Source of the DNA: a virus
Virus record (IMG/VR): IMGVR_UViG_3300011113_000596
Coordinates: 1-42,740 of that record
Direction: 5' to 3' (one strand)
Length of the DNA: 42,740 nt
The notes under the pieces were generated by a model. It made no database searches. It saw nothing but the letters and a program-made list of their open reading frames with translations, and was not told the DNA's origin. Both the position numbers and the translations under genes were made by a program. Positions 1 through 42,740 of this stretch are shown here, one piece after another (positions within the stretch are counted from its first letter, which is position 1; each line of letters opens with the position of its first letter).

Positions 1-115
1 GCGGGCGATGGCCTACGGCCTGCTGGCTGCGGCCAACTGGGCGGACAGCCGCGACACGGCGTGCAAGCAGGCGGAACGCCGCCCCTCGCACCCCTACATC
101 ATTCCCCTGGCCTAA
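1..115 (+). CDS. 3' end of an unidentified protein (partial)
   Basis: The second reading frame is open from the left edge to a TAA at 113-115 and gives about 37 residues ending in HPYIIPLA. Third codon positions are almost all G or C, which fits a real gene of the GC-rich left arm. The start and most of the gene lie outside the window. No family is recognised. Confidence 0.6.
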   Translation, partial: RAMAYGLLAAANWADSRDTACKQAERRPSHPYIIPLA

Positions 116-174
116 CCCGGAGGGACACGATCTAACTGGGTGGTGCCAGCAACAACTGAACGTGATTCGTCCCT

Positions 175-194
175 GCCCCGGCTTCGGCTGGGGC
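175..194 (+). terminator. Hairpin with UUCG-type loop, possible terminator
   Basis: GCCCC (175-179) pairs with GGGGC (190-194) around a loop containing CTTCGG. It lies 60 bases after the stop of the partial gene and is followed by a modest T-rich stretch. It could end that gene's transcript; the T tract is weak. Confidence 0.4.
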
Positions 195-219
195 TAGGTT
201 GTTTGGGGGCCGGTCACCA

Positions 220-284
220 GGCTACTATCAGAAATCGCCCTGCGATTTCTGATTTATTTGTGGATGGTGCGCCTGATAGTAGCC
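220..284 (+). repeat. Composite hairpin element, copy 1
   Basis: Outer arms GGCTACTATCA (220-230) and TGATAGTAGCC (274-284) are exact reverse complements. Inside, TCAGAAATCGC and GCGATTTCTGA form an 11-bp inner stem with a CCT loop, followed by TTTATTTG. The TCA belongs to both stems. This is the first of six full copies, all in gaps between early gene clusters. The inner stem plus T-rich tail resembles an intrinsic terminator read rightward. Confidence 0.85.
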
Positions 285-319
285 CCCGCCTGGATGGCAT
301 GGACGCCGTGCATAAACGA

Positions 320-335
320 ATGAATAATTATTCAT
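320..335. repeat. 16-bp perfect palindrome, copy 1
   Basis: ATGAATAATTATTCAT is a perfect palindrome. The same 16 bases recur at 1746-1761, in both cases after a composite hairpin and shortly before a promoter. It could bind a dimeric regulator; no function is known. Confidence 0.7.
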
Positions 336-357
336 CTAATTTCGCCGGGCTACCCCG

Positions 358-385
358 TTGACATAGCCGCCGACCGTGGTATCAT
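358..385 (+). promoter_or_regulatory. Early promoter, leaderless, for gene at 392
   Basis: TTGACA (358-363), a 16-base spacer and TATCAT (380-385) with an extended TGG in front. The -10 ends 6 bases before the ATG at 392, so the expected start site is the start codon itself. Confidence 0.85.
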
Positions 386-391
386 ACCGTC

Positions 392-922
392 ATGTTCACC
401 ACCACCACCGCTTCGAACAACTTCCGCTCCCTGCTCGCCTCCGTCACCATCTTCGACCTGCACGCTGCCGAGACTTGGTACTCCGAGGCTCGGGCCTTCG
501 CGGAGTCGCTGCGTCCGCACACGGCGTGGTCGCTGGAAGTCTCCGCTAGCGTCGTGTCGGCATTCTCGCCCCGTGTTACTTGGGGCCACAATAAGGCCAA
601 GGCCCTCCAGTACTCGCAGGGTATCACGCCGAAGGGCCTGCGTTCCCATGTGGCCGCTGCCGACCGTTGCGTCGCGGACGGTTTCGACGGTCTGCGCGGT
701 CTGAAGACGAACGCATTCGCCCGTGCCATCGCCGGAGACATGGATGCCGTCGTGGTGGATGTGTGGATGTGCCGCGCTGCGGGCCTCGGCAAGGACGCGC
801 CGAACAAGCGCGAGTACCGTGAGATCGCGAACGCGGTGCGGGAAGTCGCCGCCGCCTACAACATGGAACCCGCCGTGATGCAGGCCCTGCTGTGGATCAT
901 CGTCCGAGGAAAGGCGCAGTAA
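392..922 (+). CDS. Conserved phage protein, possible DNA-glycosylase-like fold
   Basis: A 176-residue protein. It resembles a family often seen in phages of GC-rich hosts, with a segment carrying FSPRVTWGHN around residues 58-67, a LKTNAFARAI segment near 109-118, then GDMDAVVVDVWM near 119-130. I recall such proteins as helix-hairpin-helix, glycosylase-like in layout, but no catalytic residue is proven here. Start: the ATG is 6 bases after the promoter -10 and no Shine-Dalgarno can exist on such a transcript. First gene of the cluster 392-1555. The family assignment is from memory of motif spacing. Confidence 0.75.
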   Translation: MFTTTTASNNFRSLLASVTIFDLHAAETWYSEARAFAESLRPHTAWSLEVSASVVSAFSPRVTWGHNKAKALQYSQGITPKGLRSHVAAADRCVADGFDGLRGLKTNAFARAIAGDMDAVVVDVWMCRAAGLGKDAPNKREYREIANAVREVAAAYNMEPAVMQALLWIIVRGKAQ

Positions 923-937
923 TGCGCCAATTCCCCG

Positions 938-965
938 TTGACACGCACCCAAACCCGGATAGGAT
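938..965 (+). promoter_or_regulatory. Early promoter, leaderless, for gene at 972
   Basis: TTGACA (938-943), 16-base spacer, TAGGAT (960-965); 6 bases to the ATG at 972. Confidence 0.8.
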
Positions 966-971
966 ACGGAC

Positions 972-1205
972 ATGATCACCGAACTAAAGCCGATTCGCAA
1001 GCGTTCCACCCAGGTCGAACTTTCCCATAAGGAATTGGAAATTATTCAGCGTTTCCTGTTCCGCAGTCTGGTGGAAGTGATGCAGGAACTAAACACCTAT
1101 CGCGAAGTGCCGCACCACGACGCTTTCTACAAGGAAGCGAAGGCGGAGCGGGAAACGATCATCCGCCTGCAGATGAAGATTGATTCCGCAGTCCTCGACG
1201 CTTGA
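972..1205 (+). CDS. Small protein of unknown function (77 aa)
   Basis: Charged, mainly helical-looking 77-residue protein rich in Glu, Lys and Arg; no recognised motif, signal peptide or membrane segment. It has its own leaderless promoter. Its stop codon TGA (1203-1205) lies inside the TTGACA -35 box of the next gene's promoter, so termination of translation and the next promoter share bases. Confidence 0.75.
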   Translation: MITELKPIRKRSTQVELSHKELEIIQRFLFRSLVEVMQELNTYREVPHHDAFYKEAKAERETIIRLQMKIDSAVLDA

Positions 1206-1229
1206 CAGGGACGGAAAAAAAGGTATAAT
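1202..1229 (+). promoter_or_regulatory. Early promoter, leaderless, for gene at 1236
   Basis: TTGACA (1202-1207), 16-base spacer, TATAAT (1224-1229); 6 bases to the ATG at 1236. The -35 contains the stop codon of the upstream gene. Confidence 0.9.
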
Positions 1230-1235
1230 ACCGCC

Positions 1236-1418
1236 ATGAACCACGAAGCAATGGTGCTGGTCGAGTTCCGCAACTGCGCTCCCTACATCTACAGGATTCG
1301 GAGCGATACCCCGATCACGCTGGACCGGATCGTCAAGCACTTCCAAGATACGGAAGACTTCAACGAAGATCGGGACAGCATCACGATCATCGACGCATAC
1401 GGAGAGATCACGCTATGA
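1236..1418 (+). CDS. Small protein of unknown function (60 aa)
   Basis: A 60-residue protein beginning MNHEAMVLVEF and ending ITL, with alternating hydrophobic residues suggesting a small alpha/beta fold. Not recognised. It is expressed from a leaderless promoter and its stop overlaps the next start (ATGA at 1415-1418), so the two are translationally coupled. Confidence 0.75.
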   Translation: MNHEAMVLVEFRNCAPYIYRIRSDTPITLDRIVKHFQDTEDFNEDRDSITIIDAYGEITL

Positions 1419-1555
1419 ACCACCGACCCGGCAAATTCGTACACGACGCTTTCCGTGAGGGTATCCGACTCCGCCCCAAGACTTGGGGCAAGAAGAGCCG
1501 TGACCCTCGGGCTTTGAGGAGGGACGGAAAGCGGGAAATGGCTCGGGAAGTGTGA
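1415..1555 (+). CDS. Very small basic protein (46 aa)
   Basis: Starts at the ATG that overlaps the upstream stop by the ATGA arrangement. The 46 residues are rich in Arg and Lys (KTWGKKSRDPRALRRDGKR) and end in MAREV. Net positive charge suggests nucleic-acid binding or packing against a negative partner, but nothing specific is recognised. The coupling to 1236 and GC-rich codon ends support it as real. Confidence 0.6.
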   Translation: MNHRPGKFVHDAFREGIRLRPKTWGKKSRDPRALRRDGKREMAREV

Positions 1556-1636
1556 GCCAGCCGTGGAGGGGATCCAGGTACTCGGCCTAGCCAACGGACG
1601 CCGCCGAGATACTTGGGTCCCCTCTGGGGCCGGTCA

Positions 1637-1705
1637 GCTACTATCAAAGTTCGCTATGCGAACTTTGATTTTCTTTGATATTATTGGACGCCGCCTGATA
1701 GTAGC
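1637..1705 (+). repeat. Composite hairpin element, copy 2
   Basis: GCTACTATCA (1637-1646) pairs with TGATAGTAGC (1696-1705). The inner stem TCAAAGTTCGC/GCGAACTTTGA has a TAT loop and is followed by TTTTCTTTG. The stem sequence differs from copy 1 but pairing is kept. It lies in the 300-base gap between the genes ending at 1555 and starting at 1856. Confidence 0.85.
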
Positions 1706-1745
1706 CGGCCCCTGGATGGGACAGACTGCATAAGTATGCACCGGG

Positions 1746-1761
1746 ATGAATAATTATTCAT
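1746..1761. repeat. 16-bp perfect palindrome, copy 2
   Basis: ATGAATAATTATTCAT again, identical to 320-335, here 23 bases before the -35 of the promoter at 1785. Confidence 0.7.
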
Positions 1762-1784
1762 TGCGTTTTTGCCGGGCTAGGGGG

Positions 1785-1812
1785 TTGACTTCTACCGTAG
1801 CCCCGTTATAAT
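1785..1812 (+). promoter_or_regulatory. Early promoter for gene at 1856
   Basis: TTGACT (1785-1790), 16-base spacer, TATAAT (1807-1812). Unlike its neighbours it leaves a leader of about 37 bases before the GTG start. That leader carries a hairpin GCCCC-TGT-GGGGC (1830-1842) just before AAAGG, which may affect ribosome access. Confidence 0.8.
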
Positions 1813-1855
1813 TCGCGTATCACCCAACCGCCCCTGTGGGGCAAAGGCACCAACC

Positions 1856-2248
1856 GTGAAGACCCTCGCCGCCGTCAAGATCCCCGCTGACCTCACCGTC
1901 CCCGCCTCCGTCGTGGACATCACCACCGACCTGTCGTCCATGTACCCGCTCATCGGGTGCGACATCGTGCAGCCGCTCCGCGTCCCCGACGTGAAGGACG
2001 CGCTCCTGTGGTGCGACGAAGAGGCCCTGTGCAAGGTCGAGCCGACGTTCAACGTCCGCGCCAGCATCCTCGCCCGTACCCCGATCTTCGGGGACACGAT
2101 CCTCGCGGGGGACAACGGCGAGAAGATCGTCAACCTCCAGATGGACCGTCCGAAGGTCTTCTTCGAACTGCTCCAGAGGGAGGCCGAGCGGTTCGTGGCC
2201 GAGAACGGTAACTTCACCGCCGAGCAGGTGCTGGACGCTATGGGCTAA
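1856..2248 (+). CDS. DUF3846-like phage protein
   Basis: A 130-residue protein starting at GTG. The middle carries IGCDIVQP, then LLWCDEEAL, then a segment ending FGDTILAGDNGE. This order (value, WCDEE, ... GD-x-I-x-G) resembles the small phage family I know as DUF3846, whose function is not established. An AAAGG lies 9 bases before the GTG, after a leader hairpin, so this gene uses a conventional leader while most neighbours do not. Confidence 0.7.
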   Translation: MKTLAAVKIPADLTVPASVVDITTDLSSMYPLIGCDIVQPLRVPDVKDALLWCDEEALCKVEPTFNVRASILARTPIFGDTILAGDNGEKIVNLQMDRPKVFFELLQREAERFVAENGNFTAEQVLDAMG

Positions 2249-2255
2249 TCTGCCG

Positions 2256-2293
2256 GGGGCTAGGAAAGAAAGAAATAAATCTTTCCTAGCCCC
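2256..2293 (+). terminator. Strong hairpin abutting the next promoter
   Basis: GGGGCTAGGAAAG (2256-2268) and CTTTCCTAGCCCC (2281-2293) are exact reverse complements, 13 bp. The stem ends one base before the TTGACA at 2294. There is no U tract, so it may act as an insulator or transcript-end stabiliser rather than a classic terminator. Confidence 0.6.
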
Positions 2294-2321
2294 TTGACAA
2301 GCCCGGAAAGAAAGGTAGAAT
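2294..2321 (+). promoter_or_regulatory. Early promoter, leaderless, for gene at 2328
   Basis: TTGACA (2294-2299), 16-base spacer, TAGAAT (2316-2321); 6 bases to ATG 2328. Confidence 0.85.
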
Positions 2322-2327
2322 ACCACC

Positions 2328-2585
2328 ATGAGCATCCGAATCACCGTCAAGGACTTGGACAAGGCCGTCATCGAACTGAACTCGACGCTAGGCTTCACGA
2401 TGGGGCAGGACGGATCGTTCTGCCTGCAGGGAGCCTACGGGGGCTGGCAGCTCCAGCGTAAGCACCAGACGGGAATCATGTCCGTCACGAGCGGTTACAT
2501 CCCGAAGCGCGCATTGTTCGACCGCATCACGGACATGAGGCGCGGAGCGCAGATTGCGCTGAATAAATGTTTTTTGGCCCCTTGA
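2328..2585 (+). CDS. Small protein of unknown function (85 aa)
   Basis: Begins MSIRITVKDLDKAVIELN and has an aromatic, Gly-rich centre (GAYGGWQLQRK), suggesting a compact mixed fold. No family recognised. Leaderless promoter; the stop TGA (2583-2585) falls within the next -35 TTGACA. Confidence 0.75.
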   Translation: MSIRITVKDLDKAVIELNSTLGFTMGQDGSFCLQGAYGGWQLQRKHQTGIMSVTSGYIPKRALFDRITDMRRGAQIALNKCFLAP

Positions 2586-2609
2586 CACCCGCCAAAAGAA
2601 AGGTACAAT
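2582..2609 (+). promoter_or_regulatory. Early promoter, leaderless, for gene at 2616
   Basis: TTGACA (2582-2587), 16-base spacer, TACAAT (2604-2609); 6 bases to ATG 2616. Confidence 0.85.
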
Positions 2610-2615
2610 ACGAAC

Positions 2616-2918
2616 ATGAACGACACCACCGAACTTCCGCTCTCCACCGTCCTCCGCCTCTCGCTCTCCAACCACGACACTCTGTATGTGTCCTTCACCA
2701 AGAAGGACGGTACGCAGGAGAGCCGTGAGATCACGACCGATCCCGTCTTCATCAATCAGCTCGGAGGCACTCTGCCCAAGGGCTGCCGTCGCACCGCGCA
2801 GGGCTACATCTGCGCCTTCGACATCAACAAGAAGGACTGGATCCTGATCGGTGAGGACAAGATCATCGGCATCATGGGTTACTCCAAGAAGACGGAAAAG
2901 ATGCTGAATTGGGCTTGA
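2616..2918 (+). CDS. Small protein of unknown function (100 aa)
   Basis: A 100-residue protein with alternating hydrophobic stretches (LYVSFTKKDG, WILIGEDKIIGIMGY), probably a small beta-rich domain. No motif recognised. Leaderless promoter; its stop TGA (2916-2918) is inside the -35 box of the next gene. Confidence 0.75.
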   Translation: MNDTTELPLSTVLRLSLSNHDTLYVSFTKKDGTQESREITTDPVFINQLGGTLPKGCRRTAQGYICAFDINKKDWILIGEDKIIGIMGYSKKTEKMLNWA

Positions 2919-2942
2919 CACGCACCACGAACCCGGTATAAT
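2915..2942 (+). promoter_or_regulatory. Early promoter, leaderless, for gene at 2949
   Basis: TTGACA (2915-2920), 16-base spacer, TATAAT (2937-2942); 6 bases to ATG 2949. Confidence 0.9.
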
Positions 2943-2948
2943 ACCACC

Positions 2949-3203
2949 ATGAACAGCACCACCGACATGTACTTCGACCTCTACAACAAGGCCGCTACCC
3001 GCTGCAACGAATACGCCTTCGCCATCGGCTGGGCGCAGGGCAGCATGAAGGGAACGATCCTCACGCTGGAGGCGATCCTCAAGACCAAGATGACGCAGGC
3101 GGAAAAGGCCCGTGCCATCCGCGCCGAGATCGCCAGGCTGGAGGAGATCGTCAAGGACATCAACGACCCGGCGACCCTGTTCAACAACAGGGGGCGGGCG
3201 TAA
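2949..3203 (+). CDS. Small helical protein of unknown function (84 aa)
   Basis: An 84-residue protein. Residues about 30-75 form a charged heptad-like helix (KTKMTQAEKARAIRAEIARL), so a coiled coil or helical hairpin is likely. Leaderless promoter. Last gene before a candidate structured RNA segment, a terminator and composite hairpin copy 3. Confidence 0.75.
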   Translation: MNSTTDMYFDLYNKAATRCNEYAFAIGWAQGSMKGTILTLEAILKTKMTQAEKARAIRAEIARLEEIVKDINDPATLFNNRGRA

Positions 3204-3308
3204 GAAATAAAAAATACCGCGTGTAAGGCGTACTAGTTATCTTACACGAACCATCAACTGGTTGCAACGGAAGGTGGCACGGAGGTGGCGGAGCCTCCAA
3301 GACCTCTG
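3204..3308 (+). other. Non-coding, possibly structured 3' region or small RNA
   Basis: No ORF. Hairpins can be read: GTGTAAG (3221-3227) with CTTACAC (3241-3247), and AACCA (3249-3253) with TGGTT (3259-3263), followed by a GGAGG...CCTCC segment. A terminator follows at 3309, so this could be a structured 3' untranslated region or a short RNA. It matches no RNA family I recognise. Confidence 0.35.
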
Positions 3309-3340
3309 ACCCGCTCTCTTTAGGGCGGGTTATGTCTTTG
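3309..3340 (+). terminator. Intrinsic terminator
   Basis: ACCCGC (3309-3314) pairs with GCGGGT (3325-3330), followed by TATGTCTTTG. It sits directly before composite hairpin copy 3, making a tandem arrangement. Confidence 0.65.
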
Positions 3341-3411
3341 GGCTACTATCAGAAAGTCCACCTGGACTTTCTGATTTTTGTGATTATTTTGTGGACGGCG
3401 TGATAGTAGCC
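3341..3411 (+). repeat. Composite hairpin element, copy 3
   Basis: GGCTACTATCA (3341-3351) pairs with TGATAGTAGCC (3401-3411). Inner stem TCAGAAAGTCCA/TGGACTTTCTGA has a two-base loop and is followed by TTTTTG, the best terminator-like tail so far. Confidence 0.85.
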
Positions 3412-3479
3412 TGGGACTGGCCCGGACTGACCGGCTTATCGGACTCAAAATATTTTTGGATTTGTTTGACGCTTCCCTC

Positions 3480-3507
3480 TTGACTCTCGCCGGGTGTCTG
3501 CTATACT
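3480..3507 (+). promoter_or_regulatory. Early promoter, leaderless, for gene at 3514
   Basis: TTGACT (3480-3485), 16-base spacer, TATACT (3502-3507); 6 bases to ATG 3514. Confidence 0.85.
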
Positions 3508-3513
3508 GCCCGC

Positions 3514-3750
3514 ATGACCTACGACCACGACAACCCCGAGTACGAGAACGACATTCCCTACGACAGCATGATCGATGACCTGACCGACGAGGAGGCCGTC
3601 ATGGAGTTGATGGAGGAGGGCTACAGCGAGGAGGAGGCCCGCCGTATGCTGGGCGACTACGAGTCCGACGAGACCTACTACGACCATGACGATGACATCC
3701 CCGACATGGATGACTTCCGTGACTTCGTGGATGACGAGGACTTCGAATGA
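3514..3750 (+). CDS. Extremely acidic small protein, candidate DNA mimic
   Basis: A 78-residue protein in which about 34 residues are Asp or Glu and only three are Arg/Lys. The centre (EEAVMELMEEGYSEEEARRM) looks like a UBA-type helical bundle, flanked by Asp-rich tails. Small, very acidic early phage proteins are often DNA mimics that block restriction or other DNA-binding proteins (for example T7 Ocr); that role is inference. Leaderless promoter; stop overlaps the next start as ATGA (3747-3750). Confidence 0.8.
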   Translation: MTYDHDNPEYENDIPYDSMIDDLTDEEAVMELMEEGYSEEEARRMLGDYESDETYYDHDDDIPDMDDFRDFVDDEDFE

Positions 3751-4106
3751 TCGCACACATCGGACTGACTGAATGCCGACCCTCCGCGTCAAAGTCTTGG
3801 ACGACGCGGAGGATCAGGCAGATGGAGATCGCCTTTTGCCGGGCGTACACCTTTGCAATGGTGGACCATCCCGGCTACTTGAGTCCGTGTTCACGAACGC
3901 CTATCTACGTGAACCCCGATGGTTCGTTCACCTCCATGCTGGTTGTTTCCCTGCATGGCATGACTTCGGACGAGGGCAACAATCTTCTCTCCGACGTTAT
4001 GGCACAGATGTCGCGCTGGGGCTACCTGACCTCCTTCCAAGTTTTTGATGATTTTCTCACCCAGCCTCTTGACAACGCCGAACAGACTGGTACAATACCC
4101 GCATGA
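3747..4106 (+). CDS. Unknown protein (119 aa)
   Basis: A 119-residue protein coupled to the acidic gene by ATGA. Residues about 29-90 (FCRAYTFAMVDHPGYL ... MLVVSLHGMTSDEGNN) look like a folded domain; the N-terminal 25 residues are basic. Not recognised. The promoter of the next gene lies inside its 3' end and its own stop overlaps the next ATG (ATGA at 4103-4106). Confidence 0.65.
   Translation: MIAHIGLTECRPSASKSWTTRRIRQMEIAFCRAYTFAMVDHPGYLSPCSRTPIYVNPDGSFTSMLVVSLHGMTSDEGNNLLSDVMAQMSRWGYLTSFQVFDDFLTQPLDNAEQTGTIPA
4069..4096 (+). promoter_or_regulatory. Early promoter inside the upstream gene, leaderless
   Basis: TTGACA (4069-4074), 16-base spacer, TACAAT (4091-4096); 6 bases to ATG 4103. 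It lies within the coding end of the gene 3747-4106. Confidence 0.85.
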
Positions 4107-4324
4107 AGCCCTCCAACACCGACATCAGCGACCTGCTCAACGGCATTCACAACTTCGTGCAGGAGAACCCCGACTGGCCGGATGACGAGGCAAAAGTCGC
4201 CCGCCTCGCAATGGCCTACATGATGTTCACCAAGATGTGCGGCCCGGAAGATGTGACGGAGGAGGAGTACGAGTTCGTCATGTCTCTTTACAACACCCTT
4301 CAGGAGATCGGCAGCAATGAGTAA
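4103..4324 (+). CDS. Small acidic helical protein (73 aa)
   Basis: A 73-residue acidic protein with a Met-rich helix (LAMAYMMFTKM). A comparable AAYMML segment occurs in the next protein, so the two may be distant relatives. Function unknown. Overlaps the next gene by 8 bases. Confidence 0.7.
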   Translation: MKPSNTDISDLLNGIHNFVQENPDWPDDEAKVARLAMAYMMFTKMCGPEDVTEEEYEFVMSLYNTLQEIGSNE

Positions 4325-4715
4325 CCCCACCAACAACTTCAACAACTTCTTCAAGATGGACAAGCCCGCCGATGTTGACATGATGGGCAAGTTCAAGCCC
4401 ACCATCAGCGAGGTGGTCAAGAGCCTCATCGACATCACGCTCCGCAACCCGTTCTTCTACAAGGACGAGAACACCCGACTGTCGGTCTGTGCTGGCATCC
4501 TCTACGCCACGCAGGAACTCGCAATGGCGAAGGAGCGCGGTGAGCGTCCGAAGGATGTCGATGTCGGCATGGCAGCGTACATGATGCTGCTGGGCGACAT
4601 GATGAGCATGACCTACGACGAGTTCGCAGGCGACAAGGAGCGCGAGTTCTTCCCGCACAACCGTGACAACTACGAGCAGGACTTGGAGGATGGCATGGAG
4701 GACAACGAGTTCTGA
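4317..4715 (+). CDS. Unknown protein (132 aa)
   Basis: A 132-residue protein with an Asn-rich N-terminus (MSNPTNNFNNFF), a probable helical core and a strongly acidic C-terminus (EQDLEDGMEDNEF). Not recognised. Its start ATG overlaps the end of the previous gene, indicating coupled translation. Confidence 0.7.
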   Translation: MSNPTNNFNNFFKMDKPADVDMMGKFKPTISEVVKSLIDITLRNPFFYKDENTRLSVCAGILYATQELAMAKERGERPKDVDVGMAAYMMLLGDMMSMTYDEFAGDKEREFFPHNRDNYEQDLEDGMEDNEF

Positions 4716-4716
4716 C

Positions 4717-4744
4717 TTGACAACCCGCGCCCATCGGTTATAAT
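4717..4744 (+). promoter_or_regulatory. Promoter for tRNA-Lys
   Basis: TTGACA (4717-4722), 16-base spacer, TATAAT (4739-4744); the expected start is 2 bases before the mature tRNA at 4753. Confidence 0.85.
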
Positions 4745-4752
4745 GGGCATCC

Positions 4753-4825
4753 GCCTCTGTAGCGCAGTTGGTAGCGCAGTAGACTTTTAATCTATTGGTC
4801 GTGGGTTCGAACCCCACCGGAGGCA
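4753..4825 (+). tRNA. tRNA-Lys (anticodon TTT)
   Basis: Complete cloverleaf: acceptor GCCTCTG/CGGAGGC, D-arm GCGC...GCGC, anticodon loop CTTTTAA (TTT), T-arm GTGGG-TTCGAAC-CCCAC. No CCA is encoded. It decodes AAA and AAG. Confidence 0.95.
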
Positions 4826-4826
4826 C

Positions 4827-4855
4827 TTGACATCCGCACCCAAACCTGATACAAT
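4827..4855 (+). promoter_or_regulatory. Early promoter with leader, for gene at 4878
   Basis: TTGACA (4827-4832), 17-base spacer, TACAAT (4850-4855), then a leader with AAGGAG about 8 bases before the ATG. The segment GATACAATACACCCAACAAG and the next 9 bases recur at 5795-5823 in front of gene 5825. Confidence 0.85.
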
Positions 4856-4877
4856 ACACCCAACAAGGAGACTGACC

Positions 4878-5075
4878 ATGTGCAAGACTCGTGTGATTAC
4901 CGTTGACGCAGACGCTTTCTACGCTAACCTGAAGGGGCTTGATGCGACTGCTGCATCCCTCAAGGCTGCGGGAAAGACTGACGATGAGATCAGCATGGCT
5001 GTTGAGCGGAAGATTGCCGATGCGCTCAACAACACCACCACGAAGGTTCTGAAGAAGGGAGCAGGAAAGCCGTGA
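4878..5075 (+). CDS. Small protein of unknown function (65 aa)
   Basis: Starts at the ATG after AAGGAG. The 65 residues begin MCKTRVITVDADAF and continue with Ala/Lys-rich helices ending KKGAGKP. Function unknown. The stop overlaps the GTG start of the next gene (GTGA at 5072-5075). Confidence 0.75.
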   Translation: MCKTRVITVDADAFYANLKGLDATAASLKAAGKTDDEISMAVERKIADALNNTTTKVLKKGAGKP

Positions 5076-5356
5076 GCAACTTTGACCCCATCCCCCGCCT
5101 TCAGCAGATCGCTGCAACCATTGAGGAGAGCGGTGCAGACATCTTTGATGCTCCCGCCACCGCAGCGCACTACATTGAGTGTGCCATCAAGGAGATTGAG
5201 CGGCTCCGAAAGGAGCGCGACGAGGCGAGGCGGATGCTGTGCGAAGAATGGGCACAGCAGGATGGTCTGCCGTTGGATTGGCAGGGCAGGCGTGGCGCAG
5301 AGGGCATGGCAGAGTTCGTCAAGTGGGATTGCTTCAAGGAGAGCACCGATGTTTGA
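5072..5356 (+). CDS. Small coiled-coil protein with WDCFK motif (94 aa)
   Basis: Starts at GTG overlapping the previous stop. Residues about 36-56 form a charged helix (IKEIERLRKERDEARRM) and the C-terminus carries KWDCFKE. The same helix plus W-(D/E)-C-(F/Y)-K layout occurs in the proteins at 5349 and 5825, indicating a small paralogous family. Function unknown. Confidence 0.75.
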   Translation: MSNFDPIPRLQQIAATIEESGADIFDAPATAAHYIECAIKEIERLRKERDEARRMLCEEWAQQDGLPLDWQGRRGAEGMAEFVKWDCFKESTDV

Positions 5357-5552
5357 GTTCCGCCGGGGCAACTACGAACAGAAAAGCAGGCAGATTCTTG
5401 AAGCCACGGAGGGCTTGAGCAGCACCAACGCTGAAGGAACGCACCTGATCGAATGCCTGCGATCACAGTTGTCTGATGTCACCGAGGAGATGGAACGGCT
5501 GCGGTTTGGGTGGGAGTGCTACAAGAACTACAAGGAGAACATCGATGACTGA
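5349..5552 (+). CDS. Small protein of the WDCFK family (67 aa)
   Basis: Begins MFEFRRGNYEQK at an ATG inside the end of the previous gene. It has a helical body and the C-terminal WECYKNYKENIDD, a variant of the WDCFK motif. It ends in ATGACTGA, overlapping the start of the next gene. Function unknown. Confidence 0.65.
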   Translation: MFEFRRGNYEQKSRQILEATEGLSSTNAEGTHLIECLRSQLSDVTEEMERLRFGWECYKNYKENIDD

Positions 5553-5796
5553 CCCCATCTTTGACTCCCTCGTTGAGTACGACAAGTTGCAAATCGTCTT
5601 CTCTCAGCTCATGGAGTACTGGCTAGAGGGAATGCAGCCCCCGGAATCTTTGGTCAACGAGTACTACGACCAGTTGACCCAGGTCCAGGTAGTCGCATCG
5701 GACTCAAAATTGTTTGAAAAAATTAACAGAGAGACTGCTGACTTCTTCGACAAAATTAATTCGCAGTACGCACTTGACAGCACACGGCGACTGTGA
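5545..5796 (+). CDS. Small protein of unknown function (83 aa)
   Basis: Begins MTDPIFDSLVEYDK at an ATG that overlaps the previous stop. Predicted mostly helical and acidic. No family recognised. Its last codons run through the promoter of gene 5825: the stop (5794-5796) is in the promoter spacer next to the -10. Confidence 0.7.
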   Translation: MTDPIFDSLVEYDKLQIVFSQLMEYWLEGMQPPESLVNEYYDQLTQVQVVASDSKLFEKINRETADFFDKINSQYALDSTRRL

Positions 5797-5802
5797 TACA
5801 AT
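5774..5802 (+). promoter_or_regulatory. Early promoter with leader, for gene at 5825
   Basis: TTGACA (5774-5779), 17-base spacer, TACAAT (5797-5802), then a leader nearly identical to that before 4878, with AAGGAG. Confidence 0.85.
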
Positions 5803-5824
5803 ACACCCAACAAGGAGACTGACA

Positions 5825-6028
5825 ATGAACAAGATTGAAAAGAGACTCGCTGAACGCAAGACCACCGTGGAGCAGGAACTCCAAGCCCTGATCGTGAAGT
5901 GCAACATGCTCAAGCGTCAGCGCGACGAGGCAAGGCGGCGAAACTGTGAGTTGCTGCATGAAGGCTATGGTCGCTCTCCCGAAGAGTGGGCAGAGCGCAA
6001 AGGATGGGACTGCTTCAAGAAGGACTGA
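5825..6028 (+). CDS. Small coiled-coil protein of the WDCFK family (67 aa)
   Basis: Begins MNKIEKRLAERKTTVEQ; the helix continues to LKRQRDEARRRNCE and the protein ends GWDCFKKD. It is a shorter paralog of the protein at 5072 (RDEARR ... WDCFK). A duplicated promoter-leader comes with it, so a whole promoter-gene unit may have been copied. Function unknown. Confidence 0.75.
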   Translation: MNKIEKRLAERKTTVEQELQALIVKCNMLKRQRDEARRRNCELLHEGYGRSPEEWAERKGWDCFKKD

Positions 6029-6033
6029 CTGGC

Positions 6034-6062
6034 TTGACAACACCCGGCGATTGTGATACAAT
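6034..6062 (+). promoter_or_regulatory. Promoter for the tRNA cluster 6074-6534
   Basis: TTGACA (6034-6039), 17-base spacer, TACAAT (6057-6062); the expected start is about 5 bases before tRNA-Leu. Confidence 0.85.
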
Positions 6063-6073
6063 ACGCCGCGTAA

Positions 6074-6158
6074 GGGATTGTGGCGGAATCGGCATACGCA
6101 GCAGACTCAAAATCTGCCGACCTCTAAAGTCTTGTGGGTTCAAGTCCCACCAATCCCA
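6074..6158 (+). tRNA. tRNA-Leu (anticodon CAA)
   Basis: Acceptor GGGATTG/CAATCCC, anticodon loop CTCAAAA (CAA), a long type II variable arm and T-arm GTGGG-TTCAAGT-CCCAC. It decodes UUG. CCA is not encoded. Confidence 0.92.
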
Positions 6159-6263
6159 CTAAAAAGAGAGACGGCACTTCTTCAAGTCCGTCCAAGTTGA
6201 GAAGGTGAAAGTCGGATAAAACCTCGTCTGTGATGGATGATGCCGTAAAGTAGCCTTCGACTA
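6159..6263 (+). other. Non-coding spacer between two tRNAs, possibly structured
   Basis: No ORF. One clear hairpin: GACGG with CCGTC, with inner ACTT/AAGT closing a CTTC loop (about 6170-6194). The remaining 65 bases show no assigned structure. It is probably part of a tRNA precursor transcript. Confidence 0.3.
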
Positions 6264-6337
6264 GTTCCCGTGGCGCAATAGGATAGCGCAACTGATTTCT
6301 AATCAGTTGGTTGCTGGTTCGAATCCAGCCGGGAACG
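6264..6337 (+). tRNA. tRNA-Arg (anticodon TCT)
   Basis: Acceptor GTTCCCG/CGGGAAC, D-arm GCGC...GCGC, anticodon loop TTTCTAA (TCT), T-arm GCTGG-TTCGAAT-CCAGC. It decodes AGA and AGG, codons that become common in the AT-rich late genes. Confidence 0.94.
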
Positions 6338-6450
6338 TTGACAAAGGAACACGATGCGAATTATTATATAAGTTTTGGCGGTAGTCCAAATAAACCGCAT
6401 AGCGGCAACCTACGGTTGCACGGTTCGCAGAGCCGTATGATTCTGCATAC
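6338..6450 (+). other. Non-coding run of four hairpins between tRNAs
   Basis: Four consecutive stems can be read: GCGGT/ACCGC (6378-6398), GCAACC/GGTTGC (6405-6419), ACGG/CCGT (6420-6436) and GTATG/CATAC (6435-6450). It looks tRNA-like at first sight but lacks a proper T-loop and acceptor. Either a decayed tRNA or an unassigned structured RNA. Confidence 0.35.
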
Positions 6451-6534
6451 AGGACGGCGTGCTGCGATGGAGAGCAGCAGGCGACTTATAATTGCCCGCG
6501 TAATGCACCGTGAGTTCGAATCTCACCCGTCCTA
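6451..6534 (+). tRNA. tRNA, anticodon TAT by reading (Ile), long variable arm
   Basis: Acceptor AGGACGG/CCGTCCT, D-arm GCTGC-GATGGAGA-GCAGC, anticodon stem GGCGA/TTGCC with loop CTTATAA, a 13-base variable region and T-arm GTGAG-TTCGAAT-CTCAC. The anticodon reads TAT, which would decode AUA. Both a TAT anticodon and a long variable arm are odd for bacterial tRNA-Ile, so the identity is less certain than the tRNA call itself. Confidence 0.75.
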
Positions 6535-6541
6535 TTTCGGC

Positions 6542-6569
6542 TTGACAAACACAAACCCGATGGTATAAT
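6542..6569 (+). promoter_or_regulatory. Early promoter with leader, for gene at 6594
   Basis: TTGACA (6542-6547), 16-base spacer, TATAAT (6564-6569), leader with AAGAAAGG about 7 bases before the ATG. Confidence 0.85.
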
Positions 6570-6593
6570 ACCACACAACAAGAAAGGTTACAG

Positions 6594-6929
6594 ATGAACG
6601 ACTTTGTTACTTTCCTCGCTTTCGGTTTCGGCTTCCTCGCCCTCTCCCTGATCGTCAAGGGCTACATTGATGAGAAGGTCAATGCGCTGGCCCGTAGCAT
6701 TGAGGTGCAGGAGCGTCTGATGTTCGATGAGGATGCGGCAATCCGCAACCATGTCACCAAGCGTCTTGACAATGTGGAGCGCGACCTTGATCAGCGCATC
6801 AGTCAGGTGTGGCGTGAGATCGACTCCATGTGGGATCAGAAGTCTGCTGACAAGCCCATGTCGAAGTACTACAACATGGATGCCAAGGATGGCTGCTGCA
6901 AGACGGCACAGGAATACCTGAAGGGCTAA
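6594..6929 (+). CDS. Membrane-anchored coiled-coil protein (111 aa)
   Basis: Residues about 4-22 (FVTFLAFGFGFLALSLIV) form one membrane segment. Residues about 25-85 are a long charged coiled coil (VERDLDQRISQVWREIDSM), followed by a short tail containing CC. It is probably an inner-membrane protein with a cytoplasmic coiled coil that could bind a host partner; nothing specific is recognised. A Shine-Dalgarno-like AAAGG supports the start. Confidence 0.78.
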   Translation: MNDFVTFLAFGFGFLALSLIVKGYIDEKVNALARSIEVQERLMFDEDAAIRNHVTKRLDNVERDLDQRISQVWREIDSMWDQKSADKPMSKYYNMDAKDGCCKTAQEYLKG

Positions 6930-6957
6930 AGGGTTCGGGAGGGCGTTCTTCCCGGTG

Positions 6958-6995
6958 ACAGGATCTGGCGCTAGGGCCAGGTCCTGTTTTTATTT
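6958..6995 (+). terminator. Intrinsic terminator
   Basis: ACAGGATCTGGC (6958-6969) pairs with GGCCAGGTCCTGT (with one G-T and one shifted base), followed by TTTTATTT. A clear rightward terminator, 6 bases before composite hairpin copy 4. Confidence 0.85.
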
Positions 6996-7000
6996 GGGGA

Positions 7001-7060
7001 ACTACTATCAGAGAATCCACCTGGATTCTCTGATTTTTTGGATGGGGGCGTGATAGTAGT
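7001..7060 (+). repeat. Composite hairpin element, copy 4
   Basis: ACTACTATCA (7001-7010) pairs with TGATAGTAGT (7051-7060): the outermost pair is A-T here but G-C in copies 1, 2, 3 and 5, a compensated change. Inner stem TCAGAGAATCCA/TGGATTCTCTGA, two-base loop, then TTTTTTGG. Confidence 0.88.
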
Positions 7061-7125
7061 GGACGGGACGATACCTGGATGTTATAGGACCCGAATATTA
7101 TTTGAAAAAACTTTGGGAATGTCAC

Positions 7126-7153
7126 TTGCAATTTTGCCGGGGTGTGCTAAAAT
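7126..7153 (+). promoter_or_regulatory. Early promoter, leaderless, for gene at 7160
   Basis: TTGCAA (7126-7131), 16-base spacer, TAAAAT (7148-7153); 6 bases to ATG 7160. Confidence 0.75.
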
Positions 7154-7159
7154 TAGCGC

Positions 7160-8407
7160 ATGAACAGTTCCGACAAGCGCAAGCAAAACTTCATCGAATC
7201 CCTCGCACAATGCTTTGGCGTTCGGGCCATCCCGGTGTACACTCGTGAAGAGTGTGTGCAGGCCCTAGACTTCTCCAAGCAGACCTGCCGTGAGACCTAC
7301 GGCGTCCTGCCCGCTTGGCTGGTGCAGGATCCCAGCCGACGTGGTGGCCGTGGTATGTACAACATCCCCGAAGTTTCGGGATGCACCCCGGAAAATAATC
7401 AGGAAACTTCAATCCAAACTCTTGACATTCCCGAAACTTCTGCTACAATGAGCAACATGAACAGCACCAACAACTTCAACCTCGTCCTCCCCATGTCCGA
7501 TGTCTCGCTCGTCCCCGCCAAGAACGATACCTTCGTTCCGTGGGGCCACTACGAGGACATCAACACCATCCTCGCCTCCAAGCAGTTCGCCCCCGTCTAC
7601 ATCACGGGTCTGTCGGGCAACGGCAAGACCACGATGATTGAGCAGATTTGCGCCAACACCGGACGCGATTGCGTTCGCGTCAACATCACGGCGGAGACTG
7701 ACGAGGACGATCTGCTGGGCGGCTTCCGCCTCGTCAACGGCGAGACTCGCTTCGTCTACGGCGGTGTCGTGCAGGCCATGCAGAAGGGCGCGATCCTGCT
7801 GCTGGACGAGATCGACCTCGGCTCGGAGCGCATGATGTGCCTCCAGCCCGTGCTGGAGGGCAAGGGCGTGTACCTCAAGAAGATCGGCCAGTATGTGCGT
7901 CCTGCGCCCGGATTCAATGTGGTCGCCACGGCCAACACGAAGGGCAAGGGCGAGTCCGACCGCTTCGTCGGTACGCGGGTGATGAACGAGGCGTTCCTCG
8001 ACCGCTTCTCGTACTGGTTTGAGCAGGACTACGCGGATCGCACCGTGGAGGCCCGCATCATCATCCGCAAGATGAAGGCTTACGGCCGCGAGGACAAGGA
8101 GTTCGCGCAGTACCTCACCAAGTGGGCGGAAACGATCCGCCTCGGCTTCAAGGAGGGCGGGCTGGATGACATCATCACGACCCGCCGCTTGGAGGAGGTC
8201 TGCAAGGCGTTCGCCATCTTCGCGGACAAGGAGAAGGCGATCAAGTTGACGCTCACCCGCTTCGACCCCGCCACGCAGAAGGCGTTCTACGACCTCTACA
8301 CCAAAATCGACCCCACCATCCTGCCGATGCCGGAGGGTGCGGAGAAGAAGAAGGAGCAGCGCGGTGCTGCTTCGGACAATGACACGAACTACGCTCTGAA
8401 TGCGTAA
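7160..8407 (+). CDS. MoxR/CobS-like AAA+ ATPase with extra N-terminal domain
   Basis: A 415-residue protein. Residues about 155-162 are the Walker A loop (GLSGNGKT), about 216-222 the Walker B strand (ILLLDEIDL), and ATANTKGKGESDRF is the sensor segment, as in MoxR/CobS chaperone-type AAA+ proteins. These normally work with a VWA-domain partner, and one follows at 8925. The first 75 residues form a separate small domain with LPAWLVQDPSRRGGRGMYNI, related to the small protein at 8429. A second leaderless promoter (7422-7449) precedes an internal ATG at 7457, predicting a shorter 316-residue form with only the ATPase. The target is unknown. Confidence 0.9.
   Translation: MNSSDKRKQNFIESLAQCFGVRAIPVYTREECVQALDFSKQTCRETYGVLPAWLVQDPSRRGGRGMYNIPEVSGCTPENNQETSIQTLDIPETSATMSNMNSTNNFNLVLPMSDVSLVPAKNDTFVPWGHYEDINTILASKQFAPVYITGLSGNGKTTMIEQICANTGRDCVRVNITAETDEDDLLGGFRLVNGETRFVYGGVVQAMQKGAILLLDEIDLGSERMMCLQPVLEGKGVYLKKIGQYVRPAPGFNVVATANTKGKGESDRFVGTRVMNEAFLDRFSYWFEQDYADRTVEARIIIRKMKAYGREDKEFAQYLTKWAETIRLGFKEGGLDDIITTRRLEEVCKAFAIFADKEKAIKLTLTRFDPATQKAFYDLYTKIDPTILPMPEGAEKKKEQRGAASDNDTNYALNA
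7422..7449 (+). promoter_or_regulatory. Internal promoter for a short ATPase form
   Basis: TTGACA (7422-7427), 16-base spacer, TACAAT (7444-7449); 7 bases to the in-frame ATG at 7457 (MNSTNNFNLVLPM). It lies inside the coding sequence of 7160-8407. Confidence 0.75.
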
Positions 8408-8428
8408 CTTTACAAGGAGACTTTCACA

Positions 8429-8662
8429 ATGCCGTACCTCAACAAGCGCAATCGTTTCGTCGCAGCCGCCAAGCAGTTCGCGGACAACGCCAGCAATGGC
8501 AACCCGGCGGATTACAGCCAGTTCACCAAGACCGAACTGCTGACCATCGCCCAGTCCATCAACATGAAGGGCATCCCGACTTGGGTGCTGAAGGACCACA
8601 AGAGCGCGGTCAGCAAGGGGGTCTACGATCTGACCTCCCTGATCGCCCCGGTGACCGTCTGA
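8429..8662 (+). CDS. Small protein related to the N-terminal domain of the ATPase
   Basis: A 77-residue protein beginning MPYLNKRNRFVAAAKQ. Its second half (GIPTWVLKDHKSAVSKGVYD) aligns with the ATPase N-terminal segment LPAWLVQDPSRRGGRGMYNI: hydrophobic-W-hydrophobic, D, basic run, G-hydrophobic-Y. A Shine-Dalgarno AAGGAG precedes the ATG, so it is translated from the ATPase transcript. Likely a stand-alone adaptor or DNA-binding version of that domain; function unknown. Confidence 0.78.
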   Translation: MPYLNKRNRFVAAAKQFADNASNGNPADYSQFTKTELLTIAQSINMKGIPTWVLKDHKSAVSKGVYDLTSLIAPVTV

Positions 8663-8673
8663 TGCTGTTCATA

Positions 8674-8705
8674 CCCCTCCCAGATCCACAAGGGTCTGGG
8701 AGGGG
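8674..8705 (+). terminator. Strong hairpin after the ATPase operon
   Basis: CCCCTCCCAGA (8674-8684) pairs exactly with TCTGGGAGGGG (8695-8705). No T tract follows, so termination activity is uncertain. It precedes composite hairpin copy 5. Confidence 0.6.
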
Positions 8706-8747
8706 CGGACGGGGCGGGAATGCCGGCCCAGGTGTCCAGGTGGTGCA

Positions 8748-8818
8748 GCTACTATCAAAGAATCCGCAGCGGATTCTTTGAGAATTTGAAAGTATTTGCT
8801 GGACGGCCTGATAGTAGC
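8748..8818 (+). repeat. Composite hairpin element, copy 5
   Basis: GCTACTATCA (8748-8757) pairs with TGATAGTAGC (8809-8818). The inner stem TCAAAGAATCCGC/GCGGATTCTTTGA is 13 bp with a single-base loop. The following tail (GAATTTG) is the weakest T tract in the family. Confidence 0.85.
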
Positions 8819-8890
8819 CTGGACGGTATGTTATGGACGCCATTCATTACCGGGTTGAAAAATAAATGAGGAAAAATCGTTCCTCCCCTC

Positions 8891-8918
8891 TTGCAATCCT
8901 CCTAGCATCGGTTACAAT
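8891..8918 (+). promoter_or_regulatory. Early promoter, leaderless, for gene at 8925
   Basis: TTGCAA (8891-8896), 16-base spacer, TACAAT (8913-8918); 6 bases to ATG 8925. Confidence 0.8.
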
Positions 8919-8924
8919 GTACGC

Positions 8925-11084
8925 ATGAACACCTCTCTCTCCATCTTCGCCCGCGCTCTCGCCTCCGAGAACATTTCCTTCTCCTTCGACGGCAAGGCCG
9001 ACACCGCCTCGTTCGACATCAAGGGTCGCCACCTGACGATGCCCGTTTGGAAGGTGTCGGAGACTGTGCAGACCATGCTCGTGGCTCACGAGATCAGCCA
9101 CGCCCTGTGGACCCCCTACGAGCAGGCCAACACGCTGTTCGATCAGGCCGAGGCCGATGGCTACAAGATTCCGCTGCTCCAGCGCATCTGCAATGTGATT
9201 GAGGATGTCCGCATTGAGAAGTTGATGAAGGACAAGTTCCCCGGAACCCGCCGCGACTTCTTCTTGGGCTACAAGGAGTTGTACGACGCGGACCTGTTCC
9301 GGCTCAAGTCCGTGGACTGGACGGGGCAGAACATTGTCTCCCGCATCAACGCTCACTTCAAGTGGGGCCAGCCCGGATTCATCACCGTCCCGTTCGACGC
9401 GGACGAGGCTGGTCTGCTGGACGAGGTGGATGCTTGCGCCTCCTACGAGGATGTGTTCAACCTCGCCAAGCGTCTGTACGACCTGCCCATGATGAAGGAT
9501 GTGGTCAAGAAGGCAGAGGAGGCCGAGGCCGATGGTTTGAAGCCCGAGCGCGGTGATTCGCAGAACCCCGGTAATGATCTGATGGATACGGACATTCCCG
9601 GTGCTGGCAAGAAGTCAGGCAACAAGTGCCACTCGCCCACCATCGTGATCCCCGTCGTGGACGGTTTGCAGGACGCGATCATGTCCACCACGGACATCTT
9701 GGAATCTTTTGAGTTGCAGGGCAAGAACTACCCCAGCGTCAACATGGACGATTACCGCCAGTTCGTCCGCGAGTCCGATTCGTTCGTTCGCCAGTTGGTC
9801 GCCCAGTTTGAGCGTCGCAAGGCGGCGGACGCGATCCGCAAGGAGCGTCCCAAGCAGACGGGCCAGTTGAACCTCGACCGTCTGCACCAGTACCGCACCC
9901 ACGACGATATTTTCCTCTCCAAGATCGTGAAGCAGGACGGGAAGAACCACGGGATCGTGTTCCTGATTGACTTCAGCGGGTCGATGGGCATGACCATCGG
10001 CAACTGCTACCTTCAGGTTCTCCAGTTGGTTTGGTTCTGCGAGAAGGCCAAGATTCCGTTTGAGGTGTTCGGCTTCACGGATGTCAACATGGCGTCGATG
10101 GCAAAGTACGAGCAGCAGTACGAGGATTGGCGCAAGAAGAACCCCCACGCCTACTACTCCGACTTCATGAAGCAGTTCAACATCAAGATCGTTGGACCGG
10201 ACATGAACGCGCTGGATCACGGCCATGCCCGCCTCATCAGCCTCGCCTCGTCGCGGGACGATGCGGACAAGCGCGAGAAGTTGCTGGCGCATATGTACGA
10301 GGCGACGGTGCTTCAGAAGCGTCCCCTGCCGTTCGCCATGAACGGTACGCCGACCGTGGAGTCCGTGGCGTTTGCCAGCCAGTTCATCAAGGAGTGGATC
10401 ACGGCGAACAACATTCAGATTCCGACGCTGATGATCGTCACGGACGGTGCGCCCAACGGTGTCTGCCGTCGTGAGACTCCGATCCTCACCAACCGCAAGA
10501 AGGACGAGAACGACCGCGAGGAGCAGAACATCTACTTCATCGGTGAGGACGGGACGCTGACCGTCGTGGACAACATCACCGAGACTACGACGCGGATGCA
10601 CCGCAAGGACATGACGGGCTGCGTCGGGAACGAGGTCGTCGGCATGATGCTGAACGCCATGCGGACCAAGTTCAACGCCCGCCTCGTCGGGATGTTCGTC
10701 GGCGGCAACACGCTGGCGGAAGGAACCTTCGCCCACTTCTGCATGAGCGAGGACGAGCGCCGCAAGTCCCACCGCACCGCCATTGCGGACAGCCCGCGCT
10801 TCAAGGCCGCGAAGGAGTCCTACAAGGACGGCTGCATCATCCTGCACCCCGATGCGTTCCACGGCTACGATGCCTACTTCCTCGTCAAGACCCCGAAGAT
10901 CGTGAGCGACGAGGAGGCCATTGCCGATGCTGGTGCGACCTTCACGAAGGTCAAGAACCAGTTCGTCAAGACGATGGGCCAGCGCAGCGGGAGCCGCGTG
11001 TTCCTCACCCGCTATGTGGACATCGTGGCGGGCCAGCCGCTGCGGAAGGGGGCGGATGCCCTCTACGCGAACCCGGTGATCTGA
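8925..11084 (+). CDS. Large protein with HExxH motif and VWA (MIDAS) domain, CobT-like
   Basis: A 719-residue cytoplasmic-looking protein. Residues about 53-60 read VAHEISHALW, an HExxH zinc-binding motif. Residues about 345-353 read FLIDFSGSMG, the DxSxS metal-ion-dependent adhesion site of a von Willebrand A domain, and a second VWA strand with MIVTDGAPNG follows near 503-512. VWA proteins of this kind pair with MoxR/CobS AAA+ ATPases, and that ATPase lies just upstream (7160), so the two probably form one remodelling or insertion machine. Whether the HExxH site is active cannot be told. The substrate is unknown. Confidence 0.88.
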   Translation: MNTSLSIFARALASENISFSFDGKADTASFDIKGRHLTMPVWKVSETVQTMLVAHEISHALWTPYEQANTLFDQAEADGYKIPLLQRICNVIEDVRIEKLMKDKFPGTRRDFFLGYKELYDADLFRLKSVDWTGQNIVSRINAHFKWGQPGFITVPFDADEAGLLDEVDACASYEDVFNLAKRLYDLPMMKDVVKKAEEAEADGLKPERGDSQNPGNDLMDTDIPGAGKKSGNKCHSPTIVIPVVDGLQDAIMSTTDILESFELQGKNYPSVNMDDYRQFVRESDSFVRQLVAQFERRKAADAIRKERPKQTGQLNLDRLHQYRTHDDIFLSKIVKQDGKNHGIVFLIDFSGSMGMTIGNCYLQVLQLVWFCEKAKIPFEVFGFTDVNMASMAKYEQQYEDWRKKNPHAYYSDFMKQFNIKIVGPDMNALDHGHARLISLASSRDDADKREKLLAHMYEATVLQKRPLPFAMNGTPTVESVAFASQFIKEWITANNIQIPTLMIVTDGAPNGVCRRETPILTNRKKDENDREEQNIYFIGEDGTLTVVDNITETTTRMHRKDMTGCVGNEVVGMMLNAMRTKFNARLVGMFVGGNTLAEGTFAHFCMSEDERRKSHRTAIADSPRFKAAKESYKDGCIILHPDAFHGYDAYFLVKTPKIVSDEEAIADAGATFTKVKNQFVKTMGQRSGSRVFLTRYVDIVAGQPLRKGADALYANPVI

Positions 11085-11108
11085 AGCCAGGCGTACAACT
11101 CCCCATAG

Positions 11109-11155
11109 CCCCTTGGACCGGAAGGAGAGAGCCGGCCAAGGGGTTTTTATTTATT
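11109..11155 (+). terminator. Intrinsic terminator
   Basis: CCCCTTGG (11109-11116) pairs with CCAAGGGG (11136-11143), with an inner CCGG/CCGG, followed by TTTTTATTTATT. A clear rightward terminator after the VWA gene, just before composite hairpin copy 6. Confidence 0.9.
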
Positions 11156-11158
11156 GCA

Positions 11159-11225
11159 GCTACTATCAAAGATCCTCCGAGGATCTTTGATTTTTTTCAT
11201 GGACAGGGTTCCCCCTGATAGTAGT
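11159..11225 (+). repeat. Composite hairpin element, copy 6
   Basis: GCTACTATCA (11159-11168) pairs with TGATAGTAGT (11216-11225; the last pair is G-T). Inner stem ATCAAAGATCCTC/GAGGATCTTTGAT has a one-base loop and is followed by TTTTTTTC. Confidence 0.87.
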
Positions 11226-11326
11226 CGCGGACGGGACGGGGTGGACGGCATAAAGATTAAATAAATTTCTCTGAAGAAATCCGATTTCTCTGGAGATCTG
11301 GGCCCGGCGTAAGTGGTTGATAATAC

Positions 11327-11354
11327 TTGACTTATGGCGGGGGCGTGCTATACT
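11327..11354 (+). promoter_or_regulatory. Early promoter for gene at 11368
   Basis: TTGACT (11327-11332), 16-base spacer, TATACT (11349-11354). The next usable ATG is 13 bases on, leaving a leader of about 7 bases. The ATG at 11356 would lie upstream of the expected start site. Confidence 0.75.
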
Positions 11355-11367
11355 TATGGGACTGTTC

Positions 11368-11604
11368 ATGAGGACGATAACTTCCCAGCGCCCTAGTGTG
11401 TACCGTAGATCAAGTTATGGGGCGCTGGGAGTTATCGGACTTCTCTGGGCTGTTCTCTGGAGAAGTGTCTTTGTTATCGGACTTGTGGTCGCCACGGTTA
11501 TCGGAATGATGATCGGGCTGGGTATCGTTCAGATATCAGACCTTCCAAGAATTATTGAAAATTTGTGGACGGGATCTGGCGGGACTGGATCTGGAAGAAT
11601 ATAG
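11368..11604 (+). CDS. Small membrane protein (78 aa)
   Basis: Begins MRTITSQRPSVYRRSSYG, a short basic cytoplasmic end. A long hydrophobic stretch (GLLWAVLWRSVFVIGLVVAT and on to MMIGLGIV) follows, enough for one or two membrane helices, then a short Gly/Ser-rich tail. Could be a holin-like or other small inner-membrane protein, but nothing specific supports lysis. It is the last rightward gene before the strand switch. Confidence 0.65.
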   Translation: MRTITSQRPSVYRRSSYGALGVIGLLWAVLWRSVFVIGLVVATVIGMMIGLGIVQISDLPRIIENLWTGSGGTGSGRI

Positions 11605-11610
11605 GACCTG

Positions 11611-11650
11611 GCTACTATCAGGGGTTCCCTTGTAAGGGGGGACTGGACGG
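11611..11650 (+). repeat. Half copy of the composite hairpin element
   Basis: GCTACTATCA (11611-11620) is the family's left arm, followed by an inner stem GTTCCCTT/AAGGGGGAC with one bulge. No TGATAGTAG right arm is found downstream, so this copy is truncated or decayed. Confidence 0.6.
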
Positions 11651-12044
11651 TATGGACGGGACCCAAAAAATCCATAAAATTCTTGGACAGGATGCATATT
11701 TGGACCCTCTGGACGGGATATACACCTTTTGTCATAAATTTTGATAATTTTGTCGGACAGTACACAGATATTGCCATATATGGGAGCTACCTGAGAAGGA
11801 CCTCTTATAAATTGTCAAAAATTATGTAAAATTTTATAATAATTAACATAATTTGCTTGACAGCCTATAAGGCTATTAGAGACAAGGGCTCCTAGGTAGT
11901 GCTAGGAGCCCTTTTAGGTCTTAGAATTGCTTAAAATGGCTTATAGAGGCTTATAGAGGGTGTGAGGTGTATGGGTTCTAACTCAAACTTTCTCAAATAT
12001 TCTTAAATATTCTTTACCCAATCTTCCTTCTCCCTACCCCTGTA
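11651..12044. other. AT-rich strand-switch region without genes
   Basis: No credible ORF. It holds GGACGGGA-type GC-rich scraps on the left, then an AT-rich stretch (about 11805-11865) with an imperfect inverted repeat (TTGTCAAAAATTATG against CATAATTTGCTTGACA), and a terminator hairpin at 11886. Rightward early genes end and leftward late genes end here, so it is a convergent intergenic region. Confidence 0.6.
11886..11916 (+). terminator. Intrinsic terminator at the strand switch
   Basis: GGGCTCCTAG (11886-11895) pairs exactly with CTAGGAGCCC (11902-11911), followed by TTTTA. It would stop rightward transcription before the convergent late genes. Confidence 0.8.
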
Positions 12045-12398
12045 TTACCCTCTATAATATTCTGTTTCAGGCTTTTCCTTTTTCTTGTCCTTTTCCTTCA
12101 TCATTTTTTTCATCTCTTCTTCAGTTGGCATATACTTCTTCCTATCAAACTTATCTTCAGGTTTTACTATAGAAGGCCAACGCGGAGGGGTGCATATTAT
12201 ACGACCTCTTGGGTCTGGTTTACACTCTGTGGGTTGTTTCGATTTTGTTGACCCAATATTTTTAATTGAGTTCATCAAATCCGCATATTCTGCATCCGCT
12301 TTCATGTCACCTTCTTCATTTAATAAATTTTGAAGATAATTGACTTGTGCTTGAAGCTCTTCAGACAAATTTTTGTAATATTTTGTTAGATAATCCAT
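12045..12398 (-). CDS. Candidate virion protein with MDYLTKYYKNL leader (117 aa)
   Basis: A 117-residue protein. Residues 1-20 (MDYLTKYYKNLSEELQAQVN) nearly match the start of the next upstream protein (12425-13141). LLNEEGD near residue 25 is close to a T4 prohead-protease site. The C-terminus is Lys/Glu-rich (KKMMKEKDKKKEKPE). Start supported by AAAGG about 9 bases upstream. Probably an internal head or core protein; function unknown. Confidence 0.7.
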   Translation of the reverse strand: MDYLTKYYKNLSEELQAQVNYLQNLLNEEGDMKADAEYADLMNSIKNIGSTKSKQPTECKPDPRGRIICTPPRWPSIVKPEDKFDRKKYMPTEEEMKKMMKEKDKKKEKPETEYYRG

Positions 12399-12424
12399 AG
12401 TACTTAACCTTTAAATTTTTAAGT

Positions 12425-13141
12425 TTACTTCCCAAATGGTTTTTTATTGGGATTATTTTTTAAGTATTCTGCTACTTGATCTGCAATATTTGGTTTTACT
12501 GGTTTTGGATTAAATACTTCCTCGGGGGTTAGACCTCTTCTTTGAAGTTCTTCTTTTTGTCTAATGCGTGCTGCTTCTGCTTCTTGGGGTGTCATTTTTA
12601 AATTATTAGCGCCCGGTAATGTATTGGTCATGTTGGAACCAGGAAGTCTTCTTCCTTTCGCCTGTGTTGGATCAACGATGGGGTTACCATTGGCATCTAA
12701 TGCTTCTTGTGAGATTGAGACTCCTGTTGGTCTGCCAAATTCGTCTACTTCAGATTGGTCAACATACATTTGACCTCTTCTTCCATAATTTACGGCTGGG
12801 TCATTCCCTTGAGCATTTTCATACCATCTTCTTGTTTCTTCCGCTTCTTCGTCTGTGCGTAAATTTGGGTCTTGCCCGACATAGGTATAGCCGGGCATTG
12901 GGGTATCTGAAATATCTACATTTTCTTTGACGGTTCTCTTACCCATAGCCCTTCCAATAGCCTTTCTTCTGTTTAGAAGATACTTATCGGTCCTATCCTT
13001 ATCACCATCATTGTCAACATCCCCATCTTCTTTGCCTACTGGGTCTAGTTTCTTGCCCTTCTTGACTTCTGCCTCAAGAAGCGTTAGTTTTGCTTGTAGT
13101 TGTTCACATAAATTTTTGTAATATTTTGTTAGGTAGTCCAT
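12425..13141 (-). CDS. Virion protein with Ca-binding-like DxDxDG loop (238 aa)
   Basis: A 238-residue protein. It shares the leader MDYLTKYYKNLCEQLQAK with 12045-12398. Residues about 32-60 read KLDPVGKEDGDVDNDGDKD then DKYLLNRRKAIGRAM, a module I recognise from many T4-like marine phage proteins; the DxDxDG run resembles a calcium-binding loop. The C-terminal half is charged and low in hydrophobic residues. Likely a capsid-internal or assembly protein. AGAAGGA lies upstream of the ATG at a long spacing. Confidence 0.75.
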   Translation of the reverse strand: MDYLTKYYKNLCEQLQAKLTLLEAEVKKGKKLDPVGKEDGDVDNDGDKDRTDKYLLNRRKAIGRAMGKRTVKENVDISDTPMPGYTYVGQDPNLRTDEEAEETRRWYENAQGNDPAVNYGRRGQMYVDQSEVDEFGRPTGVSISQEALDANGNPIVDPTQAKGRRLPGSNMTNTLPGANNLKMTPQEAEAARIRQKEELQRRGLTPEEVFNPKPVKPNIADQVAEYLKNNPNKKPFGK

Positions 13142-13165
13142 AGTAATAGTTATTCCTTCTAATTT

Positions 13166-13750
13166 TTATGCCAAATTGGGTGGTATTGATTCGGTTCTTT
13201 GGGCTTTAATTTTTCCGTAGTATCCCTTATCTTCTGACCGCTTACTCATTTCACGAACGTGAGCCCATTGATCTGAATTTATTGAATTGTAATCAACTTT
13301 ATCTTGATTTTGATCTCCGCCTACAATTCTTGAATAAAAAGTTTGTTTGCGAATTTTTCTTTTTTCTTCTTCTGTTCCTGGATTATCTTTGGTATAGAAT
13401 GCCAATTTTTGATCCTGTTCATCCGATAGATCGGGTGCTTCATCTACCAAACTAGGTTCCAATGAGTAAATTCCTCTGACAGATTCCACTTTTTGAAGAG
13501 CTCTTTGGGCTCCTGGGTTGTCTTTCATATAAGGATTGCTGGGATTAATTACAATAGTTCCTTCGGTTTCTTCGTCTGGGTTCATTGTTGAGTTCCCATA
13601 ATAACCAGCAACTTCAGGTCTTGTCTTTAAAAAATCTTTCTCTTCTTGAGATGGTTCTCTAACTCGGAAACCACCGTAAGTTGTATCAACGTCATTTGCG
13701 TCTTTACGCAAGTCGTCTTCTTCCATTAAAAATTGCTTGAAAGATTTCAT
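13166..13750 (-). CDS. Candidate internal head protein (194 aa)
   Basis: Start chosen at the ATG at 13750 because it gives MKSFKQFLMEEDDLRK, the same type of leader as T4 internal proteins (MKTYQEFIAEA in T4 IPs). Overlaps the upstream stop as ATGA. The rest is hydrophilic with no recognised domain (segments PEVAGYYGNSTMNPDEE and QKLAFYTKDNPG). Probably packaged, then cut behind the leader; the site FLMEE|D is a poorer match than in its neighbour. Confidence 0.72.
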   Translation of the reverse strand: MKSFKQFLMEEDDLRKDANDVDTTYGGFRVREPSQEEKDFLKTRPEVAGYYGNSTMNPDEETEGTIVINPSNPYMKDNPGAQRALQKVESVRGIYSLEPSLVDEAPDLSDEQDQKLAFYTKDNPGTEEEKRKIRKQTFYSRIVGGDQNQDKVDYNSINSDQWAHVREMSKRSEDKGYYGKIKAQRTESIPPNLA

Positions 13751-14061
13751 GGTTCGGAATATCCTCTGTATATGTCTTTGATTTGAGTTGATAATTCTGG
13801 TTCCTCTGCACCTTCTTCCCACGATTTCCATAATTGTTGTGCAGCATTTTTCCACATGTCATTTAATTTTTTATCATCAATTTTTGGAAATTTCTGTTTC
13901 ATTTTCAATGTAAACCAATCTTTGTAAACATTGAAGTCTGGTTGATTGTTATCTTCTGGCTTTGAGATAACTTTTGCTTTTAATGGTTTATTGTCTTGTG
14001 TTGGTCCGGGGACAACTACATCTTCAGAGGCTTCGATCAAAAAATTCTTAAAACTTTTCAT
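13747..14061 (-). CDS. Candidate internal head protein with capsid-targeting leader (104 aa)
   Basis: Begins MKSFKNFLIEASEDVV. The leader has the T4 internal-protein pattern and an exact (L/I)-x-E|A site (LIE|A). The remaining 90 residues are charged, with a Trp/Lys-rich helical segment (DWFTLKMKQKFPKIDDKK, WKNAAQQLWKSWEEG). Coupled by ATGA overlaps to genes on both sides. After cleavage the product would be a small basic/acidic protein injected with DNA or left in the head. Confidence 0.75.
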   Translation of the reverse strand: MKSFKNFLIEASEDVVVPGPTQDNKPLKAKVISKPEDNNQPDFNVYKDWFTLKMKQKFPKIDDKKLNDMWKNAAQQLWKSWEEGAEEPELSTQIKDIYRGYSEP

Positions 14062-15236
14062 GCTAGTCTCATTTCTTTCATTTTATCTGAAACTTCAGAT
14101 CCTTTTGCTACTGGTGCAATCAAGGCTCTTCCTTGTGGATCTAAAAGCAATGGTGTAAGTTCTCTTGTTGGTTCTGGAAGTTTAAACTTATTTCTCAATG
14201 TTTTAAATGCTTCGATTCCATATTCTTTGTCAAAAATATTAGATGGTCCGACCATTTGGAAGCCGGCATCTCTCAAAGCAGATTGTATATCTGCTGCTTG
14301 TCCTACAAATTCTCTTGGAGTCAGATAACCTCTCATGTTACGCAAATCACCAGAATTTGCTTTTTTTGCTTCTTTTGCTCCTTTTGCCAATCTTTCTGCA
14401 ACAGAAAGATTTTCAGGATTTTTAACAAGAGAAGCAGCATCCTTTTCAGCAGCCAAAGACCTTGATAAACTGTATGGATTTGTATCTATATCTATGGCTT
14501 TGCTACGTTGAGTCATAAATTGTGTGTCAGAGGGTAAACTCGGCCAGTCAATATCTCCCAAAGCATGTGTGTATTCATGTTTCAATACATTTCTTAAATT
14601 TACATTAGTTCCTGCTGCTGCTTCTGCACCAATTAATCTTGGGAAAATAGTTATATCTCCTGCATCGGGAAACCCAAATGGATGTGCTTCCCACATACCA
14701 AAAGTTTCTCTTTCTCTTACAGCAGGATCAAAATCTATATGCAAATATGTTGGGGCTCTTTCTGGTTCTCTTATCAATCTTTCATAGTCACCATAAGGAA
14801 CACCAGATGATGCTTTTTTTGCTCTAACCAATCTTGGATCTTTTTGTAATAAACCTAGTGCTTCGGCTCTTTCTCTGGCTACTTTTTCCCAATCTTCTCC
14901 ATATATTCTTCTGTAAAGATCATCAAATGTTGGAACATCTGGAGATGTAAGCATTGCAGACTTGGCTGGGATCCCAAATTTTTCTGTGTCTGCTTTTAAT
15001 TGGTCATTTACTTTTTTTCTCAAATCAACTAATTGCTCTCTGGCTTCTTTTTCAGAAGTTGTGCGAGGAATACTTAACTGCCAAGGTTCTGGCTGTTTAA
15101 CAGTAGTTATTGGTTTTACTTCTTTTCCAATCTCTGAAATTTTTCTTGCTTCTGATGCCGTTCTTTCTGCACCAAATAAAAGTTTGGCAAGATCAAGAAC
15201 TCCACCTTCATTAAGCAATTCCTTCAAAGTCTTCAT
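14058..15236 (-). CDS. Candidate capsid-packaged HExxH metalloprotease (392 aa)
   Basis: Start at the ATG at 15236, giving MKTLKELLNEGGVLDLAKLLFG; LNE|G is a T4-type prohead cleavage site. It is 5 bases after a late-promoter octamer, so predicted leaderless. Residues about 218-228 read LKHEYTHALGDI, an HExxH zinc motif followed by GD, inside a region with FPRLIGAEAAAGTNVNL. That is the layout of small phage or toxin metalloproteases; a third ligand cannot be fixed by eye. A protease with a packaging leader suggests an enzyme ejected into the host or used in head processing; both are inference. Confidence 0.78.
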   Translation of the reverse strand: MKTLKELLNEGGVLDLAKLLFGAERTASEARKISEIGKEVKPITTVKQPEPWQLSIPRTTSEKEAREQLVDLRKKVNDQLKADTEKFGIPAKSAMLTSPDVPTFDDLYRRIYGEDWEKVARERAEALGLLQKDPRLVRAKKASSGVPYGDYERLIREPERAPTYLHIDFDPAVRERETFGMWEAHPFGFPDAGDITIFPRLIGAEAAAGTNVNLRNVLKHEYTHALGDIDWPSLPSDTQFMTQRSKAIDIDTNPYSLSRSLAAEKDAASLVKNPENLSVAERLAKGAKEAKKANSGDLRNMRGYLTPREFVGQAADIQSALRDAGFQMVGPSNIFDKEYGIEAFKTLRNKFKLPEPTRELTPLLLDPQGRALIAPVAKGSEVSDKMKEMRLA

Positions 15237-15241
15237 ACCAA

Positions 15242-15249
15242 TATTTATC
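15242..15249 (-). promoter_or_regulatory. T4-like late promoter, leaderless, for 15236
   Basis: Leftward GATAAATA; 5 bases then the ATG at 15236. In T4 the octamer covers -13 to -6, putting +1 on this A. Confidence 0.75.
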
Positions 15250-15261
15250 TCGACATCTGTC

Positions 15262-15289
15262 TTGACTTCCACCGGGTAGGTGCTATACT
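15262..15289 (+). promoter_or_regulatory. Early promoter, leaderless, for gene at 15296
   Basis: TTGACT (15262-15267), 16-base spacer, TATACT (15284-15289); 6 bases to ATG 15296. The ATG at 15290 directly abuts the -10 and would not be on the transcript. Confidence 0.85.
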
Positions 15290-15295
15290 ATGGGC

Positions 15296-15535
15296 ATGAA
15301 CAGAGAAGATGAAATCAACGAACTTCGGGCCGAGATGGCATCCCTTGAGCGCAAGTTGCACGTCATGCGTGGGCTTCTGTGGGAGTGGAATCCCACCTCT
15401 GATGATGTGTGGAATTACTGGAAGCTCAAGGATATTGATGAGTGTTCGGCTCACTACGTCGATTGGACCGAGGATGAAAATGATATGCCTCTGTTTGATC
15501 AGGACGACGACCGTGACTTCATGGAACGTCTTTGA
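15296..15535 (+). CDS. Small acidic protein (79 aa)
   Basis: Begins MNREDEINELRAEMASLERK, a short coiled coil, followed by Trp-rich and acidic segments (LLWEWNPTSDDVWNYW; DEND ... DQDDDRDFME). Start chosen from the promoter distance rather than the first in-frame ATG. Function unknown. First gene of a rightward early island between late genes. Confidence 0.75.
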   Translation: MNREDEINELRAEMASLERKLHVMRGLLWEWNPTSDDVWNYWKLKDIDECSAHYVDWTEDENDMPLFDQDDDRDFMERL

Positions 15536-15538
15536 TAC

Positions 15539-15566
15539 TTGACTAACCCCTAACAGGAGATATACT
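15539..15566 (+). promoter_or_regulatory. Promoter-like sequence in front of gene 15567
   Basis: TTGACT (15539-15544), 16-base spacer, TATACT (15561-15566), with the ATG immediately after. A transcript from here would begin inside the gene, so this may be inactive or serve downstream genes. Confidence 0.4.
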
Positions 15567-15737
15567 ATGGCTACTAAGAAGAAGATTGAAAACAAGACCG
15601 AGACTCAGACTGACACCAAGATTCTAAAGATTTTTAATGATGTTGCATTCACTGCCATCATGCTGACTTGTGCGTTCACTCTCATGATGTTTGCGCTCAT
15701 GATCGCTCAGAAGATCACCATTACCGTTGGAAAGTAA
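15567..15737 (+). CDS. Single-span membrane protein (56 aa)
   Basis: Begins MATKKKIENKTETQTDTK, a basic soluble end. One membrane helix follows (FTAIMLTCAFTLMMFALMIA), then a short tail ending ITVGK. AGGAGA lies 6 bases upstream of the ATG, so it is translated from the upstream transcript. Function unknown; small phage membrane proteins may alter the envelope or exclude other phages. Confidence 0.72.
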   Translation: MATKKKIENKTETQTDTKILKIFNDVAFTAIMLTCAFTLMMFALMIAQKITITVGK

Positions 15738-15738
15738 C

Positions 15739-16023
15739 ATGACTACAATGACCAAGACCAAGAAGTCCATCAAGCGCCCCGAGAAGTTTCACTACTTCTT
15801 TCACTACAACCGTGGAAATTATTTTCAGATTTCAAACGGCCTGAAGAAGCGCTACCCCAAGTCCTTCTATGGTTCGGGAACCTTCCTGACCGAGAACAGG
15901 TTTGACATTCACTTCTACTGCACGGCTCGTCAGTACAAGAACATCGTGGCCTGTGCTCGTCGTCGGTATGGACGGATTGCAAACGTGGATCGTTATACCA
16001 ACAAAGAGTACAACGCGGACTGA
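15739..16023 (+). CDS. Small basic protein (94 aa)
   Basis: Starts at the ATG one base after the previous stop. The 94 residues are rich in Lys, Arg, Tyr and Phe (RPEKFHYFFHYNRGNYF; CARRRYGRIANVDRY), suggesting a compact nucleic-acid-binding fold. No family recognised. Confidence 0.7.
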   Translation: MTTMTKTKKSIKRPEKFHYFFHYNRGNYFQISNGLKKRYPKSFYGSGTFLTENRFDIHFYCTARQYKNIVACARRRYGRIANVDRYTNKEYNAD

Positions 16024-16025
16024 GA

Positions 16026-16199
16026 ATGCTTAGTAAGGACAAAGAACTCCTGTTGGACGCGATGGCTACCGTATTCTCTAAGGAGTGGGAAAAGGATAAT
16101 CCTTACAAAGATCCCGAAGACTATCCGATGATCTACACGACCTTCTGCGAAAATCGCATCAAGGCTCTGTTGGAATCCATCAAGGACAAGGTTCAGTAA
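16026..16199 (+). CDS. Small helical protein (57 aa)
   Basis: Begins MLSKDKELLLDAMATVFSKE and ends ALLESIKDKVQ. Two likely helices joined by a Pro/Tyr-rich turn (DNPYKDPEDYPMIY). Its stop overlaps the next start (TAATG). Function unknown. Confidence 0.65.
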   Translation: MLSKDKELLLDAMATVFSKEWEKDNPYKDPEDYPMIYTTFCENRIKALLESIKDKVQ

Positions 16200-16396
16200 T
16201 GCCTGACTACCAGCCCATAGATTACCGCCTACGCTGCCATACCAAGCGCACCGATCTCCCTACGGATGTTCTGCGGGACATTGGTGAGGCGTATGCAGAG
16301 ATTGAGCGGCTGCGTGGTGAACTTGAAGAGGCTAGGATTGAACTTTCAAATATGGAAGATGATTACTTCCGAATCAGGAGCCACGATGAGCGATAA
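16199..16396 (+). CDS. Small coiled-coil protein (65 aa)
   Basis: Begins MPDYQPIDYRLRCH and has a helix IGEAYAEIERLRGELEEARI, like the helix of the WDCFK-family proteins at 5072 but without the C-terminal motif. Overlaps both neighbours by a few bases. Function unknown. Confidence 0.65.
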   Translation: MPDYQPIDYRLRCHTKRTDLPTDVLRDIGEAYAEIERLRGELEEARIELSNMEDDYFRIRSHDER

Positions 16397-16724
16397 ACAT
16401 GGAATGTCTCAAGAGCGTTGGGAATACCTCATGCAGCCTTTCAATGGTGATGAGGGAGTCATGCTCACCGGGGAGGAGACTGCCCAAGGATGGCATTGGT
16501 GTGACAACTGGGACGGTCTACTGATCCATGTCGATGATCGTGAGTTTGAGCACTGCCATTGTGGATTCATGGAAAAGTTCCGTACACCACAGAGACTTCA
16601 GAGAATGAAGCAGGAGCAGGCTTTGGACAAGTTGACTCTACTGGATGCCGAGTTGGGACTGAATGAGATGGTTCAAGAAGCAAACAATAATAATTCTCAG
16701 TTCCGCAAAACCGATATGGAATGA
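16386..16724 (+). CDS. Unknown protein with clustered Cys/His (112 aa)
   Basis: Starts MSDKHGMSQERWEYLMQPF at an ATG inside the previous gene. A Trp/His/Cys-rich centre (GWHWCDNWDGLLIHVDD, EFEHCHCGFMEKF) could bind a metal. The C-terminal third is helical and charged. Not recognised. Confidence 0.65.
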   Translation: MSDKHGMSQERWEYLMQPFNGDEGVMLTGEETAQGWHWCDNWDGLLIHVDDREFEHCHCGFMEKFRTPQRLQRMKQEQALDKLTLLDAELGLNEMVQEANNNNSQFRKTDME

Positions 16725-16725
16725 T

Positions 16726-16753
16726 TTGACTTTTCTACAGGACAGGATATAAT
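16726..16753 (+). promoter_or_regulatory. Early promoter, leaderless, for gene at 16759
   Basis: TTGACT (16726-16731), 16-base spacer, TATAAT (16748-16753); 5 bases to ATG 16759. Confidence 0.85.
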
Positions 16754-16758
16754 AGAAC

Positions 16759-17202
16759 ATGCTTACTTCTGTGTCTACTCTTTATATGCCCGGTCAGATT
16801 ATTGACCGTTCCGTTTATCAGGGTTCGACTTATCTTGGCGAACACTTTGATAATCCTCTGACGTTTGATACGTCATACACCATGCCTACGCCTACCACGG
16901 AGGCCATCAATCCTCCTACGGTTCCTGCTTCGCTCGTTGGCAACAACCTATTCATGGGCAAGGCTGATGGCTATTGGATTTACAAGATTTATAATCATAA
17001 TAATCTTGTTAAGACCATGCAGATGGTTAACCAAGAGTTTGCCATTCCTGTGCAGCATGACCGAATAGAAAGCATCACGATGCCTTTTGGTGGCACTGAT
17101 CCTGCTATCTGCACGCGTGGAAATGATTGTCCCTCGCCTGCTGGTGCTGCATTGATTGTGATTGCATCTGGGTTTGCTTACGGTAGAAAGCGCATTAAAT
17201 AA
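16759..17202 (+). CDS. Protein with a C-terminal sorting-signal-like tail (147 aa)
   Basis: A 147-residue protein. The body has many Pro/Thr residues (PTPTTEAINPPTVPASL) and a YWIYKIYNHNN segment. The last 25 residues are CPSPAGAALIVIASGFAYGR plus a basic end (KRIK): a P-x-P motif, one hydrophobic helix and a basic stop, like PEP-CTERM-type sorting signals. No N-terminal signal peptide is visible. It could be tail-anchored in the membrane; function unknown. Confidence 0.65.
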   Translation: MLTSVSTLYMPGQIIDRSVYQGSTYLGEHFDNPLTFDTSYTMPTPTTEAINPPTVPASLVGNNLFMGKADGYWIYKIYNHNNLVKTMQMVNQEFAIPVQHDRIESITMPFGGTDPAICTRGNDCPSPAGAALIVIASGFAYGRKRIK

Positions 17203-17208
17203 TATAAA

Positions 17209-17282
17209 GGTCCCATAGATTAAGTGGCTAAATCGTCTCCCTTTCAAGGAGAAGACTCCGAGTTCGATTCTCGGTGGGATCA
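17209..17282 (+). tRNA. tRNA-Glu (anticodon TTC)
   Basis: Acceptor GGTCCCA/TGGGATC, anticodon stem TCTCC/GGAGA with loop CTTTCAA (TTC), T-arm CCGAG-TTCGATT-CTCGG. CCA is not encoded. Confidence 0.92.
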
Positions 17283-17294
17283 CTGGATAATAAA

Positions 17295-18488
17295 ATGAGA
17301 TATCTTTCAGTATGCAGTGGCATTGAGGCCGCAACCGTAGCATGGCATCCTATGGGCTGGACTCCTGTTGCATTCAGCGACATTGAGCCTTTCCCAAGTG
17401 CCGTGCTTGCTCATCATTATCCAAATGTACCTAATCTGGGAGACATGACAAAATATGAAACGTGGAACCTCAAAGAAGGCGACATCGACCTCCTCGTCGG
17501 CGGCACCCCCTGTCAATCTTTTTCAGTTGCAGGAAGAAGGGCAGGACTCAAAGATCCAAGAGGTGGCCTCATGCTCACCTATATTGAAATCGCTCAACGT
17601 CTACGGCCTAGATGGGTTGTCTGGGAAAACGTTGCCGGAGTCTTGTCCAGTAACGGAGGAAGGGATTTTGGTTCCTTCCTCGGGGCGCTGGGGGACTTGG
17701 GGTATGGGTGGGCCTACAGGGTGTTGGACTCTCAATGGGTCAGAACACAACGCCATCCGTTTGCCGTCCCGCAGCGACGGCGACGTGTGTTCGTTGTCGG
17801 ATGTCTTGGAGACCCAACCAGTGCCGCCCAGGTTCTCTTTGAGCGCCAAAGCGTGCTCAGGCATTCTTCGACGCGCAGCAAGAAGGGGGAAGGACCTTCC
17901 TCTAGTTTTGAAAAAGGCACTGGAACAGGTATCTTCACAAGCCACGACGTAGCGCCGTGCTTGGAAACCGTTTGTCATGATTATTCCAAAGCTGATGGTT
18001 TTGCAATGATTACTCAAATGAAAACCCCGGCAACTGGTTATCGTTGGCAGAACAACCGTGATGGTCTTGTGAATGATGGTTCTGTCGGTGCTATTCGTGC
18101 ATCAATTGGAGACAGCGGTTTTCATGAAATGAATCACCCAGTTATTTTGGAAGCATTTACAAAAGCCAAGAGAGCACAGTCCAACACTGATGACGAGTCA
18201 TGGGTCGAAGGAGAAGTGAATCCTACGCTGTCTCTCTTTGATACTGGCGATACTCGGGCTACGACTATTGCTGTTGGTACTGATCTTACTGTTCGTCGTC
18301 TCACTCCCCGTGAGTGTGAGCGTCTACAGGGCTTCCCTGATGACTATACAGCGATTCCTTGGAAGAATAAGACTGCCGATGAATGTCCTGATGGTCCTCG
18401 CTATAAAGCGCTGGGCAACAGCATGGCTGTCAACTGCATGGAATGGATCGGAGAACGCATCTCCATAGTTGACTCTTCTCGTTCTTGA
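17295..18488 (+). CDS. DNA cytosine-5 methyltransferase
   Basis: A 397-residue enzyme that moves a methyl group from S-adenosylmethionine to C5 of cytosine in DNA. Motif I is SVCSGIEAATVAW (near residue 5), motif IV GGTPCQSFSVAGRR with the catalytic Cys, motif VI WENVAGVL, motif VIII VPQRRRRVFVVG, and motif X GNSMAVN near the C-terminus. Motif order is normal and the length is typical. It begins 13 bases after tRNA-Glu without an obvious Shine-Dalgarno. It probably protects phage DNA from host restriction; no matching nuclease is seen nearby. Confidence 0.95.
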   Translation: MRYLSVCSGIEAATVAWHPMGWTPVAFSDIEPFPSAVLAHHYPNVPNLGDMTKYETWNLKEGDIDLLVGGTPCQSFSVAGRRAGLKDPRGGLMLTYIEIAQRLRPRWVVWENVAGVLSSNGGRDFGSFLGALGDLGYGWAYRVLDSQWVRTQRHPFAVPQRRRRVFVVGCLGDPTSAAQVLFERQSVLRHSSTRSKKGEGPSSSFEKGTGTGIFTSHDVAPCLETVCHDYSKADGFAMITQMKTPATGYRWQNNRDGLVNDGSVGAIRASIGDSGFHEMNHPVILEAFTKAKRAQSNTDDESWVEGEVNPTLSLFDTGDTRATTIAVGTDLTVRRLTPRECERLQGFPDDYTAIPWKNKTADECPDGPRYKALGNSMAVNCMEWIGERISIVDSSRS

Positions 18489-18496
18489 TGTATACT
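18469..18496 (+). promoter_or_regulatory. Early promoter, leaderless, for gene at 18504
   Basis: TTGACT (18469-18474), 16-base spacer, TATACT (18491-18496); 7 bases to ATG 18504. It overlaps the end of the methyltransferase gene. Confidence 0.8.
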
Positions 18497-18503
18497 GTAT
18501 CAT

Positions 18504-19067
18504 ATGACCGAGACTCGCAACCTTATTGATCATTATCACTACTGGAGCCACGATGCAATTCTTGCAGATCTTGACACACGCCGTCATAATTTTTCTGTGG
18601 TATGCTGCAACATTGGTAATGATTTCAATATTGCTACAGTTATTAGAAATGCTAACGCGTTTCTCGGAAAAGAAGTTGTCATCTACGGCAATAAGAAATA
18701 TGATCGTCGTGGGACTGTTGGAACCCATCATTATACTAACTTCAAACATGTACGTACTATTGATTCGTTGGCCGATTATGTTGCATCATTGGTTGAGCAA
18801 GTTGGGTCTCGTGAGATGGTAAAGATCATCGGGATCGACAATGTTCCTGAAGCCAAAGATGTAAATGCTTATGAGTTTGATAACACCAATCACTATGTCT
18901 TTGTCTTCGGTCAGGAACAGATAGGCGTTCCCGGTGATGTCCTAAATATGTGTGATGACATTCTCTATATTCCGCAGTATGGATCTGTGAGAAGCATCAA
19001 TGTTGGTTGTGCCAGTTCAATTATTATGAATAATTACTGCGCTAAAATTCACTCTTCTGTAGTGTAA
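18504..19067 (+). CDS. SpoU/TrmH-family (SPOUT) RNA 2'-O-methyltransferase
   Basis: A 187-residue protein with the three SPOUT motifs in order: N-x10-N...R (NIGNDFNIATVIRNANAF, about residues 36-53), FGQEQIGVP (about 135-143) and IPQYGSVRSINVGCASSII (about 156-174). Family members methylate the 2'-OH of ribose in tRNA or rRNA with S-adenosylmethionine, using a trefoil knot. Surrounded by tRNA genes and carrying its own leaderless promoter, it may modify phage or host tRNA. Its last 15 bases overlap the start of tRNA-Gln. Confidence 0.9.
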   Translation: MTETRNLIDHYHYWSHDAILADLDTRRHNFSVVCCNIGNDFNIATVIRNANAFLGKEVVIYGNKKYDRRGTVGTHHYTNFKHVRTIDSLADYVASLVEQVGSREMVKIIGIDNVPEAKDVNAYEFDNTNHYVFVFGQEQIGVPGDVLNMCDDILYIPQYGSVRSINVGCASSIIMNNYCAKIHSSVV

Positions 19068-19123
19068 CGGTAACACGAGAGACTTTGGATCTCTTTTTCT
19101 AGGTTCGAATCCTAGCAGAAGAA
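19053..19123 (+). tRNA. tRNA-Gln (anticodon TTG)
   Basis: Acceptor TCTTCTG/CAGAAGA, anticodon stem AGAGA/TCTCT with loop CTTTGGA (TTG), T-arm CTAGG-TTCGAAT-CCTAG. Its first 15 bases are the last codons of the SPOUT gene, so it must be cut from that mRNA. Confidence 0.92.
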
Positions 19124-19137
19124 TTTTGGAGATTAAT

Positions 19138-19392
19138 ATGAAACCAGTTGGAAAATGGATTGTTGCAAGAGCTTTGATCGGTGGACAAAAGACCAGCGAG
19201 GCTGGCATTATTTACACCGAAAAATCATCCTCAAAAATTATTCCTGCAAAAGTTATTGCCATTGGCAACAAACTTACTGAAGACATTCAGGTAGGCGATA
19301 CAATTTGGTGGGATCTATCAAAAATTAAGGATGGATACAAAGGCGATCACATTGTCCACCAAGATTGGGTGGAGATGGTAGAACGAAATTAA
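19138..19392 (+). CDS. GroES/gp31-like co-chaperonin
   Basis: An 84-residue protein beginning MKPVGKWIVARALIGGQKTS, the start pattern of GroES proteins (KP-x-GxRhhV), with GIIYTEKSSSKI in the mobile-loop position, PAKVIAIGNK, VGDTIWWD and a C-terminal VEMVERN strand. T4 gp31 takes the place of host GroES so GroEL can fold the large capsid protein; a similar role is inferred. GGAG lies 7 bases before the ATG. Shorter than host GroES (about 95 residues). Confidence 0.85.
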   Translation: MKPVGKWIVARALIGGQKTSEAGIIYTEKSSSKIIPAKVIAIGNKLTEDIQVGDTIWWDLSKIKDGYKGDHIVHQDWVEMVERN

Positions 19393-19404
19393 CCATTTCT
19401 GAAC

Positions 19405-19432
19405 CATAGGAATCCTATATAGTTATCCTATG
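19405..19432. terminator. Stem-loop between convergent genes
   Basis: CATAGGA (19405-19411) pairs with TCCTATG (19426-19432), located between the rightward co-chaperonin and the leftward gene ending at 19451. There is no clean T tract. Confidence 0.4.
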
Positions 19433-19450
19433 CTATATTCTATAAAAGAT

Positions 19451-19648
19451 TCAATCGACTTTATTCTCGTCAACTGGCGCTTCTTCAGTTGCCTTATAGC
19501 CCTTGGGCTTCTTGGTCTTGGGGTTCTCGGTCACGGTCTCTGGTGCGTTTATAGGGACAGCAGAGCTTGATTGTATGGATGTAACCATAGTTGATGGCAT
19601 GTCGAGATACACGTCGTAGTTTTCTAAAAACTCTTTAAATTTTTTCAT
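19451..19648 (-). CDS. Small protein with MKKFKEFL leader (65 aa)
   Basis: Begins MKKFKEFLENYDVYLDMPST, a leader of the same style as the capsid-targeting tags, but without an exact (L/I)-x-E|(A/G) site. The rest is Pro/Thr/Lys-rich and probably disordered (NPKTKKPKGYKATEE). Coupled to the upstream gene by ATGA. Probably a minor internal head protein. Confidence 0.65.
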   Translation of the reverse strand: MKKFKEFLENYDVYLDMPSTMVTSIQSSSAVPINAPETVTENPKTKKPKGYKATEEAPVDENKVD

Positions 19649-20502
19649 AGACTCAATCTCTCATCTTGTTTTGTTTTAATGTATTTTGTCATCTTGTCAA
19701 GATAACCAAGATTTCTAAGTTCTTTGAACACAAGATTTTCTATTGAGAACTCGCCTGCTTGTTTTATACCAGCAGATCTCATATCTCTAAATTTTTTCTT
19801 TAGTCTGTTAAAAGAATCTTCGTCAGCATTTGATGCAATCAAAGCATCAATCTTATCAACATATTCTTTTACCTTATTGACTATTTGCGGATCATCAAGA
19901 TTTACCTCTTGTTGAGTTGGTTCTACAAGCCATTCATCTTTAGTTAAACTGTAAACACCCTGATTCTCTGGAAATTTATCATTTATATTCTGTGCATAAA
20001 TTTCAACATCGTGATCATAAATTGTTATGTCATGAGTCAATGACCAAAGTTGTTTTTTGTCTTTCATGTAGTCATCAAAAAATTCAGGGCAATTTTCAAT
20101 TTCGTCTGGATCTATAAGGATGTGAAGATCTACATCAGAATATGGTGTATAATTATAATTCGCATTTCCTCCAACAACAATTAAATCTTTAACAGAATTT
20201 ACTGGAATGCCAGCCCAATCTATCCATGTATTTCCTATTTCTACAAGTTTATCTTTTACTTCTTCTTTTAGTTTATTATCATCCCATAATTTTGGATTTA
20301 ATACTTCATGATATTGTAAAGTAAGCTGTGATGCTTCAGAAATAAATTGAGAAAATGATTTAAAAGATTCGTTTCTTTCTTTCTTTGAAAGTTCTATTGC
20401 TTGCAATTGTGCAATTGCTTTTTCTTTTGATGGGTGTGTGCCTAAAATCTTCTTTCCAGAAGAATCTAATACATACCATTTATTATCTACGTGTTTTAGC
20501 AT
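19645..20502 (-). CDS. Nucleotidyltransferase-fold protein with internal capsid-targeting motif
   Basis: A 285-residue protein; start taken at the ATG preceded by AGGA. Residues about 1-40 form a small KWYVLDSSGKKILGTHPSKE module. Residues about 46-57 read SFKSFSQFISEA with the exact site ISE|A. The enzyme part carries VVGGNANYNYTPYSDVDLHI (about 109-128), the GG...SDVDLH signature of the polymerase-beta nucleotidyltransferase superfamily (two metal-binding Asp). Members transfer nucleotides to RNA, proteins or small molecules. Here it is probably packed in the head and freed by the prohead protease; substrate unknown. Confidence 0.78.
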   Translation of the reverse strand: MLKHVDNKWYVLDSSGKKILGTHPSKEKAIAQLQAIELSKKERNESFKSFSQFISEASQLTLQYHEVLNPKLWDDNKLKEEVKDKLVEIGNTWIDWAGIPVNSVKDLIVVGGNANYNYTPYSDVDLHILIDPDEIENCPEFFDDYMKDKKQLWSLTHDITIYDHDVEIYAQNINDKFPENQGVYSLTKDEWLVEPTQQEVNLDDPQIVNKVKEYVDKIDALIASNADEDSFNRLKKKFRDMRSAGIKQAGEFSIENLVFKELRNLGYLDKMTKYIKTKQDERLSL

Positions 20503-20513
20503 ATTATCCTTTA

Positions 20514-22061
20514 TCAATTTTGTCTAAACAAATCAGCCAATTGTATTGTCTTTGTAAGAACAGAATTCCACATTTTCATGACTGCATTATAGTTTCTCCA
20601 TTGACTATCAGCAGTTAGTCCAAATCCGGTATCTCCGGGATTTAGATCTTTGAACAAATCATTCATTGTTTTTCTTTGAACATATGTATCTGCAGTTGCT
20701 GGGGAATATTGTGTTACATCTATTCTAAATGGCCAACCTTCCCACAACAAAAGTTTATTAACTCCAGCATTTTTTGCTGGAATAAATGCGTGTTGATTTA
20801 TAAACTCATTTGAGAATATCAAGTTGCCTAAAGCAGCCGCTTGATCTGCTGCAGTTGATCCGCTTGGGTGTGGTATTGCATTATCCAAACCAGGATATAA
20901 AACAAAACTTGCAGTCATTAAAATATTAGATGCACCACCAAGTGTATCTGCCAATGTATCAAATCTTATTTGATTCCAATATTCATAAAGTGCAATATTT
21001 GCTGTGTTGCCAGTATAGTAAGGTGGTTTATAATCATTTGGATTGGCATAGAATGGACAATATGTCGAGACATCAAAAAGATCAGTATGATCTTTTAGAT
21101 AATTTACTTTATTAACAAATTGATTTATTACCGCATTAAAAGTATATCCACCCGGAGTCAAACTTGAGAGAGGCGTATTCGCTGGATATAATGGCATAGA
21201 AGGTGTATCATATTGATACACAAGAGAATTTGGTGATGCTTGTTTTGTAAGATTCAAACATTGAATCAATTCGTTCATTGCAGTTATACCAGAATCTTGC
21301 CAATTGTTTATATATGGTAATGTTAATATATTTTCAAAATCTAACTCAAGAAGATATGGATAAGTTCCGTACCACCCTCCATAAGCTGTATTGTCTGTAG
21401 ACCAATTTGTAAGTTCAGTATTCAATACAGAATTAAATATTGCAGAATTTACATTTCCATCGGCAGACCAACCTAATGCAGTGCCATAAGGATTTTCGTA
21501 CATCAACCATGCAGAGCCAATTGTGTTTGCTGTAAGTTGAGAAACAGCCATTTCATACATTTCTCTCTGCCAAACTGCAATATTTGGGTAAGTATATCCG
21601 GCATATAAGAATGAAGATGCTACATCATACACAGGAGGAGATGGCGGTATGGGAGGAACCAAAAAATTATAATGCGGAGAAACATTTTGAAGTGGATATA
21701 TATTTCCTTTTAATAACGTAATTGTATTATTTAATGAAGGAGTTTTTACTTTTATTTCATATGTTCCCGTTCTTTCGGTTTTCATATTAACGGTATATGT
21801 AGAGCCTATGCATATAAACAAAGTTCCACCAGAATATCCAGCAATTCCTCCGGTATAGCCTTTAGGTGCACTTGGAGAACAACTTCCAGAAATATATTTG
21901 ACATAACTTATAACAGTATTCCCAGAGGAATAACTAGTTCTTACACTCATGTAAAGAGTAGAGCCAGTGAAATTAAAAGTAGATCCATTTGAATTTCTAA
22001 AAAATTGAGCCCATCTTATGGTATCACCTTTAATGAAATTTATGTCGTAGTTATATGCCAT
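20514..22061 (-). CDS. Virion surface protein, probable tail fibre or adhesin (515 aa)
   Basis: Begins MAYNYDINFIKGDTIRWAQF. The first 115 residues are beta-rich with many Ser/Thr/Gly (LYMSVRTSYSSGNT, GTYEIKVKTPSLNNT), as in domains attached to tail or neck structures. A Pro linker (VPPIPPSPPVYD) leads to a Tyr/Trp/Asn-rich C-terminal domain of 350 residues (MYENPYGTALGWSADG, LLLWEGWPFRID) like a carbohydrate-binding or glycosidase-type fold. A late promoter lies 7 bases upstream. Receptor or glycan binding is inferred. Composition is far richer in aromatics than neighbouring proteins. Confidence 0.7.
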   Translation of the reverse strand: MAYNYDINFIKGDTIRWAQFFRNSNGSTFNFTGSTLYMSVRTSYSSGNTVISYVKYISGSCSPSAPKGYTGGIAGYSGGTLFICIGSTYTVNMKTERTGTYEIKVKTPSLNNTITLLKGNIYPLQNVSPHYNFLVPPIPPSPPVYDVASSFLYAGYTYPNIAVWQREMYEMAVSQLTANTIGSAWLMYENPYGTALGWSADGNVNSAIFNSVLNTELTNWSTDNTAYGGWYGTYPYLLELDFENILTLPYINNWQDSGITAMNELIQCLNLTKQASPNSLVYQYDTPSMPLYPANTPLSSLTPGGYTFNAVINQFVNKVNYLKDHTDLFDVSTYCPFYANPNDYKPPYYTGNTANIALYEYWNQIRFDTLADTLGGASNILMTASFVLYPGLDNAIPHPSGSTAADQAAALGNLIFSNEFINQHAFIPAKNAGVNKLLLWEGWPFRIDVTQYSPATADTYVQRKTMNDLFKDLNPGDTGFGLTADSQWRNYNAVMKMWNSVLTKTIQLADLFRQN

Positions 22062-22068
22062 ACTATTA

Positions 22069-22076
22069 TATTTATT
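22069..22076 (-). promoter_or_regulatory. T4-like late promoter for 22061
   Basis: Leftward AATAAATA; 7 bases to the ATG at 22061. It follows the terminator at 22088-22111. Confidence 0.7.
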
Positions 22077-22087
22077 GATCAAAAGAA

Positions 22088-22111
22088 ACAACCCCGAGCG
22101 CTCGGGGTTGT
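22088..22111 (-). terminator. Intrinsic terminator (24-bp perfect palindrome)
   Basis: ACAACCCCGAGC and GCTCGGGGTTGT are exact complements. Read leftward it is followed by TTCTTTT. It ends the gene 22140-22676 and separates it from the next late promoter. Confidence 0.9.
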
Positions 22112-22139
22112 CGGATCTAAGATACTCTCTTAGATGTTC

Positions 22140-22676
22140 TTAACGTCTTTTTCTGACATCATCAGGACTTGTGCCCAAATCAAATATTGTGGGTGGCATT
22201 CGTTTTGGGCCTCTATTTCTACCAGCAACTTCATCCGAATCAATTTCTGGAGTAGGGCGACGACCAAAGGAAGCATCAACAACATCATCTTGGCCCATCT
22301 TATGGAAATCCATATCTCCTGCAGGAAGTTTGGGTTTTACATAATCAGGATGTGATTCTTCTGCTGCAAGCGCAGCATCATAATCTTGCCACATTTTTCT
22401 TAGTTGTGCTCTTTGTTCGTCTGTACCAACTCCCTGCATGCTTCTTCCAAACGTTGTAACTGCGGCAAAACTCTCTCTAGCTTTTTTGCTTAAATTTTCT
22501 AAACTGTCTGGTTTAGTTGCTTGATTGACGCCTTGATCATTTATTCCATCAGAATCATTGTAATCGCTTACAATTCCACCTTCATTCAATTTACGAGGAA
22601 AACCACCGTAATGTAATTTTCCATTGCTAATTACACGACCTTCATTTAGTATAATTTTTTTATCTTTATTTACCAT
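22140..22676 (-). CDS. Candidate processed virion protein with two LNE|G sites (178 aa)
   Basis: Begins MVNKDKKIILNEGRVISNGK and carries a second site KLNEGG near residue 30; both match the prohead-protease rule. The remainder is hydrophilic (DYNDSDGINDQGVNQATK; RKMWQDYDAALAAEESH). The perfect TATAAATA late promoter is 5 bases before the ATG. Probably an internal or scaffold protein. Confidence 0.72.
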   Translation of the reverse strand: MVNKDKKIILNEGRVISNGKLHYGGFPRKLNEGGIVSDYNDSDGINDQGVNQATKPDSLENLSKKARESFAAVTTFGRSMQGVGTDEQRAQLRKMWQDYDAALAAEESHPDYVKPKLPAGDMDFHKMGQDDVVDASFGRRPTPEIDSDEVAGRNRGPKRMPPTIFDLGTSPDDVRKRR

Positions 22677-22681
22677 ATGAA

Positions 22682-22689
22682 TATTTATA
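22682..22689 (-). promoter_or_regulatory. T4-like late promoter (perfect), leaderless, for 22676
   Basis: TATAAATA leftward; 5 bases to the ATG at 22676. One base separates it from the -35 of the rightward early promoter at 22691. Confidence 0.88.
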
Positions 22690-22690
22690 T

Positions 22691-22718
22691 TTGACTATTG
22701 TTTAACGTGTGCTATACT
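22691..22718 (+). promoter_or_regulatory. Early promoter, leaderless, for gene at 22725
   Basis: TTGACT (22691-22696), 16-base spacer, TATACT (22713-22718); 6 bases to ATG 22725. Confidence 0.88.
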
Positions 22719-22724
22719 AGTGCC

Positions 22725-22934
22725 ATGTCAACAAATGAACTAGAAGAACTAATTTACGAGTATGGTCACATAATGTATCGCCTTGGCAGAATGGAGACTG
22801 ATGGAAATGCATCTACCAAGGAATACAATAAATTTTGCGACATGAGAGATAAACTAAAAAAACAATTCGATGAACATTTTAGTTCTGATAAGTACAAAAA
22901 TTTAAAAAAGTCGATGAGTGTTAGTTTTGTTTAA
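22725..22934 (+). CDS. Small helical protein (69 aa)
   Basis: Begins MSTNELEELIYEYGHIMYRL; two charged helices (GRMETDGNASTKEYNKF; DMRDKLKKQFDEHF). Start set by the promoter distance; the in-frame ATG at 22698 lies inside the promoter. Ends overlapping the convergent gene 22921-23106 by 14 bases. Function unknown. Confidence 0.75.
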   Translation: MSTNELEELIYEYGHIMYRLGRMETDGNASTKEYNKFCDMRDKLKKQFDEHFSSDKYKNLKKSMSVSFV

Positions 22935-23106
22935 AAGTTTGTTTTGCAATTTGTTTTGCAATTTCAGGATTAATTTTTTGTCTTATCATAGACTTCCAGA
23001 ATTCATCCATCATGATATTTTCAATATCAACCAATTCACTGCTTCTGTCCTCTTTTGGTTCAGAAGTCTCTACATTATACAAATTTCCTTCGTTTAATTT
23101 GTCCAT
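22921..23106 (-). CDS. Small virion protein with MDKLNEG leader (61 aa)
   Basis: Begins MDKLNEGNLYNVETSEPKED, with LNE|G at residues 4-7. The C-terminus is a basic helix (QKINPEIAKQIAKQTFKQ). Start set by a late promoter element 5 bases upstream; an upstream in-frame ATG would run through tRNA-Gly and is rejected. Probably a small head protein. Confidence 0.7.
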   Translation of the reverse strand: MDKLNEGNLYNVETSEPKEDRSSELVDIENIMMDEFWKSMIRQKINPEIAKQIAKQTFKQN

Positions 23107-23111
23107 ATGAA

Positions 23112-23119
23112 TATTTAGC
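23112..23119 (-). promoter_or_regulatory. T4-like late promoter, leaderless, for 23106
   Basis: Leftward GCTAAATA; 5 bases to the ATG at 23106. It overlaps the first two bases of tRNA-Gly on the other strand. Confidence 0.75.
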
Positions 23120-23189
23120 GGCTGTCGTATAACGGCCATTACCCAGGTTTTCCAAACCTGTGACGAGGGTTCGATTCCCTCCAGCCGCA
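23118..23189 (+). tRNA. tRNA-Gly (anticodon TCC)
   Basis: Acceptor GCGGCTG/CAGCCGC, anticodon stem CAGGT/ACCTG with loop TTTCCAA (TCC), T-arm AGGG-TTCGATT-CCCT. It is isolated between leftward genes and followed by a terminator; it would be read from the promoter at 22691. Confidence 0.92.
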
Positions 23190-23196
23190 TAAAAAA

Positions 23197-23221
23197 ACCT
23201 GACCAGTTATGCTGGTCAGGT
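23197..23221. terminator. Bidirectional intrinsic terminator
   Basis: ACCTGACCAG (23197-23206) and CTGGTCAGGT (23212-23221) are exact complements, with TTCTTATTT on the right and AAAAAAA on the left. It ends tRNA-Gly rightward and the gene 23243-23773 leftward. Confidence 0.9.
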
Positions 23222-23242
23222 TTCTTATTTGGTACTGTTATT

Positions 23243-23773
23243 TTAGTATGAACCTTCGACGGTCAACCAAGGTGCATAGCCAACCTTTGGCATTGCCATT
23301 TTGCCTAATTTTCCTTCAATTGCAGCAATGTGACCTAATGCTTGATCAACTTCTTCCTTTTTCATGTTTTTGCCTTTTGATTTTACCATATCTGATAAAC
23401 CATTATGGTAATCTACTAATTCAAAGGCTTCCTTGAGTTCTTTCTTTTTCTCTTTCTTGTCACGCATCTTCTTCAAGGTTAAGGCTAGACGAGCTCTCTT
23501 GCCAGTCTTTCCACCCTTGTGAGCAGCGGCCTCAAGTTTTTTCTCTGGAATATTCTTGCCTTTTTTGGCTTTCATGGTTTTGCGCAAAGAACCTTCTTTT
23601 TTGATGGCTCCTTGAATCCAATTTTTCTTTTCTTCTTCTGTTAGATTTTCAATATCACTAAGGCCAATTTCCTCCAGAAGTTCGTCAATAATGACATCGG
23701 AAATTTCAATTTCTTCTCTAAGAATTTCGATATGTTGAATTAATTCGTTGATTTTGTTTATTGTTGGGTCCAT
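23243..23773 (-). CDS. Basic coiled-coil virion protein (176 aa)
   Basis: Residues about 1-45 are an acidic coiled coil (INELIQHIEILREEIEISDV). Residues about 50-110 form a Lys/Arg-rich module (WIQGAIKKEGSLRKTMKAKK, IPEKKLEAAAHKGGKTGKRA) that I recognise from many phage proteins, usually of unknown role. It ends VGYAPWLTVEGSY. The perfect TATAAATA promoter sits 5 bases before the ATG. Probably a DNA-associated head protein. Confidence 0.72.
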   Translation of the reverse strand: MDPTINKINELIQHIEILREEIEISDVIIDELLEEIGLSDIENLTEEEKKNWIQGAIKKEGSLRKTMKAKKGKNIPEKKLEAAAHKGGKTGKRARLALTLKKMRDKKEKKKELKEAFELVDYHNGLSDMVKSKGKNMKKEEVDQALGHIAAIEGKLGKMAMPKVGYAPWLTVEGSY

Positions 23774-23778
23774 GAAAC

Positions 23779-23786
23779 TATTTATA
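23779..23786 (-). promoter_or_regulatory. T4-like late promoter (perfect), leaderless, for 23773
   Basis: TATAAATA leftward; 5 bases to the ATG at 23773. It is divergent from the late element at 23791, 4 bases away. Confidence 0.85.
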
Positions 23787-23790
23787 TTTT

Positions 23791-23798
23791 TCTAAATA
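23791..23798 (+). promoter_or_regulatory. T4-like late promoter for 23807
   Basis: TCTAAATA rightward; 8 bases to the ATG at 23807. One of the few late promoters facing right. Confidence 0.7.
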
Positions 23799-23806
23799 TT
23801 TGTATC

Positions 23807-24046
23807 ATGTACGACAAATACTTTCAAGCAAATCCCATAACAGTTGGTTCAAAAATCCCAAAACATAAAGGAATTTTAGTAATGGGTGGCGTAGCAGCAG
23901 GCCCAACATTTTCTGCACAATTGGTAAATGTTAATGGTGCTACATTTAATGTAAATTTTAGTGTAACCCAAAGTCCAGAAATTATACCAATACAGGTTTA
24001 CGCCATTACCACATTTAATGGATTGACTGGCTTTTGGATTAATTAA
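23807..24046 (+). CDS. Small beta-rich virion protein (79 aa)
   Basis: Begins MYDKYFQANPITVGSKIPKH and continues with alternating strands (ILVMGGVAAGPTFSAQLVNV, NGATFNVNFSVTQ). It looks like a small beta-sandwich capsid or tail component. Driven by a late promoter although it faces right, which supports a structural role. Not recognised further. Confidence 0.68.
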   Translation: MYDKYFQANPITVGSKIPKHKGILVMGGVAAGPTFSAQLVNVNGATFNVNFSVTQSPEIIPIQVYAITTFNGLTGFWIN

Positions 24047-24047
24047 T

Positions 24048-24254
24048 ATGCCCAAAGAAATTCGCTGCTTGATCACAAATAGGATCTTGCAGTCAGGAGA
24101 GTGGTTTTGGCTCTCTTGGGAAATGGATGCAGCGATTTCAGCACAAGGTATTGCAGAAATAGAAATTCGTCGTCATGATCCTGACGACGAATTTGCTAAA
24201 TTGCTATGGAATGAATGGGAATGGTCTAGAGAGATCGGAAATCCAGATCTTTAA
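24048..24254 (+). CDS. Small Trp-rich acidic protein (68 aa)
   Basis: Begins MPKEIRCLITNRILQSGEWF; very rich in Trp (WFWLSWEMD, LLWNEWEWSREIG). Starts one base after the previous stop. Its stop overlaps the stop of the convergent gene 24251-24865. Function unknown. Confidence 0.65.
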   Translation: MPKEIRCLITNRILQSGEWFWLSWEMDAAISAQGIAEIEIRRHDPDDEFAKLLWNEWEWSREIGNPDL

Positions 24255-24865
24255 GAAATTCTTTCATTTAGAAACTTAAAAATTTTATTACTAACACTTT
24301 CTCTTACAGTTGAAAATTCATCTGGCATCATGGTTCTACGCCAATAATCTTCATCTTCTACATCTGCTTCTGGTTTTAGTTTAGCGACCAACTCTTCATC
24401 ACCTGGAACTCCTTGTCCCATTTCAAGTCTTGCTTGAGCACCGATTGGATTTGTAAATCTTGGTCCTATCTTTGTATCTTGAACGCCATCAGCAGCATCC
24501 AAATTGTTGGCAGTCACAACATCAGATGCATTTTCAATACCATCATTGTTAGCATCTTTTACTTTTAGGTCTCTTATTTTTTGATATTCTTCTGGATCCC
24601 CACCTGCTCTTTTTATTGACTCTGGAGTGATTCCGCCGTCTTGTTTAAGTAGATCTGCAATTTGTTTTGCTAATTTATAAAAATCTTCTCTAGGAAGATT
24701 TGGGCCTTCCCAATCATTATTTTCACGATTTTCATTAAGTTGTCTTTTTCTTCCTTGAGAAACTTCTTTGGCCTCATTTATCATTTTTTGACCATTAAAA
24801 TGAGACTCCATAGCAGCATTCTTCATTGAGTGAATCCAACTGTAATAACCTTTATTGTTCTTCAT
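24251..24865 (-). CDS. Virion protein with INE|A site and calcium-loop-like segment (204 aa)
   Basis: Begins MKNNKGYYSWIHSMKNAAME, a start I recognise from T4-like marine phage structural proteins. GQKMINEAKEV near residue 30 matches the prohead site. DANNDGIENASDVV near residue 105 resembles a dockerin or EF-hand loop. The C-terminus is a charged helix (VSNKIFKFLNERIS). A late promoter is 5 bases upstream. Probably internal to the head. Confidence 0.75.
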   Translation of the reverse strand: MKNNKGYYSWIHSMKNAAMESHFNGQKMINEAKEVSQGRKRQLNENRENNDWEGPNLPREDFYKLAKQIADLLKQDGGITPESIKRAGGDPEEYQKIRDLKVKDANNDGIENASDVVTANNLDAADGVQDTKIGPRFTNPIGAQARLEMGQGVPGDEELVAKLKPEADVEDEDYWRRTMMPDEFSTVRESVSNKIFKFLNERIS

Positions 24866-24870
24866 ATTAA

Positions 24871-24877
24871 TATTTAG
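24871..24877 (-). promoter_or_regulatory. T4-like late promoter, leaderless, for 24865
   Basis: Leftward CTAAATA; 5 bases to the ATG at 24865. It directly abuts the TTGACA of the rightward early promoter. Confidence 0.78.
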
Positions 24878-24905
24878 TTGACACAGGGTTTCTAAGTGCT
24901 ATAAT
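24878..24905 (+). promoter_or_regulatory. Early promoter for the 24913 gene, tRNA and tmRNA operon
   Basis: TTGACA (24878-24883), 16-base spacer, TATAAT (24900-24905); 7 bases to ATG 24913. No other promoter is obvious before the tRNA and tmRNA genes. Confidence 0.88.
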
Positions 24906-24912
24906 GTGCCAT

Positions 24913-25047
24913 ATGGATTATGGATCTCATGGTGCTGGTAAAGGTAGTTCACCTCGTCCGGTGAATATGGAAACCTATGGTAAAAATTTTGAGGCAATTT
25001 TTGGTAAAAAGAAGCCTAAGAAAAACTCAAAAAAGAAGAGTAAATAA
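24913..25047 (+). CDS. 44-residue basic protein
   Basis: Reads MDYGSHGAGKGSSPRPVNME, then a segment ending in a Lys-rich tail (KKPKKNSKKKSK). A strong leaderless promoter lies 7 bases upstream and tRNA-Tyr begins 9 bases after the stop. The tail suggests RNA or DNA binding; the position at the head of a tRNA/tmRNA transcript hints at an RNA-related role, but this is a guess. Confidence 0.7.
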   Translation: MDYGSHGAGKGSSPRPVNMETYGKNFEAIFGKKKPKKNSKKKSK

Positions 25048-25056
25048 TCCAATTTA

Positions 25057-25139
25057 GCGAGTGTACTCAAGCGGTCAACGAGGGCAGACTGTAAATCTGC
25101 TGACATCTGTCTACGAAGGTTCGAATCCCTCCGCTCGCA
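25057..25139 (+). tRNA. tRNA-Tyr (anticodon GTA)
   Basis: Acceptor GCGAGTG/CGCTCGC, anticodon in AGACTGTAAATCT (GTA), a long type II variable arm as normal for bacterial tRNA-Tyr, and a T-arm with loop TTCGAAT. One mismatch in the T stem. Confidence 0.9.
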
Positions 25140-25142
25140 TTT

Positions 25143-25256
25143 TGATGATCGGCTTGGTGGGAACAAGCAGTCTTGACAAGAGATGTGCTGGCGTAAAACG
25201 GTGTACTATAAATTGACCGACAAAGCCAGACAATGGGTTCAAATCCCATATCATCA
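25143..25256 (+). ncRNA. tRNA-like element with an abnormal core
   Basis: Acceptor TGATGAT/ATCATCA (7 bp), D-arm GCTTG-GTGGGAA-CAAGC and T-arm ATGGG-TTCAAAT-CCCAT are all canonical. The segment between D-arm and T-arm is 63 bases instead of about 23 and shows no 5-bp stem with a 7-base anticodon loop. It does show CTGGC/GCCAG enclosing CGGT/ACCG. Could be an intron-containing tRNA, a tRNA with an insertion or a tRNA mimic. Confidence 0.6.
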
Positions 25257-25273
25257 TCTAAATAAGTTTGTAC

Positions 25274-25347
25274 TAGGTAGTAGCGCAATTTGGTAGCGCG
25301 TCTCGTTTGGGTCGAGAAGGTTGCTAGTTCAAATCTAGTCTACCTAA
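25274..25347 (+). tRNA. tRNA-Pro (anticodon TGG)
   Basis: Acceptor TAGGTAG/CTACCTA, D-arm GCGC...GCGC, anticodon stem TCTCG/CGAGA with loop TTTGGGT (TGG), T-arm GCTAG-TTCAAAT-CTAGT (one G-T pair). Confidence 0.92.
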
Positions 25348-25553
25348 TTGGTATTGTTGATATCGGATCAAAAGTTGTCCAACACAGGGGTTCGATTCCC
25401 CTCGGGTCCATTAGCCTAACCGAAGGATTCTGCAATTCCTTAGAGATGGCGAGTCAAGTCCTCGTAGCAGCGGGGCATCGCTTGGAGTCCTAGGCTCCAA
25501 GCAATACGGGCCTGAACTGGCTTCGATTGGCGGCGAGTAGAGAAGAAGGAGAT

Positions 25554-25576
25554 ACCCGACACGGGTAACAAGTGTC
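25554..25576 (+). other. tmRNA pseudoknot PK1
   Basis: ACCC (25554-25557) pairs with GGGT (25563-25566); the loop GACAC (25558-25562) pairs with GTGTC (25572-25576). This H-type pseudoknot lies 14 bases before the resume codon, as PK1 does in known tmRNAs. Confidence 0.85.
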
Positions 25577-25590
25577 GTAAATAAACAGTT

Positions 25591-25629
25591 GCAAATATGA
25601 TTGCCGCACCTATGGCAATGGCTGCTTGA
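25591..25629 (+). other. tmRNA tag reading frame
   Basis: From the GCA at 25591 the frame reads ANMIAAPMAMAA then TGA (25627-25629). A first codon GCA-AAT (Ala-Asn) and an Ala-Ala end are typical of proteolysis tags recognised by ClpXP. The tag carries three Met and no acidic residue, unlike the alphaproteobacterial and cyanobacterial tags I know. Confidence 0.85.
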
Positions 25630-25669
25630 AGCAGTGGGGACTGACCATCCCGCATCTGAATTGGTCCTT

Positions 25670-25694
25670 CACCCCGAAAGGGGTGTTGTTATTT
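25670..25694 (+). terminator. Intrinsic terminator of the tRNA/tmRNA operon
   Basis: CACCCC (25670-25675), GAAA loop, GGGGTG (25680-25685), then TTGTTATTT. Confidence 0.88.
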
Positions 25695-25720
25695 GACAAC
25701 CGCCATATATGGTGTATAAT
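25693..25720 (+). promoter_or_regulatory. Early promoter, leaderless, for gene at 25727
   Basis: TTGACA (25693-25698), 16-base spacer, TATAAT (25715-25720); 6 bases to ATG 25727. Confidence 0.9.
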
Positions 25721-25726
25721 ATGTGC

Positions 25727-26161
25727 ATGGAACAAAGAGATCCGTTAGATGGTATTAGTCAAGAAGATATGGCCAATGCACTTGATAATGCTATGGAAGT
25801 AATAAAGAAAAACACTTATACAGCCCCCACGGTAGATCTTGATATTGATTCGTTTACGGGTGAATTTGCTAGTAAATCTTATAAAAAGTACAATTACAAA
25901 ACTATGCATAAAGATTACAATGATACAAAGTATTATGGTCTTCCTCACGATAATGGAGTTGCCGAAAAGATAAATTCTCTTTGGCAAGAGATCAAAAACT
26001 TGCAGGCGCAGGTTGCCATTGCAAGCACCATGCTAAAGCAGCAAGATGTTACTATTAAAGAGTTGAGAGAACAACTGCACAACGTTGACAGTGATAAACT
26101 TCAGGAAATGAATGATCGTATGGACGATCTTGAAGCCCGCATCGATCTAATTGACGAATAA
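25727..26161 (+). CDS. Coiled-coil protein (144 aa)
   Basis: Begins MEQRDPLDGISQEDMANALD; the in-frame ATG at 25709 is inside the promoter and is rejected. The last 60 residues form a long coiled coil (EIKNLQAQVAIASTMLKQQD through to DRMDDLEARIDLIDE). Likely an oligomer. Function unknown. First of five tightly packed small genes ending at a terminator at 27295. Confidence 0.75.
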   Translation: MEQRDPLDGISQEDMANALDNAMEVIKKNTYTAPTVDLDIDSFTGEFASKSYKKYNYKTMHKDYNDTKYYGLPHDNGVAEKINSLWQEIKNLQAQVAIASTMLKQQDVTIKELREQLHNVDSDKLQEMNDRMDDLEARIDLIDE

Positions 26162-26183
26162 ATATTAAGGAGTGTAAATTATT

Positions 26184-26357
26184 ATGCCTAATTCAAAACA
26201 GCGTGTATTGATGAAAAAGAAGAAGCGTCAGCATGAGAGGCGCAAGCGTGTTCGCGCAGAAGCACTAATGAATGCTAAGGTTGGTACTCTTCGTAAGCTT
26301 GACGAGGTTGGCCAACTTCCCCTATCAGTCAAGCTAAAGAGACTTCCTAATGGTTAA
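26184..26357 (+). CDS. Very basic small protein (57 aa)
   Basis: Begins MPNSKQRVLMKKKKRQHERR and stays Arg/Lys-rich through KRVRAEALMNAKVG; the end is amphipathic (LPLSVKLKRLPNG). The stop overlaps the next ATG. AAGGAG lies 11 bases upstream. Size and charge recall ribosomal-protein-like or RNA-binding peptides; no family match can be claimed. Confidence 0.68.
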   Translation: MPNSKQRVLMKKKKRQHERRKRVRAEALMNAKVGTLRKLDEVGQLPLSVKLKRLPNG

Positions 26358-26670
26358 GCAGAATGTTTTAAGCTTACAGGATGTACGTAAGCGTTATAAT
26401 GATGTAGAATGTTTCTTCACCTATTTTACTGGTGATAACTTTTCATTTGATTTCTTCGGTACTAATGCCGATGGTCACGAGGTTCGTATTTCCATCGGTG
26501 GCAATCCTGCGTGGATTAAGTACATCTCATTTGGTCCAAACGACGGGCTAAATATTGGTGATGCTATTGAGCGTCACATTCGCTACTTGTCCATAACTGA
26601 TAATAAGGGCAAGGTACTGTATGAACAGTTCTTTGATATCAATCAAAAGGATACTAATGAGAGACAATAA
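26350..26670 (+). CDS. Unknown protein (106 aa)
   Basis: Begins MVKQNVLSLQDVRKRYNDVE. The centre is beta-rich and aromatic (CFFTYFTGDNFSFDFFGTNA, HEVRISIGGNPAWIKYISF). Start overlaps the previous gene by 8 bases and the end overlaps the next start by 14. Function unknown. Confidence 0.7.
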   Translation: MVKQNVLSLQDVRKRYNDVECFFTYFTGDNFSFDFFGTNADGHEVRISIGGNPAWIKYISFGPNDGLNIGDAIERHIRYLSITDNKGKVLYEQFFDINQKDTNERQ

Positions 26671-27076
26671 TTCTGACAATGATGATCTAAACGATTTCAA
26701 TCCAGAGCATCCAAGTGATGGGTTCTTCTATATGGGCCCGTATAATGATAAGTTTAAGAACATGTGGAATGACTGGAATAAGTTGCAGAATGATAACGCT
26801 GCAAACTATATGTCATTTGATGACATTATGAAAATATTTGGCAACTTTGATTCAATGAATAATATTAACAAAAAGCCAAATAGAAATCCTCGTAGACCTC
26901 GTAATAATGATATGAAGGTCACAAGAACTGTAATCATGCCTGAAGATTATCAGCGTTTATTAGAAATCCGTGGTTATCTCAATATTACTGAGCAATACGC
27001 TTATGTTAAGACTCTTGATAAGATCCTCAACAGCATGAATCCATACGCAAAAGAACCCCCAAAGGATAACAAATGA
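26657..27076 (+). CDS. Unknown Asn/Asp-rich protein (139 aa)
   Basis: Begins MRDNNSDNDDLNDFNPEHPS, with a low-complexity acidic N-terminus. A basic linker (KKPNRNPRRPRNNDMK) follows, then a C-terminal segment (VIMPEDYQRLLEIRGYL) that may be a small folded domain. Its stop overlaps the next start (ATGA, 27073-27076). Confidence 0.68.
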   Translation: MRDNNSDNDDLNDFNPEHPSDGFFYMGPYNDKFKNMWNDWNKLQNDNAANYMSFDDIMKIFGNFDSMNNINKKPNRNPRRPRNNDMKVTRTVIMPEDYQRLLEIRGYLNITEQYAYVKTLDKILNSMNPYAKEPPKDNK

Positions 27077-27294
27077 CAGATGGATATACTCCTGGTAGAT
27101 TTTATAATATGGGTTGGAATGATCGCTATTCTGGCAAAGATAGACCAATGGTTAAACCTGCTGGTTGGTCGGATACCATTTTTTGGGAATACCAAAGTGG
27201 ATTCAACGACTGCAACAACAAAATTGTCAGTGAAGCAAGAGAATCAATCAGTAAAAATAATATGAACGAAGGTAAACAGTTCATTCAAGAATAA
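27073..27294 (+). CDS. Small aromatic protein (73 aa)
   Basis: Begins MTDGYTPGRFYNMGWNDRYS and has a repeated G-x2-D/N pattern (YNMGWNDRYSG; YQSGFNDCNN), seen in small phage proteins that repeat a Y-x-x-G-(W/F)-N-D motif. Function unknown. Terminator immediately downstream. Confidence 0.68.
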   Translation: MTDGYTPGRFYNMGWNDRYSGKDRPMVKPAGWSDTIFWEYQSGFNDCNNKIVSEARESISKNNMNEGKQFIQE

Positions 27295-27318
27295 AAAATT
27301 CCCCGAAAGGGGAATTTT
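27295..27318. terminator. Bidirectional intrinsic terminator
   Basis: AAAATTCCCC-GAAA-GGGGAATTTT with T/A runs on both sides. It ends the rightward operon and the leftward gene 27319-29049. Confidence 0.92.
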
Positions 27319-29049
27319 TTATTGTGTTCCAAAAATTCCACCAAGATATCTTAATCTTTGTTTGCCTAAGTAGTCTTGCGCTCTAGCCAAAGACTCTGGA
27401 CTGAGATTTCTTATATCCACCGGAGCAGGAAGATTTCTACCTAATTCTGGAGTTATTATTTTGGGTGCAAAAACTTTTTTTCCGCCTCTTGTAGTTGTTG
27501 ATGATAATCTAAATCTTGGGGTTCCAGCAAGTCTTTCTGCCATGTGTCGTGCAGACATCGGTCTAGGTTCTTCACCCGGACGAGAAAGTACTTCAAAATT
27601 AACTTCTGGATGTCTTTCTGTATATCTTGTTAGTTCTGGTGCCAATAATTCTCTGGCTCTTGCTTGAACTTCAGGATTTCTAAAGTATGGATATATAAAG
27701 TCTCTTCTTATTCGACTTCCTTCAGCGGTCATTCCAGCAAGTTCTGCCTGTAACATAACATCGCTGGCATATTCATTTCCAATTTTTGGAACTGTCAGTC
27801 CACTAGGAAGTGATTCGAAGTCTTCTGGATTAAAGTCAGCAGCAAATGTTGCTCTGGGAGTTTTTATATTTGTTGCCGTGGGAACCAATACACCTTCAGG
27901 AGTTACATCTACACCCACAACATCCCAAGGATCAGATGCGTCTGTAGATCTTTCTGCAGAATACCGCATCAGACCATGAACTGCAGCTGCCCATTCTTCT
28001 CCTTTGCTTCCAAGATCTTCTATTGCTTTCATCATGATGGGAGTTGCTCTGCCAAACTTTAATGCGCCAGCAAATTTTTCTGCACTTTTTCCACCAAAAA
28101 GTTTTGGTTTTTTGCCAGATTCTGTATCAACTTTTATTGCTGCTCTATCGCTTTCGCCTCTTGCCTTTTTATACTCATCTATAAAAGCATCAGCAGTATC
28201 TCTCATTGTTCTTGCTGTAACTTCAATTGGTGGTGCTTTTCCCGTTTCTTGTTTATTTGTCAGCACAGCTACATTTGTGTGTGCATCGTTTACTGTATCA
28301 GTATAATCATCAACAACTCCGCGATTTTGCTCGTTGTCTTTTTTTCTTTCTTCAGTAATCATTTTAGGTTTCAAAGTTATCCAATGAATTTTTCCTGTTT
28401 CATTGTTTCTGACAGCCAATTTTCCCTGTGGATTTCTTCTTTGATATCTTTGCAGATAATTTCTGGTTGGGCCTTCTGGAACATTACGCCATTCTTTTGC
28501 AAGTCTAAATGTTTCATATTCCTCTGGACAAACATCAAACATTTGGCAACTGTCCAAAAATGAAGGAATATTTTGTTTTCTTCTTTGCATTCCCCCCATT
28601 GCCGGATCAAAGCCCGATACACCGCCTGTATTGATCCCAGACCCAGTTGCAGGGACTCCTAGGGCTCCAGCACCACCTCCGGTTCCCATGTCCTCTAATA
28701 GCGTTATATAGCTTATCTGGCCATCTGTATTTGAGGATATATAACCCTCTAAAAACATTGTAAGTTCTGTTTTATCAATGCCATACCAAGATGCTTCTTC
28801 AGTAAACATCTTTAGAGTTGTCAAAAATGATGCCAAGTATGCTTTTGTCATGCCTCCGGGCAATTGACTAAAAATTTTTTTCAACTTTATTACAAAATAT
28901 TCGTAAGGATCAATTGAACTTTCTTGTCCAACTATATCACCATTTTCATCTATCAACCCAGACCTATAGGCTTGTAATTGTGTTATGGGAGAACTTACAT
29001 CCCTAGCAAAATTTTGAATATAAAATGATGGAATTAGAGATCCGGGCAT
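27319..29049 (-). CDS. Large virion structural protein (576 aa)
   Basis: Begins MPGSLIPSFYIQNFARDVSS. Residues about 35-110 (DPYEYFVIKLKKIFSQLPGG and on) form a helical domain I associate with T4-like marine phage structural proteins. A Gly-rich linker (MGTGGGAGALGVPATGSGIN) follows, then a segment with two Cys (FLDSCQMFDVCPEEYETF) and a long hydrophilic C-terminal half. A late promoter lies 5 bases before the ATG. Role in the particle cannot be fixed; no protease leader is seen. Confidence 0.72.
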   Translation of the reverse strand: MPGSLIPSFYIQNFARDVSSPITQLQAYRSGLIDENGDIVGQESSIDPYEYFVIKLKKIFSQLPGGMTKAYLASFLTTLKMFTEEASWYGIDKTELTMFLEGYISSNTDGQISYITLLEDMGTGGGAGALGVPATGSGINTGGVSGFDPAMGGMQRRKQNIPSFLDSCQMFDVCPEEYETFRLAKEWRNVPEGPTRNYLQRYQRRNPQGKLAVRNNETGKIHWITLKPKMITEERKKDNEQNRGVVDDYTDTVNDAHTNVAVLTNKQETGKAPPIEVTARTMRDTADAFIDEYKKARGESDRAAIKVDTESGKKPKLFGGKSAEKFAGALKFGRATPIMMKAIEDLGSKGEEWAAAVHGLMRYSAERSTDASDPWDVVGVDVTPEGVLVPTATNIKTPRATFAADFNPEDFESLPSGLTVPKIGNEYASDVMLQAELAGMTAEGSRIRRDFIYPYFRNPEVQARARELLAPELTRYTERHPEVNFEVLSRPGEEPRPMSARHMAERLAGTPRFRLSSTTTRGGKKVFAPKIITPELGRNLPAPVDIRNLSPESLARAQDYLGKQRLRYLGGIFGTQ

Positions 29050-29054
29050 GCAAA

Positions 29055-29062
29055 TATTTATG
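29055..29062 (-). promoter_or_regulatory. T4-like late promoter, leaderless, for 29049
   Basis: Leftward CATAAATA; 5 bases to the ATG at 29049. It overlaps the end of the gene 29058-29453. Confidence 0.78.
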
Positions 29063-29453
29063 ATTCTGTGCTATTAAGTTTTCTATCTACCCTAGGATCT
29101 GTATTTAAAATTTTGTAATTTACTTCTGGTATGTCTCTTACTGTGAACTCAAGAAAAACCAAAAATGATTTTAAATAAGAATGCAATCTGGGTTCTAACT
29201 TAAAAAAGAGTATTCTTGCAGAATTCTCTTCTCCAAAAACATTTCTGAGTATTATTATATGATTTAAAATTAATCGTTCACGGATTGATTTCAATGTCTT
29301 ATGCTTGTGTATTTTTTGTAACAGTCTTTTGACATATTTTATTTTTTTCAAGTCATCACTGTATTCATTTTTTCCAGAGCATTCTGAATTAAAATAACAA
29401 GTTTGACAGAAGTCATTAAAATTTTCTTCCGTCAAAACTTTGTATTTATTCAT
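29058..29453 (-). CDS. Conserved T4-like phage protein of unknown function (131 aa)
   Basis: Start taken at the ATG giving MNKYKVLTEENFNDFCQTCY; a longer open frame would overlap the upstream gene. Residues about 63-105 (LILNHIIILRNVFGEENSAR, ILFFKLEPRLHSYLKSFLVF) match a short protein common in T4-like phages, with conserved LNH-hhhL-NVFG and hLFFKh-...hLKTFLhFL. Its role is unknown to me. The N-terminal C-x2-C...C could bind metal. Confidence 0.78.
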   Translation of the reverse strand: MNKYKVLTEENFNDFCQTCYFNSECSGKNEYSDDLKKIKYVKRLLQKIHKHKTLKSIRERLILNHIIILRNVFGEENSARILFFKLEPRLHSYLKSFLVFLEFTVRDIPEVNYKILNTDPRVDRKLNSTES

Positions 29454-29460
29454 TTTTTTA

Positions 29461-30027
29461 TTACATACATCCACAATCAGTGTCACGGTCTGGTAATCCT
29501 GGTTGATCTCCTTGAGCAGGAGCAATAATAACATTCATTCTTTTCAATCCATTTGGATTCTTGTTTACAGTTACAACAAGATTTAAACCATATCCTAATT
29601 TTTCTTTTATTCCATCACCTTGTTTAAATCCTGTCTTATTTACATCTTCATATGGATTTTGTCCATAAACACCCAATTGTGGGCTTCCATATTGAACTAG
29701 TGGAATTACAGCATTTTGCTCAATTCCATTGTCTACCATAGTAGCCATCTTATGATCAAAATCAAAACCAAAATGGTTTAGTTTTTGTTTGATTACAGAA
29801 AGCATGCCTTGAGGATCAATGTAATCTTTGGCAGAGAATCCTGCTAATAGAGCATTGATTGCATCAATGGAATTTGGCATGTTAAGATTGTGAGTTCCCT
29901 TTTCTGTAAAAGCAGATGGGCCAAATCTTCCTTGTGGATCTCCGATAAACAAACCACCACCAAAGGTTTGCTCTGGTGCGTTTTCATTCAAAGATTTAAT
30001 TTTTGTTAGTAAATTTTTAAATTGCAT
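29461..30027 (-). CDS. Candidate internal head protein (188 aa)
   Basis: Begins MQFKNLLTKIKSLNENAPEQ, a leader of the MNFKNLL type with LNEN near the expected cleavage point. The body is Gly/Asn/Pro-rich (FGGGLFIGDPQGRFGPSAF; YGSPQLGVYGQNPYEDVNK) and ends in DTDCGCM. No enzyme motif. It lies 11 bases after the previous gene in a leftward run. Confidence 0.7.
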   Translation of the reverse strand: MQFKNLLTKIKSLNENAPEQTFGGGLFIGDPQGRFGPSAFTEKGTHNLNMPNSIDAINALLAGFSAKDYIDPQGMLSVIKQKLNHFGFDFDHKMATMVDNGIEQNAVIPLVQYGSPQLGVYGQNPYEDVNKTGFKQGDGIKEKLGYGLNLVVTVNKNPNGLKRMNVIIAPAQGDQPGLPDRDTDCGCM

Positions 30028-30038
30028 GGTATTCTCTA

Positions 30039-31178
30039 TTATTTAGAATCTTTAATATGACCCCATAAATTTGGTTCATATTCGTGATTGTTGAGTGATT
30101 CGACAACGGTGGAAGCTATCTCTTCATTTATTGCTTTCCATTTTCCGCCTTTTGATTTATAGCATTTTGATGCCCAAGCATTTGCATATGCACTAGGATA
30201 AACATCAAATTTTCTTCTTGCTTGTTCTATACAAGAATTCCATTTCTTTGGATTTTTTGCTTTGTTTTTTCTTTCTTCGCACAGTTCAGAATCTTCTTTT
30301 AACATTGAAGTAACTGATTGTGTGCTCCAAGTTTTACAGGCCCAGTAACGAGCCTTCCATCTTGGGCCTGGGTTGTCGCAGTTATGTCTGGCTCTGAAAT
30401 TTCTTCTACGAGCAGGATTATCGCGTTTGATTTCCATATTAGGATCACCAAAATTTACCTTAACGACATTTCCTTTATCGTTTTTTACATAAACTTTGTA
30501 CTTCTTTACATCGCCTGACATGATCTTATTAAGTTTTACTTTCTTTCCCTCTTCTTCGTATATTTCAATCATCTCGCCAAATTGATTTTGTTCAATGCCT
30601 TCTTGATTGTCTACAAACCCCATTATGGTATTTGATTCGAAGATCTCATTTATTTCGTTGTTGATTTCATCACTAAAAGAAATATGCAACTTACCTTCCA
30701 ATAATTCTACTGAGTTGACACTTAAAATTTCTCCACTTTCATTGATGATTAGATCGCATGGAAGTAAGTCGGTTGCTTCTATTGTGGGGAAAGAAAGATG
30801 TACAACATTTCCCATACTTTCTGTTAAAAATATGTCGAAGGTTTCTTTTAATTCAGTAACTCCAGTTTTTACATAAACTGGTCTTTTGCCTTTTCTTTCC
30901 GAAGTTCCTTTTTTGGATCTTCCTGCTTTCTTTTGTGCTTTTCTTTTTCTTCTTACAAATGATGCCACACCATCTTTTCCTAATCTATCAGCCTTTTGGC
31001 GGCTCAAGCAAGCAGAATAAGGATCACCTTCATCGGCATCACCACATTTACCAATTCGTTCACCTTTAGTGTTATAGCGATCCCATCCAGGTCCACCCCC
31101 GGCAGATTCTTTATTGAACCATTTTCCTAGCCCTGACTTCTCAAATACTTTTTCAATTAAAAGTTCTTTACGGTTCAT
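30039..31178 (-). CDS. Multi-module Cys-rich virion protein (379 aa)
   Basis: Start at the ATG with AAGGA 6 bases upstream, giving MNRKELLIEKVFEKSGLGKW. Residues about 18-75 (WFNKESAGGGPGWDRYNTKG, ERIGKCGDADEGDPYSACLS) and about 325-360 (CEERKNKAKNPKKWNSCIEQ) resemble short Cys modules I know from phage and giant-virus proteins. Residues about 233-285 (KYKVYVKNDKGNVVKVNFGD, RRRNFRARHNCDNPGPRWKA) match a module frequent in marine T4-like phages. Several Cys pairs suggest metal sites. Coupled to the upstream gene by ATGA. Structural or DNA-binding role inferred. Confidence 0.75.
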   Translation of the reverse strand: MNRKELLIEKVFEKSGLGKWFNKESAGGGPGWDRYNTKGERIGKCGDADEGDPYSACLSRQKADRLGKDGVASFVRRKRKAQKKAGRSKKGTSERKGKRPVYVKTGVTELKETFDIFLTESMGNVVHLSFPTIEATDLLPCDLIINESGEILSVNSVELLEGKLHISFSDEINNEINEIFESNTIMGFVDNQEGIEQNQFGEMIEIYEEEGKKVKLNKIMSGDVKKYKVYVKNDKGNVVKVNFGDPNMEIKRDNPARRRNFRARHNCDNPGPRWKARYWACKTWSTQSVTSMLKEDSELCEERKNKAKNPKKWNSCIEQARRKFDVYPSAYANAWASKCYKSKGGKWKAINEEIASTVVESLNNHEYEPNLWGHIKDSK

Positions 31179-33559
31179 TTCCAATCCTTATTTTGTTTCT
31201 CGCCTTTTTTGTGCCCATTGTCTGCTCTATTATCAGACTTTTTTCTAACACGTAAATTATTTATACCATTGGAACCACCAGATCTTAAAGGCTTTTTGTG
31301 ATCTATATCTTTACCATCACCTTTTTTTACAATACCTTTTTTCTTCATTAATTCTCTGGCTTTAGTTCTGGCAGCACGCTCTTTACGTTGTTTTGCCTTT
31401 CCATGATAATTTCTGTACTCTTTTTTATAATCTCTCTCGGCTTCTTCTGCCAAAGATCCAAAAGTTAATTGATGGAAATCATAAAGAAGTGATGGGTCAT
31501 TTATCACACGCTCAAGAACATTTTCAAAAATCTTACTTAGATTAATTTCAACCACTTCAGAATTTTCATATAGGTTGATTTCACCTTCATTTAATACAGA
31601 AGCCTCAGCATCGTTTATTAAAAATGACTTCTTTAAATTTGTAAGAACAAAATTATTTGTGAGGCTTTCAATTAAAATATCATTTATGTATGAATAGCAC
31701 TCTCCAATTGTCTGAGATACACTTGGAGTTTCCGAATTAAGTACAGGAATTTTTACAGTCTTTTTGCCAATAGTAACATAATTATATTTTACTGTATTCA
31801 AATCCTTTGGTGAAAATCCTGGTAACAAACTTGCATTAAAATCAAAATCATACTTATTCAATATGTTAGAAGTAATAAGTCCAATTGGATCTATTTGATC
31901 TTTTCCTACTAGTATATTTTCTAATCCAATTTTTTGTTCTTTTTGTTCTATTACAGTTCTATATGATTTTAGTGTAGTTGCAGCAGAAGGTCTGTACGTT
32001 TCAATATTTGAAGTTGTTATCAAATCTTTTGCTGGCTTGATATCAAAATCTACAGTCTTTGATATTTCTTTGATATAATCATCCGTAATTGGGAATACAC
32101 CATTTGCTGTCATTACGTGGGTGGGTGCAGCCATTGGGTCTACAATGTTGTCTCCACGTACAACTGTTTTTAGTATATCTGATGACAGATTTTCTAGAGT
32201 TTTTGATTTATTTACCTTTATAGATCCTACAATTTGTTTTGTATATTTTTTATACAGATCTTGGTAATTCTCTAAACTAGCATATGGATTTATTTCTCCA
32301 TTTTCATCAATCATTGGTCCCTTTGATTGACCATTTGAATCAACAACATCAATTGATTGCAATTTTTGCATCAATTCAGGATCGTTTTGTATAGACTTTA
32401 ATGCTTCTTTAGATAATAATTGTTGACCAAATTGAATCACATCGGCAGTCAATGCTTCCATTGTTTGTTGAGTTTTTTCATCTGAAGGGTCTGTCATCTC
32501 ACTTTGTATTGACTTATATAAAGAGTTTGCAAGATACCCTCTAAATGTTTTATTTGATTGATCAAATGATTTCGTAGATAATGACAATTCACCTCCTGCA
32601 GAAATTTTAAATTTAAAATCTCCGCAAGACATGTCAAACGATCCAGCAGAATCAATATACGATCTCTGTAATTCTGGATTTGACATTAAGTTTTGAATGC
32701 ACTCATCTCCTACTTGAGATAGAAGTTTCTTTGCTTGCAAGAATGCAGACTTTGTAAATTCCATTGCACCTGAAGAAAGCACAGTGTATGTTTGTATTTC
32801 TTGATCACTGGCTCCAGATTTTATTTTTGCAAGGAACATGAAAGCATTCAATACTTGTTGATTGTATGGAATGGTGGTATTTGTGTTAATACCGAATGTA
32901 GATGCAATCTTTTCATACGAATCAGAAATATTGTCAAAATCTCTATTTGAGATTGGCTTTCTGGTTGACTTGAAATACTCCTGTCTGATCTCAGGTGGCA
33001 TGCTGGCAAGTTGTTCCGGGGGCATTTGTGTCAAAGACATCATCAATTCTTCTTGAGACATCTTTCTTGCCTTTGTTGGTTTGGCTGTAGCCCTCTCTTG
33101 TTCTCCGCCCTTTGTTTCTCTTTTTTCACCTTCTTGTCTTCTAACTGGTTTTTCTTCTTTGGAAGTTTCTTTTCCTTTTACATCGCCAAAAAGAAGAACT
33201 GATGCACGGGTTTGTTCAAACTTTGGATCAGCAGTAATTTGTTTTGCTTCACCGATTGATAATTCTTTATCAGAAACTTTTGAGTGGATATCGGTATTAA
33301 ATGAATCTTTAAAAATTAATTGAAGCTTGCCATCTCTAGTTTTTACTACAATTACTTGTTTTACCAGTTGATCCTTTGGTTGTCTATCTCTAGGAATCTG
33401 TCTGGCTCTTTCAGCACGTTTTCTGGCAGCATCTTTTGCTTTATTGTCTGGAGATGCTGATTTGGCTCTTTCTTTTGCAATAGCAGCACCTGTTCTGCTA
33501 AATGCTTCAGAATTAGACCTAGCCTCTTCCAATGTTTGTAATAAATTTTTGAAGTTCAT
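31175..33559 (-). CDS. Large candidate internal protein with C-terminal HNH-like module (794 aa)
   Basis: Begins MNFKNLLQTLEEARSNSEAF; LEE|A is an exact prohead-protease site. A charged, Lys/Glu-rich region follows to about residue 170, then a long alpha-helical middle without recognised motifs. The last 80 residues (DYKKEYRNYHGKAKQRKERA ... GKDIDHKKPLRSGGSNGINN, LRVRKKSDNR) have the DH...P..GG-x-N-x2-NLR...N layout of an HNH nuclease or related DNA-binding fold. A late promoter is 6 bases upstream. It could be packed with and bound to DNA; catalysis is unproven. Confidence 0.75.
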   Translation of the reverse strand: MNFKNLLQTLEEARSNSEAFSRTGAAIAKERAKSASPDNKAKDAARKRAERARQIPRDRQPKDQLVKQVIVVKTRDGKLQLIFKDSFNTDIHSKVSDKELSIGEAKQITADPKFEQTRASVLLFGDVKGKETSKEEKPVRRQEGEKRETKGGEQERATAKPTKARKMSQEELMMSLTQMPPEQLASMPPEIRQEYFKSTRKPISNRDFDNISDSYEKIASTFGINTNTTIPYNQQVLNAFMFLAKIKSGASDQEIQTYTVLSSGAMEFTKSAFLQAKKLLSQVGDECIQNLMSNPELQRSYIDSAGSFDMSCGDFKFKISAGGELSLSTKSFDQSNKTFRGYLANSLYKSIQSEMTDPSDEKTQQTMEALTADVIQFGQQLLSKEALKSIQNDPELMQKLQSIDVVDSNGQSKGPMIDENGEINPYASLENYQDLYKKYTKQIVGSIKVNKSKTLENLSSDILKTVVRGDNIVDPMAAPTHVMTANGVFPITDDYIKEISKTVDFDIKPAKDLITTSNIETYRPSAATTLKSYRTVIEQKEQKIGLENILVGKDQIDPIGLITSNILNKYDFDFNASLLPGFSPKDLNTVKYNYVTIGKKTVKIPVLNSETPSVSQTIGECYSYINDILIESLTNNFVLTNLKKSFLINDAEASVLNEGEINLYENSEVVEINLSKIFENVLERVINDPSLLYDFHQLTFGSLAEEAERDYKKEYRNYHGKAKQRKERAARTKARELMKKKGIVKKGDGKDIDHKKPLRSGGSNGINNLRVRKKSDNRADNGHKKGEKQNKDWK

Positions 33560-33565
33560 TTAAAA

Positions 33566-33573
33566 TATTTATG
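33566..33573 (-). promoter_or_regulatory. T4-like late promoter, leaderless, for 33559
   Basis: Leftward CATAAATA; 6 bases to the ATG at 33559. Confidence 0.75.
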
Positions 33574-33580
33574 TATTAAA

Positions 33581-34168
33581 TTAACCCTCGTATTTTTCCA
33601 AAGGGTTGTAAATTTTTAAATTTTTGTAAGATTTTATCTTTCCTCTGGCCACTTTATACAGTGCATTTGAATCCATATTGTTTTCTTTTGCAAATTGGTT
33701 TATATTGGTTATATTCAGTATTTGACCAGTAGTTGAGTCTACAAATGTAACACTCTTTGTTATTGCTACCTTTTTAGGTGCTTCTTCTTTTTCTTTTTCA
33801 ATTCTACCCACAGTTTCATTTACTTCTCTTAATTCAACTGCTGTCCAGCCTTTATAAGTCTTTCTTTTTCCATTCAATAACTCACAAATTTTTACAGATG
33901 AAAGGCCATGTTTTTCACCAAACTCTTTCATATTGGAAAAAAAGACCTTTTCATTTGTGTGTATATTCTGTAACCAGTATCCGTTATTTTCTTCTACTGG
34001 GGTGTGCCAAATCCAATTTCCGTGGATCTGTTCAAAAAATCCACCATGTTCAGCAACAAAAGCTGCCCTGTTAGTGGCAGCTTTAGAGTTATCATTCATT
34101 CTTGTCCAGAGCTTTGAGTTTTTCTTATTTACTCTGTCTTTCAGAGATAATTGTTCCTGATATTCCAT
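33581..34168 (-). CDS. NUMOD-like DNA-binding protein, possible homing-endonuclease relic
   Basis: A 195-residue protein. It carries two copies of a motif: IHTNEKVFFSNMKEFGEKHG with a following ICELLNGKRKTYKGW (about residues 69-105), and TGQILNITNINQFAKENNMD with LYKVARGKIKSYKNLKI (about 146-188). This layout matches the NUMOD/intron-encoded-nuclease repeat motifs that bind DNA. No nuclease domain (HNH, GIY-YIG or LAGLIDADG) is seen, so it may be a remnant or a stand-alone binder. AAGGA precedes the start. It overlaps the upstream nuclease gene by 44 bases. Confidence 0.7.
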   Translation of the reverse strand: MEYQEQLSLKDRVNKKNSKLWTRMNDNSKAATNRAAFVAEHGGFFEQIHGNWIWHTPVEENNGYWLQNIHTNEKVFFSNMKEFGEKHGLSSVKICELLNGKRKTYKGWTAVELREVNETVGRIEKEKEEAPKKVAITKSVTFVDSTTGQILNITNINQFAKENNMDSNALYKVARGKIKSYKNLKIYNPLEKYEG

Positions 34169-34817
34169 TTTGTTCCTTATATCTGTTTATTAGTCCTTTT
34201 AAATTTTTTACATATTTAATAGGATTTCCTTGAAAAACTTGTCTTATTCCATCTTCACATGCAATCAAAATTGCAAAGTTATCGACAATTATTCCAGTTC
34301 TTTCTTGAAACATAAGAGCATACGCGGTTGCTTGTGCAAAATAATTATCAATATCTTTTGCTCTTTTTTCTTTCGTACTTGCTTTAAAATCTATAATTGA
34401 AAGTTTTCCATCATATTCACCAATACAATCTGTTCTACCTGCCAATCCTAAAGTTTTAGACCATAATGGTGTTTCTATGGCCTTTATATTGTCTATTTTA
34501 TCTAGATCACTCTTGATAATAGAAAATAAAGATTTATATGATGAATGAATTTCATCAAAATTTATATCTTCATTCTTGATATATTTTTCTATTAAACTAT
34601 GAAACTTGGTTCCTCTGGCAGTGACTCTTTTACTTTCCTCTGGATTTTTTTCTCTCCAATTAGAAAAAAACTGTTGTTTTTCAAATCCAACAACAGTGGT
34701 CACACTAGGAAAAATACCACCCGGAGTCGAGTAGTATCTTTTTCCATTTTCTGACACTTCTTCCAAAGTGTCATTTAAATTTACAAAACAATGATTAAAT
34801 TTTTTAGATGTACACAT
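34125..34817 (-). CDS. PD-(D/E)XK exonuclease of the RecB/MGME1 type
   Basis: Start at the ATG at 34817, giving MCTSKKFNHCFVNLND (230 residues). GGIFPSVTTVVG (about 33-44) and RGTKFHSLIEKYI (about 68-80) match the N-terminal motifs of this group. LAGRTDCIGEYDGKLSIIDF followed by KAS (about 124-146) supplies the D...(D/E)-x-K catalytic centre, and a YFAQATAYALMF helix follows. Family members are single-strand DNA exonucleases in recombination or genome maintenance. An AT-rich late-like sequence lies upstream. Confidence 0.88.
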   Translation of the reverse strand: MCTSKKFNHCFVNLNDTLEEVSENGKRYYSTPGGIFPSVTTVVGFEKQQFFSNWREKNPEESKRVTARGTKFHSLIEKYIKNEDINFDEIHSSYKSLFSIIKSDLDKIDNIKAIETPLWSKTLGLAGRTDCIGEYDGKLSIIDFKASTKEKRAKDIDNYFAQATAYALMFQERTGIIVDNFAILIACEDGIRQVFQGNPIKYVKNLKGLINRYKEQNGISGTIISERQSK

Positions 34818-34833
34818 AATATAATTTATTATA

Positions 34834-37800
34834 TCACACGATTCTATATGTGCCAGCAATTCCCTGGCCTAAAGATCCGATTTTACCTCTGGTAAAATGT
34901 ACATCGATATTTTCAGTTGAACCGGGTTCTTCTGAACTTGGTATTGGTAATCCCGGCAATTTTACCTTTTTACGTTCATCCTTTTCATCGGACTTTTTAG
35001 GTGGATTTATAGGAGGAGCAATCGGTGGAATTGTTGGTGGAACTACAGGTGGTACTGGTCTTGGAGTTGGTGTTGGAGTTGGTGGTTGAGGAGTTGGTCT
35101 GGGAGGAAATGGAACGGGGACGGGTGTTGGTATTGGTGTTGGAATAGGTGCTGGAATTGGTTTTGGCTGTACTGGTTTTGGGATGGGTACAGGAGTTGGA
35201 CCGGGTGCTGGTGGAGTCGATGGACCTGGTTTAGGGGTTGGTAATGGAGTTGGGAAGGGTTGTGGACTTGGCTTAGGACGTGGATAAGGTCTTGGAGCAG
35301 GTCCGGGTTGTGGAACAGGGCTTGGAATTGTATCTGGTCTTGGTCTTGGTTGTGGGACTGTTCCGGGTGGTAGAGTTTCGGGCCTTGGCTCTGGCTGTGC
35401 AGGAATCTCTGGCTCCGGTGTGGGGCTTGGCTGAGGAGATGGCGAAGGACGTGGAGAAGGTCTTGGACCCGGACCAGGAGTTGGAACCGGAGAAGGTACT
35501 GTTGTTGGTCTTGGTCTTGGCGATGGTACTGTTCCTGGTGGTAAAATTGGATTTGGAACAGGATATGGAACTGGACGTGGTTCTGGAACAGGAACTACAG
35601 GAGATGATGGTGCTGTGGCTGGTTGTGGAATTTCATCAAATGTAGAATATGTTTTCTTAAATCTATTCAATCCTGCAGGATCCATTATAGATTGAATTAC
35701 TCTAGACAAAGCCTCTGCTGGAGTTTCTGCTGGTGATTCTTCAGCAGAAGCAGGAGTATTTAAACCACCTGTTGGATAACTTGGTTCATCCTCGACAGAT
35801 GCTGGAGTATTCAAACCACCTGTTGGATAACTTGGTTCATCCTCGACAGATGCTGGAGTATTCAAACCACCAGTAGATCTTGCTCTATCAATAGCATCTT
35901 GCATATTACGCAAATCATCTACAAGTTTAGTTGGATCGATTATTGGTTTTGGTTGTTCTACAGCCAATCTTTCCCAAGCAGGAGTTATAAATGGAATATC
36001 AACTTGTGGCGATGGTGTAAAAGGAACTTCTTGTCTTGATCTACGTTGTCTTTCGGCTTCAACCGCTCCTTGAACTTTACTTAAATCTATTGCAGACACA
36101 GGAGTAGGCACAGGCTCTTCAACAGATGCTGGAGTATTCAAACCACCTGTTGGTTGAACTTCTTGGGTCTTTGATAATTGAGTGATTGCGGCAATTTGTT
36201 CTGGTGATAATTTAGAAATATCTGAAGGAAGTGGTTTGCCTGCTTTTTTTGCTGCTGCAACTAAAGGAGAATCTTGAGTTGCCTCTGTGCCTTTTTCTGC
36301 TACTGTGCTAGTCATTCCAACTTCAATTTCTTTTTGAAGTGTGGCCAGATCCTTTTTAAAATTATTTAAAGCATCTTCAATGCTTTTTAATTCTGATTCT
36401 GGATAATTTCTTTTTCTGGCTTCTTTTAATAACTTTTCTAACTCGGTGACTTGACTGGCCAAAGCATCTCTTTGACCGACTTTTAATATTATGGTATTAT
36501 CCACTACAGTTTGTGGAATTCTAACTTCACCCGGTCTTAAAACTCTACCTTCTTCAGATGCTCTTCTTACAGCCTGCCCGACACCACGAGCCTCTTCTGC
36601 TGCTTTAGTTCCAGCCTTTATAAGATCTACAATTCCACCAATTTGTTCATTTAAGTCTATCTTAAATTTTTTTTTATTTGAAAAAAATCTCGATTCACTG
36701 AGTTTTCTTACAATATCATGAACTTCTGGTGCGTCAGGTGTTGGACCAGTTCTTTTTAATGTTTCAGGTTTATTACGAAGTCCTTGATAATAAGTTTCTG
36801 CACCAAGAGTTCCAACTTCATCTTGTAGTTTTTCTTTTCTTTCAGTTAACTTCTTGAGTGTTTTTTCTGCCTCCTCTAATTGTGCAGACAACCCTCTTCT
36901 TTTGGCAGAATCAATAATTGGTTTCAATGATTCGATTTGTTGCAAAACCATATCAAGTTCTGCTCTTTTTCCACTAAACATCTGAGCAACGTCTGGGCTC
37001 TCTACTCCAGTAACTTCTCCTTTTGAAGAGCCTCTTATATCTGTTGATTTTCCTACTGGAACGCCCTCTGCTTCAAGTTCTCTTTGTAATCTTCTTGGTT
37101 CTTCTGCTTTTGTTTGTGAAACCCAAACAGGTTGTTTCTCAACTTCAACTTCAGTAGGTCTTCCAATTATAATTGGTTCTTTTCCTTCAAGACTGGATCT
37201 TAAAATATATTCTCTTGCCTTTTGATTTAAAATTAAGTCTTGTTTTTCTTTTGGAAGATTGAAAAAATTATTGTTCTTGTTTCTTAATTTTTCCAAAACC
37301 ATCTGGTCAAATTCATCTATAGAAGTTCCTTCACCGATTCTTGGAGCGCCCAAAGGTCCTAAAGTTTGTTCACCTGATTTTGTAGGATTCATTATGAACG
37401 CAGGCGATGCACCCTTTTCTGTAAAGGTTTCGCGAGCAGCATCCATATAATCTCTATAAATTCTTTTGCTCAATTCTTCAAGTTGTTTTTCTCTTACTTT
37501 TTCCCATTCATCGGCTTTTAATGCAGGTTGTGCTTCTTCTGCCGATCTCATACCGCTTCTAAGTGCATCAATAGCACCCTGTGGTGTAGTAATATCGGTT
37601 TCTGGCGCAAGACCAATTTCATCACCTTTATTGGTGTCTTTAACAAGATTACCACCAGCAGGGCCGGGGGTAACTTCTGGTCTTACACCTTTTTCTTTTT
37701 CTACATCCCAAGCAGTATCAGCTGATTTTACTGGAGGCTTTGCTGGCTTTGCAGTTTTGGCTACTTCTCCGGCTTCTTTTCCTGCCTTTGTTGCTTCTGC

Positions 37801-38070
37801 TGCTTTTCTACCAGTAAAGATATACTTAATTGCATCCCATATAGGACCTTCATTTAATTGTGATGCTCTTTTATCTTTTAATTCTTCTGGGAACTTATTT
37901 TTAAATGTGCGAACATTTTCAGTCAACTGAATAGATTGATCTAGAATTTTATTTCTTTGCTTTTTGGTAATATTTTCAGAGTAATAGTTATTCTCACTCA
38001 AAAAAGTTACCAATGTGTCTATTGTGTAATTTTGTTCTAAAATTTCTAGAGCAATGTTTTTGTTTTTCAT
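34834..38070 (-). CDS. Giant Pro-rich virion protein with LNE|G leader (1078 aa)
   Basis: Begins MKNKNIALEILEQNYTIDTL; RASQLNEGPIWDAIKYIFTG near residue 70 gives a prohead-type LNE|G site. A second LNEQIGGIVDLIKAGTKAAE occurs near 500. The middle is charged helical with a coiled coil. Residues about 735-795 hold a TGGLNTPASVEDEPSYP repeat. Residues about 830-1035 are an extreme Pro-rich tail (PRPSPRPSPSPQPSP type), then a short folded end. The Pro tail may act as a rigid spacer or be threaded through a pore. Function unknown. Confidence 0.75.
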   Translation of the reverse strand: MKNKNIALEILEQNYTIDTLVTFLSENNYYSENITKKQRNKILDQSIQLTENVRTFKNKFPEELKDKRASQLNEGPIWDAIKYIFTGRKAAEATKAGKEAGEVAKTAKPAKPPVKSADTAWDVEKEKGVRPEVTPGPAGGNLVKDTNKGDEIGLAPETDITTPQGAIDALRSGMRSAEEAQPALKADEWEKVREKQLEELSKRIYRDYMDAARETFTEKGASPAFIMNPTKSGEQTLGPLGAPRIGEGTSIDEFDQMVLEKLRNKNNNFFNLPKEKQDLILNQKAREYILRSSLEGKEPIIIGRPTEVEVEKQPVWVSQTKAEEPRRLQRELEAEGVPVGKSTDIRGSSKGEVTGVESPDVAQMFSGKRAELDMVLQQIESLKPIIDSAKRRGLSAQLEEAEKTLKKLTERKEKLQDEVGTLGAETYYQGLRNKPETLKRTGPTPDAPEVHDIVRKLSESRFFSNKKKFKIDLNEQIGGIVDLIKAGTKAAEEARGVGQAVRRASEEGRVLRPGEVRIPQTVVDNTIILKVGQRDALASQVTELEKLLKEARKRNYPESELKSIEDALNNFKKDLATLQKEIEVGMTSTVAEKGTEATQDSPLVAAAKKAGKPLPSDISKLSPEQIAAITQLSKTQEVQPTGGLNTPASVEEPVPTPVSAIDLSKVQGAVEAERQRRSRQEVPFTPSPQVDIPFITPAWERLAVEQPKPIIDPTKLVDDLRNMQDAIDRARSTGGLNTPASVEDEPSYPTGGLNTPASVEDEPSYPTGGLNTPASAEESPAETPAEALSRVIQSIMDPAGLNRFKKTYSTFDEIPQPATAPSSPVVPVPEPRPVPYPVPNPILPPGTVPSPRPRPTTVPSPVPTPGPGPRPSPRPSPSPQPSPTPEPEIPAQPEPRPETLPPGTVPQPRPRPDTIPSPVPQPGPAPRPYPRPKPSPQPFPTPLPTPKPGPSTPPAPGPTPVPIPKPVQPKPIPAPIPTPIPTPVPVPFPPRPTPQPPTPTPTPRPVPPVVPPTIPPIAPPINPPKKSDEKDERKKVKLPGLPIPSSEEPGSTENIDVHFTRGKIGSLGQGIAGTYRIV
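35756..35873 (-). repeat. 51-bp tandem repeat inside the giant protein
   Basis: Two nearly identical 51-base units and a partial third encode TGGLNTPASVEDEPSYP. A further diverged unit occurs near 36115-36155. Repeat number could vary by slippage. Confidence 0.85.
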
Positions 38071-38086
38071 ATGAACCTATTTTATC

Positions 38087-38094
38087 TATTTATC
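38087..38094 (-). promoter_or_regulatory. Possible late promoter for 38070
   Basis: Leftward GATAAATA, 16 bases before the ATG at 38070, so this transcript would have a short leader with a GG before the start. Confidence 0.5.
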
Positions 38095-38107
38095 TGTTTG
38101 TCTGGTG

Positions 38108-39664
38108 TTAGAATGTCAATTTTTTCATTTGTTCATCATAATATTTCTTGAATTCATCATCTGACATTCTACTTATATCTTCATACTTTTTTGTATTCTC
38201 TGCGGCCTGTTTTGCTTTTTCTGATCTTTGCATTTGAAGATCATTCAAACGTTTTTGTCTTTCCATCTCTTCTTGCTCGGATTTTGCTTGTCTTGTTCCA
38301 TATAATTGTTTAGCAAGTTCATTGCGTTCTCTTGCATATCTACCGGCTGGGAAGTTGTCTAATTGACTAATTTCTTCAGGTGAAAGCCCTGTTATCGAAG
38401 GATAGCCCTGTTCTGTGGCTATTCTTTCCAAAACACTAAGTTTTCTGAGTTTTTCTAAATTTTGTTTGGCCTGTTCTCCAGTTGGTCTTTCTCCGGGTAA
38501 CAACCTAGAATCTCTCTCAGATTTTTCTGCTGCTTTTTGAATTTTATCTAATTCTGCTATTTCTAGATTTGGATGATAACCAGATTTTTCACCTACTAGT
38601 TTTCCTGTTTCGTAACCTAGATTTGCTACTACTGGAGCAAGAGCACCACCCAAAACTCCTTGACCTACTCCTAAAGCCATTTCTGCAGGAGAAACCAAAC
38701 CAGCCATACGGGCCAATCCTTGACCTACTAATTCCATTGTTCCCCAGTCTACTGCAGATGTTGTCATTTGACTTGGATTTACAATTTCATTTTCAAATGC
38801 GGGTTTACTTGGATCGTATTCTGGTTTTTTCAAAAAACCTTCTTCTCCATAAGTTTGTCTTAATTTATCCAAAAGCGGTTCTGCAACATAATCTTTTGCA
38901 AGATGACCCGCAACAACAGGTGCGCCTATCATGGCTGCTATTCCAATGCCTTTGGTAAATGGATTTTCAAGAGCTGTTCCGGTTATTTCGCCACCCATTC
39001 CAATAATTTTTGCTCCAGATTTTATCGGATTAAACTTTAATTCATCTTTTACTAATGTACCAAATTTATTTGACTGGCCTTCAACATATCCAGGTCTCGA
39101 TTTTGGATCTCTCTGTGTCCACCAATCAGATTTAGTTGGATCTGTAATTACGGATACAGATCTTGCTTCATCCGGCAATCTTTCTAAATTGGTTGTAGTT
39201 ATTGCTCTTGTTTCTGTTGGTTTATTTGGATCAACAACTTTTAAACTACCAGTTTCCTGTGCAGTTGCGGGAGCAGTTTCTGGTGCAAACATTCCCGGCT
39301 GATAAGGTTTAATAAATTTATTTTTCTCTTCTGGATTTATGAAAGTTGCGGCAATTGCTGGATATTGATTTTTTAATGCATTTAATAATTCTTCTTCACT
39401 TGTATATGGATTTGTAACCGCATCGATATATGCTGAACTTGCTGATTTAGTTTGAACCGATGGTTTGCTGGAAACAGGTTGAGAAACTGCTCGTGATACA
39501 CTTCCTACAGTTCTCAGTGGCCCCCCACTTACAGTAGGAGCATCTGTGGGAAGAGGTCTTCCTACATTTCCTCTTCTTTCTGGAGAAACTGCCAAAACAC
39601 CACCATCCTCAAGAAGAAGGTCTTTTACAATATTATTTACTTTTGAAGAATTATAATACTTCAT
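38108..39664 (-). CDS. Virion protein with hydrophobic Gly/Ala-rich core (518 aa)
   Basis: Begins MKYYNSSKVNNIVKDLLLED followed by GG, a leader like the others (LLE|D). Residues about 235-270 (GIGIAAMIGAPVVAGHLAKD) and about 305-355 (MAGLVSPAEMALGVGQGVLG, GALAPVVANLGYETGKLVG) are hydrophobic Gly/Ala-rich helices that could insert in a membrane. The C-terminus is a long charged helix (MERQKRLNDLQMQRSEKAKQ). An ejected, membrane-active internal protein is one reading; not recognised. Confidence 0.7.
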   Translation of the reverse strand: MKYYNSSKVNNIVKDLLLEDGGVLAVSPERRGNVGRPLPTDAPTVSGGPLRTVGSVSRAVSQPVSSKPSVQTKSASSAYIDAVTNPYTSEEELLNALKNQYPAIAATFINPEEKNKFIKPYQPGMFAPETAPATAQETGSLKVVDPNKPTETRAITTTNLERLPDEARSVSVITDPTKSDWWTQRDPKSRPGYVEGQSNKFGTLVKDELKFNPIKSGAKIIGMGGEITGTALENPFTKGIGIAAMIGAPVVAGHLAKDYVAEPLLDKLRQTYGEEGFLKKPEYDPSKPAFENEIVNPSQMTTSAVDWGTMELVGQGLARMAGLVSPAEMALGVGQGVLGGALAPVVANLGYETGKLVGEKSGYHPNLEIAELDKIQKAAEKSERDSRLLPGERPTGEQAKQNLEKLRKLSVLERIATEQGYPSITGLSPEEISQLDNFPAGRYARERNELAKQLYGTRQAKSEQEEMERQKRLNDLQMQRSEKAKQAAENTKKYEDISRMSDDEFKKYYDEQMKKLTF

Positions 39665-39674
39665 ATACTATTGT

Positions 39675-39682
39675 TATTTATT
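39675..39682 (-). promoter_or_regulatory. Possible T4-like late promoter for 39664
   Basis: Leftward AATAAATA, 10 bases before the ATG at 39664. It overlaps the stop codon of the gene 39682-41400. Confidence 0.6.
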
Positions 39683-41400
39683 TAAAAGAGATCGCCAAAT
39701 TGTGTTCTAAAATAGTCAGAAGTTTTTAATAGCTCTTCCACACTTCTTCCCATTTGTTTAGCAATTTGCATTGCCATTTCTCTTCTTTTTCTTATTTCTG
39801 CAGAACTATTTGCTTCTACTTCTCTTACACGACCTTCGTGTTCTGCAGTTGTACTAAATCCACTATATCCAGTATCTGATTCAAAATCTTGTTTGTCCTG
39901 ATCGGTCCATCCTGCCTGATTTGTTCCAGGACTTACACGAGATTTGCTTCTGACAAATGAAAGTTGTGCACGAAGAGGTTTCATAGCATTTTCTAGTTCT
40001 GCGGCTTTATCTTGCAATTCTTTTCTCGCATCACCTGTAGTAGTTGCTGCTTTAATCATCAGTCTCTCATATTCTTTTTGCATTGTGGATAGACGCATTT
40101 CAATGTCGTGTTGTTTAGTTTGTGTTGAGAATACTGGTAATCCATCACGATCAAAAACAGGAACTGTTCCCGGTCTTGCCGTAGTCGGCATCACTGTTCC
40201 TAAGCGAGTTGCATCGGTATAAGTTTCAGCATTGGATGCAGTATTTACTAATTGGAAGAAGAGTCTTCTATCTTCTTTGCTTCTTACATCATAATCTCTA
40301 CCATAAGCATTTTTAAAATCATTAAATGTAACCCAATATGATGGGCTAATTTGTCTGTCTGGAGAAACTGATTGTTGAATACCCAATTCTCTATTACTTG
40401 GTAGAGTAATATTTCCTGTAGAAACTGTTGGCTGGCCTACAGCCGGAATCGTAGTTGTTCCGGTAGAAAGGCGCGACGACATTCTATTTAATTTTGCCTG
40501 AATTCTATCTGCTGCTTGTGGATTTCCGTTTGATATGTGATCTTGTCTTTTTTGAATTAATTTTTCTTTAATAGAATTATAATCTGTCCAAGCATCTCCT
40601 TGAGAAGATTTGTCACCTTTTTTCCTAGACATTTCTATATTTTTTGCTGCTTCGTCCAATGCATCAAATAATGCATCATCATCAGATGAAACTGATGGTC
40701 CAGTAGAGGTTCCTGCTCCCGCTCCCGCTCCTGCTGGAGTTCCTGATCCTCCTGCTGGAGTTCCAGAGGTTCCTGCTGGAGTTCCAGAAGAACCTGCTGG
40801 AGTTCCTGATCCTCCTGTTGGAGTTCCAGAAGTTCCTGCTGGAGTTCCAGAAGTTCCTGCTGGAGTTCCAGAAGTTCCTGCTGGAGTTCCAGAAGTTCCT
40901 GCTGGAGTTCCAGAAGTTCCTGCTGGGGGAACTTGACCTAATGCGGCTCCTGCAAGGGCTCCTTTTACTCTTCCTGCTAATCCTTGCATAACTGGAGGCA
41001 TTGAATCTCCAGAACCATCTTGTGCTACTGGAGTTTCATTTGCAGAATAACTGCCTAATTTAGTAACAGATGAAATTTGTCCTTGTTTTCCTAATTTTTC
41101 TTTTTGTGTAGCAATTGCCTCAGAAAGATAAAAAGGATTTGATAGACTATTTGTTTTTTTATTTGTTTTAGACGAAACATACTTTTGCTCATCTAAAGAG
41201 ATTCTTTCAATTTGTCTGTGGATGTCATTTACCAAATTTTTATCATTTACAAAGTCGCTTGTATGATATGTATTGTTTTCATTTAGAACTTTAGAGACAG
41301 CATCCTTTAAAGAATTTCTCTTTTGTTCAAAGAGAACTGGTTTTCTTTCCATAAAGTCCTTGACATTCCAATAAAATAGTCTATTATTCTTGTTATCCAT
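39682..41400 (-). CDS. Virion protein with SGTPAG repeats (572 aa)
   Basis: Begins MDNKNNRLFYWNVKDFMERK. Residues about 155-225 are a low-complexity run of SGTPAGT-type heptads ending in Gly/Ala. The flanks are charged helical with KVLNENNTYH near residue 40. The C-terminal half has coiled-coil segments (MRLSTMQKEYERLMIKAATT; EVEANSSAEIRKRREMAMQI). It is probably a structural or internal head protein; the repeat may be an elastic linker or glycosylated stalk. Confidence 0.72.
   Translation of the reverse strand: MDNKNNRLFYWNVKDFMERKPVLFEQKRNSLKDAVSKVLNENNTYHTSDFVNDKNLVNDIHRQIERISLDEQKYVSSKTNKKTNSLSNPFYLSEAIATQKEKLGKQGQISSVTKLGSYSANETPVAQDGSGDSMPPVMQGLAGRVKGALAGAALGQVPPAGTSGTPAGTSGTPAGTSGTPAGTSGTPAGTSGTPTGGSGTPAGSSGTPAGTSGTPAGGSGTPAGAGAGAGTSTGPSVSSDDDALFDALDEAAKNIEMSRKKGDKSSQGDAWTDYNSIKEKLIQKRQDHISNGNPQAADRIQAKLNRMSSRLSTGTTTIPAVGQPTVSTGNITLPSNRELGIQQSVSPDRQISPSYWVTFNDFKNAYGRDYDVRSKEDRRLFFQLVNTASNAETYTDATRLGTVMPTTARPGTVPVFDRDGLPVFSTQTKQHDIEMRLSTMQKEYERLMIKAATTTGDARKELQDKAAELENAMKPLRAQLSFVRSKSRVSPGTNQAGWTDQDKQDFESDTGYSGFSTTAEHEGRVREVEANSSAEIRKRREMAMQIAKQMGRSVEELLKTSDYFRTQFGDLF
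40720..40925 (-). repeat. 21-bp tandem repeats inside 39682-41400
   Basis: About ten units of a 21-base repeat encode (T/G/S)SGTPAG heptads. Some units are identical at DNA level, indicating recent expansion. Confidence 0.85.
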
Positions 41401-41410
41401 GGCTATGAAT

Positions 41411-41430
41411 TATTTAGATTTCTCTAAATA
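41411..41430. promoter_or_regulatory. Divergent pair of late promoters
   Basis: TATTTAGA (41411-41418, leftward TCTAAATA) and TCTAAATA (41423-41430, rightward) form an inverted repeat around TTTC. Each is 10 bases from its start codon (41400 leftward, 41441 rightward). Confidence 0.7.
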
Positions 41431-41440
41431 CTTAAAGAAT

Positions 41441-41938
41441 ATGTCGAAACAGGTACTCCTGCTTAACTTCGACCAATCCCCCATCAATATTATCACTGTC
41501 AAAAAAGCTTATAAACTTATTTCAAAAAATAAGGTTTATGTCGATTTTGATTCTGAAGAATTTCATGAAGTTAAGTTGGTCAAAGAGACTATTAAAATTC
41601 CTAAAATTTTAATTCTTAAGTACTATATTAAACTCCCACATAAAAAAGTTGCTCCATCAAGAAAGAACATCTTTCATAGAGATGCATATTGTTGTCAATA
41701 TTGTGGTATGGATCTGTGTGACAAAACCGCTACAGTTGATCACGTAGTTCCTCGCAGTAAAGGTGGAGGATCTACATGGACCAATCTCGTTACATCCTGT
41801 AAGGATTGCAACCTATATAAGAGTAACAGGACTCCTAAAGAGGCTAAGATGGAACTTAAGAATAAGCCCAAGGAACCAAAGTATGGGTTCTTTATGGAGT
41901 CAATGATGGTTGCTTTTAAAAGGACAAAAAATGCCTAG
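41441..41938 (+). CDS. HNH endonuclease
   Basis: Start taken at the ATG at 41441 after the late promoter (MSKQVLLLNFDQSPINII; 165 residues). RKNIFHRDAYCCQYCGMDLC (about 80-99), TVDHVVPRSKGGGSTWTNLV (about 104-123) and SCKDCNLYKSNRTPKEA (about 125-141) give the CxxC...DH...GG...N...CxxCN...K-x-NR pattern of zinc-ribbon HNH nucleases. The N-terminal part (SPINIITVKKAYKLISKNKV) is the usual companion domain. It could be a homing enzyme or assist packaging or restriction. Confidence 0.9.
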   Translation: MSKQVLLLNFDQSPINIITVKKAYKLISKNKVYVDFDSEEFHEVKLVKETIKIPKILILKYYIKLPHKKVAPSRKNIFHRDAYCCQYCGMDLCDKTATVDHVVPRSKGGGSTWTNLVTSCKDCNLYKSNRTPKEAKMELKNKPKEPKYGFFMESMMVAFKRTKNA

Positions 41939-42236
41939 TTACGCTTTTAGATGTGAAAAATGTGATCATTCGTTTGATGAAACTTTACAAGTGAATGATC
42001 GTGATATCCCAACAAAGAAACCTTGCCCAAAGTGCAAAAAGAAAAAGGTTATTCGTGACTGGGGTGGTGAAAGACAATCTTTGGCTATGGATGCTACTCT
42101 TACACCTTCAAAAGTTGTTGGAAGTCAATTTAAAGAAGTAATTGATAAAATTAAGAGCAGTGGTCAAGTTCCAAAAAGATTTCATAAAAAACTTGACGAC
42201 AGTGCAAGCATGAACGCTGGTCGTGTTGTACGTTAA
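41931..42236 (+). CDS. FmdB-type zinc-ribbon protein (101 aa)
   Basis: Begins MPSYAFRCEKCDHSFDETLQ, with C-x2-C at residues 8-11, and KKPCPKCKKKKVIRDW supplies the second C-x2-C. This is the FmdB-like small zinc-ribbon layout often seen in T4-like phages. The rest is basic and flexible. AAAAGGA lies 6 bases before the ATG, which overlaps the HNH gene by 8 bases. A regulatory role is often assumed for the family but not proven. Confidence 0.82.
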   Translation: MPSYAFRCEKCDHSFDETLQVNDRDIPTKKPCPKCKKKKVIRDWGGERQSLAMDATLTPSKVVGSQFKEVIDKIKSSGQVPKRFHKKLDDSASMNAGRVVR

Positions 42237-42740
42237 TTTTTGGTGGCCAACAAAGCCTTCAAAATATAGAAACTGTCGATAACATCAGTAACAGGATTAC
42301 TCAAAGTTTTTTGATTGAAGACCGATAAAAGATCGGTCTTTGTCTCTTTGGAGAAGGCTTCATACATTGCCTGTTTATCTGCGTTTCCCTTACCCGTGGC
42401 GAGTTTCTTGACCTTGGACGGCTCTATGATGGTTACAGGCAGGGCGAGTTTATAGAGCTTATGCTTGAGGATTCCCATGTTTTCTGCAAGATTAAAAATA
42501 CGTCCTGTGGCGTTGAATGCATAACCTTCTATGGCTATGTCAGCAGCACCCACACACAAATTTGATGCCCAATCAGAAATTGTGTCAAACCGATCTACAT
42601 CGGCCACATATTCCTGAAAAGATTCTCCAGTAATATTTGGAGCAATTTTATCTGCATATTTTTTAGTATTAGTCAAATAATAAAAAAACCAGTTATCAAA
42701 TTTAAACTCTTTACGTTCATCATAAAGGCATAAACACGGG
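42233..42740 (-). CDS. ruvC: RuvC-like Holliday-junction resolvase, C-terminal part
   Basis: The frame stays open to the right edge, so the true start lies outside (partial, about 168 residues visible). AADIAIEGYAFNATGRIFNL (with the Asp/Glu acid pair), AENMGILKHKLY, PVTIIEPSKVKKLATGKGNA (residues K-K-x2-TGKG-x-A-x-K) and a C-terminal DVIDSFYILKAL (final acidic residue) follow the RuvC fold order. Such enzymes cut branched DNA during recombination and packaging. Its stop overlaps that of the convergent zinc-ribbon gene by 2-3 bases (TTAA). Confidence 0.85.
   Translation of the reverse strand, partial: PCLCLYDERKEFKFDNWFFYYLTNTKKYADKIAPNITGESFQEYVADVDRFDTISDWASNLCVGAADIAIEGYAFNATGRIFNLAENMGILKHKLYKLALPVTIIEPSKVKKLATGKGNADKQAMYEAFSKETKTDLLSVFNQKTLSNPVTDVIDSFYILKALLATKN

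Follow-up and report, generated by a model that had tools for sequence, protein, structure and literature searches.

The window analysed here, by which we mean the whole 42,740-nt (42.7-kb) stretch of an IMG/VR virus record classed as linear and representing a fragment, contains a compact run of RNA genes in the order promoter, tRNA-Tyr, tRNA-like element B, tRNA-Pro, tmRNA and terminator (24878-25694; Table 1). ARAGORN made ten calls on the window, including a permuted tmRNA (tmRNA*) at 25320-25720 with the tag ANMIAAPMAMAA. Since tRNA-Tyr, element B, tRNA-Pro and the tmRNA all lie between the promoter-like site and the terminator (25670-25685, then the T-rich tail), they apparently form one stable-RNA operon, of which the tmRNA looks like the last gene. 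A second perfect TTGACA-16-TATAAT site (25693-25720) occurs right after the tmRNA terminator, upstream of a 150-aa ORF (25709-26161).

Table 1. Features of the stable-RNA operon; positions refer to the window.
Feature	Position	Strand	Basis
Sigma-70-type promoter-like site, TTGACA-16-TATAAT, TG before the -10	24878-24905	+	Consensus match only, 12/12
tRNA-Tyr (GTA)	25057-25139	+	ARAGORN, Rfam
Element B, tRNA-like RNA	25143-25256	+	Comparison of relatives; without Rfam family
tRNA-Pro (TGG), directly upstream of the tmRNA	25274-25347	+	ARAGORN, Rfam
tmRNA first-transcribed piece: P2 3′ strand, T-arm, acceptor 3′ strand, discriminator A	25350-25410	+	Sequence, Rfam
Element A, spacer between the tmRNA pieces, conserved structured RNA	25411-25507	+	Comparison of relatives; without Rfam family
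Start of mRNA-like piece: acceptor 5′ strand, D-loop region, P2 5′ strand, PK1	25508-25577	+	Sequence, Rfam, relatives
Tag frame ANMIAAPMAMAA-stop, as called	25591-25629	+	ARAGORN and relatives
PK2-like pseudoknot 3′ of the tag (GGGA/TCCC, GACCA/TGGTC)	25630-25668	+	By eye; present in relatives
Intrinsic terminator CACCCCGAAAGGGGTG and T-rich tail, operon end	25670-25694	+	Sequence pattern

The Rfam family of permuted tmRNAs (RF04321, tmRNA_permuted) matches the window over 25350-25629 with 69.1 bits, exceeding the gathering cut-off of 47 that defines membership; with the whole window searched against all of Rfam the E-value is 2.2e-11, well past chance. The covariance model and the ARAGORN call together bear out the proposal, made in an earlier note from the sequence alone, that a permuted two-piece tmRNA is encoded here, and the acceptor strands, T-arm, D-region, PK1 and tag frame which that note named were each located as it described. 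Several relatives score somewhat higher on RF04321 (up to 81 bits, versus 69 for the window). Among the lineage-specific models, alpha_tmRNA (RF01849) gave nothing on the window at E 0.001, and both beta_tmRNA (RF01850; 42.8 bits, cut-off 84) and cyano_tmRNA (RF01851; 37.9 bits, cut-off 70) stayed below threshold; the beta model is thus the best of a set in which none passes its cut-off, and is only a weak hint as to the host. The identity of the gene is firm; expression, processing, charging and tagging would be expected from what is known of the family.

In the window the 3′ half of the tRNA-like domain precedes the 5′ half, and the acceptor strands CGGGTCC (25403-25409) and GGGCCTG (25508-25514) are complementary in this permuted order, with 7/7 pairs including G3-U70. 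The discriminator base A73 lies at 25410, so that both alanine identity elements (G3-U70 and A73) are present; the CCA end is not encoded. The T-arm, AGGGG-TTCGATT-CCCCT (25386-25402), the D-region, CTGGCTTCGATT (25517-25528), and the pseudoknot PK1 (25554-25577; ACCC/GGGT and GACAC/GTGTC) complete the recognisable architecture upstream of the tag.

Relatives, all of them metagenomic fragments, were gathered by pattern searches. A tag-independent IMG/VR pattern running from the T-arm to the D-region recovered 30 contigs, many with ARAGORN permuted tmRNAs bearing tags such as ANELAMAA, ANIKAAPMRMAA and AAPMAMAA; two tag patterns gave 71 and 10 matches, many of which are permuted tmRNAs. Across the more than 50 virus contigs with relatives, compensatory changes occur in the acceptor stem, in PK1 and in other helices. 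Seven different acceptor stems were found, every one of them 7/7 paired, and U70 is present in all 76 parsed loci (G3 was imposed by the parsing script, which required GGG on the 5′ strand, U70 was not). The commonest stem among the relatives is GGGGCTG/CGGCTCC; relative to it, that of the window itself (GGGCCTG/CGGGTCC) has undergone a compensatory change at the fourth pair. The sequence of PK1 varies among relatives with pairing retained in most classes. On this comparative evidence the window carries a real permuted tmRNA gene, the structure of which is under selection.

The tag frame of the window lies 3′ of PK1, closes with a TGA stop (25627-25629) and encodes a hydrophobic C-terminus. 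The earlier note had described such a frame running to a stop, and the frame is present; its 12-codon length is the ARAGORN reading, and conservation covers eight codons. Only these last eight codons, AAPMAMAA (25603-25626), form the conserved tag among 33 distinct relatives, with synonymous third-base changes within them and free variation in the four preceding codons. Tag conservation is partly built into the loci obtained by the two tag-pattern searches, but those found without a tag criterion, by the T-arm/D-region pattern or by the element A pattern described below, carry the same tags, and the comparison indicates that tag coding is under selection. The resume codon is less settled. The GCA at 25591 lies 13 bases after PK1, the spacing also read in HTVC008M, which favours resumption there (12 residues) over 25603 (8 residues); the four codons from 25591, however, are not conserved. 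In the relatives, the distance from GTTG to the aligned GCN falls into two length classes (15 or 16 bases), and in one locus (L056) a stop lies in frame three codons upstream. The absence of acidic residues, highlighted in the earlier note, is no trait of the clade, since ANELAMAA, ANEMAMAA and AEELAIAA occur in relatives.

Support for assignment to a T4-like phage, as the earlier note had it, comes from the relatives and from genes elsewhere in the window rather than from a capsid gene of its own. Of 20 long contigs whose permuted tmRNAs are related or similar, 6 encode Gp23, the T4-type major capsid protein (among these 6, L018 bears a different tag type, ANDEYFAPVAMAA); Gp23 was not seen in the 42.7-kb fragment. 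The CobS- and CobT-like genes of the window (7160-11084) are closest to those of T4-like cyano- and pelagiphages, at less than 60% identity. Much of the window is unrecognised. Megablast of 20000-42740 against a phage isolate collection gave no match, blastn of the tmRNA found no isolate relative save for a T-arm match in an Enterococcus phage, and two large window proteins used as queries yielded no relatives. An SmpB gene is absent from the window and from the 20 related contigs, which are fragments; a phage-encoded SmpB was rejected on these grounds, and the host protein would have to serve. A SpoU-type RNA methyltransferase domain (PF00588, E 2.5e-22) is encoded at 18504-19067, near phage tRNA genes, and the ORF at 17274-18488 matches phage DNA methyltransferase families (best phrog_116, E 1.5e-88).

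Marine T4-like phages that carry a permuted tmRNA are already on record, and the earlier description of the arrangement as unusual was overstated. The paper on Melnitz reported two-piece tmRNAs of aquatic phages in 2022: among 18,146 phage genomes there were 53 two-piece calls, and marine or aquatic samples accounted for 50 of these (PMC9004378). In its current form the tmRNA database has 79 entries from phages and 11,946 that are permuted (PMC11915505). Melnitz (a Methylophilales phage, known here from the paper) and the pelagiphages Mosig and HTVC008M resemble the window in being T4-like aquatic phages that carry a permuted tmRNA (PMC9004378), and the latter two match the same family, RF04321, with 93.6 and 90.6 bits, respectively. 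They differ in that Mosig and HTVC008M are of the alpha type (RF01849 over cut-off), whereas the window passes no lineage cut-off; their tags are GEDNFALAA and ANFNEYALAA, in contrast to the AAPMAMAA type; and their spacer is apparently one simple hairpin, in place of the kissing hairpins found here. Bacterial permuted tmRNAs (RF01849, RF01850 and RF01851, all covered by RF04321) share with the window the gene order, the tRNA-like domain, G3-U70, PK1, a tag and an excised spacer; the window is set apart from them by its beta score (42.8 bits, below 84) and by element A.

The region between the two tmRNA pieces, taken in the earlier note for a plain spacer, is instead a conserved structured RNA of 97 bases, which we denote element A. 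Its hairpin H1 (AAGGA/TCCTT) presents a CTGCAA loop that kisses the TAGCAG loop of H2 (CCTCG/CGGGG), and a further hairpin (CTTGGAG/CTCCAAG) lies at the 3′ side. In an alignment of the window's 97 bases with 21 distinct spacers from relatives, the helices GCC/GGC, H1, H2 and the 3′ hairpin, together with the kissing pairing, have 95.3% of cells paired, with double changes in 9 of 24 pairs; the covariation is 0.170, compared with 0.090 on shuffling (0/500 as high) and at most 0.045 when the structure is slid. H1 alone occurs in at least eight different sequences. The kissing helix so far rests on one double change (CTGTAA/TTACAG in L017) and on strong conservation. The element A pattern, used alone, found 36 virus contigs, in 35 of which it lies between permuted tmRNA halves, the other being a chance match; a model of the element matched 16 of 38 phage records, with a single copy in each contig, and did not match T4, Mosig or HTVC008M. 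No Rfam family was matched, so a known Rfam RNA was rejected; likewise rejected was a host RNA, there being no match in 84,980 bacterial or archaeal species genomes. A conserved RNA in a tmRNA spacer was not found described in the openly accessible literature, and element A, and with it a structured spacer in a phage tmRNA as the new feature, appears to be previously undescribed.

Three types of spacer were distinguished in the 76 parsed loci, namely element A (38), a short spacer of 5-13 bases (30) and element B (8). Element B is a tRNA-like RNA of 113-123 bases with an acceptor stem, D-arm and T-arm, a non-decoding anticodon-like hairpin (loop TGACAAG or TGAGAAG, with no U33) and a long extra arm (CTGGC-GTAAAA-CGGT..ACCG-ACAAA-GCCAG). 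Double changes occur in 15 of 31 pairs, with a covariation of 0.286 versus 0.120 shuffled, MAFFT misaligning the T-arm between subgroups so that the count is lower there. In the window element B stands alone between tRNA-Tyr and tRNA-Pro, where ARAGORN and Rfam both miss it and it is unannotated; in other phages it occupies the spacer of the tmRNA. Several identities for it were rejected: no Rfam family was matched; the one match in 84,980 bacterial or archaeal species genomes (Litoreibacter) is a chance match with no tRNA nearby, which speaks against a host RNA; as a YrlA or Y RNA, one locus reached just 21.7 bits against 69, and YrlA gave no match to the window at E 10; and a Y RNA with a Ro60 partner is not indicated, no TROVE domain being encoded in the 20 contigs. 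T4 rnaC and rnaD (139 and 119 nt) are, like the window elements, uncharacterised stable RNAs beside tRNA genes, but neither the element A nor the element B model matches the T4 genome, and identity of element B with either was rejected. The nearest precedent for an RNA gene in a tmRNA spacer is the nominally archaeal GCA-2688965 sp002688965.2, in which a tRNA-Ala gene occupies the intervening sequence of a permuted tmRNA and was called unique (PMC11915505); that spacer holds a normal tRNA, whereas the phages hold two unknown RNA families, A and the tRNA-like B, recurrently across many phages.

We consider it very probable (roughly 0.85) that a T4-like aquatic phage here encodes a functional, circularly permuted tmRNA, processed by host enzymes and with a kissing-hairpin RNA as its spacer. 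In the proposed mechanism, one transcript from the stable-RNA operon would be cut by host tRNA-processing enzymes that excise element A, with RNase P cleaving before GGGCCTG at 25508, and with 3′ trimming after A25410 and CCA addition finishing the other end. The two pieces would be held together by the acceptor stem and the P2 pairing, and the RNA would be charged with alanine, given G3-U70. With host SmpB as partner in trans-translation, it would add to stalled nascent chains a tag that ends in AAPMAMAA and presumably serves as a degron of the ClpXP type. Element A is most likely an accessory RNA domain, specific to phages, that rides on tmRNA processing; it may guide folding and cutting of the precursor, or it may be a small RNA set free in the process. 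Not every tmRNA of the clade requires it, as the spacer of close relatives is either 5-13 bases long or filled by the tRNA-like RNA.

Two alternatives concern element A and are both improbable in our estimation. It could be an independent RNA gene or a self-cleaving ribozyme that cuts the precursor, leaving formation of the tmRNA 3′ end free of host enzymes; the compact kissing fold and the long unvaried stretches (TTAGCCTAACC, GGCGA, AAGTCC and GGGGCA) beside the 3′ end to be made fit such a role, as does a slight resemblance between GCCTAAC..GGGGC and the active site of twister. Against it, twister-P1 (RF03160), searched at E 10, gave nothing on the window or on five relatives and was rejected, no Rfam ribozyme was matched, the kissing topology is unlike that of twister or HDV, and relatives with a 5-13 base spacer manage without the element. 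Equally doubtful is a regulatory aptamer (riboswitch) that would govern tmRNA maturation, by analogy with the glutamine riboswitch predicted within the ssrA gene of Melnitz, in its 3′ domain (PMC9004378): element A matches no riboswitch family, and no glutamine-riboswitch match at gathering scores was found around the Mosig or HTVC008M tmRNA.

Somewhat less likely still is that the tmRNA acts as a decoy, being charged or binding SmpB and the ribosome and mainly competing with the host tmRNA. A tag-less phage tmRNA form (DS6A) does inhibit E. coli tmRNA (PMC11915505), yet a decoy would have no need of a selected tag, and the window retains the tag frame, with coding selection acting on the final eight codons in more than 30 distinct relatives. 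A decaying remnant of host DNA taken up by the phage is a very improbable reading of the tmRNA: phages can acquire ssrA fragments from hosts (PMC9004378) and the RF04321 score of the window is on the low side, but the acceptor change in the window itself is compensatory, the tag and stop are intact, the operon has its promoter and terminator, and the gene is conserved across a large phage clade.

Knowledge of phage two-piece tmRNAs comes mostly from annotation. In this clade such an RNA has a tag type of its own, is under strong selection for both structure and coding, and belongs to a defined operon. With a conserved RNA in its excised spacer, it becomes a testable question whether tmRNA maturation serves phages to produce or control a further RNA. 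The functions given here for elements A and B are putative, and we suggest, tentatively, that the spacer of phage permuted tmRNAs is a home for small structured RNAs, in which at least two unrelated families (A and B) alternate and are excised during tmRNA maturation, acting in trans or as self-processing or switch domains that time the activity of the rescue RNA. Were element A to cut, to switch or to act in trans, it would represent a new class of RNA, lodged within a gene for ribosome rescue.

Two further arrangements were observed among the relatives. At L127:736-852, a T-arm and an acceptor 3′ end of the tmRNA type precede element B, and an apparent tRNA comes after it in place of the mRNA-like half; this locus is possibly a broken or further split tmRNA. 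At L034:1126-1439 and similar loci the halves lie only 5-6 bases apart (TTCGAC), such that the acceptor stem of the precursor is nearly a closed hairpin.
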